Below are positions 1 to 64,000 of a stretch of 64,000 nt of DNA, piece after piece. Numbering within the stretch: position 1 is the first letter of the stretch; each line of letters starts with the position of its first letter. Below the pieces are notes generated by a model. It did no database searches and had not been told where the DNA came from. It saw nothing but the letters and a program-made list of their open reading frames with translations. Both the position numbers and the translations under genes were made by a program. The DNA comes from Lactiplantibacillus xiangfangensis (GTDB lineage Bacteria > Bacillota > Bacilli > Lactobacillales > Lactobacillaceae): assembly GCF_001438845.1 (NCBI RefSeq), contig NZ_JQCL01000080.1, forward strand, positions 162,073 to 226,072. The letters are read 5' to 3'.

Positions 1-2946
1 ACAAAGCTCACCACATTGGACACGAGTGGTTGGGGTCTTGGCAATTTGCAAAATGCCTACGCGATGTTTAATGGGGATCAAGCATTGGTCATGTTAGATA
101 CCAGTCATTGGAATCTGAGTAACGTGACGCAATCTCATTTTATGTTTGCTAATGATGTTAGTTTGACTAACCTAGATACATCGCAGTGGGGGCTCGGAAA
201 AGATACCAACACGCAGGAAATGTTTGCCGGTGATGTGGCACTAACAACGTTGGGGCAAACTAATTGGGATTTGAATCAAGTTACGGATGCTAGTGACATG
301 TTTAATAATGACCCTCTTTTGGCCAGCTTGAATACGAAGGATTGGGCGATTAATGGTCCCATCAACGTGACTAAGATGTTTACCTGTGATACAAGTTTAA
401 AGACCCTTGATTTATCAAACTGGGATTTGAGTTCGGCGACGGCAATTACAGATATGTTACTTGGTACACCAACTTTACAAGAACTGAAATTAGGTTCCAA
501 AGTGGCATTTTTAACGAGTGACCAAAGTGCGGTAATTGGCGATGCGCCGTTAAATGATACTTACACTGGTAAGTGGATCAATACGACGGGACAAACGTTC
601 ACGGCAGCCGAATTGATGCAACTATACAACGATACGTCTACGGCGGTAGCGGATACTTACGTTTGGCAAAAGGATCAGACAAACGTTACTGTGCGTGATT
701 CCGTGGTTGACCAGAGTGGCCAAAACACTTGGAGCGCTGCGGATAATTTTGACAGCGCAACGGATGCTAACGGACTTTCTGTGACAGTTACTGATAGTAC
801 CGTTACTGGGCAAGTCGATACCACGATTCCGGGGACCTATCAGGTGACTTACAGCATTTTAAATGCGGCTGGAAACGTCGTTAAGGCTATTGCAACCGTC
901 AAAGTGGTTGCTAGTCAGGTTTCAGTGGCTGCCCATGATACGACGGTGATGCAGGGTCAAGCTTGGCAAGTTGCGGATACTTTTGATTCAGCCACTGATT
1001 TTGAGGGCCAGCCGGTTGATTTTAGTCAGGTAGTGGTAACCGGTGCGGACCAAGTTGAAACTAAGACACCGGGAACGTATGATGTGACCTATCGTTATAC
1101 TGATAGCCGAGGCAATGTCGCAACTAAGATTATTATGGTCACGGTAACGCCTAGTCAGGTGGCCGTAACGGCTAAAAACATGACGGTAATGCAGGGTCAA
1201 ACGTGGCAGGCTGCGGATGCTTTCGTTAACGCCAGTGATGCCACTGGTCAATCGGTCGCGTTAAGTGCTGTAAAAGTCACTGGAGCGGTTGACACGCAGA
1301 CGCCGGGACAATATCAGGTCATCTATCGTTACACGGACGCTTATGGGAACCAAGCTAGTCAAGTTGCAACGATTACGGTTGAAAAGTCGGCCGTCGCAAT
1401 TGCGGCAAACGACGTCACGGTGATGCAAGGTCAACCATGGACGTCCGCTGAATCCTTTGTGAGTGCGACAGATGCTAATGGTGATCCGGTTGACCTTTCA
1501 GCGGTGACGGTCACGGGTGCGGATGCCGTTGATACTAAGACGGCTGGTCGCTATCCGGTGACTTACAGTTATATGGATAAGTATGGTAATCAAGCTAGCA
1601 AAGTTGTCACGGTGGTCGTTAAAAAGTCGGCCGTTGCAATTGAAGCTAACGGGATGACAATTATGCAAAACCAGTCATGGACACCCGCTGACGCATTTGT
1701 TAGTGCGAACGATGCCAATGGTCAGCCCGTTGCGTTTAGCCAGGTCACGGTAGTCGGTGCGAACCGAGTAGCAATCCAGACACCGGGAAGTTATGAACTG
1801 ACTTATCGTTACACAGATGCTTACGGCAATACTGCCAGCAAGAACGTTGTGCTCACGGTTAAAGCCAGTCAAGTGGCTGTGGTTGCAAACGATACTAGCC
1901 TCATGCAAGGTCAGTCCTGGGCAGCGGCCGATAGCTTTGTGAGCGCGACGGATGCGCAGGGGCAGTTAGTTCAGTTGAACAAGGTCGTTGTCAGTGGTGA
2001 AAAGCAAGTCACTACGACCGTTCCTGGTGTTTACCGGGTCACTTATCGCAACACGGATATTTACGGTAACGTGGCTACTAAGACGATTACAGTTACGATT
2101 AAAGCTAGTCAGGTTGCAATCGATGCGAAGAACGTGACGTTGACACAAGGCCAAGCTTGGACGCCTGCTGATAGTTTTGTGAGTGCTCATACTGCTGACG
2201 GTCAGACGTTAGACTTTAAACAAGTTAGTGTTCTGGGTGCCGACCAAGTCAATGTCAAGGTGCCCGGGACTTACGCGGTTACTTATCGAGCGACTGACAG
2301 CTATGGTAATTCGGTGCAAAAGACCATTCTTGTTACCGTCAAAGCCAGTCAATTAGGACTAACTGTTAAAAATATGACGGTCAAGCAAGGTACGGCTTGG
2401 ACGGCTGCTGACGCGTTGGTCAGTGCAACCGATGCAGCTGGTCAGGCAGTTGGGTTAACACAGCTCAAAGTGATAGGAACGGTTGACACATCTAAAGTAG
2501 GCAGCTACCCCGTACGTTATCAGAATACGGATATTTACAGTAATCAGATTGAGCGGACCGCGATGATCACGGTGACGCCGACTAGCCTTAACCATAGTGC
2601 AAGTAAACCGAATAAGTCCCAACCAATTGTTGAACCAGGTCAAGCGGCGGTGGTGAAATCCGCCAAAACACCGACTAGATCAAACCGGTCAATCAGTACT
2701 CGGACCAATGCTAAGCAGAATTCAGTTGAGACGGATCAAGCGGCCGTCATTGCTAAAGTGGAAACGACTAAGCAGCCTACGAGTAAACTGGGAGAAACTC
2801 ATTCAAAAGCACACGCTAAGGCGGCTAAAGCAACTAGTCTGCCACAGACTGGTGAAAGTTCAGCAAATGGTGCGGCTGCTTTAGGGGCGCTAGCAATCAG
2901 TTTTACCGGGTTGCTAAGTTTCTTCAACAAGAAACGGCGGAATTAA
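1..2946 (+). CDS. LPXTG cell-wall-anchored adhesin with DUF285 and Ig-like repeats (5' partial)
   Basis: The reading frame is open from base 1 (T-K-L-T-T-L-D-T-S-G-W), so the gene begins upstream and only its C-terminal ~981 residues are here. The first ~180 residues are leucine/tryptophan-rich repeats of the type LDTSxWxL...MF, the DUF285 (BspA-like/mycoplasma surface) family. Then come eight Ig-like repeats of about 80 residues, most beginning near TVMQGQxW and ending GTYxVTYxYTDxxGN. The end is a cell-wall sorting signal: LPQTGE, a hydrophobic stretch and KKRRN. Sortase A should anchor it to peptidoglycan. A Lys/Thr-rich linker precedes the signal. It is a paralogue of the adhesin at 22667-27643. 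Role in adhesion is inferred from architecture; the ligand is unknown. Confidence 0.93.
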   Translation, partial: TKLTTLDTSGWGLGNLQNAYAMFNGDQALVMLDTSHWNLSNVTQSHFMFANDVSLTNLDTSQWGLGKDTNTQEMFAGDVALTTLGQTNWDLNQVTDASDMFNNDPLLASLNTKDWAINGPINVTKMFTCDTSLKTLDLSNWDLSSATAITDMLLGTPTLQELKLGSKVAFLTSDQSAVIGDAPLNDTYTGKWINTTGQTFTAAELMQLYNDTSTAVADTYVWQKDQTNVTVRDSVVDQSGQNTWSAADNFDSATDANGLSVTVTDSTVTGQVDTTIPGTYQVTYSILNAAGNVVKAIATVKVVASQVSVAAHDTTVMQGQAWQVADTFDSATDFEGQPVDFSQVVVTGADQVETKTPGTYDVTYRYTDSRGNVATKIIMVTVTPSQVAVTAKNMTVMQGQTWQAADAFVNASDATGQSVALSAVKVTGAVDTQTPGQYQVIYRYTDAYGNQASQVATITVEKSAVAIAANDVTVMQGQPWTSAESFVSATDANGDPVDLSAVTVTGADAVDTKTAGRYPVTYSYMDKYGNQASKVVTVVVKKSAVAIEANGMTIMQNQSWTPADAFVSANDANGQPVAFSQVTVVGANRVAIQTPGSYELTYRYTDAYGNTASKNVVLTVKASQVAVVANDTSLMQGQSWAAADSFVSATDAQGQLVQLNKVVVSGEKQVTTTVPGVYRVTYRNTDIYGNVATKTITVTIKASQVAIDAKNVTLTQGQAWTPADSFVSAHTADGQTLDFKQVSVLGADQVNVKVPGTYAVTYRATDSYGNSVQKTILVTVKASQLGLTVKNMTVKQGTAWTAADALVSATDAAGQAVGLTQLKVIGTVDTSKVGSYPVRYQNTDIYSNQIERTAMITVTPTSLNHSASKPNKSQPIVEPGQAAVVKSAKTPTRSNRSISTRTNAKQNSVETDQAAVIAKVETTKQPTSKLGETHSKAHAKAAKATSLPQTGESSANGAAALGALAISFTGLLSFFNKKRRN

Positions 2947-2974
2947 AAAGTAAGACTACGTTTAGCTAAGACTT

Positions 2975-3024
2975 AAAAAAGGTAGTTCCGAGAAATCATT
3001 TGAGTTCTCGGAACTACCTTTTTT
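2975..3024 (+). terminator. Intrinsic terminator of the adhesin gene
   Basis: Two perfectly complementary 20-base arms (2975-2994 and 3005-3024), the distal one ending in six T. The core GGTAGTTC is shared with the terminator of the second adhesin at 27754-27802. Confidence 0.93.
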
Positions 3025-3124
3025 ATGCCCGTCAGCCTAACCTTGAGGGCTTTTAGAAAAATACCAAATCGAGCCGAGATTTTAGTGGAACGACTGAGTG
3101 ACTGGGGAGACATTCCACTTGACT

Positions 3125-3178
3125 AATGTACGTAATAAAGCACAATTTGAGTATATCAAGTACGAATTTAAGTACATT
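3125..3178 (+). promoter_or_regulatory. YefM-type operator candidate
   Basis: AATGTACG at 3125-3132 faces AAGTACATT at 3170-3178, with a further AAGTAC at 3158-3163. YefM-family antitoxins bind palindromes with a TGTACA core, so repeated half-sites just ahead of a yefM-like gene fit autoregulation. No convincing -35/-10 pair was found. Confidence 0.45.
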
Positions 3179-3191
3179 GGAGGCGCAGATT

Positions 3192-3461
3192 ATGGAAGCA
3201 ACGACTTTTAGTGATTTTCGGAAAGAACTCAAGAGCTACATGGATAAGGCCACTGATGACTTTGAGCCGGTGACGATTACTCGCAAAAATCGCCGAAATG
3301 CGGTTTTAATTTCGGAAGCGGAATATAACAATCTGGTAGAAAACCAATATATTCTCAGTAACCCAGCAAACTTAGCATGGTTGCAGCAGTCATTGGATCA
3401 GGCTAAGCATGGGAAAATGGAACAGCATGAATTGGTGGAGCCAGTCGATGGCAATGAATAA
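3192..3461 (+). CDS. YefM/Phd-family antitoxin without an adjacent toxin
   Basis: 89 residues from ATG 3192, chosen because GGAGG at 3178-3182 is correctly spaced; an upstream in-frame ATG at 3126 has no such site and lies in the operator-like repeats. The N-terminus (MEATTFSDFRKELKSYMDKA) and the segment VTITRKNRRNAVLISEAEYNNL are typical of the YefM/Phd DNA-binding fold; the C-terminal part (SPANLAW-like, then SLDQAKHGK) matches the toxin-binding tail of YefM. In classical loci YoeB follows within a few bases. Here a terminator follows directly and the next gene is convergent ponA, so no toxin is encoded. It may be a solitary regulator or a remnant of a TA pair. Confidence 0.85.
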   Translation: MEATTFSDFRKELKSYMDKATDDFEPVTITRKNRRNAVLISEAEYNNLVENQYILSNPANLAWLQQSLDQAKHGKMEQHELVEPVDGNE

Positions 3462-3473
3462 TGTGGTAATAAA

Positions 3474-3508
3474 AAAATGGCGGCTTGCAATTTGCAAGTC
3501 GTCATTTT
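3474..3508. terminator. Bidirectional terminator between yefM-like gene and ponA
   Basis: AAAATGGCGGCTTGCAA pairs with TTGCAAGTCGTCATTTT using two G-U pairs; A-tract on one side and T-tract on the other serve both convergent genes. Confidence 0.85.
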
Positions 3509-3515
3509 GGGCTCA

Positions 3516-5819
3516 TTAGTTATTTTCTTGGTGATCATTGTTGGTGTCAGTAGCGGGTTTCTCAGCTGAACTAGATTCCGAAGAGGCTTCTGAGCTAGAA
3601 GATTCTTCGTGGCTGCTTTCCGCACTACTGCTTTCTTCAGAAGACGATTCTTTTGAAGATTCCTCAGAGGATGATTCCTTTGAAGATTCAGAGGATGATT
3701 CTTCGTGACTACTGCTACTTTCTTTTTCAGCCGAACTAGAAACGGCTGATGAGCTAACGTTGTTCTTGCTGGACGTTCCTGAAGCGGCCTCCGAGTTCGA
3801 GAAGAGGTGACCGACAACGTAAAGTTCTTCGATGCCGTTCTTCTTAACCGTCCCAACGGAACTAGGTTTGCTCCAGTCAGAGTTAGGTGAGTGTTCCTGC
3901 AAGTAAGTCATCATTTCACGGTAAATATCTTGTGAAATTTTCGACGTCGTGTTGTCAATATAGTTGACCTTTGAGAAGTCACCAGGAGTATCATAACCCG
4001 TCCAAACACTGACGGAATAGTTCTTAGTGTAACCAGCCATCCAAGAATCGGGTTCAGCGTCTGACGGCACCTTATCCTTATACTTATCTTCATAATTACT
4101 TGTCCCGGTCTTACCAGCTTGATAAACGCCGCCGATCTTAGCCGTGGTCCCAGTCCCAGTGGCGCTGTTAATCACGCCCTTGAGCATGTCAGTAATAATA
4201 TAAGCGGTCGATTGTTTCATGACCCGGATCCCAGTACTATCGAAATTGGTCGTCTTGTTATCTGGTGTAACGATCTTGTTAATGTAGTACGGCTTATGGT
4301 AAGTCCCGCCGTTAGCAAAAGCGGCGTACGCGCCGGCAACTTGCAGGGATGAAACCTCAGCCCCAATCGCGTTAGAGTAAACGACGTGGTCCAAGCCCAT
4401 CCCTAAACTGTTGGCGAATTCCTTAGCACGTGTCACACCGACGGCTTCGAGGGTCCGAACGGCTGGAATATTCCGTGATTGGACGAGGGCTTGACGCATG
4501 GTCATGTTGCCCAAGTGCCGGTTATCAAAGTCATTGACCGTAATGTCAGTACCGGGGTACTTGTATTTCGTATCAGCGACGGTCTTGTACGTTGGCCAGC
4601 TATCATATTCGATTGCAGGACCGTAATCCAAGATTGGTTTCATCGTTGAAGCGTTCGAGCGGTCTTTTTGGACGGCGCGGTTCAACCCGTAGGTCACGTC
4701 CGTATGTTTCCGACCACCAATCATTGCGGAAATTTTCCCGGTATACGAATCAACCACGGAAACCCCTAATTGGAAACGGTTGTTGGGGTAGTTGACGTAT
4801 TTAGAAGTGTTCGCAATGTCAAACAAACGCTGTTGGGCGTTCATGTTCAAGTTGGTGTAGACCTTAAGGTTATCGGTTGCAGGATCGTAACCTTTTTTGA
4901 CTAGGTCCTTTTTAACTTCCGTGATATAGGCATCGGCGACCTTGCTCTTATATTCCTGAGCGGCCAGTGACTTTTGCCCCGCGGATGAAAGGCCAGACTT
5001 AATGTTAACGTTCATTGCAGCCGTTTCTTGTTCCTTAGTAATGGCTTTGTTGTCGTACATTGCTTGTAGGACCAAGTCACGCCGACTTTTAGCGTAAGCG
5101 GGGTAGGCGGTTGGATCGTAGTAAGTTGGGGATTGTGGCATCCCAGCAAGCAGGGCTAATTGACTCAAGTTGAGGTCTTTTAGTGACTTGTTGTAGTAAT
5201 ACTGTGCCGCAGTTCCCATCCCGTAGACGCCGTTACCCATGTAGACCTTGTTGACGTAAAATTCCAAAATCTGGGATTTGCTGAAATGTTTTTCAACGTT
5301 TAAGGCTAACCAAGCTTCCTGCGCTTTGACCCTTAGATTTCGGTCGGAAGTTTTGGTTGAAAAGACTGACAATTTAACGAGTTGCATCGTCAGCGTACTC
5401 CCACCTTGCATACCGAGGGAACTCCCTTTTAGGTTTCCGAGGGCGGCCCCTAAGATCCGGGTGTAATCGACCCCCTTATGCTTATAGAAACGCCGGTCTT
5501 CAATGGAAACGACCGCGCTCTTGAGCGTATCGGGGATTTGATTAGATTTAACGTATTTGCGACTGTTAGCGCCCAGGTCAACGATTAACTTACCGTTTGA
5601 ATCGTAAAGGCGGGTCGAAGGTTCCCCCTGCATTTTAGCTTCGGAAATTGACGGTGAGGTTTGAGCGTAATAAAAGAACAACCCGACCCCTGATAAGATG
5701 CCAATCACAAACAGTGCTAATAACGTCAAAATTATCCGCCGAAACCAATGCTTCTTCGGTGGTTGGGTTTGGTTCTTATTGCGAGCCACCCGTGAGTTTT
5801 GTTCATTGTTACCTGCCAT
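3516..5819 (-). CDS. ponA: Bifunctional class A penicillin-binding protein (PBP1A/2A type)
   Basis: 767 residues. The order is a basic cytoplasmic tail, one membrane anchor (~26-52), a GT51 glycosyltransferase domain with EDRRFYKHKGVD (~107) and GGSTLTMQLVK (~139), then a transpeptidase domain with active-site STMK (Ser391), SRN and KTGTS (Lys570). It polymerises and cross-links peptidoglycan on the outer face of the membrane. The last ~90 residues are an unusual low-complexity tail made almost only of Ser and Glu, presumably extending into the wall. It lies 11 bases downstream of recU on the same strand, the recU-ponA pairing of Bacillota. GpsB, a known partner of class A PBPs, is encoded nearby. 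The name follows B. subtilis; the L. plantarum label would be pbp1A or pbp2A. Confidence 0.96.
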   Translation of the reverse strand: MAGNNEQNSRVARNKNQTQPPKKHWFRRIILTLLALFVIGILSGVGLFFYYAQTSPSISEAKMQGEPSTRLYDSNGKLIVDLGANSRKYVKSNQIPDTLKSAVVSIEDRRFYKHKGVDYTRILGAALGNLKGSSLGMQGGSTLTMQLVKLSVFSTKTSDRNLRVKAQEAWLALNVEKHFSKSQILEFYVNKVYMGNGVYGMGTAAQYYYNKSLKDLNLSQLALLAGMPQSPTYYDPTAYPAYAKSRRDLVLQAMYDNKAITKEQETAAMNVNIKSGLSSAGQKSLAAQEYKSKVADAYITEVKKDLVKKGYDPATDNLKVYTNLNMNAQQRLFDIANTSKYVNYPNNRFQLGVSVVDSYTGKISAMIGGRKHTDVTYGLNRAVQKDRSNASTMKPILDYGPAIEYDSWPTYKTVADTKYKYPGTDITVNDFDNRHLGNMTMRQALVQSRNIPAVRTLEAVGVTRAKEFANSLGMGLDHVVYSNAIGAEVSSLQVAGAYAAFANGGTYHKPYYINKIVTPDNKTTNFDSTGIRVMKQSTAYIITDMLKGVINSATGTGTTAKIGGVYQAGKTGTSNYEDKYKDKVPSDAEPDSWMAGYTKNYSVSVWTGYDTPGDFSKVNYIDNTTSKISQDIYREMMTYLQEHSPNSDWSKPSSVGTVKKNGIEELYVVGHLFSNSEAASGTSSKNNVSSSAVSSSAEKESSSSHEESSSESSKESSSEESSKESSSEESSSAESSHEESSSSEASSESSSAEKPATDTNNDHQENN

Positions 5820-5830
5820 GATGTTCTCCT

Positions 5831-6454
5831 TTAATGACTTGATGAGTCTTCATCAATGATGTTATCAATCGCATCCAAGTAAGGAATGAGGGGATTGATA
5901 TGGTACTTCAGCTCCGCGGCCTGCTGCTCAATGTCCGTGAGTGGAATTGATTTGCGACCCCCGTCTTGCTGGTGATCCCAATAAGTAAACAGGTCAGTTG
6001 CTTTCAATAGAAATAGGCGATCCAAACTAGCAAAACGGATGATAACAAAACAAATTCCGCCCTGGTGTAAACACTGGCGCATGTGTTCAATTTGGTGCTC
6101 ATGAAAGTTTTTGAGTGGAAAGGCCGTTTTGCTTTTCGTCTCCTTAGCTTCAAAATCTAAGTACTTACCGCGGTAAACCCCGTTGTAGTCGGTCGTGGAA
6201 GCGTGTTTGAAGTACGCTTCTTTAATAACGGCGGCGCTACGGTTGGGGTAGTCAACTTTGACGATTTGAATCGGGGTTGGCTTCTTATGAATAACTGCGA
6301 TTTCATGTTCTAGATAGTAAGTATTGCTATCATTGATTTCTTCTTCTAAACTCATTCCCCGGTCGCCAAAGTTTGTATTGGCAAACTTGGAAGGTTTTGA
6401 TTTTGAATGGCTAGGTTGGCGATAGACTTTACCGTTTGGATAGCGAATCGTCAC
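5831..6454 (-). CDS. recU: Holliday junction resolvase RecU
   Basis: 207 residues from a GTG start at 6454 (V-T-I-R-Y-P-N-G-K). AGGAGG, complementary to 6464-6469, is 9 bases away. The open frame extends a further 53 codons upstream, but that part resembles no RecU and lies before the ribosome binding site, so it is excluded. Family features seen: the NRG-like FGDRGMSLEEEINDSN segment, TTDYNGVYRGKYLDFEAKET (nuclease core with D, E and K) and FPLKNFHEHQIEHM. RecU cleaves Holliday junctions during recombination and chromosome segregation. It is first in an operon with ponA and divergent from ypsA, with 267 bases between the two starts. Confidence 0.96.
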   Translation of the reverse strand: MTIRYPNGKVYRQPSHSKSKPSKFANTNFGDRGMSLEEEINDSNTYYLEHEIAVIHKKPTPIQIVKVDYPNRSAAVIKEAYFKHASTTDYNGVYRGKYLDFEAKETKSKTAFPLKNFHEHQIEHMRQCLHQGGICFVIIRFASLDRLFLLKATDLFTYWDHQQDGGRKSIPLTDIEQQAAELKYHINPLIPYLDAIDNIIDEDSSSH

Positions 6455-6721
6455 ATTAATCAACCTCCTAATAATGTAATATTTTACCATTATTAGGCTT
6501 AATGTGAAACCAATCAAACGTAGCGCGGCGTTTAAGGGCCGGGCAACGCGCACAAAAAGTGACGAATTAAGGTTTCTGGGGATGCGATCACGGAATTTGT
6601 AAGGCGAACTCACAGTTGATTAGAGGGAAAGGCGGGGGGCAATCGCTAAACTGGTCGGCGCGTTCTTTGTGCGGTAAAATTGATATCATAAGATATGGTA
6701 AAGATGGAAAGGGGTCTGGTT

Positions 6722-7291
6722 ATGAGTCGGTTATGGCTGAGCGGGTATCGCAGATACGAATTAAATGTGTTTGGTGATCAAGATGATAAACTCAAAGTGA
6801 TTAAATATGCATTGACGAATTACCTAACGACCCAGATTGAAGATGGCGTGGACTGGCTAATTACGGGCGGTCAGCTGGGAATTGAACAGTGGAGCGCCGA
6901 AGTTGGACTAGAATTAAAAAAAACGTATCCCGAGTTAAAAGTAGCCATGATGTTACCGTATGGTGAATTTGGGGGGCGGTGGAATGAAAATAACCAGGCG
7001 AAGTTGCAAGCTTTATTGTCGCGGGTTGATTTTCACGCGCCAGTTAGTAAGCAAACTTATGAAAACCCCCAACAATTAAAAAATTACCAAGATTTCATGG
7101 TTACCCATACCGATGCGGCCGCATTGGTGTATGATCCTGATAACCCCGGAAAACCATCGTACGATTATGATTTGATTCGGTCATACGGAGAGGCGCATCC
7201 GTATCCAATTACACTAATTGATTTCGACTGGTTACAGGAAAGTGCCAATGAATATGCAGAAAAGCAGAATAATGGTTTTAATTTTGAATAA
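6722..7291 (+). CDS. ypsA: YpsA family protein (DUF1273)
   Basis: 189 residues from ATG 6722, preceded by AAAGGGG; nine extra upstream codons in the same frame are not preceded by a site. Diagnostic features: N-terminal MSRLWLSGYRRYELNVFGD, the ITGGQLGIEQWSAEVGLEL nucleotide-binding-like loop (SLOG/Rossmann type) and the FMV(T)HTDAAALVYDP segment. In B. subtilis and staphylococci YpsA affects cell division; its ligand is not established. It sits directly upstream of gpsB, the conserved Firmicutes order. Confidence 0.93.
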   Translation: MSRLWLSGYRRYELNVFGDQDDKLKVIKYALTNYLTTQIEDGVDWLITGGQLGIEQWSAEVGLELKKTYPELKVAMMLPYGEFGGRWNENNQAKLQALLSRVDFHAPVSKQTYENPQQLKNYQDFMVTHTDAAALVYDPDNPGKPSYDYDLIRSYGEAHPYPITLIDFDWLQESANEYAEKQNNGFNFE

Positions 7292-7295
7292 AGTC

Positions 7296-7304
7296 TGCTA
7301 CAAT
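7296..7304 (+). promoter_or_regulatory. Extended -10 promoter for gpsB
   Basis: TGCTACAAT gives a TGn extended -10 with TACAAT at 7299-7304, 62 bases ahead of the gpsB start. No good -35 was seen, as is usual for extended -10 promoters. Inference from motif only. Confidence 0.45.
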
Positions 7305-7365
7305 GTTTTAAGTAATGCGGATGCTTAGTAGGCATTGCGCGAATAACAATGAGGTGTTTTTAAAT

Positions 7366-7707
7366 ATGGCTAAACGTAATTTTACTCCCAAAGACATCCT
7401 TCAAAAAGAATTCAAACCAAAAATGCGGGGTTATGATCCTGCTGACGTGGATGGGTTCTTAGATAATGTCATTAAGGACTATGAGTCATTTACTAAAGAT
7501 AACCAACAACTTTCAGATGAAAACGAACGGTTACGTGCCAAGGTCGACGAGTTGACGAAACAAGTTGCCGTTGGTGCGTCCACACCATCTTCACAACCGG
7601 CAAGTACGGTAACGAATATGGATATTCTGAAACGTTTATCTAACTTGGAACGCCATGTTTTCGGTGCACAATTAGATAATAATCAAAATGAATCACACCG
7701 TCTTTAA
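7366..7707 (+). CDS. gpsB: Cell division regulator GpsB
   Basis: 113 residues from ATG 7366 ([20 protein letters not shown]); GAGG upstream. The DivIVA-like N-terminal domain contains the conserved [21 protein letters not shown] stretch that binds membrane and PBP tails. A coiled coil (~35-65) follows, then a Ser/Pro/Gln linker and a short C-terminal helix ([16 protein letters not shown]) of the trimerisation type. GpsB shuttles class A PBPs and other division proteins between septum and side wall. A short hairpin overlaps the stop codon (7690-7716), but it lacks a T-tract, so transcription may continue into rnpB. Confidence 0.96.
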
Positions 7708-7718
7708 GGCGTGATTCA

Positions 7719-8110
7719 GTGTAAATCCTGGGTAATCGCGGCCGGCTTATGTCGGCTGAGGAAGGTCCATGCCCGCACAAGCTGCGATGCTTGTAGTGTC
7801 CGTGCTCGGCTATAAACCGGGGGATTGATGCTCGTCATCAATTACGGCGACAAAAACGGCTAAGGCGTAAGCTATGCCCGAGTATGTCTGAAAAGTGCCA
7901 CAGTGACGATAACTAGTTGGAAACGACTAGTTTGGAACGCGGTAAACCCCACGAGCGGGAAACCCAAACTACGGTAGGGGAGCCTCACACACTGGAATTG
8001 AACAAAGTGTGAGGGGAGATTAATAATCTTGAGATAGATGATTACCGCCATACTGACTGTCGTCTGTGCTTCAGTATGGTACAAAACGTGGCCTACAGGG
8101 ATTTACATGT
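7719..8110 (+). ncRNA. rnpB: RNase P RNA, type B
   Basis: Recognised by conserved blocks in order: GAGGAAGGTCCATGCCCGCAC, AAAGTGCCACAGTGACG, GGAACGCGGTAAACCCC, GAGCGGGAAACCC, AGATAGATGATTACCGCC and ACAAAACGTGGCCTACAG. The P1 stem is formed by the ends (TGTAAATCC with GGATTTACA). This is the bacillus-like B architecture of RNase P RNA, which processes tRNA 5' ends. Ends are set from P1 and may be off by a few bases. It sits between gpsB and the ypsC-type methyltransferase gene, as in other Bacillota. Confidence 0.96.
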
Positions 8111-8120
8111 TGACAGAGGG

Positions 8121-8155
8121 CTAGGACAAAAGTTCGCTTTTGTCCTAGTTTTTTT
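8121..8155 (+). terminator. Terminator of rnpB
   Basis: CTAGGACAAAAG / TTCG loop / CTTTTGTCCTAG followed by a T-run; an ultrastable tetraloop hairpin. Confidence 0.95.
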
Positions 8156-8275
8156 GTATGGTCATTTAACAAACGACCCGTAGCGCTATCGCTTAGCGAA
8201 ATATGCTAAACTAGGTAGGGTAGTTTTTAACAGAATTAGCTAAATAGAAATTATGAGGAATGCAGGAGGATTTTT

Positions 8276-9424
8276 ATGCAAGAATTTAAATTAATCGCGA
8301 CCGCTGCGAGTGGGATTGAAGCTTTGGTAGGTCGGGAATTACGCGACTTAGGATATCATACGCAGGTTGAAAACAGCCGGGTGCGCTTTGATGGGACCAT
8401 CAAGGATATTTTACGGACCAACTTATGGTTACGGACCGCTGATCGGATCAAGATTATTGTGGGTGAATTTGACGCCTACACGTTTGATGAATTATTTGAA
8501 AAAACGCTCGCTTTACCTTGGGACCAGTTGCTACCAATGGACGCAGAATTCCCAGTTGAAGGCAAGTCGCGTAATTCTAAGTTACACAGTGTGCCAGATG
8601 TACAGTCAATCGTAAAAAAAGCAATCGTTAACCAACTCGCATCGACGTATCACCGGAACGGCCATTTACCAGAAACTGGTGCGTTGTTCCCACTAGAAGT
8701 GGCTATCAATAAGGACCACGTCTTATTGACATTAGACACTACTGGTTCCAGTTTATTCAAACGGGGCTACCGGGTTGAAAAGGGTGGCGCACCGTTGAAG
8801 GAAAACATGGCCGCGGCCTTAGTCATGTTAGCTAAGTGGTATCCAGACAACCCGTTCATTGACCCCGTATGTGGATCAGGAACGATTCCGATTGAAGCGG
8901 CGTTATTAGCGCGCAACATTGCCCCTGGGTTTAACCGGGCCTTTGCCTGTGAAAAGTGGGACTGGGTTCCTGCCGGTTTAAGTCAGGAATTACGGGATGA
9001 AGCGGATAGCCAAGCCGACTATGATACCGAATTGGATATTAGTGGTTACGATATTGATGGGAAAATGATCGATATCGCAAAACTAAACGCCAGTGAAGCC
9101 GGCTTGTTACACGATATCAACTTCAAGCAGTTAGCGGTAAAAGACTTTACGACTGATAAAATCAACGGGGTCATCATTGCCAATCCACCTTACGGGGAAC
9201 GGTTGAGCGACCGGGACAGTGTCCGGATCTTATACCGTCAAATGGGTCAGGTCTACGCTAAGTTGCCAAGTTGGAGTAAGTATATTTTGACGAGTGACTT
9301 GGAATTTGAAGATTACTATGGTCAAAAAGCGACTAAACGTCGTAAGTTATATAATGGGGCACTGCGGACCGATTACTTCCAGTACTGGGGTAAACGGATT
9401 CGGCCAGCGCGAACTGAAAACTAG
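8276..9424 (+). CDS. ypsC: 23S rRNA (guanine-N2)-methyltransferase, YpsC/RlmL family
   Basis: 382 residues with AGGAGG before the ATG. An N-terminal THUMP domain (~1-150) is followed by a Rossmann-like SAM-dependent methyltransferase domain with the SAM loop DPVCGSGTIPIEAAL and the catalytic motif NPPYGERL, characteristic of N-methylation of a base amino group. Family members modify 23S rRNA; the older annotation as an N6-adenine DNA methylase comes from the NPPY motif. Its position after gpsB-rnpB is conserved in Bacillota. The exact target guanine cannot be read from sequence. Confidence 0.92.
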   Translation: MQEFKLIATAASGIEALVGRELRDLGYHTQVENSRVRFDGTIKDILRTNLWLRTADRIKIIVGEFDAYTFDELFEKTLALPWDQLLPMDAEFPVEGKSRNSKLHSVPDVQSIVKKAIVNQLASTYHRNGHLPETGALFPLEVAINKDHVLLTLDTTGSSLFKRGYRVEKGGAPLKENMAAALVMLAKWYPDNPFIDPVCGSGTIPIEAALLARNIAPGFNRAFACEKWDWVPAGLSQELRDEADSQADYDTELDISGYDIDGKMIDIAKLNASEAGLLHDINFKQLAVKDFTTDKINGVIIANPPYGERLSDRDSVRILYRQMGQVYAKLPSWSKYILTSDLEFEDYYGQKATKRRKLYNGALRTDYFQYWGKRIRPARTEN

Positions 9425-9432
9425 ATATGATC

Positions 9433-9463
9433 AAAGCGGCTTGCGATTGCAGGTCGCTTTTTT
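9433..9463 (+). terminator. Terminator of ypsC
   Basis: AAAGCGGCTTGC pairs with GCAGGTCGCTTT (G-U tolerated), followed by TTT. Confidence 0.85.
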
Positions 9464-9471
9464 GACTCGAA

Positions 9472-9670
9472 ATTAAGTCCGGTCGTCGCTGATAACATGC
9501 GGTCGTGGGACCGGGTTAAGCCTGTGGAGCGGTCTTAACCCTCGCCCGGGACACTCACAAGGTACGCAAGTGTCCCGGACCGTCCGTGGTGTAAAAGCGG
9601 CAAAAAAACGCCGCTTCAACGCCACCTTCACGGCAGATGTTATCAGTACCAACCTCCGAGTATCCGATAG
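9472..9670 (-). repeat. Structured intergenic repeat, copy A
   Basis: In reverse orientation this stretch matches 35209-35404 along its whole length, with roughly three quarters of bases identical and a few small gaps. The core is bounded by inverted ends (GGTCGTCGCTGATAACAT at 9481-9498 and ATGTTATCAGTACCAACC at 9637-9654). Three internal hairpins are present: an AAGCGGC/GCCGCTT stem, GGGACACTTGC/GTGAGTGTCCC, and GGGTTAAG/CTTAACCC. Stem bases differ between copies but stay paired. A 71-codon frame runs through it on the minus strand, but its start region is not conserved. It may be a MITE-like element or a structured RNA. Confidence 0.8.
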
Positions 9671-9832
9671 AAATAACAAGTAGTACAACCATTTTTAGTG
9701 GAGCTGTGTAGGCAAAGCTTAGTGGTGATCTAAAAGATCTGATGGAAATTTAAAACTTCCGAACAAAATGATTGCCTTCTAGTAGGGCGAAGGGCCTAAA
9801 GTAATGTCATAAACAATTCGGGAGGCAATTTG
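9671..9832. other. Intergenic leader of the aldo-keto reductase gene
   Basis: No gene is supported. A small palindrome AGATCTAAAAGATCT-like sequence lies near 9728-9741. No convincing promoter was identified. Confidence 0.4.
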
Positions 9833-10678
9833 ATGACAACTATTACGGATACTTTTAAGTTAAACAACGATGTATTGATGCCTAAAGTTGGTTTTGGGAC
9901 TTGGCAGACGCGTCCCGGTAAGGAAACTTACGACGCCGTTAGCAACGCCTTAAAAGCTGGTTATCGCTTTATTGATACGGCCAAGGCTTATCAGAATGAA
10001 AAGAGTGTTGGGGAAGCGTTACGCGACGCCAACGTTAACCGCGAAGACGTTTTTGTCCAAACTAAGTTACCTGGTGAAACGAAGACCTATGACCAAACGA
10101 TGGCCGATTTTGAGAGTAGTTTAAGCGCGTTAGACTTGGACTACGTCGACTCATACATCATTCACGCCCCGTGGCCATGGAACCAGATGGGTGCGAACTA
10201 TGATACTCAAAACCGCGATGTTTGGCGGGCAATGCAGGATGTTTATAATAGTGGTCGGGCAAAGGCCATTGGGGTCTCGAACTTCAATTCCCACGACCTC
10301 GAAAATTTGTTGACGTGGGATGGCTTAACCGTCAAACCAGCCGTTGATCAAATTCAATATTACGTGGGCCATACACAATCTTCAATCGTTAAGACGGCGG
10401 AAGCTGCGGGCATTGTCGTCCAAGCGTATTCACCACTAGCGACGGGTGGTCTGTTATCCGACCCAACGTTGGAACGGTTAGCGGACAAGTACCAAGTTAG
10501 TTTGCCACAGTTAGCCTTACGCTTCATTATTCAAAATGGGGTCGCACCGCTACCAAAGGCCCGGGCAATGGCGCACGTGGAAGCTAATACGGAGTTGGAT
10601 TTTGAAATTAGTAGTGAAGATATGACGTACATGAATCAATTGAGTGACGACCACGGTTGGCATCCAGTTGGTGACTAA
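9833..10678 (+). CDS. Aldo/keto reductase (2,5-diketo-D-gluconate reductase-like)
   Basis: 281 residues from ATG 9833 behind GGGAGG; a TTG one codon earlier is the longest-frame start but is worse spaced. The fold is a (beta/alpha)8 barrel, and the catalytic tetrad is visible: Asp48 and Tyr53 in FIDTAKAYQNE, Lys78 in VFVQTKLPGE and His111 in SYIIHAPWPW. GVSNFNSHDL and the NADPH-site region LPKARAMAHV are also conserved. It should reduce aldehydes or ketones with NADPH in the cytoplasm; the substrate cannot be told. It is a single-gene unit bounded by its own terminator. Confidence 0.94.
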   Translation: MTTITDTFKLNNDVLMPKVGFGTWQTRPGKETYDAVSNALKAGYRFIDTAKAYQNEKSVGEALRDANVNREDVFVQTKLPGETKTYDQTMADFESSLSALDLDYVDSYIIHAPWPWNQMGANYDTQNRDVWRAMQDVYNSGRAKAIGVSNFNSHDLENLLTWDGLTVKPAVDQIQYYVGHTQSSIVKTAEAAGIVVQAYSPLATGGLLSDPTLERLADKYQVSLPQLALRFIIQNGVAPLPKARAMAHVEANTELDFEISSEDMTYMNQLSDDHGWHPVGD

Positions 10679-10695
10679 AATTGAATTATTTCTTG

Positions 10696-10726
10696 AAACC
10701 GGGTTGCTAAGGCGCCCGGTTTTTTG
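10696..10726 (+). terminator. Terminator of aldo/keto reductase gene
   Basis: AAACCGGG pairs with CCCGGTTT around TTGCTAAGGCG, then a T-run. Confidence 0.88.
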
Positions 10727-10798
10727 CTTTCGTTAATGTGGCTAGTTAGTAAAATGTTGGGTGATTCATGGAACGTTGACTTTTGGACGGGTGCGTCA

Positions 10799-10827
10799 TT
10801 ACAATTAAAAAAACATTAAACTATAAT
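10799..10827 (+). promoter_or_regulatory. SigA promoter of the ABC-2 operon
   Basis: TTACAA at 10799-10804, 17-base spacer, perfect TATAAT at 10822-10827, 28 bases ahead of the start codon at 10856. Confidence 0.8.
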
Positions 10828-10855
10828 GAAACTAGTTCTCATTAGGAGGCGCCAG

Positions 10856-11608
10856 ATGCGTAAATATATCGTTCAAGTGTGCCTATATACCCGTTATTTT
10901 TGGCAGGTGGCACTCGATAACCTAGGGATGTTGTTATACACCGTCGTGTTACCACTCGTCTTTTTAGTATTGAATTTAAAGTCGGCCTTTTTTAAACCAC
11001 TATCGATGCAGCAATTTATTGGCACGGTCATGCCCTTTATCGCTTGGATTATCTTTTCAAATGTTTTGATGGTGATTGCAGACGTGGCGATGCTTCGTGA
11101 GCAGGGCTATTTAAAACAATACGTCTCGTTAGTTGTGAATCCGAGTGTCTTTCTGGTCAGCAAGATGCTCGTTAGCGGAGGCTTACTGGTGGTCATTTTA
11201 GGGCTGGTCGGCGCGGTTAGTGGAATCGTCTTTCACTTGCCGATCTTCGGGATTGTTTGGCGGTTGTGGGCTGTCCTATTATTAGTGGCGTTACCAGTAC
11301 TTGGTTACTGCCTGCCCATTTTGAGTTTACCCATTCGTTACAAGTCATTAAACGCGGTGGTCAACACGCTCATGATTGTTGTGATGATTGGTTCCGCAGC
11401 TATTGAAAATAGTACGCACTTGGCCGTCACGACGGTTTGGTTGAACATGCTGAGTCCCATCTACTTAGTCATGAATACGTTTAACCTGCTGACAACGGCG
11501 CAGTGGGGTGCCTTTTGGCCGGCTTACGTTGCCACGTTAGTTGTGATGGGACTAATTGGGACCTATAGCTATCGGCACTTGCGTTTGTTGCCAACGGAGG
11601 GGTTATAA
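10856..11608 (+). CDS. ABC-2 type transporter permease
   Basis: 250 residues from ATG 10856, chosen because AGGAGG precedes it and because the longer frame would begin inside the promoter. Six hydrophobic helices are visible (starting near residues 17, 50, 100, 140, 175 and 225), the usual ABC-2 permease layout. Its stop overlaps the start of the ATPase gene by one base (TAATG), so the two are translationally coupled and form one exporter. The substrate (drug, peptide or lipid-linked molecule) is unknown. Confidence 0.85.
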   Translation: MRKYIVQVCLYTRYFWQVALDNLGMLLYTVVLPLVFLVLNLKSAFFKPLSMQQFIGTVMPFIAWIIFSNVLMVIADVAMLREQGYLKQYVSLVVNPSVFLVSKMLVSGGLLVVILGLVGAVSGIVFHLPIFGIVWRLWAVLLLVALPVLGYCLPILSLPIRYKSLNAVVNTLMIVVMIGSAAIENSTHLAVTTVWLNMLSPIYLVMNTFNLLTTAQWGAFWPAYVATLVVMGLIGTYSYRHLRLLPTEGL

Positions 11609-12285
11609 TGCAAATTAGACAGTTGAAGTATACTTTTCCTAAAGCGCAGCAGCCCTTTTTTGACGGTTTAAACTTTGATTTAGTAGCCCACCAGGTGAAC
11701 TTTCTAATTGGTCAAAACGGTGCCGGTAAAACGACACTAGCAGACATCTTATTGGGATTGCGTCCGGCGCAAGGTGAGATTACACCCCAAGGGTCTTCAA
11801 TTTACTTAAATCAAAAATTACCGATGCTTGCGGCGACTCGCGTTTGTGACGTTGCACAGTTGGTATTGGGCGTTGCTACGGGGCAATTACGGCTATCATT
11901 GACCGATTTAGCGGAGCGGGCGGATGCGCCAACGGTGGCGTTTTTAACCCCGTTGTGGCACCGCCATTACGGTGACTTGTCGGGTGGCGAACGGAAATTA
12001 GTACAATTATTATTATTTTTGCAAGTTGACCGGGACTTAGTTGTTTTGGACGAACCGACGGCATTTGTGGACCGGCAACACGTCGCCACCTTATTTACCG
12101 TCATACGCGAACATCCACAACGGACTTACTTGCTGATTACCCATGACGTGCGCGATGTCACGGCGTTCAAACAGTGTCAGGTATTGTGGTTAGCGGACCG
12201 CCAGATTAAAGCGACGTGGACGGCAGAACAGTTTGCGGACCACGCCAACGATTCAGAATTTTTACAAGCGTTTAAAACGATTTAA
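11608..12285 (+). CDS. ABC transporter ATP-binding protein
   Basis: 225 residues with Walker A GQNGAGKTT (~36-44), signature LSGGE, Walker B LVVLDEPTA and H-loop LITHD. It powers the permease encoded just upstream. It overlaps that gene by one base and is followed by a terminator, so the operon has only these two genes. Slightly short for the family but all nucleotide-binding motifs are intact. Confidence 0.93.
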   Translation: MQIRQLKYTFPKAQQPFFDGLNFDLVAHQVNFLIGQNGAGKTTLADILLGLRPAQGEITPQGSSIYLNQKLPMLAATRVCDVAQLVLGVATGQLRLSLTDLAERADAPTVAFLTPLWHRHYGDLSGGERKLVQLLLFLQVDRDLVVLDEPTAFVDRQHVATLFTVIREHPQRTYLLITHDVRDVTAFKQCQVLWLADRQIKATWTAEQFADHANDSEFLQAFKTI

Positions 12286-12298
12286 TAATTTCATGACT

Positions 12299-12329
12299 AA
12301 AAATGCCACCAAGTTGCGGTGGCATTTTT
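12299..12329. terminator. Bidirectional terminator
   Basis: AAAAATGCCACC / AAGTTGC / GGTGGCATTTTT between convergent ABC and MerR-type genes. A nearly identical hairpin is at 16145-16176. Confidence 0.92.
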
Positions 12330-12346
12330 GATTGACTTGATAACAT

Positions 12347-13183
12347 TTAATTTGGTGATATCAACGTATTATCGACCGAATTGAGAATTGTAAAATCAAG
12401 CCAAATATATTTAGAAAAGCCATTTTCCATAAGGGGTTCACCAGAATTGATTTGCCACAAATAGTCCTCGGTTTTTAAGTGCTGTTGGTGACAGAACGTC
12501 TGTAGCAGCTCTAAACCGTGATGGATGCCGGTAGTCGTGTTATCGACCAAAACACAGGCATAGTTAGCAGCATCTTTTTTTAGAACCGGGATCATTCGCT
12601 TATGTTTAACACTACCCACTTCTTTGATGATCCTAAAAGAAGCGCCATCATAGTCATGTGGGCGATCAATTGATAAGTTGGTTAAACAGCCAGCTTTGGT
12701 CGTATCCATAATTGATAATGTATCTAATTGTTTATAAAATTCAGCAAAAAGTTGTGCAACTTCTGCTTCGGTACAATTAACAGCTTGGCGTGAACACCAA
12801 AAAGTAATCGGGGGGCGTTGCCTAACGACTGGCTTATAAAGTACTTCGTTATCGAGGCTAGCTTGCTTTTCAAGCTTTTTTTCAAGCACTTGTTGAATGC
12901 GAACGAATTCGGTAATCTTTTTAGTGACTTTGTTTTGAGCATTGAGCAAATATGAAGTTTGAATTGTTTGTGACTGGCTTTTAATCGCTTTAATTTCAGA
13001 TAACGATAGGTTTAAGCTACGGAGACCAAGTATAAATAGTAGGTCGTATAGTTGACTATAATCGTAGTAACGATAGCCAGTGCTAGCCGTATACTTGGGC
13101 TTAAAAATGTTTTTTTGATCATAAAAAATTAATGCTCGTCGAGTTGTATTTGCGAGTTCTGCCATTTCACTTATCTTAAGCAT
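12347..13183 (-). CDS. MerR-family transcriptional regulator with effector-binding domain
   Basis: 278 residues. The N-terminal winged helix (MLKISEMAELANTTRRALIFYDQKN... YRYYDYSQLYDLLFILGLRSLNLSLSEIK) is the MerR DNA-binding domain, followed by a coiled coil (~80-115) and a C-terminal region from ~120 that resembles GyrI-like/BltR ligand-binding domains. Such proteins activate transporter genes on binding hydrophobic ligands. The nearest candidate target is the MFS transporter immediately upstream on the same strand (13377-14543). No cysteines typical of metal-binding MerR proteins are placed at the dimer helix. Confidence 0.85.
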   Translation of the reverse strand: MLKISEMAELANTTRRALIFYDQKNIFKPKYTASTGYRYYDYSQLYDLLFILGLRSLNLSLSEIKAIKSQSQTIQTSYLLNAQNKVTKKITEFVRIQQVLEKKLEKQASLDNEVLYKPVVRQRPPITFWCSRQAVNCTEAEVAQLFAEFYKQLDTLSIMDTTKAGCLTNLSIDRPHDYDGASFRIIKEVGSVKHKRMIPVLKKDAANYACVLVDNTTTGIHHGLELLQTFCHQQHLKTEDYLWQINSGEPLMENGFSKYIWLDFTILNSVDNTLISPN

Positions 13184-13297
13184 CTAAGTCCCCCTGGTTA
13201 ACTATAAATATACTTTTACCATAGCATAGTTATTAATTTGAACAAACGGAAAACTCATTGTGAAACTAGTTGAATGAGACTCGGTGCTTTAGCAAAC

Positions 13298-13344
13298 AAA
13301 AAATCCGTTGCTATAGATTGAGGTCAAGATAGCAGCGGACTTTT
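13298..13344 (-). terminator. Terminator of MFS gene
   Basis: On the minus strand GTCCGCTGCTAT pairs with ATAGCAACGGAT, followed by TTTTTTG. Confidence 0.8.
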
Positions 13345-13376
13345 AATGTTTCAAGGACACCAATAATAACATCGCT

Positions 13377-14543
13377 TTAATTGTACTGTACTGCAGCATT
13401 GAGTTTACGGCGATTACATAAATAGAGAATCGTGGTTAAAGGCACGATAATTAACATTACTGGGTAAAAGAATTTGAGTGGAAAAATAGTGGGTAAGATT
13501 CCGCCAATGATGGGGCCAAGTGACATGCCAATATCGCTTCCCAGATAATAAGTGGCGTTAGCGAGCCCCTGTTCTTCTAGGGGCGCTAATAAGAGGGAAG
13601 TCGATTGGGAAACAGAAACCATCACCCCAAAACCGACGGCCATTAATCCAGCTGCCAGGATCATCTCAAAGTTGTTTTGCATGATTGTTAGTAGGAGGAT
13701 GTAACCAATCGTCGCAAGTATGCAGATAGAAAACCAAATGCCAAATGAAATCGTATCAAAATAATTTTTTAACAAAATCCGAATCACGATCAAAACCAGT
13801 GAGTAACATAAAAAGAATAAGCTGACGGTAATATTCAAATGACGTTCTTGAACGTACATCACAATATCAGCTTGGGTCACGAAGTAGGGAATGGACAATA
13901 ATGAAAAGATGACGGCTACTGGTAAGGCATCGCGTTGAATAATCTTAAAGTGTTGGCCGTCTAATTTAACTGAAGGTCGTGCCCGGTTATGGATTAACTG
14001 GATGACAAGGACCATGGCCACGGCGCTCAGGGCCGCCAGCATGATAATGAATTTATATCCTAGAAGTTGATAGATACTGATAGCTAGGGCGGGGGCAATT
14101 GCCATGGCCAGCGCGTTTAATAGGCCGTAATACCCCATTGCTGCACCAAGCCGCTGTCGTGGGACTAAGAAGGCCATCCAGGTTGCGAGACAAACGGTAC
14201 ATAGGACGAATCCCAAACCATTGATGATTCTGAAAGTTAATAGCCAAGGGGCGTTGAAAGCAAAGAGGTAGCCCAAATCACTAACTGCACATAGACTACC
14301 GCCAATCAGTGATAAGCGATACTTAGAAATTCGGTCGGTTAGATTACCAGCAAATGGTCTTAATAACATTGAAGTAATACTCATAACGCCCACAATGATG
14401 CCGGCAAAAGTACTATTGATTCCTAAATTACGGGCGTAGCCATTCATTAATGGGTTGACCGCTTGAATACTAAATTGGTAAAAAAAGGTTGCTAACATAA
14501 CGCAAACAATATCTTTTGAAAAAAATGAAGACTGCTTTGTCAA
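13377..14543 (-). CDS. Major facilitator superfamily transporter, 12 helices
   Basis: 388 residues, almost wholly hydrophobic with 12 predicted membrane helices. The loop 2-3 motif RPFAGNLTDRISKYRLSLIGG and its second-half counterpart support the MFS; it most resembles Bcr/YfiS-type efflux carriers. It probably exports a small molecule with proton antiport. It sits between a MerR regulator and a carboxylesterase, both on the same strand. The terminator at 14581-14608 separates it from the esterase gene. Confidence 0.87.
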   Translation of the reverse strand: MTKQSSFFSKDIVCVMLATFFYQFSIQAVNPLMNGYARNLGINSTFAGIIVGVMSITSMLLRPFAGNLTDRISKYRLSLIGGSLCAVSDLGYLFAFNAPWLLTFRIINGLGFVLCTVCLATWMAFLVPRQRLGAAMGYYGLLNALAMAIAPALAISIYQLLGYKFIIMLAALSAVAMVLVIQLIHNRARPSVKLDGQHFKIIQRDALPVAVIFSLLSIPYFVTQADIVMYVQERHLNITVSLFFLCYSLVLIVIRILLKNYFDTISFGIWFSICILATIGYILLLTIMQNNFEMILAAGLMAVGFGVMVSVSQSTSLLLAPLEEQGLANATYYLGSDIGMSLGPIIGGILPTIFPLKFFYPVMLIIVPLTTILYLCNRRKLNAAVQYN

Positions 14544-14580
14544 AATTTAATCCGCTCCTTTGAACACAATTTAGCCAAAT

Positions 14581-14608
14581 AAAAAAGGTGTTTATAACCA
14601 CCTTTTTT
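14581..14608 (-). terminator. Terminator of carboxylesterase gene
   Basis: AAAAAAGGTG and CACCTTTTTT are perfectly complementary around an 8-base loop. Confidence 0.88.
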
Positions 14609-14618
14609 AAAATCCGAA

Positions 14619-16046
14619 TTATGGACGAGCAATGCCTTTAAATAGCTGTAAAACCGTTTTGGCATGTTCATTTCCGTTGTAAGGTCGCTGACCAATATCC
14701 TTGATCATTAATTGGTCCGTCTTCGTTGGTGACCATAACTTTTCATACTGATTAGTCGCAAAGTTAAGTAACGTTTGACTAATAAAGTTATCACGAGCGA
14801 GTTGCTCTTGACTAGCGTCAGGTGCAGCTTGGCCGACAATCCCGTACATATCAGTGCCATGGTAGGCAGGCGAGCCTTCAGCTGGACCAACACTTAGTTG
14901 ATAAACGCGTCCGCCAGCTTGGGCATGATCGTGCGCTTCCCGAATAGCCGGTAAGGTGAAATTATAATCGGTAAAGAAACGGGTTCTGACATCGAGCGGT
15001 GACGCTTTGCCAGCACCACAATGTAAAGCGATGGCTTCGGCCTGTTTGCGTGGAATATGGCAATCATAAACCATTTCATCGATGACGGCCTCGATCGTTT
15101 TGGGATCAACATTATCTGGAATATTAGCTGCATACCAGCTTGCTTCGGCCGTTGTTGAAGTGATGATTAAATCAACATCTTTATGTTCGCCGCTTTTAAT
15201 CACATCAGCAGGGTTAGCTTTCAAGACGCCATTTGGTAAAAATTCATCTTCAACAATACCGATTGAAATGGTATTTAGATTACCACGTTTCAAAACGTCA
15301 GTTGGTAAAACTTGATTGACCGCAGCCATCAGTGATTTGGCGTCAACCGTCAATAACTCTTCTGGTGACGTCAGTTCTAGTGTTTTTAAAACTTTAGCTG
15401 CTAATTCTTCAGCCCACCATGCTGGGATGTAACGGGCGGCGTAGCCAGAAAATGCGGCTAATCTGTTATATAAGCCGTCAGCTTCAGGTACGGCTAAAAG
15501 CGTTAACAGTGAAAATGATCCGGCACTATGGCCTGTAAGTGTCACTTGGTCGGCGTCACCGCCAAATGACCCAATGTATTGGTGAATCCACTTTAAAGCT
15601 AGGACCATATCTTGTAATCCTAAGTTACTGGCATCTTTAAATTGCCCACCGTATTGGGACAATTCCAGCCAACCAAGCGGTCCTAGGCGGTAGTTAATGG
15701 AAACCCCAATCACCTTGCCGCTAGCAACTAAGCCGGATAAATCTGACGTGTCTTGGGAATTGGCGCCATAAGTCCAACCACCACCATGGATATAAACAAC
15801 CACGGGTAGTTTTCCTTGAACATGCTCTGGCGCCCAGATATTAAGGTTTAAGCAATCTTCGCTTTCACCTTTATCAGAATTTAAAAAGGCTGGATCTGTT
15901 AATTGAACGGATGCTGGTCCGCTTTGACGATAGTCATGGTTAGATTCAAACGGGACGAGTTGTGCTTTTTGGAACCGGCGAGCAGTACCGTAAGGGATTC
16001 CGAGCCATTCTTGAACGTCGTTAAATTTTTTATTAGGATGTGACAT
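14619..16046 (-). CDS. Type B carboxylesterase
   Basis: 475 residues, alpha/beta hydrolase of the carboxylesterase/cholinesterase family. Seen: oxyanion-hole YIHGGGWTYG, the SEDCLNLNIW signature, nucleophile elbow GHSAGSFS (the family consensus is GESAGG, so E to H and G to S here), and a C-terminal His region near AYHGTDM. It should hydrolyse carboxylic esters in the cytoplasm; no signal peptide. Related lactobacillus enzymes act on phenolic or short-chain esters, but the substrate cannot be assigned here. Confidence 0.9.
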   Translation of the reverse strand: MSHPNKKFNDVQEWLGIPYGTARRFQKAQLVPFESNHDYRQSGPASVQLTDPAFLNSDKGESEDCLNLNIWAPEHVQGKLPVVVYIHGGGWTYGANSQDTSDLSGLVASGKVIGVSINYRLGPLGWLELSQYGGQFKDASNLGLQDMVLALKWIHQYIGSFGGDADQVTLTGHSAGSFSLLTLLAVPEADGLYNRLAAFSGYAARYIPAWWAEELAAKVLKTLELTSPEELLTVDAKSLMAAVNQVLPTDVLKRGNLNTISIGIVEDEFLPNGVLKANPADVIKSGEHKDVDLIITSTTAEASWYAANIPDNVDPKTIEAVIDEMVYDCHIPRKQAEAIALHCGAGKASPLDVRTRFFTDYNFTLPAIREAHDHAQAGGRVYQLSVGPAEGSPAYHGTDMYGIVGQAAPDASQEQLARDNFISQTLLNFATNQYEKLWSPTKTDQLMIKDIGQRPYNGNEHAKTVLQLFKGIARP

Positions 16047-16106
16047 TTTAAATTCCTTCTTCCGTATTTTTTGAGGTTACTTAATTCAATGTGCTTACAT
16101 TCTAAA

Positions 16107-16129
16107 CTGTGACCTAACGTTACAGTCAA
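16107..16129 (-). promoter_or_regulatory. Promoter with embedded operator for the esterase gene
   Basis: On the minus strand TTGACT (16124-16129) is a good -35. CTGTAAC GTTAG GTCACAG, a 7-base inverted repeat with one mismatch (16107-16125), lies in the promoter spacer. CTGTAACCTAAG, related to its left half, recurs at 16773-16784 between tetR and the multidrug transporter. Confidence 0.5.
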
Positions 16130-16144
16130 GCATAATGTCATACT

Positions 16145-16176
16145 AAAAATGCCACCAATTTACGGTGGCATTTTTT
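16145..16176 (-). terminator. Terminator of tetR gene
   Basis: AAAAATGCCACC / AATTTAC / GGTGGCATTTTTT; near copy of the hairpin at 12299-12329. Confidence 0.9.
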
Positions 16177-16196
16177 AGTGATTAAGCTGTTCTGAA

Positions 16197-16751
16197 TTAG
16201 GACTGATGGTTGTATCGGTAGCGTGCTAAGTGGCTGATTTGTTGGCCTAAGTATGCGGGTGGCTCGACCATGCCGCGCTGTAGCCAACTGACCGCTACAT
16301 TAACGACGGCGCCGGAGAAAAATTCGACGTAGTAAGGTTCACTAAAGAGCGCCATGCTACCCGAATAATGAATGCGGTCATGTTTGATAAACAGGATAAA
16401 AACAGTCTGAAACGTTTGAACCAAAACGTCGTACTTATCATTTTCGATCAACAGACGGTTGGTCGCCGCTTCCTGTTTAGTTAGTTCAAAGTAGTGGGTC
16501 ATTAAATCAGTCAGACTGATTTTAGACTGGTTAGGTAGGTGGCGTAGGTAGTGTAACATGTAGTCTTCTTGAAAGGCGCCAATAATTTGGTCAAAGTTTG
16601 CGTAATTGCGGTAAAAATAAGTTCGTGAAACGTGTGCGCGCTGACATAATTCGGTAATGGAGATACTGGCCAGTGGTTTTTGGGTCATCAGTTGCAATAA
16701 TGCTTGGTAGATGGCAACTAAGTTTTGGTGTTTGCGCTCTTGAGGACTCAT
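16197..16751 (-). CDS. TetR/AcrR-family repressor
   Basis: 184 residues. The helix-turn-helix is at ~25-50 (LASISITELCQRAHVSRTYFYRNYANFDQII), the canonical TetR N-terminus; the C-terminal two thirds would bind ligand and dimerise. It is divergent from the 14-helix multidrug transporter gene, the usual arrangement for a repressor controlling its own and the pump's promoters. ATG start at 16751. Confidence 0.93.
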   Translation of the reverse strand: MSPQERKHQNLVAIYQALLQLMTQKPLASISITELCQRAHVSRTYFYRNYANFDQIIGAFQEDYMLHYLRHLPNQSKISLTDLMTHYFELTKQEAATNRLLIENDKYDVLVQTFQTVFILFIKHDRIHYSGSMALFSEPYYVEFFSGAVVNVAVSWLQRGMVEPPAYLGQQISHLARYRYNHQS

Positions 16752-16805
16752 CCGGTCACAACCTTTCCTTTTCTGTAACCTAAGTATTTATTTGCTTGGT
16801 GGATG

Positions 16806-16835
16806 CCCCCTATACTGGGTCACACAGATAGGGGG
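16806..16835 (+). promoter_or_regulatory. Inverted repeat in the leader of the multidrug transporter gene
   Basis: CCCCCTAT at 16806-16813 and ATAGGGGG at 16828-16835 are perfect complements with a 14-base gap. The left arm overlaps a TATACT -10-like hexamer (16811-16816) and the right arm includes the GGGGGAG ribosome binding site. It could be the TetR operator or an mRNA hairpin hiding the ribosome binding site. Confidence 0.55.
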
Positions 16836-16844
16836 AGTTTAAAA

Positions 16845-18539
16845 ATGGAAAAATCAACTAAGATCGTCATGACAATGGCGTTGGGGACGTTCCTATGTAT
16901 GCTGGATACGACGGTGATGAACATTGCGTTGCCCGCGATGCAAACCGGATTAGCAACTAGTTTGGAACAGTTATCCTGGGCGTTAAATATTTATACCATA
17001 TTATTTGCAAGTTTGACCATTCCTTTAGGCCGGTTAGCGGATATTTATGGGCGTACGCGACTGTATTTACTTGGCTTGGGGTTGTTTCTAGTGGGTTCCT
17101 TATTTTCAGGATTAGCCACTGAAGTGAGCTGGCTAATCGTTGGACGGGGTATTCAAAGCTTAGGCGCTGCCATTGTTTTTCCGGCCAGCATGACCATTGG
17201 CATTCAAAGCGTGACGACGGCTAAACGAACGGGTGCTATCGCCATCTTAGGAACGACTCAGGGGCTGGCCGCTGCACTTGGCCCCACGATTGGGGGTGCC
17301 GTCACCCAGTTTTTTGGCTGGCGGGGCATCTTCTTGATCAACGTCCCCTTGATTTTACTAGTGTTAGGGCTATCTTGGCGATTATTAGATCGTAAGGCCA
17401 GTCGTGCGGGAACCGAAAAGTTGGATTGGGCGGGTAGCTTGCTATCGATGCTGGCCCTATTCAGCTTAACGTTGCTGTTGGTCAAAGGGAGCGACTGGGG
17501 ATGGACGAGCCCCATTATTATTGGATTAGGTGCAGTCAGTCTGCTGGCGCTAGGAAGCTTCATTTGGACCGAAGCCCACGTGACGCAACCCATGATGCCC
17601 CTGGCACTGTTCCACGACCGCCAATTTACGGGTGCAGCGCTAGTGACGGTGATTTCCGGGGTATTCATGGTAGCCTTACTGGTTCTAATGCCCAGCTTTT
17701 TTACTAAGGTTCAAGGAAAAACGGAACTTATGGCAGCCCTAATGATCTCACCCGCCTCGATGATGATTTTTCTTTTTTCGCCCCTTAGCGGTTTTATCCT
17801 AGCTAAGGTTGGGCCCCGGTTAGTCGTTTGCAGTGGAATCTTAGCTATTATTGCGGGTTACGTTGGGCTAAGCTGGTTAAATCCTAACCACTACTGGCAA
17901 ATCTTAATTGTCCTGATGCTAGTTGGTGCGGGTTACGGCATCATTATTGGTCCCATCACCGTCTTGGCAGCGGGGGATTTTACGGGAAAACTCCTGACAG
18001 CGTCACAAAGTGTGATCGGTGTTTTTCGCCAAATTGGAACGTCACTGGCGGTTGCGATTTTTGTGTCCGCGTTGTCAGCGAACTTAGTCACGGCTAAGCA
18101 GCACGTTTTGCGGACTGCACAGTCAGATGTCGCGGCGCTTTCAGTCTCAGATAAAGCGAAACAAGATACGCTAGCGGCAATCAAAACGCATCTAAAGACT
18201 GAGAACGTCCAGACAACGTCGCAGCGGTTCATCACACCCGCTAAGACCCAACAATTGATTCGGCAAAACTATTTGGCTATATTGAAGCAGCACCGGCTAC
18301 AACAAGCTCCGCGAGCGGTTCGCAAAACGGTTTATGAGCAAGTTCACCGCCAAGTTACGCGGATGGTGGCAGCTGACAACCAGCAAATTGCTGGGGTGGT
18401 CGCCAAAGTCAAAGTGACAACGAAGGACGCCTTGACCCAAGCGTTCATGCGTCCTTACCGGGTCGCAATGCCCGTTACTTTGACCATGCTATTAGGATTG
18501 GGTTGTTTTAAACGGCGGCGAGACTATCAACGGGACTAA
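16845..18539 (+). CDS. EmrB/QacA-family 14-helix drug:H+ antiporter
   Basis: 564 residues from ATG 16845 (GGGGGAG upstream). Motif A in loop 2-3 (LGRLADIYGRTRLYLLG), the LDTTVMNIALP segment in helix 1 typical of DHA2 drug exporters, and GTTQGLAAALGPTIGG (motif C, antiporter) are visible. A long soluble loop of ~110 residues (~430-535) precedes the last helix, near the C-terminus. It probably exports lipophilic cations or drugs. Expression is likely governed by the divergent TetR repressor. Confidence 0.93.
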   Translation: MEKSTKIVMTMALGTFLCMLDTTVMNIALPAMQTGLATSLEQLSWALNIYTILFASLTIPLGRLADIYGRTRLYLLGLGLFLVGSLFSGLATEVSWLIVGRGIQSLGAAIVFPASMTIGIQSVTTAKRTGAIAILGTTQGLAAALGPTIGGAVTQFFGWRGIFLINVPLILLVLGLSWRLLDRKASRAGTEKLDWAGSLLSMLALFSLTLLLVKGSDWGWTSPIIIGLGAVSLLALGSFIWTEAHVTQPMMPLALFHDRQFTGAALVTVISGVFMVALLVLMPSFFTKVQGKTELMAALMISPASMMIFLFSPLSGFILAKVGPRLVVCSGILAIIAGYVGLSWLNPNHYWQILIVLMLVGAGYGIIIGPITVLAAGDFTGKLLTASQSVIGVFRQIGTSLAVAIFVSALSANLVTAKQHVLRTAQSDVAALSVSDKAKQDTLAAIKTHLKTENVQTTSQRFITPAKTQQLIRQNYLAILKQHRLQQAPRAVRKTVYEQVHRQVTRMVAADNQQIAGVVAKVKVTTKDALTQAFMRPYRVAMPVTLTMLLGLGCFKRRRDYQRD

Positions 18540-18633
18540 CGTGAGTTGCTAGTAGTTTAAACTGGTTTGGTTCGGTCAGGGGCAATTGTCCCTTGGTTGG
18601 GCGGATGACTTGTCAAATTATAACTGGTTACAA

Positions 18634-18671
18634 AACAGGCGCACCCGTGATTTGCCAGGGATGCGCCTGTT
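18634..18671 (-). terminator. Terminator of the acyltransferase operon
   Basis: AACAGGCGCA and TGCGCCTGTT are perfect arms around an 18-base loop; the minus strand runs into TTTTG. Confidence 0.8.
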
Positions 18672-18682
18672 CATTTTGTTGA

Positions 18683-19759
18683 TCAAAATAACTGGACTAA
18701 GCGGTGTAACCCGTAAGCACTGGCAAAGGAACAGCCCCAGGTCACGAGGTAGCAACTGACAATCACCGGCAGGGGTGCCACGGATAACCAGCGGCCACCG
18801 AGTGCCCAGATGAGTTGCAGCCAAAAAATGTTGGCGAGATAGGCCCGGTAAGCGTAAATCGCTAACCAGTGAATGACGGGAACGCTACGGGCGTGCCGGT
18901 GGATTTGATTGTTCGCCAAGCTAACAACCAAACCGATGGTGACAAGGTCGTAGCCAATCATGGCAGGCTGAATGTATGAGGTAATGTTCAAGTGGATCGG
19001 CAGTCCCGCGTAAATCAGCATTGCAGTGGTCAAGCCAAATAGGACGCACCAGCTTAGCCGAAGCAACCATCGATGGCAAGCTAATTTATGCGCTAAGGGT
19101 TTAGAAAAACGGGCCACTAAGGTGCCTAAAATTGCGTAGCCCATGAAGCTCAGGTTGAACCGGTCGAATAAATACCAGGACCGTTGATGCGGACCGTGCC
19201 AAACCGTTACGTCGTAGAACGTGACCCAGAGTGCGCAGCCAATCAGCGTCATCAACAGGATCAGTTTGACCCGGTCGGGGTTGGTGGCGATACGTGCTAA
19301 CCACCAAAAGAGCGGCATTAGCAAGATGAACTGTAACATCATCGTGTTGTACCACAGGTGTGGCGCGGCGTTACCGTTGACGAATTGCCAGGCAAACGTT
19401 TTGACACTATGAAAGGGAGTGCCTTGCTGTAGCTGGGGCATTCCTAGCAGGTAAATTGTCGTCCAAAAAAGAGACGGTATGAACAGGGCCGACCATTGCC
19501 GTTTTAAATAGTGGGGATAGGCGCTTAGCTGGCTAGGATAAGTTGTCCGGGTCGTTGTAAAGAGAATGCCAAAGATAAACGCGGGGGCGGTAAATTTAAC
19601 CGCATTATAGCTGAGGCCGATGATCCACTGATCAGTTGTGCTAAATGGCTGTTTTAAAGCCAAAGTTAGGACTGACTGGAGAATGACGGCCGTACAAGCC
19701 GCAACCTTTAAGTAGTCCCCAATATCGGCGGATTCAGTTTTAGTGGTGCTGGTTGCCAA
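18683..19759 (-). CDS. Membrane acyltransferase, acyltransferase-3 family
   Basis: 358 residues, about ten membrane helices. N-terminal DYLKVAACTAVILQSV and the arrangement of helices fit the acyltransferase-3 (OafA/NolL-like) family, which transfers acyl groups to cell-surface carbohydrates; the usual first-helix His is not obvious, so catalytic activity is uncertain. It follows the alpha/beta hydrolase gene with a 15-base gap and both probably form one operon. Confidence 0.78.
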   Translation of the reverse strand: MATSTTKTESADIGDYLKVAACTAVILQSVLTLALKQPFSTTDQWIIGLSYNAVKFTAPAFIFGILFTTTRTTYPSQLSAYPHYLKRQWSALFIPSLFWTTIYLLGMPQLQQGTPFHSVKTFAWQFVNGNAAPHLWYNTMMLQFILLMPLFWWLARIATNPDRVKLILLMTLIGCALWVTFYDVTVWHGPHQRSWYLFDRFNLSFMGYAILGTLVARFSKPLAHKLACHRWLLRLSWCVLFGLTTAMLIYAGLPIHLNITSYIQPAMIGYDLVTIGLVVSLANNQIHRHARSVPVIHWLAIYAYRAYLANIFWLQLIWALGGRWLSVAPLPVIVSCYLVTWGCSFASAYGLHRLVQLF

Positions 19760-19774
19760 AGTTTACACCGGTTT

Positions 19775-20527
19775 CTAATTAAGATAATAGTCAAAAAAGT
19801 TTGCAATTTTAGTCATTAGGGGAATTTTGACGAGGTGTTTGGCCTGGTATCCCGTAATAAAAGCAACTTGGTTGGCGTAGGGCTCGTGGTGGACGCGGTC
19901 AAAGAAGTCGCGGGATTGTGCATAAGGGATCCGTTCGTCGTCGGTGCCGTGCCAAAATAAGACGGGGCGATGCGCAATCGTTTCTGGGTGTAAGTTTAAA
20001 TCGAAATTATCGATCCAGCTGGTCAGGGCCACCATGTCCGTTGGTAAATAGACGTGGGACTTAGCAGCGTAGTCACGCACAAGTTGCGCGTAAGCGTTTA
20101 GGTTGGGTGTCCCCATGATAATGGTGGCGGCCTTGATTTCGGGATGGCAGGTCAGGAGCGCACCGGTCGTCATACCACCCATGGAGTAGCCGCCGACGCC
20201 AATTTGGTCGTTTAAAATCAGGCCACGTTTGCGGTACGTCTGGATGATGAGGTCAAATTCGGCTAAGTTACCTTGAATACTGTTCCAGAAAGTGAAGGAT
20301 GGCAGGCTACTGACTGGTTCCATGCGGTCCCCATGATTCATGGCATCGGGTAACACGACGCGAAGGTGCCGGTTAGCCAATTTACGGGCTTGCGTTAAGA
20401 CCAAGTCTTTTTGCGACCGCCAGCCGTGGTAAAAAACGACTAGTGGTAAAGGTTGGGTCAGAAGCTGGTCATCAACGACTTCAATGATTGGAATGTCTTG
20501 TAAGGATTGTTTTTTTACACTAATCAT
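19775..20527 (-). CDS. Alpha/beta hydrolase (YitV/S9-like esterase)
   Basis: 250 residues. The nucleophile elbow GGYSMGG (Ser in GYSMG) lies near residue 115; Asp in HGTDDERIP and His in the C-terminal part (AKHLVKI) complete a plausible triad. FYHGWRSQKD forms the oxyanion-hole strand. Resembles the YitV family of predicted esterases/dienelactone hydrolase-like proteins. No signal peptide. First gene of a two-gene unit with the membrane acyltransferase. Confidence 0.82.
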   Translation of the reverse strand: MISVKKQSLQDIPIIEVVDDQLLTQPLPLVVFYHGWRSQKDLVLTQARKLANRHLRVVLPDAMNHGDRMEPVSSLPSFTFWNSIQGNLAEFDLIIQTYRKRGLILNDQIGVGGYSMGGMTTGALLTCHPEIKAATIIMGTPNLNAYAQLVRDYAAKSHVYLPTDMVALTSWIDNFDLNLHPETIAHRPVLFWHGTDDERIPYAQSRDFFDRVHHEPYANQVAFITGYQAKHLVKIPLMTKIANFFDYYLN

Positions 20528-20682
20528 AATATGGGCTCACTTTATTACTTATTTAATAAATACTGTGACAGATTTTGGACTAAAAAACAAATCGTTAGCC
20601 TGATTAGACGGGCATAGGGATGCCTTGGCTTTTAGTGAACCAGATGAGATTTAAGACTTTCTTTACAATTTAAAGGCGTCAA

Positions 20683-20699
20683 TGTAAAGAGATTGTAAA
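20683..20699 (+). promoter_or_regulatory. WalR (YycF) box before muramidase 1
   Basis: TGTAAA GAGAT TGTAAA matches the WalR direct-repeat consensus TGTWAH-N5-TGTWAH exactly. It lies 118 bases before the start codon. WalRK controls peptidoglycan hydrolase genes in Bacillota, so regulation by WalR is a strong inference. Confidence 0.78.
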
Positions 20700-20800
20700 G
20701 CGAATGACATCAGTTTGAGAACCTTTTAAACGTTTTTACCGTTAAAATTAATAATAGATATTATTTTACATATAAATTGTTTTATGGGAAGGCGAATGGG

Positions 20801-22117
20801 TTGAAATTATTTAAAAAGTGGCGACTTGCGTTACTCACAATTGGGAGTTGCGTAGGGTTAATGGTAGCAGTGCAGGCGCAAGCTGCGGTTCCAGATATTT
20901 CTGAATGGCAGGGACAGTTGAGCAGTACCCAAGTCCAGAGTTTAAAGAATCAGGCTAACTTTGTGATTAACCGGGTTCAGTATGGTAGTGGTTATGAAGA
21001 TATTCATCACGTTAATAATGAAAATTTATACGTCCGGTACGGGGTACCGTTCGGGTCGTATGACTTTGCAACCTTTACTTCAGCAAGCGGTGCGGTCCAA
21101 GAAGCGAAAGACTTTTATAACCGTGCCAACAAGAACACGCGTTTTTACGTGTTGGATTTTGAAACGACTTCGATGAGCAGTTCGGCAACCAACGCCGCGG
21201 TCAAAGCGTGGTATGACGAAATGCGCAAGTTGACTAATAAGCACTTGATCTTCTACTCTTATCAGTCATTTGCGACGAGTTATGCTAATACGGCACGCCA
21301 GAGTTTTGACGCGCAGTGGATCGCCAACTACTCGTCACGGCCAACGATTCCGTTCTCACTATGGCAGTATTCAAGTAGTTATTACCTCTCATCATTAAAC
21401 CAATACGTTGATAACAACCTCTTTGATCAGGCAACGGTTACGACTTACCATCCGTTGAGCTGGTGGTTGAATGAGAACACTACGAAGTACGCTTATAGTA
21501 GTTATGGTGCTGGTCAACACGTTTACTTGCATAAGGGTGCGACGAACTACTACGGTGGTGCTGGCATTCCAAGCAACGTTAAGCAGAAGTATTACAAGAT
21601 TGGCGCGGTGCAAAAGGTCACGACGAGTTCTTCGAAACAAATCGTTTACTTGAAGGGCTTGGATAAGTGGGTACTGGCACAGGATGTAACTGGTTACTGG
21701 GTTGGTCAACATGGGAGTTACACGTTACGCAAGAAAAGTAAACTTTACAGTGACATTAATTTGAAGCACGCAACCGGTACGGTGATGCCAAAGGGTGCGA
21801 CGTACGCCGGGACATTGGTCAAAGACGGAAATTATTACCGGATTCGATTAAACGGTGGTTACATTACGGGTAAGATTTCTAAGACGAACCATGCTTATTA
21901 CGAATCGGTGCCATCAAGTAAAAAGATCATCCCTAAGAAGAACGTCTACACTTACCGTAAACATTCCTTCAAGAAGGCGGATCGGGTTGCTCGTCATAAG
22001 AAGGGGAAGGCCATTAAGACCGTTGCCGTTTACAAGCGGTCAACGGGGTCACGTTATTACATGACGAATAAAGGGAACTTCTTTACGGCGAATAAGGCTT
22101 ACGTGAAAACAAAATAG
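20801..22117 (+). CDS. Secreted GH25 muramidase (lysozyme) 1
   Basis: 438 residues from TTG 20801, chosen because GGGAAGG precedes it and it gives a clean signal peptide (MKLFKKWRLALLTIG..., cleavage after AQA near 28). A GH25 domain (~30-220) follows with Asp32 in PDISEWQ and the DxE pair Asp119/Glu121 in LDFETTS, the catalytic residues. The C-terminal part has one copy of a ~75-residue basic wall-binding-like module (YSSYGAGQHVYL... WVLAQDVTGYW) plus a shorter related tail. It would hydrolyse peptidoglycan outside the cell. Paralogue of 29454-31094. Confidence 0.94.
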   Translation: MKLFKKWRLALLTIGSCVGLMVAVQAQAAVPDISEWQGQLSSTQVQSLKNQANFVINRVQYGSGYEDIHHVNNENLYVRYGVPFGSYDFATFTSASGAVQEAKDFYNRANKNTRFYVLDFETTSMSSSATNAAVKAWYDEMRKLTNKHLIFYSYQSFATSYANTARQSFDAQWIANYSSRPTIPFSLWQYSSSYYLSSLNQYVDNNLFDQATVTTYHPLSWWLNENTTKYAYSSYGAGQHVYLHKGATNYYGGAGIPSNVKQKYYKIGAVQKVTTSSSKQIVYLKGLDKWVLAQDVTGYWVGQHGSYTLRKKSKLYSDINLKHATGTVMPKGATYAGTLVKDGNYYRIRLNGGYITGKISKTNHAYYESVPSSKKIIPKKNVYTYRKHSFKKADRVARHKKGKAIKTVAVYKRSTGSRYYMTNKGNFFTANKAYVKTK

Positions 22118-22132
22118 AACTTTTTTATAGCG

Positions 22133-22185
22133 CTGGTTAGCCTCACGATTTGCAATTGTTAATCGTGAGGCTAACCAGTTTTTTT
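22133..22185 (+). terminator. Terminator of muramidase 1 gene
   Basis: CTGGTTAGCCTCACGATT pairs perfectly with AATCGTGAGGCTAACCAG, followed by seven T. Confidence 0.94.
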
Positions 22186-22218
22186 ACTTATGAATTACAG
22201 TGAGAAGTCGGATTAATG

Positions 22219-22251
22219 AACGGTATAGTTGTTTTGAGCAACTATACCGTT
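22219..22251. terminator. Second hairpin downstream of muramidase 1
   Basis: AACGGTATAGTTG and CAACTATACCGTT are perfect arms with a 7-base loop; the T-run is poor, so it may be a back-up terminator or a processed RNA end. Confidence 0.55.
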
Positions 22252-22483
22252 TAAATGCTGAAGAATCGAAAGCGTTTTGTTCGGTAAGTAACGTTTCATA
22301 CAATGTTTTATCGAATCCTTGATGGACGGGTGGTTTGTATTAGTTGATTTATCTAAACTGCTTTAGTTACGGGAAAATAGGCGGCTTTACTACGGTAAAT
22401 ATGATTATTTTTATTATCGATATATAACTAATTAGGATTGAATTGGACTAGTTTATTGTGGTAAGTTATAAATAGAAAAGGGG

Positions 22484-22525
22484 CTCATCTATTGACAAAC
22501 GTAATTAAATTTATCAATAGATGAG
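22484..22525 (+). promoter_or_regulatory. Large perfect inverted repeat upstream of adhesin
   Basis: CTCATCTATTGA at 22484-22495 and TCAATAGATGAG at 22514-22525 are perfect complements around 18 A/T-rich bases. The left arm includes the start of TTGACA, a consensus -35. Either an operator over a promoter or a hairpin in a long 5' leader. Confidence 0.6.
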
Positions 22526-22666
22526 TAACAATGTGGCTATATGGGGTTAACTGCACTTTTGACTGTCGGCGGAGTAATGAATTGCATGGAAATTAATTTA
22601 TTTAGATGCAATTATTTATGTTTATTCAGTGGGTAGGCTATGTTTAGAAAATGGGGGAGTAAGTTT

Positions 22667-25600
22667 ATGAGACAAGTTCAAAATGAGAAACACTATTATA
22701 AAATGTATAAAAAAGGGCGTTTTTGGATTTTTGCAGGAATTGCGGTTGCAACTATTAATATGGGGGCTTTAACGAGTCAGGCAGATGCCGTAACTGCTGT
22801 TAAAGAAACGTCGTCGACCAGTACTAACAGTGAAAGTGAAATTAGTCAGTCACAGGTCGTCCTAAGACAACCCGACTCAAGTGTCGTAAACAGCGGCTCG
22901 GATTCCAGTACTAGTGCGACTAACACTGATACGGCAGTCACTCAAGCTAAGTCGAGCACAGCAACGGGTGAACAAGACCAAAATGAAACCGTTGTCAAAA
23001 GTGGCGGCAGCGCAAATCAAACCGTTAGTTCATCGCGTCATTCGCAAGCTGAATCGTCTTCGGATAGTCAAGCGAGTTCTGAACAGTCAAAGACTAATGA
23101 AATCGTTAACGGGACCAAAGAAACTGTTGCAAGTAGTGACGAGCAATCTGTTACTGAAACGCCGATAACACCAGCCACTACGCCTGATATTACAGATGAA
23201 GCACCAAAAAATACACCAAAATCTAGTCCAGCAACTTTAGTTGAGAGCGAAGCTGCCTCTAAAGAAAGTATTATCTCAGTTAATACAATTGGAACTGTTG
23301 ATTCAGTGTCTGATCCTGATATTGAGGCACAACTGACGAAGCATCAGAGCGTCACTAAACTAAATCTATTGACGAGTAACGTATTCGGAGCGGCTGCTGT
23401 TCAGGAAAATAAGTTATCGCGAGCTAGTCTAATGAAGGCAGCGGATGTGACGGTATTGGCATCAGGTACCTGGGGGACGAGTCCGTGGAAAGTGACCAGT
23501 GATGGTTTGTTGACGATTGGTTCCGGCACTTTTGGTACTGATTCTATGGCACCGTGGGAAGGCAATAATTATTTGCCAGATATGACAAGAGTTCGCGCTG
23601 TGATTAGTAAGGTCGTCATCGATAAGAACGTCGTTGCAGGACACTATCTGAGCTATCTTTTCTTTAAGAAGAATACAGATCCTGGCTACGTTCCCTTAAC
23701 CGAAATTGATGGGCTAGAAAATATAGATGTTTCGCACGCAACGGAAATGTATGGTGTGTTTTCAGGTGACCAGGTTTCGGACCTTTCAGGGATTAAGGAT
23801 TGGGATACTAGCAACGTCACTGAAATGTCAGCAATGTTTTCGTCTAATCCAATAACTGATAGTAGCAAGTTACCAGTAGGCAATTGGAACGTTGGCAAAG
23901 TTCAATCATTTAATAGTATGTTTAGCAATATGCCGATAAAGTCTTTAGATTTGAGTCATTGGAATGTTGGGGCTGATGGTCAAAAAATAACGTTTGGTGG
24001 GATGTTTTTAGTTGATCCACAGCTGAAGTCTTTGAATATTTCCGGCTGGAATATGAGCAATGCAACTCAATTTGCAAATCTATTCTCAAATAATACGGCG
24101 CTATCGTCACTAACGGTGAGTGAGCAGACCCGTTTCGGAACGGATTCTGATTTACCAAGCGTGCCAACTGCTGAGAAAACTTGGCAAAGTACGACTGGCG
24201 GCGATAAGTATACCAGTGCTGAATTGATGTCCTTATACAGTAACACCAGTAGCAATATTCCGACTGGAACGATAACTTATGTGTGGGAACCAGCTTCAAA
24301 GTCCAATTTCGAAGTGGGTCCAATTACGGTAATTGCCGGACCGAAAAGTACTTGGTCTGCTAAGGACAATGTTACTAGTTTAGTAGATGGTGAAGGTAAA
24401 AAAGTAGATTTATCATCAGCCAATATCAATAATCTGGTTAAAGTTGTGAGCGTTAATGGAAATCAGTACAATGACACAGTCAATGTCAGGACAACGGGCC
24501 AAAACGATCAGGTTGTTAATGCGGTGGTTTTGGCCTACACGGATAGCTACGGTGCGGTACGTCAGGAGACAACGACAGTCACTGTGGTGAAGTCGCAAGC
24601 GAGATTAGTTGGTCAAAACGTCTCAGTTAACATGGGGCCGAAACCAAATTGGCAAGTTAGTGATGCGGTCGATCGGACGGCCTCACTAAATGCAGTGGGT
24701 GACACGCTGCCCGATGCGGAGGTTGCAACTGTGACGGCTACCGGGCTTGATTTAACCAAAGCGGGTGCCCAAAAGGTGACGCTAACTTACGTTGATCAAT
24801 ATGGTAATACCGTTTCTACAACCGTAACTGTGACGATGGTTGCTAGCCAGGCAGATTTTAAATCACGCGATGTCACAATTGTTGCTGGTGATCTGGCGAA
24901 GTGGTCATGGCAAGACAGTGTTGCCAGTGCCACTGATTTTGCTGGTGTGCCGGTTGCGACAGATGCGCTAGCTAAATTATCAATTGTGGCGGATAAACAG
25001 CCAGATTTGCAAACGCCTGGTGATTATCCGATTACCTTGACCTACACGGATAGTGATGGCAACGTGGTGACACATATTGTACAAGTCAAAGTAGTTGAAA
25101 ATAAGGCGACAATTCAGACGCAGCCTATCCAAATAATTGCTGGTCCAAGTGCGCAAGTTGATTTGAAAGCGGCGCTTACAAAATTAACTGCGGTGGATGG
25201 TACTGATGTTGCCTTCGAAAATGCTAAGTTGACCACAAACACTGATCAATTAGATTTAAATACAGTTGGCAAGCAAACGGCGATGGTCACCTATCAGGAT
25301 GAGGCAGGCTATGTGCACACAGCTGAGATTGAAATTACGCTTGTTCCGTCTAAAGCGGCCTTAACAAGTAAAAATTCGACAATTTTCATTGGTCCTAAAA
25401 CACCAGCGTGGACTGCTGCAATGAATTTAACGAGTGCTAAAGATAGTGACGGTCATGATTTGGCTATTGATGCGGTAACAGTTGATGGAAACGTCGATAT
25501 CAAGACGGCTGGTGATTACTCAGTTAATTACAGTTACACAGACAGTGCTGGTAACGTTAAAGAGGTGACCGCGGTAGTAACAGTAAAGGCTAGCGCAGCC

Positions 25601-27643
25601 GGTGTAGTGGCAAAAAATACCGACTTAATTGCAGGCCCGAATACAAAATGGGCAGCAACGGATAATTTTGTTAGTGCGACAGACGCCAGGGGTGAAAAAG
25701 TTGAGTTTAATGACGTCAAAGTCACTGGTGAAGTCGATGCAAGTAAGACCGGCGATTATTCAATCACTTATAGTTATACGGATAGTGCTGGTAATGTTAA
25801 GCAGGCGACTGCGGTAGTAACAGTAAAGGCTAGCGTAGCCGGTGTAGTGGCAAAAAATACCGACTTAATTGTGGGACCAAACACGAAATGGACAGCGACG
25901 GATAATTTTGTCAGCGCGACAGATGCCAAGGGTGAAAAAGTTGAGTTTAATGACGTCAAAGTCACTGGTGAAGTCGATGCAAGTAAGGCCGGCGATTATC
26001 CAATCACTTATAGCTATATAGATAGTGCTGGTAATACCGTGAGTCAAACCGTGACGATTGCGATTAAGGCAACCCAAGCTACGATCAAGGCGACCGATGC
26101 GACCGTGATTGCAGGTCCAGGGGCTGTGTGGACCCCGGAAACTAATTTTGTCAGTGCGCAGGACGCCACCGGTCAAAAATTAACGTTTGATCAAGTCAAA
26201 GTTGCTGGCGCTGTCGATTTGCATACCCCAGGCCATTACGCAGTCACTTATCAATACACTGATGTGGCGGGTAATTTGATTACAGCGCCAATTATGGTTA
26301 AAGTCGTCGCTACTCAAGCGACGTTGAAGGTCAAGGATACTGCGGTGATTGCGGGCAAAGGGACGTGGACACCAGCTGACAACTTTGTTAGTGCGACGGA
26401 TGCTGCCGGAGAATCGTTAACGGTTGATCAAATCAAAGTTGACGGTCAGGTTGATCTACAAACACCAGGAACTTATCAAGTGACCTATCGTTACCTTGAT
26501 AGTGCGCGCAATCAACAGACTCAGACAGTCACTATTGACGTTGCCAAGACGCGGTCTGGTTTGGTCGTCAAAGATAGTCAGTTAGTCGCTGGCCCCAAAA
26601 CAGATTGGCAACCGGCAGATAACTTTGTAAGTGCAACGGATGCAATCGGTAAACCGCTTAATGTCACCGATTTAAAAGTAACCGGGAGTGTTGATCCAAC
26701 TAAGCCCGGTGATTATAAAGTGACGTATACGTACACGGATGCCTATGGGAATGAAGTAGCCAAAACGATTACTGTCAGTGTGATTGCGAGCCAACTTAGT
26801 TTGGACGCGAAAAATGCGCCAATTATTGCTGGGCCTGAGTCGACTTGGAACGCCAAAGACAACTTTGTGAATGCGACGGATGCGGCTGGTAAGACTATCA
26901 GCTTAGCTGACGTAACAGTAACGGGTACGGTTAATCCCAACCAAGCCGGTGATTACAAGGTCACATACACGTATACGGATGCGTTTGGCAACGAAGTTAC
27001 ACAAACAATTACCGTTAAAGTCGTTACGAGCCAAGTCGCTTTAAAAGTTAAGGACAGTCAGCTTAAAGTTGGTGCCAAGTGGCAGGCATCGGATAATTTA
27101 GTTCTGGCAACGAATGCCACGGGACAAGCACTGACTGTTGATGATCTGATCGTCACGGGAATGGTTGAAACGGCCCAAGCTGGGGCTTACAAAGTGACGT
27201 ATCAGTACACCGATGCTGCTGGCAATGTGGCGACCGCGACGGCTATGATCACGGTCACGGCAGATGCTGAGCAGCCAGGCAGTGGTGATCAAGTTAACGC
27301 TGGCGACGAAAACAACGGGAATAATAATGGTGACAGTGGTTTAATCAATGAAAATAACGGAAATAATAATGGTGACGGTGATTTGATCAACGAAGGCAAT
27401 GGTAATGGTCATCAGATTGATGGCGGATACCCGCTTAACTTGAGCAATAGTGGTCGTCAAACTAGTGTGGCTGGTGACCGGATTGTCAGCAGTCAACCGA
27501 GTTTGAAGCAGCCAACGACAACGCGTAAGTCAACCAGATCATTGCCACAAGCCAATGAAAAGCAGACCGCATCGTGGGTAGCTTTGGCGGGTGTTGGGTT
27601 AATGGCGATGCTTGCTACGGTTGGTTATCGCCGGAAACATTAG
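22667..27643 (+). CDS. Giant cell-wall adhesin with DUF285 region and 12 Ig-like repeats
   Basis: 1658 residues from ATG 22667, selected because GGGGGAG is 7 bases upstream; an ATG 27 bases earlier is not preceded by a site. Order: KxYKxGKxW-type signal peptide (KMYKKGRFWIFAGIAVA... SQADA), a Ser/Thr-rich stretch (~45-170), a linker, DUF285 repeats (~310-440), twelve Ig-like repeats of ~80 residues (from ~540 to ~1540), an Asn/Gly-rich linker, and a sorting region. The motif there is LPQANE, with Ala where LPxTG has Thr; the hydrophobic stretch and YRRKH tail are normal. Paralogue of the adhesin at 1-2946. Probably surface-exposed and adhesive; ligand unknown. Confidence 0.95.
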   Translation: MRQVQNEKHYYKMYKKGRFWIFAGIAVATINMGALTSQADAVTAVKETSSTSTNSESEISQSQVVLRQPDSSVVNSGSDSSTSATNTDTAVTQAKSSTATGEQDQNETVVKSGGSANQTVSSSRHSQAESSSDSQASSEQSKTNEIVNGTKETVASSDEQSVTETPITPATTPDITDEAPKNTPKSSPATLVESEAASKESIISVNTIGTVDSVSDPDIEAQLTKHQSVTKLNLLTSNVFGAAAVQENKLSRASLMKAADVTVLASGTWGTSPWKVTSDGLLTIGSGTFGTDSMAPWEGNNYLPDMTRVRAVISKVVIDKNVVAGHYLSYLFFKKNTDPGYVPLTEIDGLENIDVSHATEMYGVFSGDQVSDLSGIKDWDTSNVTEMSAMFSSNPITDSSKLPVGNWNVGKVQSFNSMFSNMPIKSLDLSHWNVGADGQKITFGGMFLVDPQLKSLNISGWNMSNATQFANLFSNNTALSSLTVSEQTRFGTDSDLPSVPTAEKTWQSTTGGDKYTSAELMSLYSNTSSNIPTGTITYVWEPASKSNFEVGPITVIAGPKSTWSAKDNVTSLVDGEGKKVDLSSANINNLVKVVSVNGNQYNDTVNVRTTGQNDQVVNAVVLAYTDSYGAVRQETTTVTVVKSQARLVGQNVSVNMGPKPNWQVSDAVDRTASLNAVGDTLPDAEVATVTATGLDLTKAGAQKVTLTYVDQYGNTVSTTVTVTMVASQADFKSRDVTIVAGDLAKWSWQDSVASATDFAGVPVATDALAKLSIVADKQPDLQTPGDYPITLTYTDSDGNVVTHIVQVKVVENKATIQTQPIQIIAGPSAQVDLKAALTKLTAVDGTDVAFENAKLTTNTDQLDLNTVGKQTAMVTYQDEAGYVHTAEIEITLVPSKAALTSKNSTIFIGPKTPAWTAAMNLTSAKDSDGHDLAIDAVTVDGNVDIKTAGDYSVNYSYTDSAGNVKEVTAVVTVKASAAGVVAKNTDLIAGPNTKWAATDNFVSATDARGEKVEFNDVKVTGEVDASKTGDYSITYSYTDSAGNVKQATAVVTVKASVAGVVAKNTDLIVGPNTKWTATDNFVSATDAKGEKVEFNDVKVTGEVDASKAGDYPITYSYIDSAGNTVSQTVTIAIKATQATIKATDATVIAGPGAVWTPETNFVSAQDATGQKLTFDQVKVAGAVDLHTPGHYAVTYQYTDVAGNLITAPIMVKVVATQATLKVKDTAVIAGKGTWTPADNFVSATDAAGESLTVDQIKVDGQVDLQTPGTYQVTYRYLDSARNQQTQTVTIDVAKTRSGLVVKDSQLVAGPKTDWQPADNFVSATDAIGKPLNVTDLKVTGSVDPTKPGDYKVTYTYTDAYGNEVAKTITVSVIASQLSLDAKNAPIIAGPESTWNAKDNFVNATDAAGKTISLADVTVTGTVNPNQAGDYKVTYTYTDAFGNEVTQTITVKVVTSQVALKVKDSQLKVGAKWQASDNLVLATNATGQALTVDDLIVTGMVETAQAGAYKVTYQYTDAAGNVATATAMITVTADAEQPGSGDQVNAGDENNGNNNGDSGLINENNGNNNGDGDLINEGNGNGHQIDGGYPLNLSNSGRQTSVAGDRIVSSQPSLKQPTTTRKSTRSLPQANEKQTASWVALAGVGLMAMLATVGYRRKH
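25571..26050 (+). repeat. Nearly identical 240-base tandem duplication inside adhesin
   Basis: 25571-25810 and 25811-26050 align without gaps, with few differences. They encode the Ig-like repeats starting AAGVVAKNTDLIAGPNTKW and VAGVVAKNTDLIVGPNTKW. The other repeats are much more diverged, so this pair is recent or gene-converted. Confidence 0.92.
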
Positions 27644-27753
27644 TTGGCAGTTAACTGAATGATAAAAAATTAGCTCTGATGCATGGAGTTAGCAGTTTCT
27701 TTTCTTTCTGGCTCAGCGCCGTAAGAGTAGCAGGGCTCGTTATGCATAAGCTT

Positions 27754-27802
27754 AAAAAGGTAGTTCTGAGCAATCATGTGATTGCTCAGAACTACCTTTT
27801 TT
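27754..27802 (+). terminator. Terminator of the giant adhesin gene
   Basis: Perfect 23-base arms around TG, ending in a T-run; the stem core (GGTAGTTC/GAACTACC) is shared with the terminator at 2975-3024. Confidence 0.94.
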
Positions 27803-27874
27803 GATGCGATCCGGGAATTTTGTTCCGGACTCTTACCCAGTGTTTTAATACCGTCGTTATGGTTGAAAGCTTAC

Positions 27875-28963
27875 TTAGCCGAAATAATAGTAAGACCCGA
27901 CGATGGCAATCCAGAGCGTCACCCAGGCAATACCGGCGCAAAGGTTGAGATAATACAAGTGATAATGAAACTGCTTGAACCGCTCGTTGTCATGTACCGT
28001 GAATGGTAATGCGTCAGTTTTTAACTGTTGTAAGTAGTGGTAACGTTTAGTTGGCCAAAGTGCGCCGATTGTTTCGAGAATAATTAACGTGATTAAAGCA
28101 AAGACAGCTGCCGGAAAAACGGCGGATGAATCGGTCGCAAAGCTTGGTGCAATGATATTTGTGTACAGTGTCCAGATGGCCATCAGAGTAAAAATGTAGG
28201 CGACCGACCGGGCAATTGTAACCGACAAAAGTGATTTTTTTAATTTGGGCTGTTGTTTCAGCAATTCCCGGTTGGCACGGTAATTTAACGTCCAAAATTT
28301 AGCCGATTGTCCGGGCTTAGCGGTCACATAACGGGTTTGGTAAAGGTACGGGAATTGAATTAAGAAAGTTATCAATGCCGTAATTGGAATCGCCGCAATC
28401 GCTATAATAACAAGGTATTCAATTACCAGAATTGGCGCGGTACTGGTACTGATTGCGCGACTGACCCACGCAATGAGAATGAATAAATCTAAGAAGATAA
28501 TACTCCCGATACTTTGGCGCCGGTAACGTTTAAATTCTTTGGCAGTGCTCAGCTGGAACTCGGGATGACTGTCGGTGTGCCGGGCCCAATAATGATAACT
28601 TTGCGAAGGCCACATCAACGCAGGAATGAGTAACAGTAACCCACCACTGATTAGCAGAATCGTACTAGTAATGGCTGTTCCAGTTGGAAAAATCAGTAAT
28701 GTTAACTTGGTTTCCAATTGAACAGTGCTGATCAAAATCAAGACAAGCCCAACGATCCAAGCAAGCTGGGTGAAACCAAACAGGGCCCGTAATTTTGGTG
28801 ACTGCTGAGTCAGCTGCTGACGCGCACGGTGTTGCAACTGTAGCTGATCTTTAATTCCCAGAGATTTAACGGGTTGGAGATAGGGATGCTGCAAGTTACG
28901 GTAACCTAGCCAAAGTGCAAGTGCTAATAATAAGACTAGGAGAATGAGAACAGTAATTAACAT
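27875..28963 (-). CDS. Unrecognised polytopic membrane protein with two duplicated halves
   Basis: 362 residues, about nine membrane helices. The halves are related: HPYLQPVKS... HRARQQLTQQSPKLRAL in the first matches FPYLYQTRY... YRANRELLKQQPKLKKSL in the second; WPSQSYHYWARH... FKRYRR... IAWVSRAI matches WPTKRYHYLQQL... FKQFHYH... IAWVTLWI. No enzyme or transporter motif was recognised. It lies between the giant adhesin and muramidase 2, reading away from the latter. Start ATG 28963 follows AAAGGAC. A role at the cell surface is only a guess from location. Confidence 0.75.
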   Translation of the reverse strand: MLITVLILLVLLLALALWLGYRNLQHPYLQPVKSLGIKDQLQLQHRARQQLTQQSPKLRALFGFTQLAWIVGLVLILISTVQLETKLTLLIFPTGTAITSTILLISGGLLLLIPALMWPSQSYHYWARHTDSHPEFQLSTAKEFKRYRRQSIGSIIFLDLFILIAWVSRAISTSTAPILVIEYLVIIAIAAIPITALITFLIQFPYLYQTRYVTAKPGQSAKFWTLNYRANRELLKQQPKLKKSLLSVTIARSVAYIFTLMAIWTLYTNIIAPSFATDSSAVFPAAVFALITLIILETIGALWPTKRYHYLQQLKTDALPFTVHDNERFKQFHYHLYYLNLCAGIAWVTLWIAIVGSYYYFG

Positions 28964-29453
28964 AAACAGTAAGTCCTTTAAAAAATTATAGTCGAGCTTA
29001 GTTTTAAGTGTAAAACTAAATTATGTGCAAAATGTGACGATAGTTGCAATATTATCATTTTGGTGGCTTGCTGTTAAGGCGTAGATAACTAATGAATTGG
29101 GATGTAATAAGCATTTTAATTAATTCGATGGCAAGTCATTATGACTGTAAACTTAGGTGGTAAGGCAAAAAAGCGGACGAGTTACGGGCCTTAATTACTT
29201 TTTGTAATCTTTTTGTAACTGCTAATATTAGTTAATTTATGTTAAATTATTAGTAAGAAATATTCAAAGGGTTGTCATAAATTTAGCAGCAGTTGCTAGT
29301 TTTTTTAAAGTTTACATAGATAAGACAATTACGGGTGGTAGCAAAACGCTGTCAGCCGTTAGTTTTACGGGGAAATTTTGAAGCTACCGGTGTTGGGCTC
29401 GTTGGATTTTTTAAGGTTAAATAATATTCTTAATTTTGAAAGGTGAATTGAAT
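28964..29453. other. 490-base control region of muramidase 2
   Basis: AT-rich, no gene seen. Contains the WalR box at 29203-29219 and A/T-rich promoter-like sequence after it, but no unambiguous -35/-10 pair. The mRNA leader could exceed 150 bases. Confidence 0.55.
29203..29219 (+). promoter_or_regulatory. WalR (YycF) box before muramidase 2
   Basis: TGTAAT CTTTT TGTAAC matches TGTWAH-N5-TGTWAH exactly, 251 bases before the GTG start. The paralogous muramidase gene has the same kind of box at 20683-20699. Confidence 0.78.
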
Positions 29454-31094
29454 GTGGGATTAAAAAAAGGATGGGGATTAGCGCTAGCAACTTTGGGCTT
29501 TGGTTTGACGATGGGTGTGACCACGCAAGCACAAGCCGCAAAGCCAATACCAGATATTTCTGAATGGCAAGGCCGATTGACAGGGACACAGGTTCACAGT
29601 ATGAAATCGCAAGTGAACTTTGTTATCAACCGGGTTCAGTACGGCTACAACTATGAAGATAATCATCATAGAAATAATGAAAGTTTATACGTGAAATACG
29701 GGGTGCCATTTGGTTCGTATGATTTTGCAACGTTTAAGAGTGCGGCGGGCGCAAGGGCCGAAGCACAACGTTTCTATCAACGTTCAAATAAGAAAACCCG
29801 TTTCTACATTTTAGACTTTGAAACGACTTCAATGGGGAGTTCAGCGGCGAACGCGGCGGTTAAAGCTTGGTACCAAGAAATGCGGAAACTGACGAAGAAA
29901 CACTTGATTTTCTATTCTTATCAGTCGTTTGCAACTACCTATGCTAACTCGTCACGGCAGGCGTTCGATGCGCAGTGGATCGCCAACTATTCTCAACGGC
30001 CAACGGTGCCATTTTCATTGTGGCAATACACGAGTACTTATTACTTGTCGTCCTTGAATCAACGGGTCGATAACAGCTTGTATGATAAGGCGACCGTTAG
30101 CCAGTACCATTCATTAAATTGGTGGTTAAACAAGAAAAAGAAGAAGACGACTACTAAGACGACAGCGGTTAAGGCAGCAACACCTGCCAAGGCAGCGGCT
30201 AAGCCAGTAGTTAAACCAGCAGTTCAAGCTAAGCCAGCGCCAGCCAAGGTCAAGTATTCTTATAGCAAGTATAAAGTTGGTCAACGGGCTTACCTTCGTC
30301 CGGCCGCGACCCACTACTACGGTGGCGAAGCCATTCCTGCTGACAAGCGAAAGCAACCGTATACGATCAAAGCGGTGAAGGCCGTTACGACGTCCCGTTC
30401 AAAACAAATCGTTTACGTGGCTGGATTGAACAAATGGGTCTTAGCCCAAGACGTCACTGGCTTTTGGCGGAGTAAGAGTACCGGTAAGTTTAGAGTCAAG
30501 GTCACTATGAACGTCTATCGTGATGCGAAGATGACCCAAAAGACCGGTGCCAAAGTGCTTAAAGGTAAGAAAGTCACGGGTCACGTTGTCCGCGCTGGTA
30601 ATTATTATCGGATCAAGATGGATAAGGGCGGTTACATTTCAGCCAAAGCGCGGAACACGAGTTTCAAAAAGGTGAAGTACGCTTTCAGCAGTTACAAGGC
30701 CGGACAAAATGCTTACATTGCATCGAAAGCCAAGACTTATTACGGTGGGGCTGTGATTCCGGCGTCAGCCAAGCTGAAACCTTATAAGATTACCAAGACC
30801 AAGACTAAGGTGACGAGTCGTTCACGTAAAATTGTCTACGTTCGTCATTTGAAACACTGGGTCCGGACACAGGACATGATTGGTTATTGGAAGAAGGGTT
30901 CCAAAGGCACGTTTAAGGTTCGAAGCAAGGCTAACGTTTACAAGAAGTCGACTTTGAAGCATAAAGTGCGTCACCTGACTAAGAATAGCCGAATCAGTGG
31001 TAAGGTCATCAAGAAGGGCCATTTATACCGGGTTAAACTCAGCAGTGGTGGTTACGTGACCGCTAAAGTTAGTGTCATTAGTAAAGTAAAATAA
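29454..31094 (+). CDS. Secreted GH25 muramidase (lysozyme) 2
   Basis: 546 residues from GTG 29454 (AAAGGTG 8 bases upstream), giving signal peptide MGLKKGWGLALATLG... with cleavage after AQA near 28. The GH25 domain has Asp34 in PDISEWQ and Asp121/Glu123 in LDFETTS. A Lys/Ala/Pro-rich linker (~225-265) leads to two copies of the ~75-residue basic module (YSKYKVGQRAYL... and FSSYKAGQNAYI...), one more than in muramidase 1. The very basic C-terminus may bind teichoic acid or peptidoglycan. A wall-remodelling autolysin is likely. Confidence 0.94.
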   Translation: MGLKKGWGLALATLGFGLTMGVTTQAQAAKPIPDISEWQGRLTGTQVHSMKSQVNFVINRVQYGYNYEDNHHRNNESLYVKYGVPFGSYDFATFKSAAGARAEAQRFYQRSNKKTRFYILDFETTSMGSSAANAAVKAWYQEMRKLTKKHLIFYSYQSFATTYANSSRQAFDAQWIANYSQRPTVPFSLWQYTSTYYLSSLNQRVDNSLYDKATVSQYHSLNWWLNKKKKKTTTKTTAVKAATPAKAAAKPVVKPAVQAKPAPAKVKYSYSKYKVGQRAYLRPAATHYYGGEAIPADKRKQPYTIKAVKAVTTSRSKQIVYVAGLNKWVLAQDVTGFWRSKSTGKFRVKVTMNVYRDAKMTQKTGAKVLKGKKVTGHVVRAGNYYRIKMDKGGYISAKARNTSFKKVKYAFSSYKAGQNAYIASKAKTYYGGAVIPASAKLKPYKITKTKTKVTSRSRKIVYVRHLKHWVRTQDMIGYWKKGSKGTFKVRSKANVYKKSTLKHKVRHLTKNSRISGKVIKKGHLYRVKLSSGGYVTAKVSVISKVK

Positions 31095-31116
31095 ACGCTG
31101 TTTAATCGTTATAACT

Positions 31117-31162
31117 AAAGCATCCCGCTTAGAAATCTTTGGATTTTTAAGTGGGATGCTTT
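31117..31162 (+). terminator. Terminator of muramidase 2 gene
   Basis: AAAGCATCCCGCTTAGAAATC pairs with GATTTTTAAGTGGGATGCTTT with minor G-U/bulge defects. Confidence 0.88.
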
Positions 31163-31272
31163 AGTTTGGTCTCAACCGATCGTTAGTTTTTCAAGGGACG
31201 CATCGGTTATGTGACGAAACGGTTGGCCGGATATGCTAAAATAGAGGCAGAATGGTTGTGGAGGTCACGATT

Positions 31273-32379
31273 ATGCAAAAACAAGTAACGATTATTGGAA
31301 GTGGGATTGTGGGAGCCGTCACTGCTTACTACTTGAGTGCGGACCCGACGTTAAGTGTCACCCTTTATGATGAAGGAATTGGCCAGGCAACGAAAAACGC
31401 CGCGGGGATTATTTTCCCGTGGCTGTCAAAGCGTCGTAACAAACGTTGGTACCAGCTTGCTAAAGCGGGTGCCGCGCTATATCCAGAAATTGTTGCGGAT
31501 ACCCAAATGGGCTATTCCGTTTACCAGCAAGCTGGTACGGTTGTCACACGGGAAAATCCGGATGATTTGCAGGCCTTGTACGACCTCGCACTTGAACGCC
31601 GTAAGACTGCGCCACAGATGGGCAACGTTGAAAAGCTGAGTGCCGCGGAAGTGCAGGATAAGATTCCGTTACTGACGGCGCCACAACCCGGTGTGTTCGT
31701 CAGCGGTGGTGCGCGGGTCGACGGTGATAAGTTTGCCCATAACCTGCTCAAATACGCTGAAAAACGCAACTTGGTGCGGCACAAGGGCAAGGTTCGGTTA
31801 GGCGATCAGGGCCAGTTATTGACGGTCAATGGTCAGCAAGCTTACGATACTTTGATTTTGGCCGTTGGTGCGTGGTTAAAGCCGCTATTACTACCAATGA
31901 AAATTGTCGCGGACGTTCGACCTCAAAAAGGACAGCTGATTGAAATGCAGCTGCCTGAAACGTGGGGGGATGACGTGCCGGTCCTCATGCCTGAAGGTGA
32001 ACGTGACTTTATTCCGTTCACGCGCAATAAGCTCGTGGTAGGGGCGACCCATGAAAATGATCAGGGTTACGACTTACAAGCTTCCGACCTCGTAGAAAAT
32101 GACTTATTTGCAAGCGGCTATAAACTTGACAGTCGGTTACGTAAGGACCAGATCACGCAGGTCAAAGTGGGGACCCGTGCGTATACGAGGGACTTCGCAC
32201 CGTTCTTTGGCCCGTTGCCAGATAATCCCCACATTTTAGTTGCTAGTGGACTGGGGTCTTCTGGACTGACGACCGGTCCGATGATTGGTAAATTGTTGGC
32301 TGATTACGTTCGCACAGGCAAGCATGATTGGGATAACTACCAGCTACCAGTTGAAAACTACCTCACACCCGCAGATTAG
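31273..32379 (+). CDS. FAD-dependent amino acid oxidoreductase (DadA/glycine oxidase family)
   Basis: 368 residues from ATG 31273 behind GGAGGT. N-terminal Rossmann motif VTIIGSGIVGAVTAYYLS binds the FAD ADP moiety; FVSGGARVDGDKFAHNLL and the C-terminal GLGSSGLTTGPMIGKLLADY are typical of the DAO family. It should oxidise an amine or amino acid in the cytoplasm; the substrate is not predictable. Its last four bases overlap the 3' end of the convergent RNase H-like gene. Confidence 0.9.
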   Translation: MQKQVTIIGSGIVGAVTAYYLSADPTLSVTLYDEGIGQATKNAAGIIFPWLSKRRNKRWYQLAKAGAALYPEIVADTQMGYSVYQQAGTVVTRENPDDLQALYDLALERRKTAPQMGNVEKLSAAEVQDKIPLLTAPQPGVFVSGGARVDGDKFAHNLLKYAEKRNLVRHKGKVRLGDQGQLLTVNGQQAYDTLILAVGAWLKPLLLPMKIVADVRPQKGQLIEMQLPETWGDDVPVLMPEGERDFIPFTRNKLVVGATHENDQGYDLQASDLVENDLFASGYKLDSRLRKDQITQVKVGTRAYTRDFAPFFGPLPDNPHILVASGLGSSGLTTGPMIGKLLADYVRTGKHDWDNYQLPVENYLTPAD

Positions 32380-32762
32380 TTTTTGAGGTGTAACCCTTGC
32401 TGGGCTAACTGGTGGGCACCGTGGTTCTCACTTTCAGCGATCCACTGAGTGACGACCACTTGGCACTGGTCCTGTAGGTGTAGTAAGGTAGCTAGTTCGA
32501 CTGCAAAGTGTTTGCTATAGGCTTTATCAACACTTTCGGCAACCACTTGGCTGTCGGTGTAAAAGAAGACGACTTGGTCAGGACCATAAGAATCTAATAA
32601 TATTTTAAAGCCAGCAATCGCGGCTAAAAATTCCGCGGTATGATTATCACTGTCTGGCAAAACCTGCTTGTACTGGTGTTGCTGACCTTGATCAATTAAT
32701 AGAATGCCCGCGGCACTCTGGTTAGTTTGCGGCGTCGTGGCTGCATCTGTATATAATTGCAA
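32376..32762 (-). CDS. RNase HI-like protein (YpeP/RnhA family)
   Basis: 128 residues with an RNase H fold: Asp in LYTDAA, Glu in NHTAEFLA and Asp in FFYTDSQ match three of the four catalytic carboxylates. The fourth, in the usual N-x-x-x-D-x-L-A motif, is His here (NHGAHQLA). Several ribonuclease H-like proteins of Gram-positive bacteria differ at this position, so activity is possible but unproven. No substrate-binding basic protrusion is evident. Divergent from the EbsA-like gene. Confidence 0.86.
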   Translation of the reverse strand: MQLYTDAATTPQTNQSAAGILLIDQGQQHQYKQVLPDSDNHTAEFLAAIAGFKILLDSYGPDQVVFFYTDSQVVAESVDKAYSKHFAVELATLLHLQDQCQVVVTQWIAESENHGAHQLAQQGLHLKN

Positions 32763-32797
32763 TGATTATCGCTCCATCTTGAAAGGAATTTATTAAC

Positions 32798-33187
32798 GTG
32801 AATAATGCGAAACATACTTTTAAGTATCAACCAAATTGGGCGTCAAGTCTAATTGTTTGGTCTTGGACATTACTAATTGGCATGGCCGGCCTAATTTATT
32901 GGCTCGAAGTCATGAAGTTTAAATGGTCCTTTGTTGTGATTGGGCTCATCTTTATTGCGGTGGTGGCTGTTCAGTTGAGCTTACGCCGGGTCTCCATTGA
33001 CCGTAATTTATTGATTTTTAGTACCGTTTTTAATCGCTCCTGGCTAGTGATTCCCCGTGATCAGCTGGAATTAATTGCGCCAGTTCGTGGGGGCATCAAG
33101 GTTCAGATCGATGGCAACGCGTATCAATTTTTAATGCGGAAAAAGGCCCGGACGGCGTTGATTGAACTCGCCCAAGAAGCTAAATAG
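32798..33187 (+). CDS. EbsA-family membrane protein
   Basis: 129 residues from GTG 32798, AAAGGAA upstream. Two membrane helices (~15-35 and ~45-62) precede a soluble PH-like domain (RRVSIDRNLLIFSTVFNRSWLVIPRDQLELI...). It resembles the small EbsA protein of enterococci and lactobacilli, linked to expression of pheromone-binding surface material, with no defined biochemical activity. Adjacent to the RNase H-like gene as in related species. Confidence 0.75.
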   Translation: MNNAKHTFKYQPNWASSLIVWSWTLLIGMAGLIYWLEVMKFKWSFVVIGLIFIAVVAVQLSLRRVSIDRNLLIFSTVFNRSWLVIPRDQLELIAPVRGGIKVQIDGNAYQFLMRKKARTALIELAQEAK

Positions 33188-33216
33188 CCGAACTAACTAA
33201 GGCTAATATTTATTAA

Positions 33217-33247
33217 TTGTTCCTATTTTTAGATTATTCGGTATAAT
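33217..33247 (+). promoter_or_regulatory. Putative fhs promoter
   Basis: Perfect TATAAT at 33242-33247; TTGTTC at 33217-33222 gives a long 19-base spacer. Located 35 bases before the fhs start. Confidence 0.5.
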
Positions 33248-33281
33248 GAGAGTCAGATTATGATTAAAAGGGGCGGAATTG

Positions 33282-34937
33282 ATGAAAGACATTGAAATCG
33301 CACAACAAGTGACACCCGAACCAATTACTGAGATTGCAGCGAAGGCCGGTTTAACGGCTGACCAAATTGACCAGTACGGGAGTGCCAAAGCTAAATTAAA
33401 ACTACCGTTACCAGTGAAGGATACGAAACGTAAGTTGATCTTGGTTACGTCAATCAACCCAACGCCCGCTGGTGAGGGTAAGTCGACCGTCACGATTGGC
33501 TTAGGGGACGCGCTGACTAAGATTGGCAAGTCAACTATTATTGCCTTACGAGAACCATCCTTAGGCCCTGTCATGGGGATGAAGGGTGGCGCCACTGGTG
33601 GTGGCTACTCGCAAGTGATTCCAATGGAAGATATTAACTTGCACTTTACGGGTGACATGCACGCCTTAACCGCAGCTAATAATACGTTGGCGGCGTTGAT
33701 TGATAACCACATCCAGCAAGGCAACGAACTGAATATTGATGAACGGCGTATTCAATGGAAACGTGCGCTTGATATTAATGACCGTGCATTACGGCACACC
33801 ATCATCGGGTTAGGCGGCCCTACGTCAGGGGTGCCGCGTGAAGATGGTTTTGATATCACGGTGGCCAGTGAACTGATGGCCATTTTGTGCTTATCCGAAA
33901 ATATTGCCGATTTAAAGCGCCGGATTAATCGCATCGTGATTGGTTATACGCGTGATCGCAAACCGGTCACCGTAGCAGACTTAAAAGTTGGTGGCGCCAT
34001 TGCGTTACTATTAAAAGATGCGTTACGGCCAAACTTAGTTCAAACGTTGGCCCACACGCCGGCGTTCGTTCACGGTGGCCCGTTTGCCAACATTGCTCAC
34101 GGGTGTAACAGTGTTTTAGCAACCCAAGCTGGGCTAAACTTAGCCGACTACACGGTGACTGAAGCTGGTTTCGGTGCCGATTTAGGCGGACAAAAGTTCA
34201 TGGATATTAACGTTCCAGCTGTGGGTCAGGCACCGAACGCCGTTGTGATCGTCGCAACGATTCGGGCTTTGAAGATGCACGGTGGCGTTGCCTTAAAGGA
34301 ATTAGGTACTGAAAACGTGCCAGCACTAAAGAATGGTTTGGCTAACTTAGGTCACCACGTCGCAGCTATGCAACGGTATGGCGTGCCCGTCGTGGTTGCC
34401 ATCAACCAATTTACGGCCGATACCGAAAATGAAATTCAAACGGTCAAGGATTACTGCGCTAACCTCGGTGTTGAAGCCGTCTTAGCCGATGTCTGGGGTC
34501 AAGGTGGTGCCGGTGCAACTGACCTTGCACAAACTGTTGTTAAGCTTTGTGATCAGCCGAGTGAATTCAAGTCAATTTACAACGCTGACGATGATTTGGA
34601 AACGAAGATCCAAGCCATTGTAACGAAGACTTATGGTGGCGCCAAGGTTGAATACTCAGGCAAGGCTAAGCGTCAGTTAAAGGCGTTTGCGCAACGGGGC
34701 TGGGACAAGTTACCAGTCTGCATGGCAAAGACCCAATATTCGCTGAGTGACAATCCAAAGTTATTGGGCGCCCCTAAGGACTTTACGATTAATGTGCGTG
34801 AATTCGTGCCGAAGTTAGGTGCTGGATTCGTTGTTGCTTTGACAGGAAATGTCTTGACGATGCCAGGTCTACCTAAACATCCAGCTGCCTTAGACATGGA
34901 TATTTCAGACGACGGTAAAATTTCTGGCTTATTCTAA
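33282..34937 (+). CDS. fhs: Formate-tetrahydrofolate ligase
   Basis: 551 residues from ATG 33282 (GGGGCGG upstream). The ATP-binding P-loop [13 protein letters not shown] (~63-75) and the signatures [35 protein letters not shown] and [15 protein letters not shown] are diagnostic. It makes 10-formyl-THF from formate, THF and ATP, feeding purine and fMet synthesis. Full length. Single-gene unit with its own promoter and terminator. Confidence 0.98.
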
Positions 34938-34954
34938 AACTAATGAAGTCTATC

Positions 34955-34985
34955 AAAAAAGGTCGGTCTGCGTACCGGCTTTTTT
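34955..34985 (+). terminator. Terminator of fhs
   Basis: AAAAAAGGTCGGT pairs with ACCGGCTTTTTT around CTGCGT. Confidence 0.9.
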
Positions 34986-35009
34986 GGTTGCTTATAAATT
35001 AGCCGCTTC

Positions 35010-35170
35010 GGTGGGTAGAACCGGTGTGCTATGGGGATGGTCCCAGCCAAAGTACTGTCTGTGACCTCAATTCAAAGCCGATAGCTCACGTCTTTAAATT
35101 GCCCCGCAATATTAACCGACCGAGAAACGCCGGCTAATATTGCCGACACAGCACACCAATTCTACCCACC
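35010..35170. repeat. 161-base inverted-repeat element with internal hairpin
   Basis: 21-base ends GGTGGGTAGAACCGGTGTGCT (35010-35030) and, inverted at 35150-35170, the same sequence with two changes. Inside, GCAATATTAACCG (35106-35118) pairs with CGGCTAATATTGC (about 35131-35143). No open frame of note. The architecture suits a MITE-like element or a large folded RNA. Confidence 0.75.
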
Positions 35171-35208
35171 TTCGCTAAATAGTGCTTTTTATTGTGATAA
35201 GTCTAATT

Positions 35209-35404
35209 TTATTGGATCATCGGAGGCCGTCACTGATAGCATCGATCGTGATGGTGGCGTTGAGGTGGTGGTTTTCCACCTTTACACCACGGACGGTCCG
35301 GGACACTTGCGGGCTTTGCAAGGGTTCCGGGCGAGGGGCAAGACCGTTTATCAGGCTTGACCCGGTCCCACGACCGCATGTTATCAGTGACGACCGGATT
35401 TAAT
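35209..35404 (+). repeat. Structured intergenic repeat, copy B
   Basis: Second copy of the element at 9472-9670, here in plus orientation. Ends GGCCGTCACTGATAGCAT (35225-35242) and, inverted at 35378-35395, GGTCGTCACTGATAACAT. The internal hairpins are AGGTGG/CCACCT, GGGACACTTGC/GCAAGGGTTCC and GGGGCAAG/CTTGACCC. A 73-codon frame shares its C-terminal 40 codons with the frame in copy A. Confidence 0.8.
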
Positions 35405-35513
35405 CATAAGCCAATCGATTTGATTTTGCTTTTCAATCGACACTTACTTTTAAAAGAAAGATAGCGTTTCGTAGGAGTTCTGCCACGCATGGGTACTTTC
35501 TTTTGGTATAATT

Positions 35514-35522
35514 GAACAAAGT
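35514..35522 (+). promoter_or_regulatory. Extended -10 promoter for lspA
   Basis: TGGTATAAT: TGn plus a perfect TATAAT at 35517-35522, 24 bases before the lspA start. Confidence 0.55.
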
Positions 35523-35546
35523 TTAGCGGAATGTGAGGATCAGCGT

Positions 35547-35996
35547 ATGTGGATTTATTGGGTATTAATGTTTGTACTGGTCATCGTTGACCAGGTAATT
35601 AAGTCAGCCATCGTGGGCCATATTGCACTAGGCGCAAGTATTAGTATTGTGCCGGGCTTACTGTCTTTGACGAACTTACATAATAGCGGTGCCGCTTGGA
35701 GTATCTTACAGGGAAAGATGAGTTTCTTTTACCTGATTTCAGTCGTCGCACTAGGTGTGATGGTGTATTTGCTATGGCGGCTTCGGCAGCGTCGTTTGTA
35801 TGAATTCGGGATTGTCCTCATGATTGCCGGGACTTTAGGCAACTTCATTGACCGGATTCGTATCGGTTACGTGGTGGACATGTTCCAATTAGACTTTATC
35901 AATTTTCCAATCTTTAACTTTGCGGACCTATGCTTAACGGTAGGCGTTGTTTTGATTTTGATTGGTGTTTTGCGGGATGATAGTTTTGACAAATAA
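35547..35996 (+). CDS. lspA: Lipoprotein signal peptidase (signal peptidase II)
   Basis: 149 residues with four membrane helices. Conserved boxes are seen: VDQVIK near the N-terminus, NSGAAWSIL, GTLGNFIDRIRIGYVVDMF with the first catalytic Asp, and FPIFNFADLCLTVG with the second. It removes signal peptides from diacylglyceryl-modified prolipoproteins in the membrane. It overlaps the next gene, the lspA-rluD pairing seen in many Bacillota. Confidence 0.97.
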   Translation: MWIYWVLMFVLVIVDQVIKSAIVGHIALGASISIVPGLLSLTNLHNSGAAWSILQGKMSFFYLISVVALGVMVYLLWRLRQRRLYEFGIVLMIAGTLGNFIDRIRIGYVVDMFQLDFINFPIFNFADLCLTVGVVLILIGVLRDDSFDK

Positions 35997-36933
35997 GGTA
36001 CGGGATGCGGCTGATTTAACGACCGCACAACAACAGTTTACGATTACAGATCAGAGCGGGCGCCTGGATAAAGTTTTAGCGGGACTACAGACGATTTGGA
36101 CGCGGTCGCAAGTGGATAAATTAATTAAGACGGACCAAGTGACGGTTAATGGTCAGCTGCAGGCTAGTAAGTATAAGGTCAAAGCGGGTGATCAGATTAC
36201 GGTGGCCGAACAAGTGGTTCAGTCAACGGAAATTGAACCCGAAGATATTCCACTTGACGTGGTGTACGAGGACGATGACGTGCTCGTCGTCAATAAGCCT
36301 CAGGGAATGGTTGTCCATCCCGCACCCGGGCATCCGGACCACACGCTAGTCAACGCGTTACTTTTCCATAGTCCGTTATCGACCATCAACGGCGAGTTTC
36401 GGCCGGGAATCGTTCACCGGATCGATAAGGATACATCTGGGTTACTGATGGTCGCAAAAAATGATCACGCGCACCGCTCACTAGCGGCACAATTAAAGGC
36501 CAAGACGAATCTCCGGGAGTACGTTGCCCTCGTCCACGGTGTGATCAAGGAAGATACGGGAACGGTCAACGCACCACTAGGTCGCTCACCAAAGGATCGC
36601 AAGAAGCAGGCCATTGTCGCTACCGGTCGTCCGGCGGTAACACATTTCAAGGTCTTAAAGCGGTATCAGCACTACACGTTGATCAGTTGTCGCTTGGAAA
36701 CGGGCCGTACCCACCAAATTCGGGTACATTTGCAGTCAATTGGGCACCCGTTAGTGGGCGATCCGCTGTACGGGCCTAAAAAGACGATCAAGGGTAAGGG
36801 GCAGTTTTTACACGCCCGCTTGTTAGGGTTCAAGCATCCGGTCACCGGGGAGCAGCTTACCTTTGAAGCACCGTTGCCACCGATTTTTAAAGCAACGCTT
36901 GACCGGCTTGACAAAACCGACTTGAATCATTAA
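35977..36933 (+). CDS. rluD: RluD-family 23S rRNA/tRNA pseudouridine synthase
   Basis: 318 residues from ATG 35977, which overlaps the lspA end by 20 bases; the ribosome binding site is weak, and the start could also be TTG 35986. An S4 RNA-binding domain (~20-75) precedes the catalytic domain with HRIDKDTSGLLMVAKN (catalytic Asp), then RTHQIRVHL and GHPLVGDPLYG. It isomerises uridines in structured RNA. YlyB-like members next to lspA are common; the exact position modified is unknown. Confidence 0.92.
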   Translation: MIVLTNKVRDAADLTTAQQQFTITDQSGRLDKVLAGLQTIWTRSQVDKLIKTDQVTVNGQLQASKYKVKAGDQITVAEQVVQSTEIEPEDIPLDVVYEDDDVLVVNKPQGMVVHPAPGHPDHTLVNALLFHSPLSTINGEFRPGIVHRIDKDTSGLLMVAKNDHAHRSLAAQLKAKTNLREYVALVHGVIKEDTGTVNAPLGRSPKDRKKQAIVATGRPAVTHFKVLKRYQHYTLISCRLETGRTHQIRVHLQSIGHPLVGDPLYGPKKTIKGKGQFLHARLLGFKHPVTGEQLTFEAPLPPIFKATLDRLDKTDLNH

Positions 36934-36945
36934 TCTAACAGTAAT

Positions 36946-37043
36946 GAGAGTCCTTTAATCCGGCCCTGCGAGACTGAAAGGCAAAACTGTTAACAATAAC
37001 TTTTCGTCGACGGTCGGGACATTGTGTCCGGCCGTCTTTCTTT
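36946..37043 (+). promoter_or_regulatory. PyrR-dependent attenuator upstream of pyrR
   Basis: 36946-36982 carries the PyrR binding-loop hallmark: AGTCCTTTAATCCGGCCCTG followed by CGAGACTGAAAGGC, like the anti-antiterminators of other pyr operons. A terminator hairpin follows at 37009-37043 (GACGGTCGGGACA with TGTCCGGCCGTC, then TTTCTTT). With UMP-bound PyrR, transcription should stop here. Read from sequence by analogy to known PyrR leaders. Confidence 0.82.
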
Positions 37044-37067
37044 GTAATGTTGGTGACTCGAATGTAG

Positions 37068-37616
<549 letters not shown>

Positions 37617-37652
37617 GTTTTAATTAAGTCAAACAAATGAGAAGGGATCGCA

Positions 37653-38735
37653 ATGGCAGACCGCTATTTGATTCTTGAAGACGGCAGTGCCTACCTCGGT
37701 GAAGGCTTTGGCTCACCAGCGGTTTCAACTGGTGAAATCGTATTTAATACGAGTATGACGGGCTATCAAGAAATTATTACCAATCAAATTTATCATAACC
37801 AAATTATTGCTTTCACCCAACCTACCATCGGCAGTTACGGTATCAATCATGACAGCTACGAATCGATTTTGCCGACTGTCAAAGGGGTCGTTGTTCGTGA
37901 TGTGGCTAGTATTTCAACTAACCGGCAACGGCGCTGGTCGTTGGACCAATACTTGAAACAGCAAAATATTCCGGGTATCAGTCATATTGACACCCGCCAC
38001 TTGGCGAAACAGCTACGTGCCAGTGGGCCAATGAAGGCCAGTATTGTTGATGTGGCGGACGCGCACGCTTTTGACCAATTAGGGGCGACCGTTCTAACAA
38101 ACCAACAAGTTGCTGCGGTTGCAACACCAAAACCATTTCCTAACCCGGGAACGGGCTTGAACGTCGTGGTCGTTGACTTTGGGCTTAAGCACGGTATTTT
38201 ACGGGAACTCAGTAAACGGGCCTGCAACGTTACCGTGTTGCCCTATACCGCAACAACGGAAGAAATTATTAATTTAGATCCGGACGGGGTCATTTTGTCG
38301 ACTGGTCCGGGGAAACCCCAAGATTTACCGGACAGTGTTTTAACGATGATTCAAAACATCCAAAACCGGATTCCGTTATTTGCGATTGGTTTAGGTCACG
38401 AACTCTTTGCGATGGCGAACGGGGCTTCGATTATGAAGTTGTCACCAGAACATCACGGGGCCAATCATCCCATTCGTGAAGTGATTACGAACCAAATCAT
38501 TTACGCGTCACAGGGACAAGGATTTGCGGTTGATCCCGCAACGATTGATCGCAACAAGCTCATCACGACGTTTGTCGATTTGATTGATGGGACGATTCAG
38601 GGCTTACGTTTTCGTGACTTTCCGGCGTTCTCCGTTCAATTTTTCCCGGACGGGGCACCGGGTCCGACCGAAGTCCGCGATATCTTTGATGAATTTGTTG
38701 AATCAATGCAGCAAGCAAGGGGGCCAATTTGGTGA
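37653..38735 (+). CDS. Carbamoyl-phosphate synthase small-subunit homologue lacking the glutaminase triad
   Basis: 360 residues, full length for CarA, colinear from RYLILEDGSAYLGEGFG to the end. The N-terminal CPSase domain (~1-140) is well kept, including NTSMTGYQEIITN and GISHIDTRHLAKQLR. In the glutamine amidotransferase domain the nucleophile elbow G-I-C-L-G-H-Q reads A-I-G-L-G-H-E: Cys is Gly246. The catalytic His-Pro-Glu reads Phe331-Pro-Asp333. Glutamine hydrolysis is therefore not expected. AGAAGGGA precedes the ATG. It follows pyrR by 36 bases and its stop overlaps the next start (GTGA). Confidence 0.92.
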   Translation: MADRYLILEDGSAYLGEGFGSPAVSTGEIVFNTSMTGYQEIITNQIYHNQIIAFTQPTIGSYGINHDSYESILPTVKGVVVRDVASISTNRQRRWSLDQYLKQQNIPGISHIDTRHLAKQLRASGPMKASIVDVADAHAFDQLGATVLTNQQVAAVATPKPFPNPGTGLNVVVVDFGLKHGILRELSKRACNVTVLPYTATTEEIINLDPDGVILSTGPGKPQDLPDSVLTMIQNIQNRIPLFAIGLGHELFAMANGASIMKLSPEHHGANHPIREVITNQIIYASQGQGFAVDPATIDRNKLITTFVDLIDGTIQGLRFRDFPAFSVQFFPDGAPGPTEVRDIFDEFVESMQQARGPIW

Positions 38736-41293
38736 ATAATCAAGCGTTACAAAAGGTCCTCATCATCGGTGCTGGCCATAACGACATTGGGCGCGAAGGG
38801 CAACACGATGCGGCTGTGACCCAAATGGGATCGGCGATTCGTAAACTAGGGATTGCCGTAGTTTTAGTTGATAACAACGCTTACTCGGTTGCGGCTGAAA
38901 ATAATTTTGCGGATAAGGTCTACATTGAACCTTTGACGGTCGCTGCGTTGTCACGGGTGATTGAAACTGAACAACCGGACGCCCTAATTCCATCATTAGG
39001 TGGGATTCAATCGGTCAATCTGATTCAAGGACTAATTCGCAACAACGTGCTAAAAAATAATCAGGTACGGCTTTTGCAGTGGGACCAAGATACGGTCGAC
39101 ATGATTGTCAACCCGGCACTCATGAGTAACCGACTCAAAGCAATCGGTGAACCCGTGATTGCCTCGCAAGTTGTGGCTAGTGAACCGGAAGCCTTTGCGG
39201 TCGTCCGCAAAGTTGGTTTTCCAGTCATTGTGAAGTCGGTGGCGCCCCGAATTGAGGCCAGTCGCCAACTGTGTGAAGACGAAGACGATTTAGAGCGAGC
39301 GCTCAAGATGGGGTTCAAGGTCTCCGCTACGAAGCAGTGTATTGTGGAACAAAGTATTGTTGGTTATAAGGAACTGGAATTTGTGGCCGTTCGGGATCAG
39401 AAAGATACGGCCCTACTAATCAGCGGGATGGAAAATTTTGATCCGGTCGGGATTCATTCGGCGGATTCAATCGTGTTTGCGCCGACGCAAACCATCACGG
39501 ATCAGGAGTATCAGCAATTCCGGACCGCAACGTTAAAAATTATGCGAAATCTACGCATTGTCGGTAGTTGCCACGTGCAATTTGCATTGGACCCGACGAC
39601 GCAAAATTACTACGTTATTAAAGTGACGCCGTACTTTGACCGTACGATGGCCTTAACCGCCCGTGCCACGGGTTACCCACTGGCCCGGGTTGTTGCGAAC
39701 CTAATCGTTGGCATTAGTTTAGCGGAAGTTAAGTTGCCAAGTAATTACCGTAAGCAGACGGCTTTAATTGAACCCGTGCTCGACCACATTGTCTGCCGGA
39801 TCCCGGTTTGGCCGTTTAACGTCTTGAAAAAGGTCAGCCATCAACTCGACACGGTGACGGAATCAACTGGTTCCGTCATTGGGATTGGACGGTCGACGGA
39901 GGAAGCCTTGCTAAAAGGGCTCCGTTCGACAGATGAATCGCGTTACCACGTGATTGCAAATCAGCCACAAAATTACTCAGAAGGTGAGTTGATTCAACGG
40001 TTGATTCATCCCCAAGCTGGGCGCATGTTAATTTTGCTGGAAGCATTGAACCGGGGTTACCAGATTGATGAACTGTCAGAATTAACAAAGATTGACGCGT
40101 TTTATTTCTACAAATTGCGGCACATTATCGAAATCGAGCAAGCGTTGCGTGACCGACCATTTGACGTGCACGCGTTAGGCCGGGCCAAGTACTTTGGGTT
40201 TACCGACGAAGACGCAGCAGATGCTTGGCATAGTGACGTCGCCAAGGTTCGGCAGTTTGCCTTAGAAAATGAGATTCACGCGACCTTTAAAGAAGTCGAA
40301 CCCACGGCTGGTGAGTTTACTGAGCAGACGAACACCTACTATTCAACTTATGAATTTGATAACGAAAGCCAGCAACAATCGGGGCGGCGCGTTGTCGTTA
40401 TTGGGACGGGTGCAAACCGGATTGGGACCAACCATGGGAACGATTATTTAGTGTCGCAACTGCTGTTTTATTTAAAAAAGGCGGATTACGAACCGATTTT
40501 AATTAATGCAAATCCGAACAGTGTGTCGATGACCCCGCAACTGGCGTCTAAACGGTACATTGAACCGAAGCAGCATTCAGATATTTTGAATATTTTAGCA
40601 ATTGAAAAACCACTATTGATTTTTACCACGTACCACGATTACCGGTTGGGGCAAGAATTGCAGAAGGCCGGTCACCAAGTGATTCAAATCAATAACGATT
40701 TGCCACGCGAGCAGATTAAGACCAATGATTCGCCAGCGGTAGAAGTGATTACGGATGGTGTTGACGTGAGCGTCTTTGGCATCAGTGAAATTATTGCGGG
40801 TAACAATTTACGGTCAAACGTCCGCGGGTCGATTGCGGTCTTTCCAGTTCGGGATAAGGCTGAAAACCAAGCTATCAAAGCGCTCAACGAGGAAGTTAAG
40901 AAGCGTGTCTTGGCATTCGGTATTCCCGGGCTATACACGGTTCGCTTGGCTATCGCTGATGGACAGCTCCAATTAGCAACGGTCGAGCCGATGAGTATTG
41001 CAACCATGGCGTTGATCAGTAAGGCAAGTGGTTCGAGCGTGACCCGCTTGCTACTGCACGTTAAATTGGGCGAAGCGCTCAGCAAAGTGATGTACGATTA
41101 CCCGGACGTAAATCAACCGGGGCCCGTCTACGTTCAAGCGAATACGTTCCCGTATAATCAACTTCAGATTTATGACGAAGATGAAGTGACGGGAGAACCT
41201 GGGCACGCGACTGGGACCGTGATTGCACATGGTCAAACGTTAAAAGACGCGCTAGTCGCACTGAACGCGGGTAACGAGGATACTGATTTTTAA
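38732..41293 (+). CDS. Carbamoyl-phosphate synthase large-subunit homologue, catalytically degenerate and truncated
   Basis: 853 residues from GTG 38732, coupled to the previous stop (AAGGGGG upstream); CarB is normally ~1060. The N-terminal half is colinear with CarB, but the MGGSGGG loop reads P-R-I-E-A-S-R and the metal site E-M-N-P-R reads Lys297-V-Thr299-P-Tyr301. The middle helical domain is present. In the second half about 80-90 residues of the ATP-grasp domain are missing, including its glycine loop, and I-E-V-N-P-R reads A-T-V-E-P-M. It ends where the MGS-like allosteric domain should begin. A functional CPSase is very unlikely; the long open frame argues for a retained non-catalytic role. 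Confidence 0.92.
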   Translation: MNNQALQKVLIIGAGHNDIGREGQHDAAVTQMGSAIRKLGIAVVLVDNNAYSVAAENNFADKVYIEPLTVAALSRVIETEQPDALIPSLGGIQSVNLIQGLIRNNVLKNNQVRLLQWDQDTVDMIVNPALMSNRLKAIGEPVIASQVVASEPEAFAVVRKVGFPVIVKSVAPRIEASRQLCEDEDDLERALKMGFKVSATKQCIVEQSIVGYKELEFVAVRDQKDTALLISGMENFDPVGIHSADSIVFAPTQTITDQEYQQFRTATLKIMRNLRIVGSCHVQFALDPTTQNYYVIKVTPYFDRTMALTARATGYPLARVVANLIVGISLAEVKLPSNYRKQTALIEPVLDHIVCRIPVWPFNVLKKVSHQLDTVTESTGSVIGIGRSTEEALLKGLRSTDESRYHVIANQPQNYSEGELIQRLIHPQAGRMLILLEALNRGYQIDELSELTKIDAFYFYKLRHIIEIEQALRDRPFDVHALGRAKYFGFTDEDAADAWHSDVAKVRQFALENEIHATFKEVEPTAGEFTEQTNTYYSTYEFDNESQQQSGRRVVVIGTGANRIGTNHGNDYLVSQLLFYLKKADYEPILINANPNSVSMTPQLASKRYIEPKQHSDILNILAIEKPLLIFTTYHDYRLGQELQKAGHQVIQINNDLPREQIKTNDSPAVEVITDGVDVSVFGISEIIAGNNLRSNVRGSIAVFPVRDKAENQAIKALNEEVKKRVLAFGIPGLYTVRLAIADGQLQLATVEPMSIATMALISKASGSSVTRLLLHVKLGEALSKVMYDYPDVNQPGPVYVQANTFPYNQLQIYDEDEVTGEPGHATGTVIAHGQTLKDALVALNAGNEDTDF

Positions 41294-41335
41294 ATTTTAG
41301 GTGTGGGACAAAAGCTCTTTTGGCTAAAATGATAG

Positions 41336-41375
41336 AAATAACCATTCAGAAAACGATAGTTCTGAATGGTTATTT
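41336..41375 (+). terminator. Terminator of the pyrR operon
   Basis: AAATAACCATTCAGAA pairs perfectly with TTCTGAATGGTTATTT around AACGATAG. Confidence 0.9.
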
Positions 41376-41467
41376 TAGTCTTGAGGCAAAAGCTTAACTT
41401 TTCAATGACAGCGATTACAGCTGTGCTATGATTAATAGTGAAGTTTAATATAAAGGTTGGGATTCTT

Positions 41468-42061
41468 TTGACAAAAACATTGTATTTAATGCGTCACGGT
41501 CAGACACTGTTTAACCGATTACATCGGATTCAAGGGGCGAGTGATTCTCCGTTGACTGAACAGGGGATTGCGGACGCAAAGCGGGTTGGCGACTATTTTA
41601 AGCGCCACGCCATCAAGTTCGACCATGCGTATTGCTCCACACAAGAACGGGCTAGCGATACGCTAGAACTTGTGACGGACCAGCCGTACGAACGGTTAAA
41701 AGGAATCAAAGAATGGGAGTTTGGGGTTTTTGAAGGTGAAAGTGAAGTTTTAAATCCAAAGCCTGATCCCGAACGCCAAAGTCATGGCGATTTCTTTTTG
41801 CAGTACGGTGGCGAAAATGATTTTCAAGTACAGGACCGCGTCGTTAAAACGCTGACGGCAATTATGGAACGACCGGATAATCAGCAAGTGCTCGCTGTTA
41901 GTCACGGGGGCGCTAGTTTTATGTTTTTGCGGCGCTGGCTATCAATGGATGAGATTAAACGTCGCCAGATTCGTTTTGAAAATTGTGCGGTGTTCAAGTT
42001 TAGCTATGATGACGGTAAATTCATGTTTGAATCCGTCCATAATCTAGATGACCCCGAGTAA
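41468..42061 (+). CDS. Histidine phosphatase superfamily protein (phosphoglycerate mutase-like)
   Basis: 197 residues from TTG 41468, so that LMRHGQT follows immediately after the start; ten extra upstream codons lie in the same frame but precede the AAAGG site. LMRHGQTLFN carries the catalytic His, ERASDTLEL the Arg, EWEFGVFEGE the acid region and VSHGGASF the second His. Many such proteins are broad phosphatases rather than glycolytic mutases. Confidence 0.92.
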   Translation: MTKTLYLMRHGQTLFNRLHRIQGASDSPLTEQGIADAKRVGDYFKRHAIKFDHAYCSTQERASDTLELVTDQPYERLKGIKEWEFGVFEGESEVLNPKPDPERQSHGDFFLQYGGENDFQVQDRVVKTLTAIMERPDNQQVLAVSHGGASFMFLRRWLSMDEIKRRQIRFENCAVFKFSYDDGKFMFESVHNLDDPE

Positions 42062-42095
42062 CTAAGCTAAATTAAAATTATGTAAACTAGAATGT

Positions 42096-42147
42096 AAAAA
42101 GTCAAGATTCTCGCAGACAATTAGTTTGTGAGCAGTCCTGACTTTTT
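42096..42147. terminator. Bidirectional terminator
   Basis: AAAAAGTCA at 42096-42104 pairs with TGACTTTTT at 42139-42147, with an imperfect extension; between convergent genes. Confidence 0.8.
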
Positions 42148-42149
42148 GG

Positions 42150-42542
42150 TTACCGCCAAAATGAAGTGGTTTCCATTTTAGTGGTGATATTAAATTGGAT
42201 GGCTGTTTTGAGCAAGTCGTAATTAACTGGTTCATCGAATTTGATCTGCCAGAGCATTTTAGTCGTCTTGTCCCCGGCAGCGGTAATGCGTTCATTAAAT
42301 TGGTCAAGGGTGTATTTTTCGAGCGCCACGTTGAAATGGTCCTTGGCGATGCTAAACCCGATAATAAACGTTTCGTGAGCTGTAAACATTGGCTGGTTCC
42401 AAGCGAGTCTGGGAGCGAGTTCCGGGAATGTTTGGCTAACCCAATTAAGGACGGCAGTGAGCGTCTCTTGATGGGGAGTATCAGTTATTTTGGTTAAGTA
42501 AGGCTTAAAGGCAGCGAGCTGAGGATCTAACGTAATTGCCAT
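42150..42542 (-). CDS. YdhG/DUF1801-family protein
   Basis: 130 residues. The pattern FPELAPRLAWNQPMFTAHETFIIGFSIAKDHFNVALE matches the DUF1801/YdhG (frataxin-like 'iron chaperone') family of small cytoplasmic proteins. No catalytic motif is known for the family. ATG 42542, AAAGGAG upstream. Single-gene unit. Confidence 0.85.
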   Translation of the reverse strand: MAITLDPQLAAFKPYLTKITDTPHQETLTAVLNWVSQTFPELAPRLAWNQPMFTAHETFIIGFSIAKDHFNVALEKYTLDQFNERITAAGDKTTKMLWQIKFDEPVNYDLLKTAIQFNITTKMETTSFWR

Positions 42543-42695
42543 GGTAAACTCCTTTGGTTAATTAGTAGTTTGTTTGGTTTTAGTTTAGAGATTTCTATAG
42601 TTTGGCGCAAGAAAAACCCCCTGATACCCACACAGATCAGGAGGAAAAGAACTTACTGGCGATACGTGAGGTGCCACTCTTAGATTCAGTCCTAC

Positions 42696-42734
42696 AAAAA
42701 ACCGTCTGCCAGGGGAAGTGCTGGTAGGCGGTTT
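42696..42734 (-). terminator. Terminator of small membrane protein gene
   Basis: On the minus strand AAACCGCCTACCAG pairs with CTGGCAGACGGTTT, followed by TTT. Confidence 0.85.
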
Positions 42735-42763
42735 AATTGATTGGCGGAAAATGCTTGGGTAAT

Positions 42764-43030
42764 TTAAGCGGCTGGGTGTGTTAATTTACGGTAACCAAAG
42801 TAGAACTGAACAATGGCTAAAATAATGTTGACCCAGTTTAAGACTTGGAACCAAGTGCTTAATCCAGCAACGGGGGTGGCACCGTAAAATGCCCAGAATC
42901 CCCAGATAACGGCAACAACGTTAATCCAGGCAAACGTCTTTTGCAAGGATTGATTGTCTAATGCGAACCACATCCAAATGACGTTAACGACAAACCATAC
43001 AGCTAAAATCCAAAAACTCCAAGTAAACAT
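42764..43030 (-). CDS. Small membrane protein with three helices
   Basis: 88 residues, helices at about 5-25, 33-50 and 58-78, unusually rich in Trp and Phe. AGAGGT before the ATG. No family recognised with confidence. It is divergent from a tetR-type gene with a palindrome between them, so it is a likely target of that regulator. Confidence 0.7.
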   Translation of the reverse strand: MFTWSFWILAVWFVVNVIWMWFALDNQSLQKTFAWINVVAVIWGFWAFYGATPVAGLSTWFQVLNWVNIILAIVQFYFGYRKLTHPAA

Positions 43031-43143
43031 ATTGATTACCTCTAATCAACTTATATTTTGAAAGGGCTATGTTTTCCTTTCAACGCTTATAGAATAAGGC
43101 TTTTAGACACAATTGAACACCGTCAAAATGTTGGTGTGTGTAC

Positions 43144-43179
43144 GTTTTCGGACATTTGAGCGGGTGAGTGTTCGAAAAC
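43144..43179. promoter_or_regulatory. Candidate TetR operator
   Basis: GTTTTCGGACA at 43144-43154 and TGTTCGAAAAC at 43169-43179: inverted arms matching at 10 of 11 bases, in the space between the small membrane protein gene and the tetR-type gene. Confidence 0.6.
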
Positions 43180-43240
43180 CAACGCTTTTTTGAAAATTGC
43201 GTGGTAAGATGGAATTATATTGACGAGGGAGTTTAGCGGG

Positions 43241-43825
43241 ATGGCAAAAGATGTTCGCAAAATTAAAACTGAACGTGATCTACAAAATGCGTTTTTATCA
43301 CTATTAACAACGAAGGGGTTTCGACAGCTAACCGTCGCGGATATTTGTCAGGCTTCGTTGACGAGTCGTTCGACTTTTTACGCGCATTACCTAGATAAGT
43401 ACGATTTGTTGGAGCAGATGGTCGCACATTACACTGCAATGTTTGCGCAACGCGTCAGTGTGCGTTTTCAGCAAATTATTGCGGGGCAAATTGACGACTT
43501 ATTGCACAGCTTATTAGCGGACATGGCGGAAAATCGACAGACGCTTCAGGTTTTGTTCACCGTGCACGAGCCAGATGCAGATCTCAAGGCGAATTTTTAC
43601 CAGTTACTTTATCGGCAATGGGAAACTTTTATCAAGAGTCAACCAGTGACACATCCGGTACCGGTGGATTTGATTGCCAGTATGGGAAGTAACGTTCAAA
43701 TGACTCTGATTGAATGGATCATTGAGCACGGAGAAAATAGCTTAGATGGTGTGGCGGAAGCGGTCAATACCATCCGTAAAGCAATCTTAATTCAGATTAA
43801 GGCGCCGGATGACCAGCTTAGCTAA
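43241..43825 (+). CDS. TetR/AcrR-family regulator
   Basis: 194 residues from ATG 43241 (GAGGGAG upstream). HTH: GFRQLTVADICQASLTSRSTFYAHYLDKYDLLEQM at ~30-64. C-terminal domain resembles the TetR_C-type of the DhaS/YxbF group. The divergent gene for a small Trp-rich membrane protein is the probable target, with the palindrome at 43144-43179 as operator. Convergent with the CAT-like gene. Confidence 0.92.
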   Translation: MAKDVRKIKTERDLQNAFLSLLTTKGFRQLTVADICQASLTSRSTFYAHYLDKYDLLEQMVAHYTAMFAQRVSVRFQQIIAGQIDDLLHSLLADMAENRQTLQVLFTVHEPDADLKANFYQLLYRQWETFIKSQPVTHPVPVDLIASMGSNVQMTLIEWIIEHGENSLDGVAEAVNTIRKAILIQIKAPDDQLS

Positions 43826-43828
43826 ACT

Positions 43829-43869
43829 AAAAAATGCGTTGAATCTTTTTTTGATTCAACGCATTTTTT
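43829..43869. terminator. Bidirectional terminator
   Basis: AAAAAATGCGTTGAATC and GATTCAACGCATTTTTT are perfect arms around seven T. It overlaps the stop codon of the CAT-like gene. Confidence 0.93.
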
Positions 43870-44521
43870 AGTTTAAATAAGTTTGTGGTGCGTTCAGTAG
43901 TGTTTGCAGTTCGTTAAAAAAGGTACTGACATGGTAACCATCCGCGGTAGCGTGATTGATGGTCAAGCTCAGCGGCATGGTTGTGTGTTCATGTTCACTT
44001 TTGAATTGTCCCGCCTGAAAGATGGGGAAAAAGGTGGTTAGGGGTTTAAATGGCAATGGCGTATAACTTGAAAAGTTAACCCACGGCAAGCTTCCGATGT
44101 TAACCAGATTAGCTGATTGGGGTGCTTTTGGCATGGGCCCCGGTTGTTGACCGTACTGTTGAAGGTCAGCTAGATAGTGCTGATAAAAGACCGTAAAGTC
44201 TTCATCATAAGCGGTCCACAAATTAGAAATTGAGTGGTCAGCGTGGATGACCGTATACGATGGGTGTAAAACGTCAAATGTCACCAGTTGTTCGTCGATA
44301 TAACCGATACGCATTTCAGGATGGTTAGTCAGTAACCGGCTGATCAGGTAAAGGTAGACCGCGTTGAATTTGACGTGATTAGTGCGGGTCCAGGCTAAGG
44401 TAGCGGTGATACCTAAATCGACGGTCAGTGAAAAGCCGGTGGGATTCATCTTGGTAAAGTAATAAAAGTATTGTTGGCGGGGCCAATTTTGTTGGTCAAT
44501 CACCGTGTAATGGTTATTCAT
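43868..44521 (-). CDS. Chloramphenicol acetyltransferase-like protein
   Basis: 217 residues from the ATG at 44521 (GGGAGG upstream). It follows the CAT fold throughout: WPRQQYFYYF at the start, FSLTVDLGITATLAWTR, and the active-site HxxxDG in INHATADGYHVSTFF near the end, so the catalytic His and Asp are kept. It probably acetylates a hydroxyl group using acetyl-CoA. Whether chloramphenicol is the substrate cannot be told; chromosomal CAT-like genes often have others. Third gene of an operon with the two genes upstream (gap 2 bases). Confidence 0.9.
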   Translation of the reverse strand: MNNHYTVIDQQNWPRQQYFYYFTKMNPTGFSLTVDLGITATLAWTRTNHVKFNAVYLYLISRLLTNHPEMRIGYIDEQLVTFDVLHPSYTVIHADHSISNLWTAYDEDFTVFYQHYLADLQQYGQQPGPMPKAPQSANLVNIGSLPWVNFSSYTPLPFKPLTTFFPIFQAGQFKSEHEHTTMPLSLTINHATADGYHVSTFFNELQTLLNAPQTYLN

Positions 44522-44523
44522 GT

Positions 44524-44895
44524 TCAGTTTTCCTCCCAATCCTTGGGACGCTGGTTATAGCCGTTGTCGTCAAAAGGGTGTAATTTGTGTAGCCACTTGT
44601 CTTTAAGATTCTTTAACGTAGCGCGCATATTAGTCACGTCGGCAGTTTCGGCTTTCCAAAGAACGCTGTAAGTGAAATTATCAGCGCCTTGTTCGTTCCA
44701 GTCTGCCTGTAGTGGCGTGTTGCGATAGAAGTTCTTGTTCAGGTTTAGTTGGTAAAACTGCCAACGGTTATGCAGGTTAGGGACAACGTCGATAAAGCGT
44801 TTGTGTGTGAGGTTGTTTTCAATTTGAATCACCCCATAAAAGGTCGGTGCCATTTTATAGGCTTTCTGTAATTGTTTTTTGCGTTCTGTTTCCAT
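44524..44895 (-). CDS. Stand-alone GIY-YIG-like domain protein
   Basis: 123 residues. YGVIQIENNLTHKRFIDVVPNLHNRWQFYQLNLN matches the LuxR-associated GIY-YIG branch found fused to or beside DUF2087 regulators in Lactobacillales. The canonical GIY/YIG core is strongly degenerate (YGVI; KRFI), so nuclease activity is doubtful. Its start is 3 bases past the previous stop and it ends 2 bases before the CAT-like gene, so it is translated as part of a tight three-gene operon. Confidence 0.75.
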   Translation of the reverse strand: METERKKQLQKAYKMAPTFYGVIQIENNLTHKRFIDVVPNLHNRWQFYQLNLNKNFYRNTPLQADWNEQGADNFTYSVLWKAETADVTNMRATLKNLKDKWLHKLHPFDDNGYNQRPKDWEEN

Positions 44896-44897
44896 GA

Positions 44898-45623
44898 TTA
44901 TTCCTTTCCAGTTGTGCGCCAGTATTCATGACCGTCTGCGGTTCGCGTTAAGAAGCCATAATCGACAAGGTAGCGGCGGACGGTGACAAAGTCAAAATAA
45001 ATTGGTTTAAGTAATTGGTTAATCGCAGATTCTGAAAAATGTTGATTAGTTGGGACTTCTTCGATGATTCGAGTCAGGACCGTTAAGATGACCTTCTGCT
45101 TTTTAGGCCAACGCTTAAGTCGTAACGGCTGGTGTTCAAAGTCAAAGTAGTGTTGCAGGGTCGAGGCAGCTTCATCTTCGGTAATCATAAAGCGGTCGTC
45201 AACGGGTCCCGTTTGTGTAGGAACGTCAATTAAGGGACTTTCCTGATTGGCAGCTTGATCAAAGACGGCGTCATAAATGGCAAGGTAGAGTCGGGCCTGC
45301 TTAGCTTTTTCACGGAAGGTAAACTTCTGGTGACGAATCGTAGCGGCGGCCACCTGTAGTTGTTTAGCTAAATCTTGATCCTTAATCCCCGTTGAAAATG
45401 CAGTCAGTAAGTCCTGCTGTTTAGTAGTGAGTGTATTGTAACGACTATCTGTGTGAATCAGTTGGGCTAAGTTGCCACCGTGAACAAGTGTTAAATGATC
45501 AACAAGTTCTTTTTCAGGCGTCCCGGTTGCCCAGTGAGCCTGGCAGTAATTACATTGTAAGCCATCCAAAGTAGGGTGCCAGCCCTGTCTTAGGTCGGCT
45601 AAGGTTAAGTTGTTGAGTTCCAT
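44898..45623 (-). CDS. Zinc-finger/HTH/DUF2087 transcriptional regulator
   Basis: 241 residues, GGAGGT upstream. An N-terminal CNYC...DHLTLVH element (~24-48) looks like a C2H2-type zinc site. A LuxR-like helix-turn-helix (LTTKQQDLLTAF... DLAKQLQVAAATIRHQKFTFREKAKQARLYL, ~66-115) follows, and the C-terminus (~165-240: KRWPKKQKVILTVLTRIIE... RRYLVDYGFLTR) is DUF2087. It is the first gene of the operon, and its promoter is overlapped by a palindrome at 45651-45681, suggesting autoregulation. Confidence 0.82.
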   Translation of the reverse strand: MELNNLTLADLRQGWHPTLDGLQCNYCQAHWATGTPEKELVDHLTLVHGGNLAQLIHTDSRYNTLTTKQQDLLTAFSTGIKDQDLAKQLQVAAATIRHQKFTFREKAKQARLYLAIYDAVFDQAANQESPLIDVPTQTGPVDDRFMITEDEAASTLQHYFDFEHQPLRLKRWPKKQKVILTVLTRIIEEVPTNQHFSESAINQLLKPIYFDFVTVRRYLVDYGFLTRTADGHEYWRTTGKE

Positions 45624-45645
45624 TAGATGACCTCCAGTAGATAAT

Positions 45646-45681
45646 AGTATAATTCTGTTTACTGTATTTGTAAACAGAATT
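45646..45681 (-). promoter_or_regulatory. Promoter and operator of the DUF2087 operon
   Basis: On the minus strand TTTACA (45669-45674), 17-base spacer, TATACT (45646-45651). Overlaid is the perfect inverted repeat AATTCTGTTTAC tgtattt GTAAACAGAATT (45651-45681). Further GTTTA/TAAAC half-sites occur just outside, to about 45750. Confidence 0.8.
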
Positions 45682-45952
45682 GTTTAAATAAAGTTTACTA
45701 TTTTAATAAACGCATGGGTGACACTAGTGTTTATTGATTGTGTAAACATATGTTTAGCGATTAGAAAGGCTGCGAATCATTGATCAATACGGTTTAATTA
45801 AAGGAATCTTGGCCTTATACTATGTACCGGTACTCTAACTTAGAATACGGGAATAAGGCTAAATGCGTTTTTTGAAACTTTTGAAGTTACAGAATTTTTG
45901 AAGGATGATTTTCAAAATATGCAGGTTAAATCAAATTTTTGGAGGCGGCAAA
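45682..45952. other. Intergenic region before the Nudix gene
   Basis: AT-rich; GTTTA/TAAAC half-sites up to about 45750, then no clear structure. An ACCGGT hexamer lies at 45826-45831. No gene or certain promoter seen. Confidence 0.4.
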
Positions 45953-46459
45953 ATGGAAGCAGTGTCCTATCATCGTGCGTTTGGTGTGTATGGCATTATT
46001 GGTAGTTTGCAGCAAGGATTGGTAGTTACAAAAAAATTTGGCGGCCCCTATACGAATCGCTATGATTTACCAGGGGGGAGCTTAGAAGACGGTGAGCCGT
46101 TAACGGTAGCGATTGGCAGAGAAATTCAAGAAGAGACCGGGCTACAAGCAGTCCAGATAATTCAATTGGGCGCGACGAGTTTTCGTTACCCGTGGGATTT
46201 TGAGCAGTGGCATTTTAATCAACATATTACGATTTTTTATCGAGTGAGCCAAACAATGGGAACGTTGGCGCCAGCCGTTCCAAATTTTGACGGTCAGGAT
46301 TCACATGGGGCTGTTCAGCTACCCTTAGCACAGCTTACCTTGGCAAATGCGTCGCCCTTAGTTTTAAAAGCAAAACAGTATTTATTGAATGGTGAACACT
46401 TCGATCCGACCGATACCACTTACGCAACTTGGGACGTGTTGACACGTCCAGTCTATTGA
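45953..46459 (+). CDS. Nudix hydrolase
   Basis: 168 residues from ATG 45953 behind GGAGGCGG; 16 extra upstream codons share the frame but precede that site. The Nudix box GGSLEDGEPLTVAIGREIQEETG is complete, with the metal-binding REIQEE. It hydrolyses a nucleoside diphosphate linked to another moiety; the substrate is unknown. Confidence 0.94.
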   Translation: MEAVSYHRAFGVYGIIGSLQQGLVVTKKFGGPYTNRYDLPGGSLEDGEPLTVAIGREIQEETGLQAVQIIQLGATSFRYPWDFEQWHFNQHITIFYRVSQTMGTLAPAVPNFDGQDSHGAVQLPLAQLTLANASPLVLKAKQYLLNGEHFDPTDTTYATWDVLTRPVY

Positions 46460-46492
46460 AACGATTTATAACGAAATAAATTCAAATTACCG

Positions 46493-46548
46493 AAAAAAGG
46501 ATCAACGGTGGCCCAGTGAAGTTGGGTTGCTAGTTGATTTTTTATTTT
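46493..46548 (+). terminator. Terminator of Nudix gene
   Basis: ATCAAC...GCCCA pairs with TGGGT...GTTGAT with internal loops, preceded by six A and followed by a T-rich tract. Confidence 0.75.
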
Positions 46549-46574
46549 GGTTGCAATTATTTAAAATTGATGAT

Positions 46575-46599
46575 AGTGTACTAGTTGAAATAGAACACT
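46575..46599 (+). promoter_or_regulatory. YtrA-type operator
   Basis: AGTGTA-N13-AACACT, an imperfect inverted repeat (AGTGTACTA ... TAGAACACT) 28 bases before the gntR-type gene. YtrA-subfamily regulators bind AGTGTA/TACACT half-sites at such spacing and repress their own ABC operon. Confidence 0.65.
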
Positions 46600-46626
46600 T
46601 AATACACACTGAAATGAGGTGTCAAA

Positions 46627-47007
46627 ATGGCTTTTGCGACGTCCGGAGCGCCTTACTATGAACAATTATTGATGCAGATTAAGCAGCAGATCGTTCAGGG
46701 GACTTTGCAACCAGGGGACAAATTACCATCAATTCGGTCGATGGCGACAACCATGCACCTGAATCCGAATACGGTCAGTAAAACGTATCAATTGTTGGAG
46801 AGTCAACACGCAGTTTATACCATTAAAGGACGGGGGACCTTTGTGAATACACCGACGAAAACAACGCTTAACCCAATTGCGGTAGCGGAAGTTCAAACTA
46901 AATTTGAGACCATCTTAACGGAAGCACAATTTTTAGGTATTACGGAACAACAAATCCAAGACTGGGTTGTGAAGGCCTATCAGGGGGGCAAATCAGATGA
47001 GCATTAA
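46627..47007 (+). CDS. GntR-family regulator, YtrA subfamily
   Basis: 126 residues, the short YtrA type with a winged-helix domain and only a brief C-terminal helix pair. Seen: YYEQLLMQIKQQIVQGTLQPGDKLPSIRSMATTMHLNPNTVSKTYQLLE. It is the first gene of a four-gene operon and overlaps the ATPase gene by 11 bases. Likely represses the operon and responds to cell-envelope stress, as YtrA does in B. subtilis; the inducer is unknown. Confidence 0.94.
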   Translation: MAFATSGAPYYEQLLMQIKQQIVQGTLQPGDKLPSIRSMATTMHLNPNTVSKTYQLLESQHAVYTIKGRGTFVNTPTKTTLNPIAVAEVQTKFETILTEAQFLGITEQQIQDWVVKAYQGGKSDEH

Positions 47008-47890
47008 AGTTAGTGGATTAAGTAAAACGATTAATCAGCAGCCCATCCTGACTGACATTAGTTTTGACTGGCCTGCAACCCGCATCATTGGGTTAGTTGG
47101 GCGCAACGGCGCGGGAAAAACAACGTTGTTTCGTACCATGGCAGATCATTATCGCCCTGATGCTGGGATGATGACGATCGACGGACAAGATGTCAATCAA
47201 CATCCGGCTGCTCGTCAAAAGCTATTTTATATTGATACGCAAAATAATTTCTTTGGCAATCAGACGCTTGGTCAAATTGCGACGCAGTACGCTATTGGTT
47301 ATGCAAACTTTGACACGAGCCGGTTTGATCATCTTTTGAAGACTGAACGGTTAACCTTGAAAAGTCATTACCGACAATTATCTAAGGGGCAGCGAATGCT
47401 GAGCCAAATTTTGTTAGCTTTAGCGAGTGATGCTCCCTACGTTATTTTGGATGAACCTTTTGACGGTTTGGACATTCTCGTGCGTGAGCGGATCGTCGCC
47501 CTGATCGTAAGCGCCGCCGCTGACCGGCAGATTAGTTTTTTGATTTCATCGCACAACCTAGACGAACTGGACGGCTTATGCGAGCAGGCCTTGTTTTTAA
47601 AGAATCAACACTTGGTTGCCAACTACGACTTAGAAACATTAAGGCAGCGCGCCCGAAAGTTGCAATTGGTCTTTAAAACTAAGACGGTCCCAGCGGTGAT
47701 CAAAGACCATGGTCAACTGATTAACGTTTATGGTCGGGTATTAGAAGTTTACTTTGATGACTATACGGATGCGCTGGATGCTGAGCTAAGAGCTGCTGAC
47801 CCAGTTATGATGACGGACTGTCCGTTGACAATTACCGATGTTTTCCGGGTGAAACTGGGTGATTCCCGGAACCTTTTAGGTGGTGAGTAA
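46997..47890 (+). CDS. ABC transporter ATPase (YtrB-like)
   Basis: 297 residues, GGGGGG upstream. Walker A GRNGAGKTT, signature region QLSKGQRML (LSKGQ, a common variant of LSGGQ), Walker B YVILDEPFDG and H-loop ISSHNLDEL are intact. The C-terminal ~80 residues form an extra domain. It should energise the two membrane proteins encoded next. Confidence 0.94.
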   Translation: MSIKVSGLSKTINQQPILTDISFDWPATRIIGLVGRNGAGKTTLFRTMADHYRPDAGMMTIDGQDVNQHPAARQKLFYIDTQNNFFGNQTLGQIATQYAIGYANFDTSRFDHLLKTERLTLKSHYRQLSKGQRMLSQILLALASDAPYVILDEPFDGLDILVRERIVALIVSAAADRQISFLISSHNLDELDGLCEQALFLKNQHLVANYDLETLRQRARKLQLVFKTKTVPAVIKDHGQLINVYGRVLEVYFDDYTDALDAELRAADPVMMTDCPLTITDVFRVKLGDSRNLLGGE

Positions 47891-48961
47891 ATGACTTATA
47901 GACAAGTACACCGCTTGTGGTGGTCACAAAGTTGGCGGTGGGTCATCGGGTTAATGGCGGTGCTTATCGTGATTGGCATGGGCGCCGCAGTTAAAACGAC
48001 TCAGGGTCATCAACAGGGCCTGCAACAAACGTCCCGGATGAAAGTTGATCAAGCTTCCGATTACCGTAAACATCCTGAGAACTATCAACTTCATGGTCAT
48101 CAGGTCACCTTAGCTGAATATAATACTGAACAGTATCAGTTTTTTAGTAAGGATCAATTCAAAGTCCATGATTATGAAGTTCGAATCGGTGTAACTGGAA
48201 ATAATTGGTATTACCTGATTATGATGATTGCGGGGTTAGTGTTCGCCTTTTGGGGACGACGGACACACTACGCTGAGTTCATGTTGGGGCTAGGTGCGAC
48301 CCGTAATCAGTTGTTTCTCGTTCAGTTAGGGCAGACCTTGGCGTTGATCCTCACGGTTGCGGTGGCACAGTTAAGCTACTGGGGATGGATTATTGCCGTG
48401 ATACCAGCAAAATATCAAGCTTACCGTAATCTGGCCGTCCTCTTTGGGAGCAACGTTGCCATTGTGACGATTAGCTTTGGGGTATTGGTGCTCGGTTGGT
48501 TCGTTGGCTTGCTGAATAATCGGTTTTGGTTAGCAGCCATTTTGAGTGGGCTAGCGTGGCGATTTTTGGAGGGCGTCGGCAGTGAATCCGGCTACGCTAT
48601 GTTGCTTTTTGGAAATGATGTGCTTCCCGTAGGCTTCTGGTTTTATGCGCATTACTACGTGGCAAGTAGTTTGGTGTTAGGACTTGCGGTACTAGTTTGT
48701 GGTGCAATTTGGCAATTACAACGGACTTGGAGTGCTGAGTCGACACCGTTTAGTGGTGAAACGTTGTTTAGAAAGGTTGGCTTGATTGGTGTCATCACAG
48801 TTGCTGGTGGGGCCATACTAGGAGATATCTTTTTACAACCGTTTATACCAGGGGTGTTACCATGGTTTGAGATTCTAGGGATGGCGATTTTACTGGTGGT
48901 CCTATTATTGGGCTTAACTGTTCAGAAGCAGCGATTAAAGGGGGTGCAACATGGCGCATAA
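47891..48961 (+). CDS. ABC-type membrane component 1
   Basis: 356 residues with about seven helices and a soluble segment (~45-100) after the first helix. It begins immediately after the ATPase stop and overlaps the next gene by 11 bases. It resembles YtrC/YtrD- or BcrB-like permeases. The two membrane genes are distant paralogues, with similar size and layout, and likely form a heterodimer. Confidence 0.82.
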   Translation: MTYRQVHRLWWSQSWRWVIGLMAVLIVIGMGAAVKTTQGHQQGLQQTSRMKVDQASDYRKHPENYQLHGHQVTLAEYNTEQYQFFSKDQFKVHDYEVRIGVTGNNWYYLIMMIAGLVFAFWGRRTHYAEFMLGLGATRNQLFLVQLGQTLALILTVAVAQLSYWGWIIAVIPAKYQAYRNLAVLFGSNVAIVTISFGVLVLGWFVGLLNNRFWLAAILSGLAWRFLEGVGSESGYAMLLFGNDVLPVGFWFYAHYYVASSLVLGLAVLVCGAIWQLQRTWSAESTPFSGETLFRKVGLIGVITVAGGAILGDIFLQPFIPGVLPWFEILGMAILLVVLLLGLTVQKQRLKGVQHGA

Positions 48962-50027
48962 AACGTTACGCCGGTTAGTTTGGCGTCAGCACTGGTCAAT
49001 ATTATTACTGATTTTGATTGGACTAGTGGGTAGTGCTGCGGTTCAGAGTCTGTACGGCGGTCAAGCTTGGCACACGCAAAGCAATCCCCGGCTGATTGAC
49101 AGTCAGGTGCAGTATCGTCGTAAACATCATGATTATGTTGACCCAGTTGGTAAGCGCTATTCGTCAAAACAAGCCTTCTTAAAAGATTATCAGGAACGAC
49201 AATTACAAGTTTATCGTCAGCAGCCCACTAAAAAGACCAAAACGATTCGTGGTAACTTTGGCACACAGATTAATCAATATTACTTTGTGATCGGAATTTT
49301 GGCCGGAACCGTGATGATTTGGTATGCACGCCGACGCTACTTGAATGAATTTTTACAAACGTTAGGGTATCGTCGTTCTGAAATTTATCGGCAACAATGG
49401 CTACAATATGGGCTTACGGTGGTTAGTGGTGTTGTTATGGGGAGTTTAGTCAACCTCGCTATTTTGCGGTCACAGATTCCCGCCGCTTACTTTACTTATT
49501 TTAAGTGGCAAGCTTGGTTGCAGGACTTAATGGGGGATGCCGTGGTTGCACTCTGTGTCTTTGCAATCGCTAGTTTGGCAACCGTGGTCATTAATAATGT
49601 GATTGTGGCAGGGGCGTTGACGCTTTCCCTATATTTATATTGGTGGATGCCGCAGAGTGTTTGGGAAAACGCAACGACAGCGATTGCCGCTAATTATTTG
49701 TCACGGCACTGGGGGTTGGGCTGTGTTCTAGCAGTCCTGATCATCGGAATCACTTGGGGGCTTGCGCAGTGGCTAGTTTCAGGTTATTCCGCGGAGCAGC
49801 GGTCCCAGTTTGTCGTTCATCGCAGTTTGCGGTTAATCTTGCTACTGATTATGAGTGTTCCTTTAGGGGTTATCTTAAGTCGGATTTTTCGGGGCTTTAT
49901 TCTGAGCAATACCAGTTGGCCTAGTCTGATATTGGGCTGGATTTTAGGCCTAGTCGTCTTAAGTGTTTGGATTTATCGTCCGAAGTGGAGTCGACGGTTA
50001 TGGGAACTGATGGGCCAGCTAAGATAG
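48951..50027 (+). CDS. ABC-type membrane component 2
   Basis: 358 residues, about seven helices and an extracytoplasmic segment after the first helix (SQVQYRRKHHDYVDPVGKRYSSKQAF...). Layout mirrors the preceding gene: both have a short N-terminal RRLVWRQHW-like lead-in, one helix, a soluble loop and YARRRYLNEFLQTLGYRRSE-like cytoplasmic loop. Last gene of the gntR operon. Confidence 0.82.
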   Translation: MAHKTLRRLVWRQHWSILLLILIGLVGSAAVQSLYGGQAWHTQSNPRLIDSQVQYRRKHHDYVDPVGKRYSSKQAFLKDYQERQLQVYRQQPTKKTKTIRGNFGTQINQYYFVIGILAGTVMIWYARRRYLNEFLQTLGYRRSEIYRQQWLQYGLTVVSGVVMGSLVNLAILRSQIPAAYFTYFKWQAWLQDLMGDAVVALCVFAIASLATVVINNVIVAGALTLSLYLYWWMPQSVWENATTAIAANYLSRHWGLGCVLAVLIIGITWGLAQWLVSGYSAEQRSQFVVHRSLRLILLLIMSVPLGVILSRIFRGFILSNTSWPSLILGWILGLVVLSVWIYRPKWSRRLWELMGQLR

Positions 50028-50052
50028 CCTTTGTATTGAATAATTGAACTGA

Positions 50053-50094
50053 ACCTTCTCAGCCAACGGACTTAGTTGCTTGGGAAGGCTTTTT
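50053..50094 (+). terminator. Terminator of the gntR/ABC operon
   Basis: CCTTCTCAGCCAAC pairs with GTTGCTTGGGAAGG, followed by a T-run. Confidence 0.85.
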
Positions 50095-50239
50095 AGTAAT
50101 GCACGTTAAAATGTGCGACTACGGCAAAATGGTTCGACTGTCATTTCGGTCCGGGTGTACAATCAAGATAGTTAGAATAAACTTAATCAACACGGCTAAC
50201 GTTATCATGTGGCATTGAGTCGTGCAATGGGGTGATAAA

Positions 50240-50578
50240 ATGGCAGAATCAGAACTGAACAACTTGATTATTGCGGCTTTCGAACAAGTAACGGCGCCTA
50301 AGTATCATGATGTTAGGATCCAGTTAGCGAAGGCTTCCCAGGAGCTGACTAATGGCACGGATGAAATCAAGGTTATGGTTGGGGTACGCCGGGAACTCTT
50401 GCAAGCCGATTTGTCGTTGACGATCAAAAACCGGATTACCGGGTTGCCAGTGGCTTATCAGAAGCTGTTTAACTATGTTGCACCACGGTTGAAAAAAGTG
50501 GATGCCCAGGTCATTGACCGATATACGCACTACGGTTTTATTCCAATGAAACTGGGGAGTACCGTTAAGTATTCGTAA
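50240..50578 (+). CDS. Conserved-looking protein of unknown function
   Basis: 112 residues from ATG 50240 (GGGGTG upstream; a longer frame from 50222 is less likely). Mixed alpha/beta composition, no membrane helix or signal peptide, not recognised. Coding is supported by the ribosome binding site and a frame of normal codon use. It is isolated between terminators. Confidence 0.65.
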   Translation: MAESELNNLIIAAFEQVTAPKYHDVRIQLAKASQELTNGTDEIKVMVGVRRELLQADLSLTIKNRITGLPVAYQKLFNYVAPRLKKVDAQVIDRYTHYGFIPMKLGSTVKYS

Positions 50579-51011
50579 AGTAAGTTGAAATGACACTTAA
50601 TTGATGTTTAGGATTAAATATCAAAAAGGACAAGTTTGTTTTGATGATTGTTAAAAATTCTATCAACTAATCGATTCGTAGCAATGAATCAGTTAATTCA
50701 GATTTGAATTACTCTGGCGTATCCTGTTGTTGATAGTTTCTGGTTTTAAGACGGTTGCACTGCTTTCAGCGGTAGCTGCCGTCTTTTATATTAGTGAGAA
50801 CTTATGATGAAAAATGATGATTGGGTCCATACTTTTTATTTTCTGAAATATATTTGACTTATTTTGATTTCGTGATGAAACGCAAAAATATTGCAATATT
50901 ATATGCTAATTTTTAGCATAATGTCTGAACATGAGTGAATTACACCATAATTATATGTTTGAAAATAGCATACGTTTAAGAGTTTTTTCGGCCTGGAAAG
51001 GCAGTGAGATA

Positions 51012-51090
51012 ATGGACACTGCCTATTTGTACCATGGAACAGCTCTTGATAAGGCAGAATTAATTTTTCGCTCAATGTCTTTTCAAAAAA
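51012..51090 (+). pseudogene. Possible remnant of a YHGT-type (ADP-ribosyltransferase-like) gene
   Basis: The frame MDTAYLYHGTALDKAELIFRSM looks like the conserved start of families whose first motif is LYHGTS...A..I. It then runs straight into the convergent terminator. The ATG sits inside a GGCAGTG/CACTGCC hairpin (51000-51023). Either a degraded 5' end or chance similarity. Confidence 0.3.
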
Positions 51091-51092
51091 CA

Positions 51093-51154
51093 AAAAGCGT
51101 CGGTTCAGCAATCACGTCCTCATTAGGGATGATGATTGTTGAACCGACGCTTTT
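51093..51154 (-). terminator. Terminator of rqcH
   Basis: AAAAGCGTCGGTTCAGCAATCA pairs with TGATTGTTGAACCGACGCTTTT with one mismatch around an 18-base loop. Confidence 0.93.
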
Positions 51155-51170
51155 GAAATTTACGTCAGCT

Positions 51171-52877
51171 TTACTTCTTTGGTGTTAATTGTTCGACGAT
51201 ATCTGCGTTAGGTGAGACGTACAGGGTCTTTTGACCTTCGTAGATCACAAAGCCTGGTTTAGCCCCGTTTGGCTTACGAATCCGACGAACCTGCACGTAA
51301 TCCACAGGCACGGTCGCTGAATCGCGCGCCTTGGAGAAATACGCGGCCAGGTTAGCAGCCTCATTCAAGGTTTGTTCACTAGGATCATCAGAGTGGATGA
51401 TGACGTGGGACCCCGGAATCTTCTGCGTATGCAACCAGTAATCGGTCTTGTGCGCCGTTTTTAACGTTAACTGATCATTTTGACGGTTGTTTTTACCGAC
51501 TGAAATTTCAGTTCCATCGCTAGCAACAAATTCTTGCGGCTGACTTGGTTTGCGGGAACTACGCTGTTTCTTCTTAGTCTTGCGTTGTTTGAGGTAGCCT
51601 TGCTGGGTCAACTCTTCACGAATTTCAGCAATGTCTGCGGGGGTGGCTAGTTCGATCTGCGTTTGGATGTTATCTAAGTAGTCGATTTCCGCTTGGGTCA
51701 ACTTAATCTGTTCACCCACGTAAATAACCGCGTTTTTTTGCTTCTGATAACGTGAGAAGTATTTTTGCGCGTTACGTGAAGGTGAAAGTTGATTGGACAA
51801 CTGAATCTTTAACGGTTGGTTATCGTGATAATAGTCAGGCAGAGAAATCTCGGTCATCCCACGTTTGACTTCGTGTAAATAAGTCGTCAAGATTTCACCT
51901 TTAAGCCGTAACTCGTCGGCTTGTTTGGTGTTTGCCAAAGTTTGTTGCAACTTCTTCATCTTATTGCGGTTTTTCTTGAGGTCGTTACGAACAACTCGAA
52001 TCAAGTTGCCCGCCTGTTGTTGGACCCGTTCACGTTGCGCGGCGTCAGCGTAATAGAAGTCAAGTAGGTGGCTCAGTGAATCAAATTCGCGGTGTTGGTC
52101 GCCAAAGTGGTCGAACCGCCCAGCGGCAAACATCGTTTTACGATTTGACAAAGTCAGCAAGGTCGCTTGGGGATGATCAAACTGGTCTAAGAAAGCCTGG
52201 TAGTGTTGGCCCAAATCACCCGGCTGGTGTAGGTCAGCAGCCAATTGTTGTGCACTGTCACGGCCTAAGCCTTGGTAGTGCTGTTGTAACTGTTTAGCCA
52301 GGACGTCTTCATTTGGATACTGTTTGACGAGGTCCAAGTAGTCGGTATTCGGTTTAAACGGATCAAGCTTATCCTGCTTCGGGGGTTCGATATACGTTGC
52401 ACCTGGCAATAGCAGCCGGTAACGGTTTTGGTCAGCACCGACGTGTTTAACGACGTCGAGAATCCGACTCGTTTTTTGATCAATTAAAATGACGTTACTG
52501 TGACGCGCCATAATCTCAATAATTAAGGATAGCTGTTCGGCGTCGCCCAATTCATTCCGGGTCGTAATCGTCAGTTGAACGACCCGGTCGTTAGCTGGTT
52601 GTTGAATATCGGTGATGATGGCGCCTTGTAAATACTTCCGCATCATCATAGCGAAGTTCGTTGGTACTGCCGGATTAATATAGGGAATTTCGGTCACTTG
52701 AATCCGAGGGTACGTTGGATCCGCGGATAGGAGTAGTGGCCAGTTCTTTCGGTTCGCCCGGACAGTTAAAATCAACTCGTTTTGGTACGGCTGGTTGATT
52801 TTAGCAATCCGACCGTTTAATAAGTTTTGGCGTAATTCGGTGACCATGGCGTGGGTAAATAATCCATCAAAAGACAT
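51171..52877 (-). CDS. rqcH: RqcH / NFACT ribosome quality-control protein (FbpA family)
   Basis: 568 residues from MSFDGLFTHAM at 52877, the family N-terminus; six further upstream codons lack a better site. NFACT-N (~1-180), helix-hairpin-helix and coiled-coil regions (~280-420), and NFACT-R with YWLHTQKIPGSHVIIHS near residue 480. RqcH adds alanine tails to nascent chains on stalled large subunits; older names are fibronectin-binding protein A or FbpA. Single gene with its own promoter, divergent from marR. Confidence 0.95.
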   Translation of the reverse strand: MSFDGLFTHAMVTELRQNLLNGRIAKINQPYQNELILTVRANRKNWPLLLSADPTYPRIQVTEIPYINPAVPTNFAMMMRKYLQGAIITDIQQPANDRVVQLTITTRNELGDAEQLSLIIEIMARHSNVILIDQKTSRILDVVKHVGADQNRYRLLLPGATYIEPPKQDKLDPFKPNTDYLDLVKQYPNEDVLAKQLQQHYQGLGRDSAQQLAADLHQPGDLGQHYQAFLDQFDHPQATLLTLSNRKTMFAAGRFDHFGDQHREFDSLSHLLDFYYADAAQRERVQQQAGNLIRVVRNDLKKNRNKMKKLQQTLANTKQADELRLKGEILTTYLHEVKRGMTEISLPDYYHDNQPLKIQLSNQLSPSRNAQKYFSRYQKQKNAVIYVGEQIKLTQAEIDYLDNIQTQIELATPADIAEIREELTQQGYLKQRKTKKKQRSSRKPSQPQEFVASDGTEISVGKNNRQNDQLTLKTAHKTDYWLHTQKIPGSHVIIHSDDPSEQTLNEAANLAAYFSKARDSATVPVDYVQVRRIRKPNGAKPGFVIYEGQKTLYVSPNADIVEQLTPKK

Positions 52878-52941
52878 GTGATCACTCGCTTTCATCTAAA
52901 GTTTCGTTCATAACTGCGTTAATCGCAGTCAACCGCCTAGT

Positions 52942-52971
52942 ATTATACCGTTTTCGGCGGGGTTAAAACAA
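52942..52971 (-). promoter_or_regulatory. rqcH promoter
   Basis: Minus strand: TTGTTT (52966-52971), 18-base spacer, perfect TATAAT (52942-52947), 65 bases before the rqcH start. Confidence 0.65.
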
Positions 52972-53026
52972 GTTCCCTGTCCGCTAGTTGGCGGGAATTA
53001 GCAAGGTCACTTTAAAATCAATGCTA

Positions 53027-53079
53027 TATGCAAAAACTAGTTTAACAATATTTTTGCATAAAACTGGTCGCACCGGTTT
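53027..53079 (+). promoter_or_regulatory. Nested palindromes at the marR promoter
   Basis: TATGCAAAAA (53027-53036) and TTTTTGCATA (53051-53060) form a perfect inverted repeat that contains the palindrome AAACTAGTTT (53034-53043). AAACTGGT cgc ACCGGTTT (53061-53079) follows, then TATAAT at 53091-53096. Likely MarR operators. Confidence 0.65.
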
Positions 53080-53134
53080 AGTAGATATTGTATAATACAT
53101 AGGAATTAGTTTTTTAGGAGGATGGATAATCATT

Positions 53135-53557
53135 ATGAAATCAAGTTTAGCCGCACTAGCTGCAACTGCGAAGCAGCAAACCACGATGTTAAAACAAATC
53201 ACCAAAGCGCAGGGCGTGACGGTCGCAGAATGGCAGCTCTTGTTACAACTGCAGGCTGGGTATAATACGCAGGAAAAGTTAGCGACCGTGATGCAATTAG
53301 ACACATCGACGTTAAGTCGTCAGCTCGCCAGTTTAGTGAAGAAAGAACGGCTAAGTAAGGAAGCCGTTGGTCGCGATCGGCGCCAATTGATCTATTCGGT
53401 TACGCCAGCGGGAACCACTGCGGTCGAGGCTATTAACGCTGCCTATGAAGAATATGAAGCCGCCGTCTTTGATAAGTGGCCTCAAGATGAACAAAACTTA
53501 TTACGAATCTTATTGAATCGATTAAATAAATCCGTTGACCGCACCTTAGAAGCCTAA
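53135..53557 (+). CDS. MarR-family regulator
   Basis: 140 residues. Winged helix with VTVAEWQLLLQLQAGYNTQEKLATVMQLDTSTLSRQLASLVKKERLSKEAVGRDRRQLIYSVTPAG, the typical MarR recognition helix and DR-R wing. AGGAGG is present, but about 12 bases from the ATG. Palindromes just upstream suggest autorepression. No obvious divergent efflux target: the neighbours are rqcH and degV. Confidence 0.93.
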   Translation: MKSSLAALAATAKQQTTMLKQITKAQGVTVAEWQLLLQLQAGYNTQEKLATVMQLDTSTLSRQLASLVKKERLSKEAVGRDRRQLIYSVTPAGTTAVEAINAAYEEYEAAVFDKWPQDEQNLLRILLNRLNKSVDRTLEA

Positions 53558-53650
53558 ACTAATGACCGAAGAGTTTGGAAGGTAGTGTCTCAATTAATTT
53601 TATGCTATGATGATGAATATTACTTTAAAGATGAGAAGTAGGTGTATGTC

Positions 53651-54520
53651 ATGAAGATTGCTGTTGTTACTGACAGCACCAGCTATTTGACACCGCAAGA
53701 GGTCGCCGATAACGATATTCACGTTGTGCCGATCCCGGTGATTATAGATGGGAAAGTGTATCAAGAAGGCGTCGATATTACGACGGCGGATTTTTATGCC
53801 AATATGAAATCATTTAAATCATTTCCAAGTACGTCCCAGCCACCCGTGGGAGAAATGATTGAATTTTATAACCGGCTCGGAGACGAAGGTTACGATGCTG
53901 TGATCAGTATTCATCTGGCTAGCACCATTTCCGGTTTTTATAATAGTTTGATGAATATGCGGGAGATGGTCGACCACATTAAATTAGTGCCGTATGATTC
54001 ACAGATTACGGTGCGCTTAATGGGATACTTAGCCTTAGAGGCCGCTCGGATGGCAAAGGCTGGCAACAGTGTCGAGGAAATCTTGGCACGGCTGGATGAT
54101 TTACGGGCGTCCATGGGCGAATACTTTATCGTGGATGACTTGCAAAACTTAGTCCGGGGTGGTCGGTTATCAAACGCCTCCGCATTTATCGGGAGCGTCT
54201 TACGAATCAAACCGTTACTAACTTTTGATGAAAAACACGAAATCGTTGCCTTCGAAAAAGTGCGTTCTACTAAAAAAGCCTTGGCGCGCGTGGAGCACCT
54301 GTTTGCGGAAGCCCAGGCTAAGGTGGATTACCCGTTGCGTGCGATTATCGTGCAAGGGAATAACCTCGAAGCAGCGCAAGCTTGGAAGGCCAAGTTGCAA
54401 AAACAATACCCTGACATGCCAATTGATTTGACCTACTTTGGGCCGGTTATTGGCGCCCATCTAGGTGATAAGTCATTAGCCTTAGCTTGGCTGAAAGACA
54501 TTGACAAGGCGTATAAATAA
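53651..54520 (+). CDS. DegV-family fatty-acid-binding protein
   Basis: 289 residues from ATG 53651 (MKIAVVTDST). The family core is clear: TDSTSYL, PSTSQPPVGEM, SIHLASTISGFYNS, VDDLQNLVRGGRLS and FGPVIGAHLGDKSLAL. DegV/FakB proteins present fatty acids to the kinase FakA. It overlaps the acetyltransferase gene by one base (TAATG). Confidence 0.94.
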   Translation: MKIAVVTDSTSYLTPQEVADNDIHVVPIPVIIDGKVYQEGVDITTADFYANMKSFKSFPSTSQPPVGEMIEFYNRLGDEGYDAVISIHLASTISGFYNSLMNMREMVDHIKLVPYDSQITVRLMGYLALEAARMAKAGNSVEEILARLDDLRASMGEYFIVDDLQNLVRGGRLSNASAFIGSVLRIKPLLTFDEKHEIVAFEKVRSTKKALARVEHLFAEAQAKVDYPLRAIIVQGNNLEAAQAWKAKLQKQYPDMPIDLTYFGPVIGAHLGDKSLALAWLKDIDKAYK

Positions 54521-54954
54521 TGAAAATTATTTTTTCTAACGAATCACCTAACCGGGCGGCGGCCTACGCACTGCGGCAAGCCGTTTTTGTTGAGGAACGC
54601 GGGATTCCCGCTGACGTCGAATTTGACGACAAGGATACCGATGAACGCCTCTACGCCGTTTTATATTTACAGCCGGACTTACCAGTAGTCACGTTGCGAT
54701 TGGAACCACAAGCAAAACACGTGATGCGCTTTGGCCGGGTCTGTACCCGTAAAGCGTATCGGGGTCAGGGACTCGGAAAAGTGTTACTGACGGCTGCTGA
54801 ACGGTGGGCGGTCGAACACGGTGCTACTCAAGGGAAAATTGATGGTGAATTGAGTGCCCAGCCCTTTTATGAACGTTGCGGTTACCACGTCACGGCGGGA
54901 CCGTTTGAAGAAGACGGTGCGACGGTCGTGGTCATGAATAAATCATTAGTATAA
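54520..54954 (+). CDS. GNAT acetyltransferase, ElaA-like
   Basis: 144 residues. GNAT motif A RVCTRKAYRGQGLGKVLL (acetyl-CoA loop) and motif B FYERCGYHV are intact; LRQAVFVEERGIPADVEFDDKD at the start is typical of the YjcF/ElaA group. Substrate unknown. Translationally coupled to degV by a one-base overlap. Confidence 0.92.
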   Translation: MKIIFSNESPNRAAAYALRQAVFVEERGIPADVEFDDKDTDERLYAVLYLQPDLPVVTLRLEPQAKHVMRFGRVCTRKAYRGQGLGKVLLTAAERWAVEHGATQGKIDGELSAQPFYERCGYHVTAGPFEEDGATVVVMNKSLV

Positions 54955-54977
54955 TTTTGACGTTAAGAGCTATTATT

Positions 54978-55022
54978 AAAAGCGGTCGTTTTCCAGTAGA
55001 CAATCTGGAAAATGACCGCTTT
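54978..55022 (+). terminator. Terminator of degV operon
   Basis: AAAGCGGTCGTTTTCCAG and CTGGAAAATGACCGCTTT around TAGACAAT; one G-U pair. Confidence 0.92.
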
Positions 55023-55107
55023 GTTGATGAGTAAGGATTGACTAACGTCTCTGATTCAGGGAAAATAAAGGGTGAACGTTTAAATAATAATAGTTGAGGA
55101 GCTTTTA

Positions 55108-55845
55108 ATGAAAACAAGAGCCGAGTTAAAGAGCGAAGTCAAGCAATTATTCAAGGGCCGGTGGAAAGACGCAATTTTACTTTGCATCGTGGTCAGTTTG
55201 TTATCGATTTTTACAATATTAACGAATTATTCAGGTCAAGCACAAAAGTGGCAAGGTAAGAATACGATGGCCGATGGGGCAGTCAACCAAGCGTTACATT
55301 TGACGGCTTTTGATATTGGCATGTTAATCACGGTATTACTAGTTATCGTTTTAGTGCAAGCAATCTTTGCACTGATCGTCAATATTTTCAAAGTCGGAAC
55401 TAGCTATTCGATGCTCGATTGGGTGCGCAACCCCGAACGTGAGATTCACCCCGTTAGTGATTCGACAATTGGGTTTACTAAGAAGTACGCTTGGCCAATT
55501 ATTGGGCTGGCCATTCTTCGGGGAATCTTTGTTTTTCTATGGTCATTGTTACTGATTGTCCCTGGAATCGTTAAGGCTTACGCCTATTCACAGAGTTACT
55601 ACGTGTACAAGGATATGCTTGCGGCAACGCCGGAAGGTCAACCGAAACCCCGTTTTCGGGATGCCATTACGCGGAGCCGGCAGTTGATGGTCGGTCACAA
55701 GTGGCAATTATTCGTTTTACAGTTGAGCTTTATTGGTTGGGCAATTCTGAGTGGAATCACCATGGGAATTGGCCAGTTATGGTTAGTCCCTTACACGTAC
55801 GGAACGTTTGCTAATTATTATGACAATCTGACTCAAAACGCTTAA
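55108..55845 (+). CDS. DUF975 membrane protein
   Basis: 245 residues with about five helices. The N-terminus MKTRAELKSEVKQLFKGRWKDAILLCIVV and the FKVGTSYSMLDWVR, IVPGIVKAYAYSQSYYVYKD and SRQLMVGHKWQLFVL segments are diagnostic of DUF975, a family of unknown function common in Lactobacillales. GAGGAG before the ATG. Confidence 0.92.
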   Translation: MKTRAELKSEVKQLFKGRWKDAILLCIVVSLLSIFTILTNYSGQAQKWQGKNTMADGAVNQALHLTAFDIGMLITVLLVIVLVQAIFALIVNIFKVGTSYSMLDWVRNPEREIHPVSDSTIGFTKKYAWPIIGLAILRGIFVFLWSLLLIVPGIVKAYAYSQSYYVYKDMLAATPEGQPKPRFRDAITRSRQLMVGHKWQLFVLQLSFIGWAILSGITMGIGQLWLVPYTYGTFANYYDNLTQNA

Positions 55846-55854
55846 TAGACCCCG

Positions 55855-55885
55855 GACCCGCAGGCATTTGCCCAGCGGGTCTTTT
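55855..55885 (+). terminator. Terminator of DUF975 gene
   Basis: GACCCGC and GCGGGTC, then TTTTA. Confidence 0.8.
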
Positions 55886-55980
55886 ACCGCAAATTATTGA
55901 CTGATTCTCCCGGATGGACCGGGACAAGCGTGGTAAAATATGGTAAACTGGCGAAAGCAAGAAAGGAAGTGCGATAGTTA

Positions 55981-56679
55981 ATGCCTGAACAAGAACCGAC
56001 GCGGATGTCACGTTTAAAAGCGCGGCAGGATGCGACTAACAATAAGCGGGGACGGGGATCTGGTCCAAAAGACCCGAAGAAACCGCAAATGCCTAAGTCG
56101 CCGAAAAAGAAACGTCACGTTTCGTTATGGTTATTGGCTTTAATCGTGGTTGCTCTAGGTGGGTCGATTATTTACTTCGTCAAGGCGTCAACCAGCCAAG
56201 ACCTCGTAGAAACGACGTCGTCATCTAGCAACAGCAAAGCGCGTAAAAGTTCATCAGCTAAGTCTTTAAGCTCGTCCAAGAAGAAAAAGGCCAAACATTC
56301 GTCTAGTGAGACAACGACGGACAGTGATGGTGATACGACGGACACAAGTAGTACGGATACGGCAACGTCATCTGATGGGACGACAACGGCTCAGCGTCCG
56401 GCAACGAATCATCCAGCCACTAGTACGCCAGCCCCAAGTCATTCAACGACGACAGCTCACGCCGCTGCTAGCAGCAGTCATCACACTGAAGCTGCTAGTT
56501 CTTCTAGCGCAAGCAGTCACAGTTCGAGTGCGGCTAGTTCTTCGAGTGCGGCCAATAACAGCAGTGCCCAGAAGTTTAGTAATTTGAAGGATGCCCAGAA
56601 TTACGGTCAATCCAACAAAGGAAACTATAAAGTAACGACTGATAAAAACGGGTCGTATACAACGACGATGGGTGATTAA
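55981..56679 (+). CDS. Single-pass membrane protein with Ser/Thr-rich exterior
   Basis: 232 residues. A basic Pro/Lys-rich cytoplasmic segment (~1-46) and one membrane helix (~48-67) lead to a low-complexity stretch of Ser, Thr, Ala and His (~70-195), then a compact end FSNLKDAQNYGQSNKGNYKVTT. The topology is N-in/C-out. The Ser/Thr-rich part is a plausible glycosylation target or wall-spanning spacer. Not assigned to a family; the tail resembles short repeats found at the end of other lactobacillus surface proteins. Confidence 0.82.
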   Translation: MPEQEPTRMSRLKARQDATNNKRGRGSGPKDPKKPQMPKSPKKKRHVSLWLLALIVVALGGSIIYFVKASTSQDLVETTSSSSNSKARKSSSAKSLSSSKKKKAKHSSSETTTDSDGDTTDTSSTDTATSSDGTTTAQRPATNHPATSTPAPSHSTTTAHAAASSSHHTEAASSSSASSHSSSAASSSSAANNSSAQKFSNLKDAQNYGQSNKGNYKVTTDKNGSYTTTMGD

Positions 56680-56754
56680 GGACTGAAAATTTTTAGACCG
56701 TTAGTGCTGATTTTCGGTATAATGATGTTAAACCAGTGAATCGGAGTGATGGAA

Positions 56755-57042
56755 GTGGATCGCAATGTGGAAGTTAAATATCCCGCAATCTTTCGAGATG
56801 AGGGGACGTATTGGGATGTTCGTTTTCCGGATGTTCCAGCGGCCCAAACTTTTGGCGCCAGTGTCCAAGTTGCCGCGGACAATGCTGCTAATGCGTTAGC
56901 CATTGCTCTTTTTGAACAATCACGGCCGGCAGCGTCTAATCCACAATATTGGCGGCTGGCCTCGACAGAGTTTGTCGTTTGGATCACGATGGCCAATGTT
57001 CAATTTGGTCCGGGTGAAGACACACCGGAACCAATGAATTAG
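56755..57042 (+). CDS. HicB-like antitoxin-fold protein without HicA
   Basis: 95 residues from GTG 56755 (GGAG 8 bases upstream; an ATG at 56749 is too close to that site). VKYPAIFRDEGTYWDVRFPDVPAAQTFGASVQVAADNAANALAIAL matches the partial-RNase-H fold of HicB. Classical hicAB has a small toxin gene directly upstream; none is seen. It may be a solitary HicB-like protein, which are common in Lactobacillales, or a relic. Confidence 0.85.
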   Translation: MDRNVEVKYPAIFRDEGTYWDVRFPDVPAAQTFGASVQVAADNAANALAIALFEQSRPAASNPQYWRLASTEFVVWITMANVQFGPGEDTPEPMN

Positions 57043-57054
57043 CCCGTTTTACGC

Positions 57055-57087
57055 AGAGTTTGGGGTGTTTCCCCAAACTCTATTTTT
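57055..57087 (+). terminator. Terminator of hicB-like gene
   Basis: AGAGTTTGGGG and CCCCAAACTCT around TGTTT, then ATTTTT. Confidence 0.93.
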
Positions 57088-57116
57088 ATGTTCAAATTGA
57101 AAGGAATTGATTAGAT

Positions 57117-57902
57117 ATGCAAGCACATCCCCTAATTTTTGATACTAACATTGCTAAAGATAAACCGGAAAATATTCGTCATACGAGTAATGCTTGTCCA
57201 TTTTGTGATCCAAGCACGTTGACCGATATTTTTGCACAAGAGGACGACCGAATTTGGTTAGGCAATAAGTTTCCAACGCTTCAGGCGACGTGGCAGACGA
57301 TCGTGATTGAAACGGCGGACCATAACGGGGACATTGCGACGTATCCCGTGGATCAAAACCGAAAGATTTTTGCATTTGCCTTACAGCACTGGCAGGAAGC
57401 CCTGACTAGTGGCCGTTACGAATCCGTCTTACTGTATAAAAACTTTGGCCCCCATTCAGGTGGGAGTTTACGGCACCCACACATGCAAATTGTTGGGTTA
57501 GACGACGTTGATGGTTACGGCAATATCGTGCCAGCCAACTTATCTGGTTACCCGGTAATTAGTAACGGGGACTTACGGGTAACGGTTTCAGACCAACCCG
57601 TCATGGGCTTTGTCGAATTTAACGTGGCAACGACGTGGGAAGACTCGGCAAGAATGGCCGATGCCGTGCAAACGGTGGTTCGGTACTGCTTGGATGACTT
57701 TTTCAAGGGGCGCTGCGATAGCTATAATTTGTTCTTTTACCCAGTCGGTGACCGGGTCGTCTGCAAGGTGATCCCACTATTTAACGTTTCACCTTACTAC
57801 ATCGGCTACCGCCTGTCACAGGCAGATACACCTGAGCGGATGCGTGAGATTGCAGCGGAGGTTCGTCAAAAATTCATGACGGAACAGCCGGATTTGAAGT
57901 AG
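57117..57902 (+). CDS. DUF4931 / HIT-like nucleotidyl-transfer family protein
   Basis: 261 residues. NACPFCDP near the N-terminus is a zinc-binding CxxC, and GSLRHPHMQIVG is the HxHxQ-like active-site region of the GalT/HIT fold; with KNFGPHSGGS it matches DUF4931, a family of predicted galactose-1-phosphate uridylyltransferase-like enzymes. Substrate unknown. Confidence 0.85.
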   Translation: MQAHPLIFDTNIAKDKPENIRHTSNACPFCDPSTLTDIFAQEDDRIWLGNKFPTLQATWQTIVIETADHNGDIATYPVDQNRKIFAFALQHWQEALTSGRYESVLLYKNFGPHSGGSLRHPHMQIVGLDDVDGYGNIVPANLSGYPVISNGDLRVTVSDQPVMGFVEFNVATTWEDSARMADAVQTVVRYCLDDFFKGRCDSYNLFFYPVGDRVVCKVIPLFNVSPYYIGYRLSQADTPERMREIAAEVRQKFMTEQPDLK

Positions 57903-57993
57903 CTAAAGCTGATTTAAACGGGCATTATGTTATCATATTAAGTAAGAGATAGTTATACTTAATAATTAAAAGTAATGAGTGGAGGAATGTAGC

Positions 57994-58326
57994 GTGCAGA
58001 ATTTAATTCCAGGCGATATGTTAGAAGTTAATCAAAAACTAAAGTGGGAATTAGATACCGGGATGACGGCGGATGAGAGCAGCGTCATTAACGATGCGGT
58101 ACTTGCTGGAACTCAGTATTTTGTTGACGAAGCCCTTGAAGGCAGTTATTGGACGGTCAAATGGGATGCCAAACATCAAAATATTGATGTTTATGGCACC
58201 ACGGGCGACGTTGTTGGTCAAATTAAACCAACTTTAGAAACGCTTGAAGCGGATTTTCGAAAAGACTCACAGGGCTTGTTTATTCGCATTGAAAAAGAAG
58301 TTGCCGTCGTGGTCCGTGATAACTAA
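57994..58326 (+). CDS. Conserved small protein of unknown function
   Basis: 110 residues from GTG 57994 (GGAGG 8 bases upstream; the GTG at 57979 precedes the site). Acidic, no membrane segment. No family recognised. It precedes the DUF960 gene by 25 bases on the same strand; the two may be cotranscribed. Confidence 0.72.
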   Translation: MQNLIPGDMLEVNQKLKWELDTGMTADESSVINDAVLAGTQYFVDEALEGSYWTVKWDAKHQNIDVYGTTGDVVGQIKPTLETLEADFRKDSQGLFIRIEKEVAVVVRDN

Positions 58327-58351
58327 GTGATTTAACAATGAGGTGATTGCG

Positions 58352-58660
58352 ATGTTTGACGCCGCAGCAGAACGTTATGCGACCTTGGGGCTAGCTTCCA
58401 AGCTCCCTGGGACCGTCATCGATGAAATTTGGCACATTATTGACGCTGATTTACAAGGGATGGTTGACTTACCGCAAGTATTACAGTTTGCATTGGTTAG
58501 TCGCTCCGGGCACGTCACGGCCGTTTTTGATGATCGTCACGATTCGATTTTTGAATTTGATTTACCAGAAACCTACCACCGAAGTTTTCCGGAGACCATT
58601 GCCGTGTTAGATGATGGTCAGTACCAAACGATGATGTTAATGGATGAATTGTCCGTATAA
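58352..58660 (+). CDS. DUF960-family protein
   Basis: 102 residues from ATG 58352 (TGAGGTG upstream). MFDAAAERYATLGLASKLPGTVIDEIWHIIDADLQ and LQFALVS match the short DUF960 family of staphylococci and lactobacilli. No known function. The long hairpin element at 58670 begins 10 bases after the stop. Confidence 0.82.
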   Translation: MFDAAAERYATLGLASKLPGTVIDEIWHIIDADLQGMVDLPQVLQFALVSRSGHVTAVFDDRHDSIFEFDLPETYHRSFPETIAVLDDGQYQTMMLMDELSV

Positions 58661-58669
58661 CGAGTAAGA

Positions 58670-58782
58670 GTGTCTTAAAAGGCGGTAAGCTTGTGAGCAT
58701 TAACGTGGAACCAGTGAGTATTCCTGGGTTTGGAATAGTCGCTGGTTCCGGGTTAAGCGGAGCAAATTGCCTTTTAGGACAC
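58670..58782. repeat. 113-base near-palindromic hairpin element
   Basis: Outer arms GTGTCTTAAAAGGC (58670-58683) and GCCTTTTAGGACAC (58769-58782) pair with one G-U. Inside are GGAACCAG / CTGGTTCC flanked by TTAAC / GTTAA, and TATTCC / GGAATA around TGGGTTT. The whole element folds on itself. No T-tract, so not a simple terminator; a separate terminator follows. Confidence 0.82.
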
Positions 58783-58802
58783 GTTTCGACCATAATAGTA
58801 GA

Positions 58803-58837
58803 AAAGAGCCGTTCAGAAAATTTCTGAACGGCTCTTT
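58803..58837 (+). terminator. Terminator of the DUF960 unit
   Basis: AAAGAGCCGTTCAGAAA and TTTCTGAACGGCTCTTT, with a T-run a few bases on. Confidence 0.9.
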
Positions 58838-58939
58838 GAGTGTTTTTTTATGCCAGATGATTTTAGCAGCTATGCGATGGCTTTCTAGGCCCGTAATTGC
58901 CGACTCGTTGTATACTTACGGCAAAGGAGTGTGAAAGCA

Positions 58940-59677
58940 ATGTCTAAAACAGCCATCTGCATCGTCGACCAACAACGTTATGACCTCGTCGATGGAATGC
59001 AACTATCCGAATTAGAACCACAATTGCAAGCAGCCATTACGGCCGATTATCCGCGTGCCCACGCGCACAGTTTTATTTGTAGTGAACACTTGGTCCATTA
59101 CCGTTTAGCTAAAATGGATAAGATGATTACGAATGATTACCTAGAAAACGATAAGGTGAATCAGCACTTGTCCAAAATTTTAGCTAAGAACAGTTACCAA
59201 GTCGTCGACGTTCACGATGAATTAGAAAATTCACTGACGCTTGGTCAACGAGTGGCGGATGGGGTCGCCCGTTTTGGTGGGAGCTGGGCTTTCATCGGGT
59301 CATTTATCGCGGTGATGATCGTTTGGATGCTGATCAACGTGGTACCCATCTTTGGGCATCATTTTGACCCGTACCCCTTCATCTTATTAAACCTCTTTTT
59401 GAGTATGGTTGCGGCGATTCAAGCTCCGCTGATCATGATGAGCCAAAATCGGGCTGCTGAATACGACCGCTTGGAAGCGCGCAATGATTTCCGGGTCAAC
59501 GCGAAGTCCGAAGAAGAGATTCGGGTCTTACACTCGAAGGTCGACCATTTGATTCAACAAGACGAACCCAACATGCTGGAAATTCAAAAAATGCAGACCC
59601 AGATGCTGGGTGAAATTCAAGCACAAGTTAACGAATTGCGCCGGTTACAGCCTAAACGACGGCGTAATCAAATGTAG
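58940..59677 (+). CDS. DUF1003 membrane protein
   Basis: 245 residues from ATG 58940 (AAGGAG upstream). The DUF1003 core is obvious: ADGVARFGGSWAFIGSFIAVMIVWMLIN... DPYPFILLNLFLSMVAAIQAPLIMMSQNRAAEYDRLEARNDFRVNAKSEEEI. Two membrane helices (~120-142, ~153-175) and a C-terminal coiled coil. Function unknown. Its stop and that of the convergent DUF368 gene are one base apart, with no terminator between. Confidence 0.92.
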   Translation: MSKTAICIVDQQRYDLVDGMQLSELEPQLQAAITADYPRAHAHSFICSEHLVHYRLAKMDKMITNDYLENDKVNQHLSKILAKNSYQVVDVHDELENSLTLGQRVADGVARFGGSWAFIGSFIAVMIVWMLINVVPIFGHHFDPYPFILLNLFLSMVAAIQAPLIMMSQNRAAEYDRLEARNDFRVNAKSEEEIRVLHSKVDHLIQQDEPNMLEIQKMQTQMLGEIQAQVNELRRLQPKRRRNQM

Positions 59678-59678
59678 G

Positions 59679-60536
59679 TTATTTGTACTTGGATTCTAGC
59701 GTACTCATCCAGTAGCCTAATGCCGTCCCTAAAATAAGGGCAAGGGCACTGAACAGGTAAGTACTAAGGGTCGCGTTGGCGTAAGAGATACTTTCCGCCG
59801 CGTAGGGATTTGGGATTAAGATCAGCAGGGTACTGGCGGTCACGATACCTAAGATGAAGTGGTAGACCCGGGAATGAAACCGAATCAACAGGTGATCCAT
59901 CAGCTTAGAGAAAAGGACCATTGCCAGAACGCCACCGAGTGCAATCGGTAAGTAGACGCCAAGAATATCCAGTTTCTTAAAACCAGTGAGCATCGGGGTA
60001 AATAAGCCTAAAATTAACAGTAAGTTTGAGGGACTTAGTCCGGGAACAAGGATGCCTAACGCGATCAAAGCGCCAGCAACGATGAATCCGCCAAAGTTGG
60101 CTGGAAGGGTCCCGAAAAGTTCACTCATGAAGTAGAGTAGTCCGCTGCTGATGAGGAAGGTCCCACCAAACCACAAGTAGTCGACAGAGTCGCGGGGACC
60201 GTGGCTACCCGCCGTCTTCATTAGCGCGGGTAAGGTCCCAACGATGGCACCAGCAAAGCCCCATAACACGATGACTTGGGCGTGCGCGAGCAGGTACTCG
60301 AGTGGCGCTGATAGCAACGCAATTCCGACGATTCCACCTAAGCCGACCGGGACAAAGTACCAGAAGTCCCGCTTGAAGTTTTGGCGGAAATGGGCCATGA
60401 ATCCGAGTAACCGTTCGTAAATTCCTAAAATGGCGGCCAGGACACCGCCAGAGACACCTGGTAAAATAAATCCGAGGGCGATGATGACACCCTTGAAAAA
60501 GCGGTGCCAGAAAGTATCGTTTGATTGACGTTGCAT
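59679..60536 (-). CDS. DUF368-family transporter (PopT-type, undecaprenyl phosphate)
   Basis: 285 residues, about eight to ten helices, AGGAG before the ATG. Two family signature repeats are seen: FILPGVSGGVLAAILGIYERLL and LGILVPGLSPSNLLLILGLFTPML (PGxSGG and PGxSPS). DUF368 proteins were recently shown to recycle undecaprenyl phosphate across the membrane (PopT) together with DedA-type UptA. That role here is by family homology and would link it to peptidoglycan and teichoic acid synthesis. Confidence 0.9.
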   Translation of the reverse strand: MQRQSNDTFWHRFFKGVIIALGFILPGVSGGVLAAILGIYERLLGFMAHFRQNFKRDFWYFVPVGLGGIVGIALLSAPLEYLLAHAQVIVLWGFAGAIVGTLPALMKTAGSHGPRDSVDYLWFGGTFLISSGLLYFMSELFGTLPANFGGFIVAGALIALGILVPGLSPSNLLLILGLFTPMLTGFKKLDILGVYLPIALGGVLAMVLFSKLMDHLLIRFHSRVYHFILGIVTASTLLILIPNPYAAESISYANATLSTYLFSALALILGTALGYWMSTLESKYK

Positions 60537-60602
60537 TATTTAAAGCTCCTTTTAATTGGAAAAGCAAGTTTTATTAAAGTATCTTACGATACCAAATCCA
60601 CT

Positions 60603-60639
60603 AAGAAAACGCAATCAATACTCCTGATTGCGTTTTCTT
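60603..60639. terminator. Terminator-like hairpin in a divergent intergenic region
   Basis: AAGAAAACGCAATCA and TGATTGCGTTTTCTT are perfect arms around TACTCC-containing loop. It sits between two divergent starts, where no upstream gene ends. Confidence 0.75.
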
Positions 60640-60758
60640 ATACGGGTTGACGCTTGCTCATAAAACTGATTTAGCCTAAAATGTACTAATATGAAAAAAC
60701 ATGAAAATTTATGAACATGATTAGGTGTAAGTTCATAACTAAGGAAAGTTGAGGCTAT

Positions 60759-62117
60759 ATGGAAAATCAGCAGCTCGCTCGCAAGTTGAAACGACGCCAC
60801 GTGCAGATGATTGCTTTAGGTGGTGCAATTGGTACGGGCTTATTTCTCGGTTCAGGTGCGGCCATTAGACAGGCCGGGCCATCAATTTTATTGGCGTACG
60901 CAATCGGTGGATTCTTTTGCTACCTCATGATGCGCGCCTTGGGGGAATTACTCCTCTCCAATACAAAACTGCATTCTTTCTTGGAATTTATCAATTTATA
61001 TTTAGGTAAGAAGTTTGAATTTGCCATTGGTTGGACTTACTGGTTATGCTGGATCAGTCTAGCCATGGCCGATTTAACGGCTAGTGGGATCTATATTCGC
61101 TACTGGTTCCCTTGGATTCCACAGTGGGTAACGCCGTTAGTCATCATCTTGATTCTACTAGTCTTTAATCTGCTATCCGTGAGTGCCTTTGGGGAACTAG
61201 AATACTGGTTCTCCATGATTAAAGTCGTGGCGATCATTGCTTTGATCGTTACCGGGGCGATTCTGATTGGATCATCCGCACACGTCGGGGGTCAAACTGT
61301 GTCGGTGACGAACTTGGTTTCACACGGCGGGTTCTTCCCTAAGGGGTTAAGCGGTTTTCTAACGTCGTTTTCACTAGTGATTTTCGCCTTTACCGGAATT
61401 GAAATGGTTGGGATTACCGCTGGGGAAGCTGAGAACCCGGAGAAGGAATTACCACGGGCCATCAATAGTTTGCCCATTCGGATTTCATTTTTCTACGTGG
61501 GAGCCTTGTTCGTCATCATGTCAATCTATCCGTGGGACCAAATTACGACGAGCCAATCGCCGTTTGTGCAAGTCTTCAGCGACATTGGCATCAAAGCGGC
61601 GGCCAGCATCATTAACTTTGTCGTTTTGACGGCAGCCTTATCCGCATGTAACAGCGCCATTTTCAGTACGAGTCGGACGCTATTTACGTTAGCGCACGGC
61701 CACAACGCACCAAAGTGGATGGGAAAGGTCAATCGCTATAACGTTCCTGCCCGTGCACTTGGTTTTTCATCGTTGATCTTACTAGTGATCGTTGTCTTAA
61801 ATTACGTGATTCCTAGTACGGTTTTTACGCTGATCTCAAACGTTGCGACGACCAACTTCATCATTGTCTGGTGCTCGTTACTAGTTTGTCACTACGTTTA
61901 TAAGAAGACCCAGGACAGTAGTAAGAATCCGTTCAAATTACCGTTGTTCCCGTTATCTAACGTGGTAACGCTGGTCTTTTTCTTAGCCGTAACGGTGGTC
62001 TTATGTTTTGACACCGTTAACCGGTGGGCCGTGATTGGATCCGTCTTATGGTTCGTCGTGTTACTCGTTATCGAGTCCGGGATGCGCCGTCACCAACAAA
62101 TTTCTAAAGATAATTAA
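60759..62117 (+). CDS. Amino acid permease, APC superfamily (AAT family)
   Basis: 452 residues, 12 helices. The N-terminal LKRRHVQMIALGGAIGTGLFLGSG is diagnostic of the AAT family, followed by YAIGGFFCYLMMRALGEL and FTGIEMVGITAGEAENPEKELPRAI. Closest by feel to CycA/AnsP-type transporters; it should import an amino acid by proton symport. Substrate not assigned. Short divergent spacer to the DUF368 gene. Confidence 0.93.
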   Translation: MENQQLARKLKRRHVQMIALGGAIGTGLFLGSGAAIRQAGPSILLAYAIGGFFCYLMMRALGELLLSNTKLHSFLEFINLYLGKKFEFAIGWTYWLCWISLAMADLTASGIYIRYWFPWIPQWVTPLVIILILLVFNLLSVSAFGELEYWFSMIKVVAIIALIVTGAILIGSSAHVGGQTVSVTNLVSHGGFFPKGLSGFLTSFSLVIFAFTGIEMVGITAGEAENPEKELPRAINSLPIRISFFYVGALFVIMSIYPWDQITTSQSPFVQVFSDIGIKAAASIINFVVLTAALSACNSAIFSTSRTLFTLAHGHNAPKWMGKVNRYNVPARALGFSSLILLVIVVLNYVIPSTVFTLISNVATTNFIIVWCSLLVCHYVYKKTQDSSKNPFKLPLFPLSNVVTLVFFLAVTVVLCFDTVNRWAVIGSVLWFVVLLVIESGMRRHQQISKDN

Positions 62118-62122
62118 TTAAG

Positions 62123-62158
62123 AAAAGCGGCTGTGACTTTTGTCATGGGCGTTTTTTT
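62123..62158 (+). terminator. Terminator of permease gene
   Basis: AAAAGCGGCTGTGAC pairs with GTCATGGGCGTTTTTT with G-U pairs, followed by T. Confidence 0.8.
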
Positions 62159-62194
62159 GTGGCCGGATGTTGCATTTTTACCAAGCGCATCTTT

Positions 62195-62247
62195 TTGATA
62201 AAAATGGCTTATGCTTGTAATTTATAAATCTATCGTTTACAATTGTA
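62195..62247 (+). promoter_or_regulatory. Promoter and CopY box of the multicopper oxidase gene
   Basis: TTGATA (62195-62200), 17-base spacer, TAATTT (62218-62223). TACAATTGTA at 62238-62247 matches the CopY/CopR cop box TACANNTGTA exactly and is palindromic with flanking T/A. It overlaps the start of the transcript, fitting repression relieved by copper. Confidence 0.78.
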
Positions 62248-62280
62248 ATCAAAATAATGAGATGACGGGGGACCGGGTGA

Positions 62281-63759
62281 ATGCAAGCAAAAACGTGGGG
62301 TTGGTTAGGGGTGCTAGGCATTGGGTTATTAGGATTAGGCTACGTTTACGGACAGCGTTCGTGGTCGCCGATGGGTGGGATGATGGGCGGTCGCCATGGT
62401 GGTAACGGCATGATGATGTCTAAGACGGTTTCCGACGTTGCCACGTCGCAAACAACAACTGCGGCGCACCCGTTAGCTTTACCAAAACGGCTAAAGCCAA
62501 CGCAGGCAACTAAAACGAAAGTCAGTTACACGTTGACTGCACAGACGAGTCAAATGGCGTTTAAACCGGGAACTAAGACTAAAACACTGGGGTACAACGG
62601 TAACTATTTAGGCCCCGTGTTACAAGTTCGCCGGGGCCAAACGCTCCAAATTAAAACACGCAACCAGTTAACGCGTCCAACGACGTTTCACTGGCACGGC
62701 GCGATCGTCCCCGGTAAAGATGATGGTGGGCCGCACCAAGTGGTTGCTCCGGGACAGAGTAAGACCGTTGCTTTTAAGATTCAACAGCCCGCGGCGACAT
62801 TATGGTATCATCCACACGCAATGGGCAGTACGGCTAAACAAGTGTACCAGGGGCTAGCTGGTTTGATCTACGTCCGCGATAAGCAAAGTGACCAGCTACA
62901 CTTACCGGACAAGTACGGCGTCAACGACTTTCCGGTTGTGATTCAAGACCGGAGCTTTACTAAAAATAATCAGTTTGATTACGACGCAGCTTACAACAGT
63001 GACGGGACAAAGGGGAATACGTTACTAATCAATGGCACCTTTAACCCGTATATCAGGGTCACGACTAAATTGGTTCGATTGCGATTCGTCAATGGGTCGA
63101 ATGCCCGTAATTATCAATTAAAGCTGTCCAATGGCCAAGCAATGCAGCAAATCGCCACGGACGGTGGCCTATTAAGCAAGCCGGTTGCGGTCAAGACGCT
63201 CAAACTATCGCCTGGTGAACGTGGTGAGGTCATCATTGATGCGGCAAAGTTTAAAGCGGGACAACCGGTGACGGTCAAAAATGGCCAGCAAGTCGTCTTA
63301 ACGCTACGATCAGCCCAAAAGAAAGTTAGTGACGGCCAGTTACCGGCGAACCTCCTCTCAGTCCCAACTGTCAATACAACCAATGCGCAACATCAAACGT
63401 TAGCATTTAACGGTATGGGGACCATGGTCAGTATCAATCATCAGCAGTATTCGAAAGATCGCATTGATTTAACCGCGCAGCAAGATCGGCCACAAGTCTG
63501 GACCTTGAAAAATACTGGCACGATGATGGGCGGGATGATTCACCCGTTTCATTTGCACGGTGTTCAATTTAGAATTTTGAGTATTAACGGGCAGGCCCCG
63601 CCAGCTAATTTACAAGGGTTGAAGGATACCGTTGCGTTAGATCCGGATAGTACGGTTAAGATTGCATTTAACTTTAAAGACCGGGGAATCTATATGTATC
63701 ACTGTCATAACTTGGAACATGAAGAAAATGGGATGATGGGGCAAATCAAGGTCAGTTAA
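62281..63759 (+). CDS. Multicopper oxidase (laccase-like)
   Basis: 492 residues, GGGGGA before the ATG. An N-terminal hydrophobic anchor or signal (~5-25) is followed by a Met/His/Gly-rich stretch (MGGMMGGRHGGNGMMM). The copper sites are complete: HWHG, WYHPHAMG, HPFHLHG and HCHNLEHEENGMM, giving one T1 and a trinuclear T2/T3 centre. Cupredoxin folds: three. It oxidises Cu(I) or phenolic/amine substrates outside the membrane; lactobacillus homologues are reported as laccases. The cop box upstream points to copper detoxification. Confidence 0.94.
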   Translation: MQAKTWGWLGVLGIGLLGLGYVYGQRSWSPMGGMMGGRHGGNGMMMSKTVSDVATSQTTTAAHPLALPKRLKPTQATKTKVSYTLTAQTSQMAFKPGTKTKTLGYNGNYLGPVLQVRRGQTLQIKTRNQLTRPTTFHWHGAIVPGKDDGGPHQVVAPGQSKTVAFKIQQPAATLWYHPHAMGSTAKQVYQGLAGLIYVRDKQSDQLHLPDKYGVNDFPVVIQDRSFTKNNQFDYDAAYNSDGTKGNTLLINGTFNPYIRVTTKLVRLRFVNGSNARNYQLKLSNGQAMQQIATDGGLLSKPVAVKTLKLSPGERGEVIIDAAKFKAGQPVTVKNGQQVVLTLRSAQKKVSDGQLPANLLSVPTVNTTNAQHQTLAFNGMGTMVSINHQQYSKDRIDLTAQQDRPQVWTLKNTGTMMGGMIHPFHLHGVQFRILSINGQAPPANLQGLKDTVALDPDSTVKIAFNFKDRGIYMYHCHNLEHEENGMMGQIKVS

Positions 63760-63776
63760 TTAGTGTCAATCAATGC

Positions 63777-63818
63777 AAAAAACAACCATCAGGTCAGATT
63801 TGACTTGATGGTTGTTTT
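63777..63818. terminator. Bidirectional terminator
   Basis: AAAACAACCATCA and TGATGGTTGTTTT are perfect arms; between the oxidase gene and the convergent partial gene. Confidence 0.92.
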
Positions 63819-63841
63819 GTCTTCCAGATCTAAAGTGCCAA

Positions 63842-64000
63842 TTATTTCGTTTGTGGCGTTGATTTAAGCTGTTTTTCTACGGCCTGAGTGTTTTTCATTA
63901 GGACCGCTTCATCACTGAGTGCCATAATTCGGTGGTGGGTGAGTAGGTCGTTAGTGAGTGCCTGGTAGACGAGCGGCGCGACGACCCAGCAAGTTTGCGT
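63842..64000 (-). CDS. C-terminal 52 residues of an unrecognised protein (5' lies outside)
   Basis: On the minus strand the frame is open from the window edge to TAA at 63842-63844, reading TQTCWVVAPLVYQALTNDLL... and ending EKQLKSTPQTK. A terminator follows directly. No family recognised from this fragment. Confidence 0.7.
   Translation of the reverse strand, partial: TQTCWVVAPLVYQALTNDLLTHHRIMALSDEAVLMKNTQAVEKQLKSTPQTK

Follow-up and report, generated by a model that had tools for sequence, protein, structure and literature searches.

The window, that is, the whole stretch of 64,000 nucleotides from Lactiplantibacillus xiangfangensis that was analysed, contains a row of five genes on the plus strand in the order lspA, rluD, pyrR, carA′ and carB′, of which the last two encode altered homologs of the small and large subunits of carbamoyl-phosphate synthetase (CPS). 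The features of the row are the following:

35547–35996, plus strand: lspA, signal peptidase II (TIGR00077, 108.9 bits, cut-off 73.95), a conserved left neighbour that marks the place of the pyr operon
35962–36933, plus strand: rluD, RluA/RluD-family pseudouridine synthase (TIGR00005, 333.9 bits, cut-off 192.7), a conserved left neighbour
37009–37036, plus strand: hairpin resembling a terminator, located between rluD and pyrR2 (match to the consensus only)
37092–37616, plus strand: pyrR2, a second PyrR paralogue whose family score indicates an intact protein (NF003548, 274.9 bits, cut-off 218)
37653–38735, plus strand: carA′, CarA homolog of 360 aa without the glutaminase Cys and His (NF009475, 460.9 bits, cut-off 221)
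38388–38390, plus strand: codon of Gly246, replacing the nucleophile Cys269 (alignment to E. coli CarA, codon check)
38400–38402, plus strand: codon of Glu250, replacing Gln273 (alignment to E. coli CarA, codon check)
38643–38645, plus strand: codon of Phe331, replacing the catalytic His353 (alignment to E. coli CarA, codon check)
38649–38651, plus strand: codon of Asp333 at the place of Glu355, the usual third triad residue of the order and no loss
38729–41293, plus strand: carB′, CarB homolog of 854 aa with key residues altered in both ATP-grasp sites and with part of ATP-grasp 2 and the allosteric domain missing
39620–39622, plus strand: codon of Lys298 of carB′, replacing Glu299 of E. coli CarB (alignment to E. 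coli CarB, codon check)

The lspA and rluD genes also lay upstream in many related loci, and the order of the five genes is for the most part conserved. The region of the hairpin at 37009–37036 held 11 terminator-like sites against a mean of 6.0 in shuffled sequence, and no PyrR-type attenuator was found before pyrR2 in the window by Rfam at E values up to 1. Another contig of the same genome carries a canonical PyrR, CarA and CarB set (locus L090; the G000:C22 pair), with which the window proteins share 65% identity for PyrR2, 53% for CarA′ and 41% over the first half of CarB′. The closest named relative of the CarA′ protein was that of L. garii (99%). Elsewhere in the window, a strong hairpin at 43813–43885 gave hits to several miRNA models on both strands without reaching any cut-off, and it is probably a bidirectional terminator separating convergent genes.

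By family score the carA′ product passes for a CPS small subunit, exceeding both cut-offs (NF009475, 460.9 versus 221 bits; TIGR01368, 366.7 versus 307.35 bits). Its residues were numbered on E. coli CarA (PDB chains 1c30/1bxr; MG1655 CarA), whose Cys269 and His353 are named as essential in a passage of a review of E. coli CPS (PMC6245113). A first-pass annotation of this DNA had described the whole glutaminase triad as replaced. The alignment and codon check bore this out for two of the three residues, the Cys of the elbow being Gly246 and the catalytic His being Phe331. At the third place, Glu355 corresponds to Asp333 and an acid is thus present. At the triad places, the genome's own live CarA carries Cys, His and Asp, and among the rows classed as live (those with Cys and His, some rows being one gene twice) the third residue was Asp in 54 of 61 and Glu in 7. 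Live CarA of the order thus usually has Asp here, and the description of Asp333 as a catalytic loss was mistaken. Three further replacements, which the first-pass annotation had not mentioned, affect presumed glutamine-binding positions of E. coli CarA, namely Ser47 (Ile46), Gln273 (Glu250) and Asn311 (Gly288).

These changes were examined in the window and the best 80 of 134 confirmed relative loci, referred to here as the closest set (n = 81). Gly occupied the Cys position in 81/81, and position 331 was Phe in 69, Ser in 12 and His in none, so the loss of Cys and His is not a matter of chance or sequencing error. Glu250 and Asp333 were each present in 81/81 of the same set. Among the 59 genomes with a window-type CarA′, Gly stood at the Cys position in 59/59 and His at position 353 in 0/59. 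Glu250 was not universal, Gln being kept at position 273 in G051, G157 and G217 (one genus; 3/35 sequences) and at locus L183. Because the essential Cys269 and His353 are both gone, the CarA′ pocket appears to have lost glutamine hydrolysis; the earlier conclusion to this effect thus holds, although its argument from three changed residues does not. The predicted CarA′ structure was moderate (pLDDT 75.0, pTM 0.57). In the overlay that had been proposed as a check, E. coli CarA chains were its best structural matches, but the whole protein superposed poorly on E. coli CarA (rmsd 8.6, TM 0.61), the domain arrangement being uncertain; the class-I amidotransferase part superposed at about 2.5–2.8 Å on several such proteins. 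Eight positions are conserved among CarA′ sequences but differ from live CarA, and no surface patch could be argued from them.

The adjacent CarB′, whose catalytic loss was likewise absent from the first-pass annotation, has 854 aa versus 1058 in the canonical paralogue and fell under both large-subunit cut-offs (TIGR01369 and NF003671: 608.9 versus 1027 and 593.6 versus 599), the second narrowly. The pre-ATP-grasp, ATP-grasp 1 and oligomerisation domains are present; the second ATP-grasp region is short by about 85 residues, and the C-terminal allosteric domain is missing entirely. The key residues considered were E299/N301 and E841/N843 of E. coli CarB, which we take to be the metal ligands of the two ATP sites. 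In CarB′, Glu299 is Lys298 and Asn301 is Thr. Across 109 carB′ rows (some species twice; the shortest, 657 aa, clipped by a contig end), the Glu299 place held Lys in 98 and Arg in 11, and neither E299 with N301 nor E841 with N843 was kept together in any row (0/109 for each pair); all four residues were kept in 32/32 live CarB rows, save one Asp at 841. The predicted fold of CarB′ had a mean pLDDT of 81.5, a pTM of 0.85 and a TM score of 0.87 to E. coli CarB. Since the glutaminase nucleophile and base, key ATP-site residues and the allosteric domain are all gone, no carbamoyl phosphate would be expected from glutamine or from ammonia, and it is very likely that CarA′–CarB′ is devoid of CPS activity. 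Judged by these residues, carA′/carB′ is a pseudoenzyme pair derived from CPS and not an ammonia-using synthetase.

To follow the distribution of the pair, 80 genomes were chosen from 221 so that each of the family's 40 genus codes was represented, and some genomes with a single CarA match were deliberately included. Window-type CarA′ was found in 59 of these 80 genomes, from 21 genera, and for every one of them the active site was read residue by residue (24, 34 and the window, in two alignments). More diverged Gly forms occurred in 12 further genera, with lspA and rluD upstream in 12/12 loci and a full-length CarB (1054–1067 aa) in 7/12, which brings the Gly-for-Cys forms to 33 of the 40 sampled Lactobacillaceae genera. 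No Gly form was seen in the stretches fetched from g12, g13, g26, g30, g31, g32 and g34; in g12, g13, g26, g31, g32 and two g34 genomes, a live set stood behind rluD and pyrR, and behind lspA where the stretch reached that far. By gene order, the carA′B′ pair, mostly together with pyrR, occupies the chromosomal place of the live pyr operon of other genera. Because of this shared place, carA′B′ probably arose from the old pyr operon and stayed where that operon once stood.

Several forms differ from that of the window. At L172 (G021, g22), a dead CarA accompanies a full-length CarB whose second ATP-grasp site is lost and whose first, the bicarbonate site, is live-like, with the same 17-residue pattern as the live CarB of the order; it is a possible half-reaction or sensor intermediate. 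A separate degenerate CPS was observed at L125 (G033, g34; CarA at 5461–6585 and CarB at 2240–5443, both on the minus strand). In its CarA the Cys is kept, but His353 is replaced by Leu and position 355 is Asn; the full-length CarB of the locus carries Ala at both the Glu299 and the Glu841 places. This pair perhaps represents another route to a pseudoenzyme.

Outside the family, Gly replaced Cys in 5 of 20 selected CarA genes (four of family f4, one of f2), and one of the four f4 forms keeps the His. Three f4 loci (L192, L206 and L210) showed the order pyrR, a pyrB-like gene, Gly-form carA and a short carB (583–585 aa), pyrB being confirmed in L192 only; their genomes had no other CarA match at E 1e-30. 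The f2 locus (L196, G229) carried a Gly-form CarA and a degenerate full-length CarB in what seemed by eye an ordinary pyr operon. A quick tree gave two live/dead changes and placed one dead row (L186) among live rows. In an AU test the one-clade tree was not rejected (p 0.583) and was 4.9 log units better. Two origins of the Cys-to-Gly change are disfavoured by this difference, and the placement of the f2 and f4 rows is unsure owing to long branches.

Substitution rates indicated that carA′ is under strong purifying selection and is not decaying. Within the genus, its median dN/dS was 0.011 and its maximum 0.034 (18 unsaturated pairs), and the window copy differed from that of L006 by a dN of 0.000 at a dS of 0.31. 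The corresponding medians were 0.051 for pyrR2 (7 pairs) and 0.009 for carB′, the latter from only 2 usable pairs. In 80/80 loci the carA′ frame ran without interruption for at least 352 residues. The window carA′ was 95% identical to both the G038 and the G071 copies, for which live carA was 93% and 85% identical. Outside the genus, identity was 63–74% for CarA′ and 34–44% for CarB′.

The pair was frequently, though not always, linked to pyrR. Among the 80 closest loci, carB′ followed carA′ in 80/80 and pyrR preceded carA′ in 72/80; in the other eight, from Paucilactobacillus, Limosilactobacillus and one Lactobacillus sp., pyrR was missing and carA′B′ stayed. By genome, pyrR adjoined carA′ in 50 of 59, lay elsewhere in 9 (all sampled members of g3 and g6) and was absent in none. 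The adjoining pyrR was the sole PyrR at E 1e-25 in 46/50 (46/59 genomes), and 41 of these 46 sole-PyrR genomes had a match to the PyrR-type RNA element RF00515 at E 0.001, five having none; the sole-PyrR and RF00515 counts were compiled by hand from separate genome searches. Over all 80 genomes, RF00515 was matched at E 0.001 in 72 and over the family cut-off in 43. Among the 12 diverged Gly-form loci, no pyrR was seen at L178, L181 and L182, and the genome that carries L182 (G017, 87% complete) showed no PyrR anywhere.

Where the RNA elements lie bears on how PyrR could act. In G016, pyrB-pyrC-carA and a frame the size of CarB lie downstream of an element, in a stretch that has no pyrR, and PyrR beside carA′B′ therefore acts in trans there, if at all. 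G053, which has no second CarA, has one element before an NCS2 uracil-permease-like gene (449.4 bits, under the model's 477) and another before a stretch with an NCS1 transporter. The window genome has an RF00515 element of 54 bits before an NCS2 uracil-permease-like gene (L280, G000:C53:127403-127518). At L186, L172, L173, L174 and L180, all diverged loci, pyrR and carA′ are separated by a gene that by eye resembles a uracil permease, that of L186 being confirmed as NCS2. CarA′ was the sole CarA at E 1e-40 in 18 of the 59 genomes (91–99% complete), a figure that demonstrates existence and not frequency, the genomes having been chosen partly for a single CarA; another CarA match, not read for residues in all cases, occurred in the other 41. 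The locus is also present in L. plantarum (L016), with 89% (PyrR), 96% (CarA′) and 88% (CarB′) identity to the window. From its locus rather than a locus tag, the window-type PyrR of L. plantarum is probably PyrR2.

Two explanations would make the pair either still a synthetase or nothing of use to the cell, and both are extremely improbable. An ammonia-dependent CPS, which has lost the glutaminase and kept the synthetase, has a precedent in human CPS1, in which, according to a passage of PMC4655335, Ser replaces the Cys and the glutaminase-like domain is inactive; the live-type pattern in the first ATP-grasp site of L172 also fits such an enzyme. The first-pass annotation had argued that loss of the Cys alone would suggest ammonia use and loss of the whole triad would not. 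CarA alone cannot decide this; the residues of CarB′ do make ammonia use very unlikely, Glu299 being Lys or Arg and the second site altered in 109/109 carB′ rows, and the second site being lost in L172 as well. CarB′ does not have the two intact phosphorylation domains that a CPS1-like enzyme would have. With part of ATP-grasp 2 and the allosteric domain missing, we reject this candidate. The same verdict applies to a decaying relic of the old pyr operon, retained only by its operon position. The lost domains and the location where other genera have a live pyr operon would suit a relic, but a carA′ dN/dS of about 0.01, open frames throughout and a slower change than that of live carA in 2/2 genome pairs speak against decay.

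A functional product could also be explained without PyrR. The pockets may have exchanged CPS chemistry for a different activity, on a nucleotide or an acyl phosphate for instance. Pocket positions are indeed kept, with Gly246 in 59/59 genomes, Glu250 and Asp333 in 81/81 of the closest set, and Lys or Arg at Glu299 in 109/109 carB′ rows. However, neither a new nucleophile nor a new metal cluster was noticed, Gln stands at the Glu250 place in 3/35 sequences and L183, and the second ATP-grasp region is short of some 85 residues; a new enzyme is thus unlikely. Still less credible is a non-catalytic subunit that joins or damps the live CPS of the same cell. The conservation of CarA′ above that of CarB′ outside the genus hints at an additional conserved partner of CarA′, and 41/59 genomes do have another CarA match. 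Against this, carA′ occurs in 18/59 genomes with no second CarA at E 1e-40 (a selected sample that speaks to existence only), which disfavours a role solely as partner of a live CPS.

The explanation that we prefer, with a probability of roughly one half, is that the pseudo-CPS heterodimer serves as a non-catalytic partner of PyrR-based control. It draws on the predicted catalytic loss, the constraint on carA′, the frequent linkage to PyrR and the persistence of the pair without a second CarA. In this view CarA′ and CarB′ would retain the fold and the pairing of CarA and CarB, and the complex would assist PyrR control over pyrimidine synthesis or uptake. It might bind PyrR, the RNA of PyrR or a metabolite such as bicarbonate, carbamoyl phosphate or a nucleotide, and might tune the action of PyrR at attenuators elsewhere in the genome. 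Several observations weigh against such a partnership. In 9/59 genomes and 8/80 loci, pyrR lies away from the locus and carA′B′ stays; three of the 12 diverged loci show no pyrR and G017 has no PyrR at all; five of the 46 sole-PyrR genomes are without RF00515, and only 43/80 genomes reach its cut-off. PyrR functions without a CPS partner in other bacteria. The moderate CarA′ model and the two pairs behind the carB′ dN/dS also count against it.

CPS uses bicarbonate, and a dead CPS beside PyrR2 would for this reason be a natural candidate for a sensor, which is a guess; the carA′B′ complex possibly senses bicarbonate or another metabolite. Only tentatively do we suggest the more specific, and rather doubtful, version in which CarA′–CarB′ is the missing sensor of PyrR2 control, binding bicarbonate, carbamoyl phosphate or ATP without turnover and signalling to PyrR. 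In a passage of PMC3582564, PyrR2 of L. plantarum is said to mediate the response to inorganic carbon. That system resembles the present one in having a second PyrR paralogue in the same genus at the same locus, and differs in that the passages on PyrR2 mention no dead CPS beside it. The gene numbering pyrR1-B-C-Aa1-Ab1 in part of another paper (PMC6044075) suggests that a second pyrAaAb pair is known.

Compared with CarAB/PyrAaAb of E. coli and the live pair of the same genome, carA′B′ retains the tandem carA-carB arrangement, the domain order of CarA and the pre-ATP-grasp, ATP-grasp 1 and oligomerisation domains of CarB. Unlike them, it lacks the glutaminase Cys and His, has key ATP-site residues replaced, misses ATP-grasp 2 in part and the allosteric domain wholly, and stands beside pyrR outside the biosynthetic operon. 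It shares with human CPS1 a glutaminase-like domain retained without the catalytic Cys, as a passage of PMC4655335 describes it. In contrast, CPS1 has Ser at that place and active phosphorylation domains; CarA′ also lacks the His, and its synthetase is, by sequence, dead. The E. coli trigger enzymes PyrH and PepA, pathway enzymes that act as regulators of carAB according to a passage of PMC6245113, offer a parallel of enzymes turned regulators, except that PyrH is an active enzyme whereas carA′B′ has lost its catalytic residues. Among the matches listed, none described a CPS devoid of catalysis next to PyrR in lactic acid bacteria, most subscription papers lying outside the search. We view carA′B′ as a pseudoenzyme of the CPS family.

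The locus presents a two-subunit biosynthetic enzyme with predicted catalytic loss in both subunits, a strongly constrained small subunit and a coupling to a regulator of the same pathway. Family scoring calls carA′ an active glutamine-hydrolysing CPS, at about twice the NF009475 cut-off, and genomes like the 18 with a single CarA may be wrongly credited with carbamoyl-phosphate synthesis. Forms that combine a dead CarA with a full-length CarB could show the path from enzyme to non-enzyme. For L. plantarum, carA′B′ is a testable candidate in the PyrR2 response to inorganic carbon. If the sensor proposal is true, an RNA-binding regulator would, across much of the Lactobacillaceae, have acquired an old metabolic enzyme as its metabolite receptor, with Gly-for-Cys relatives in two other families of the order.
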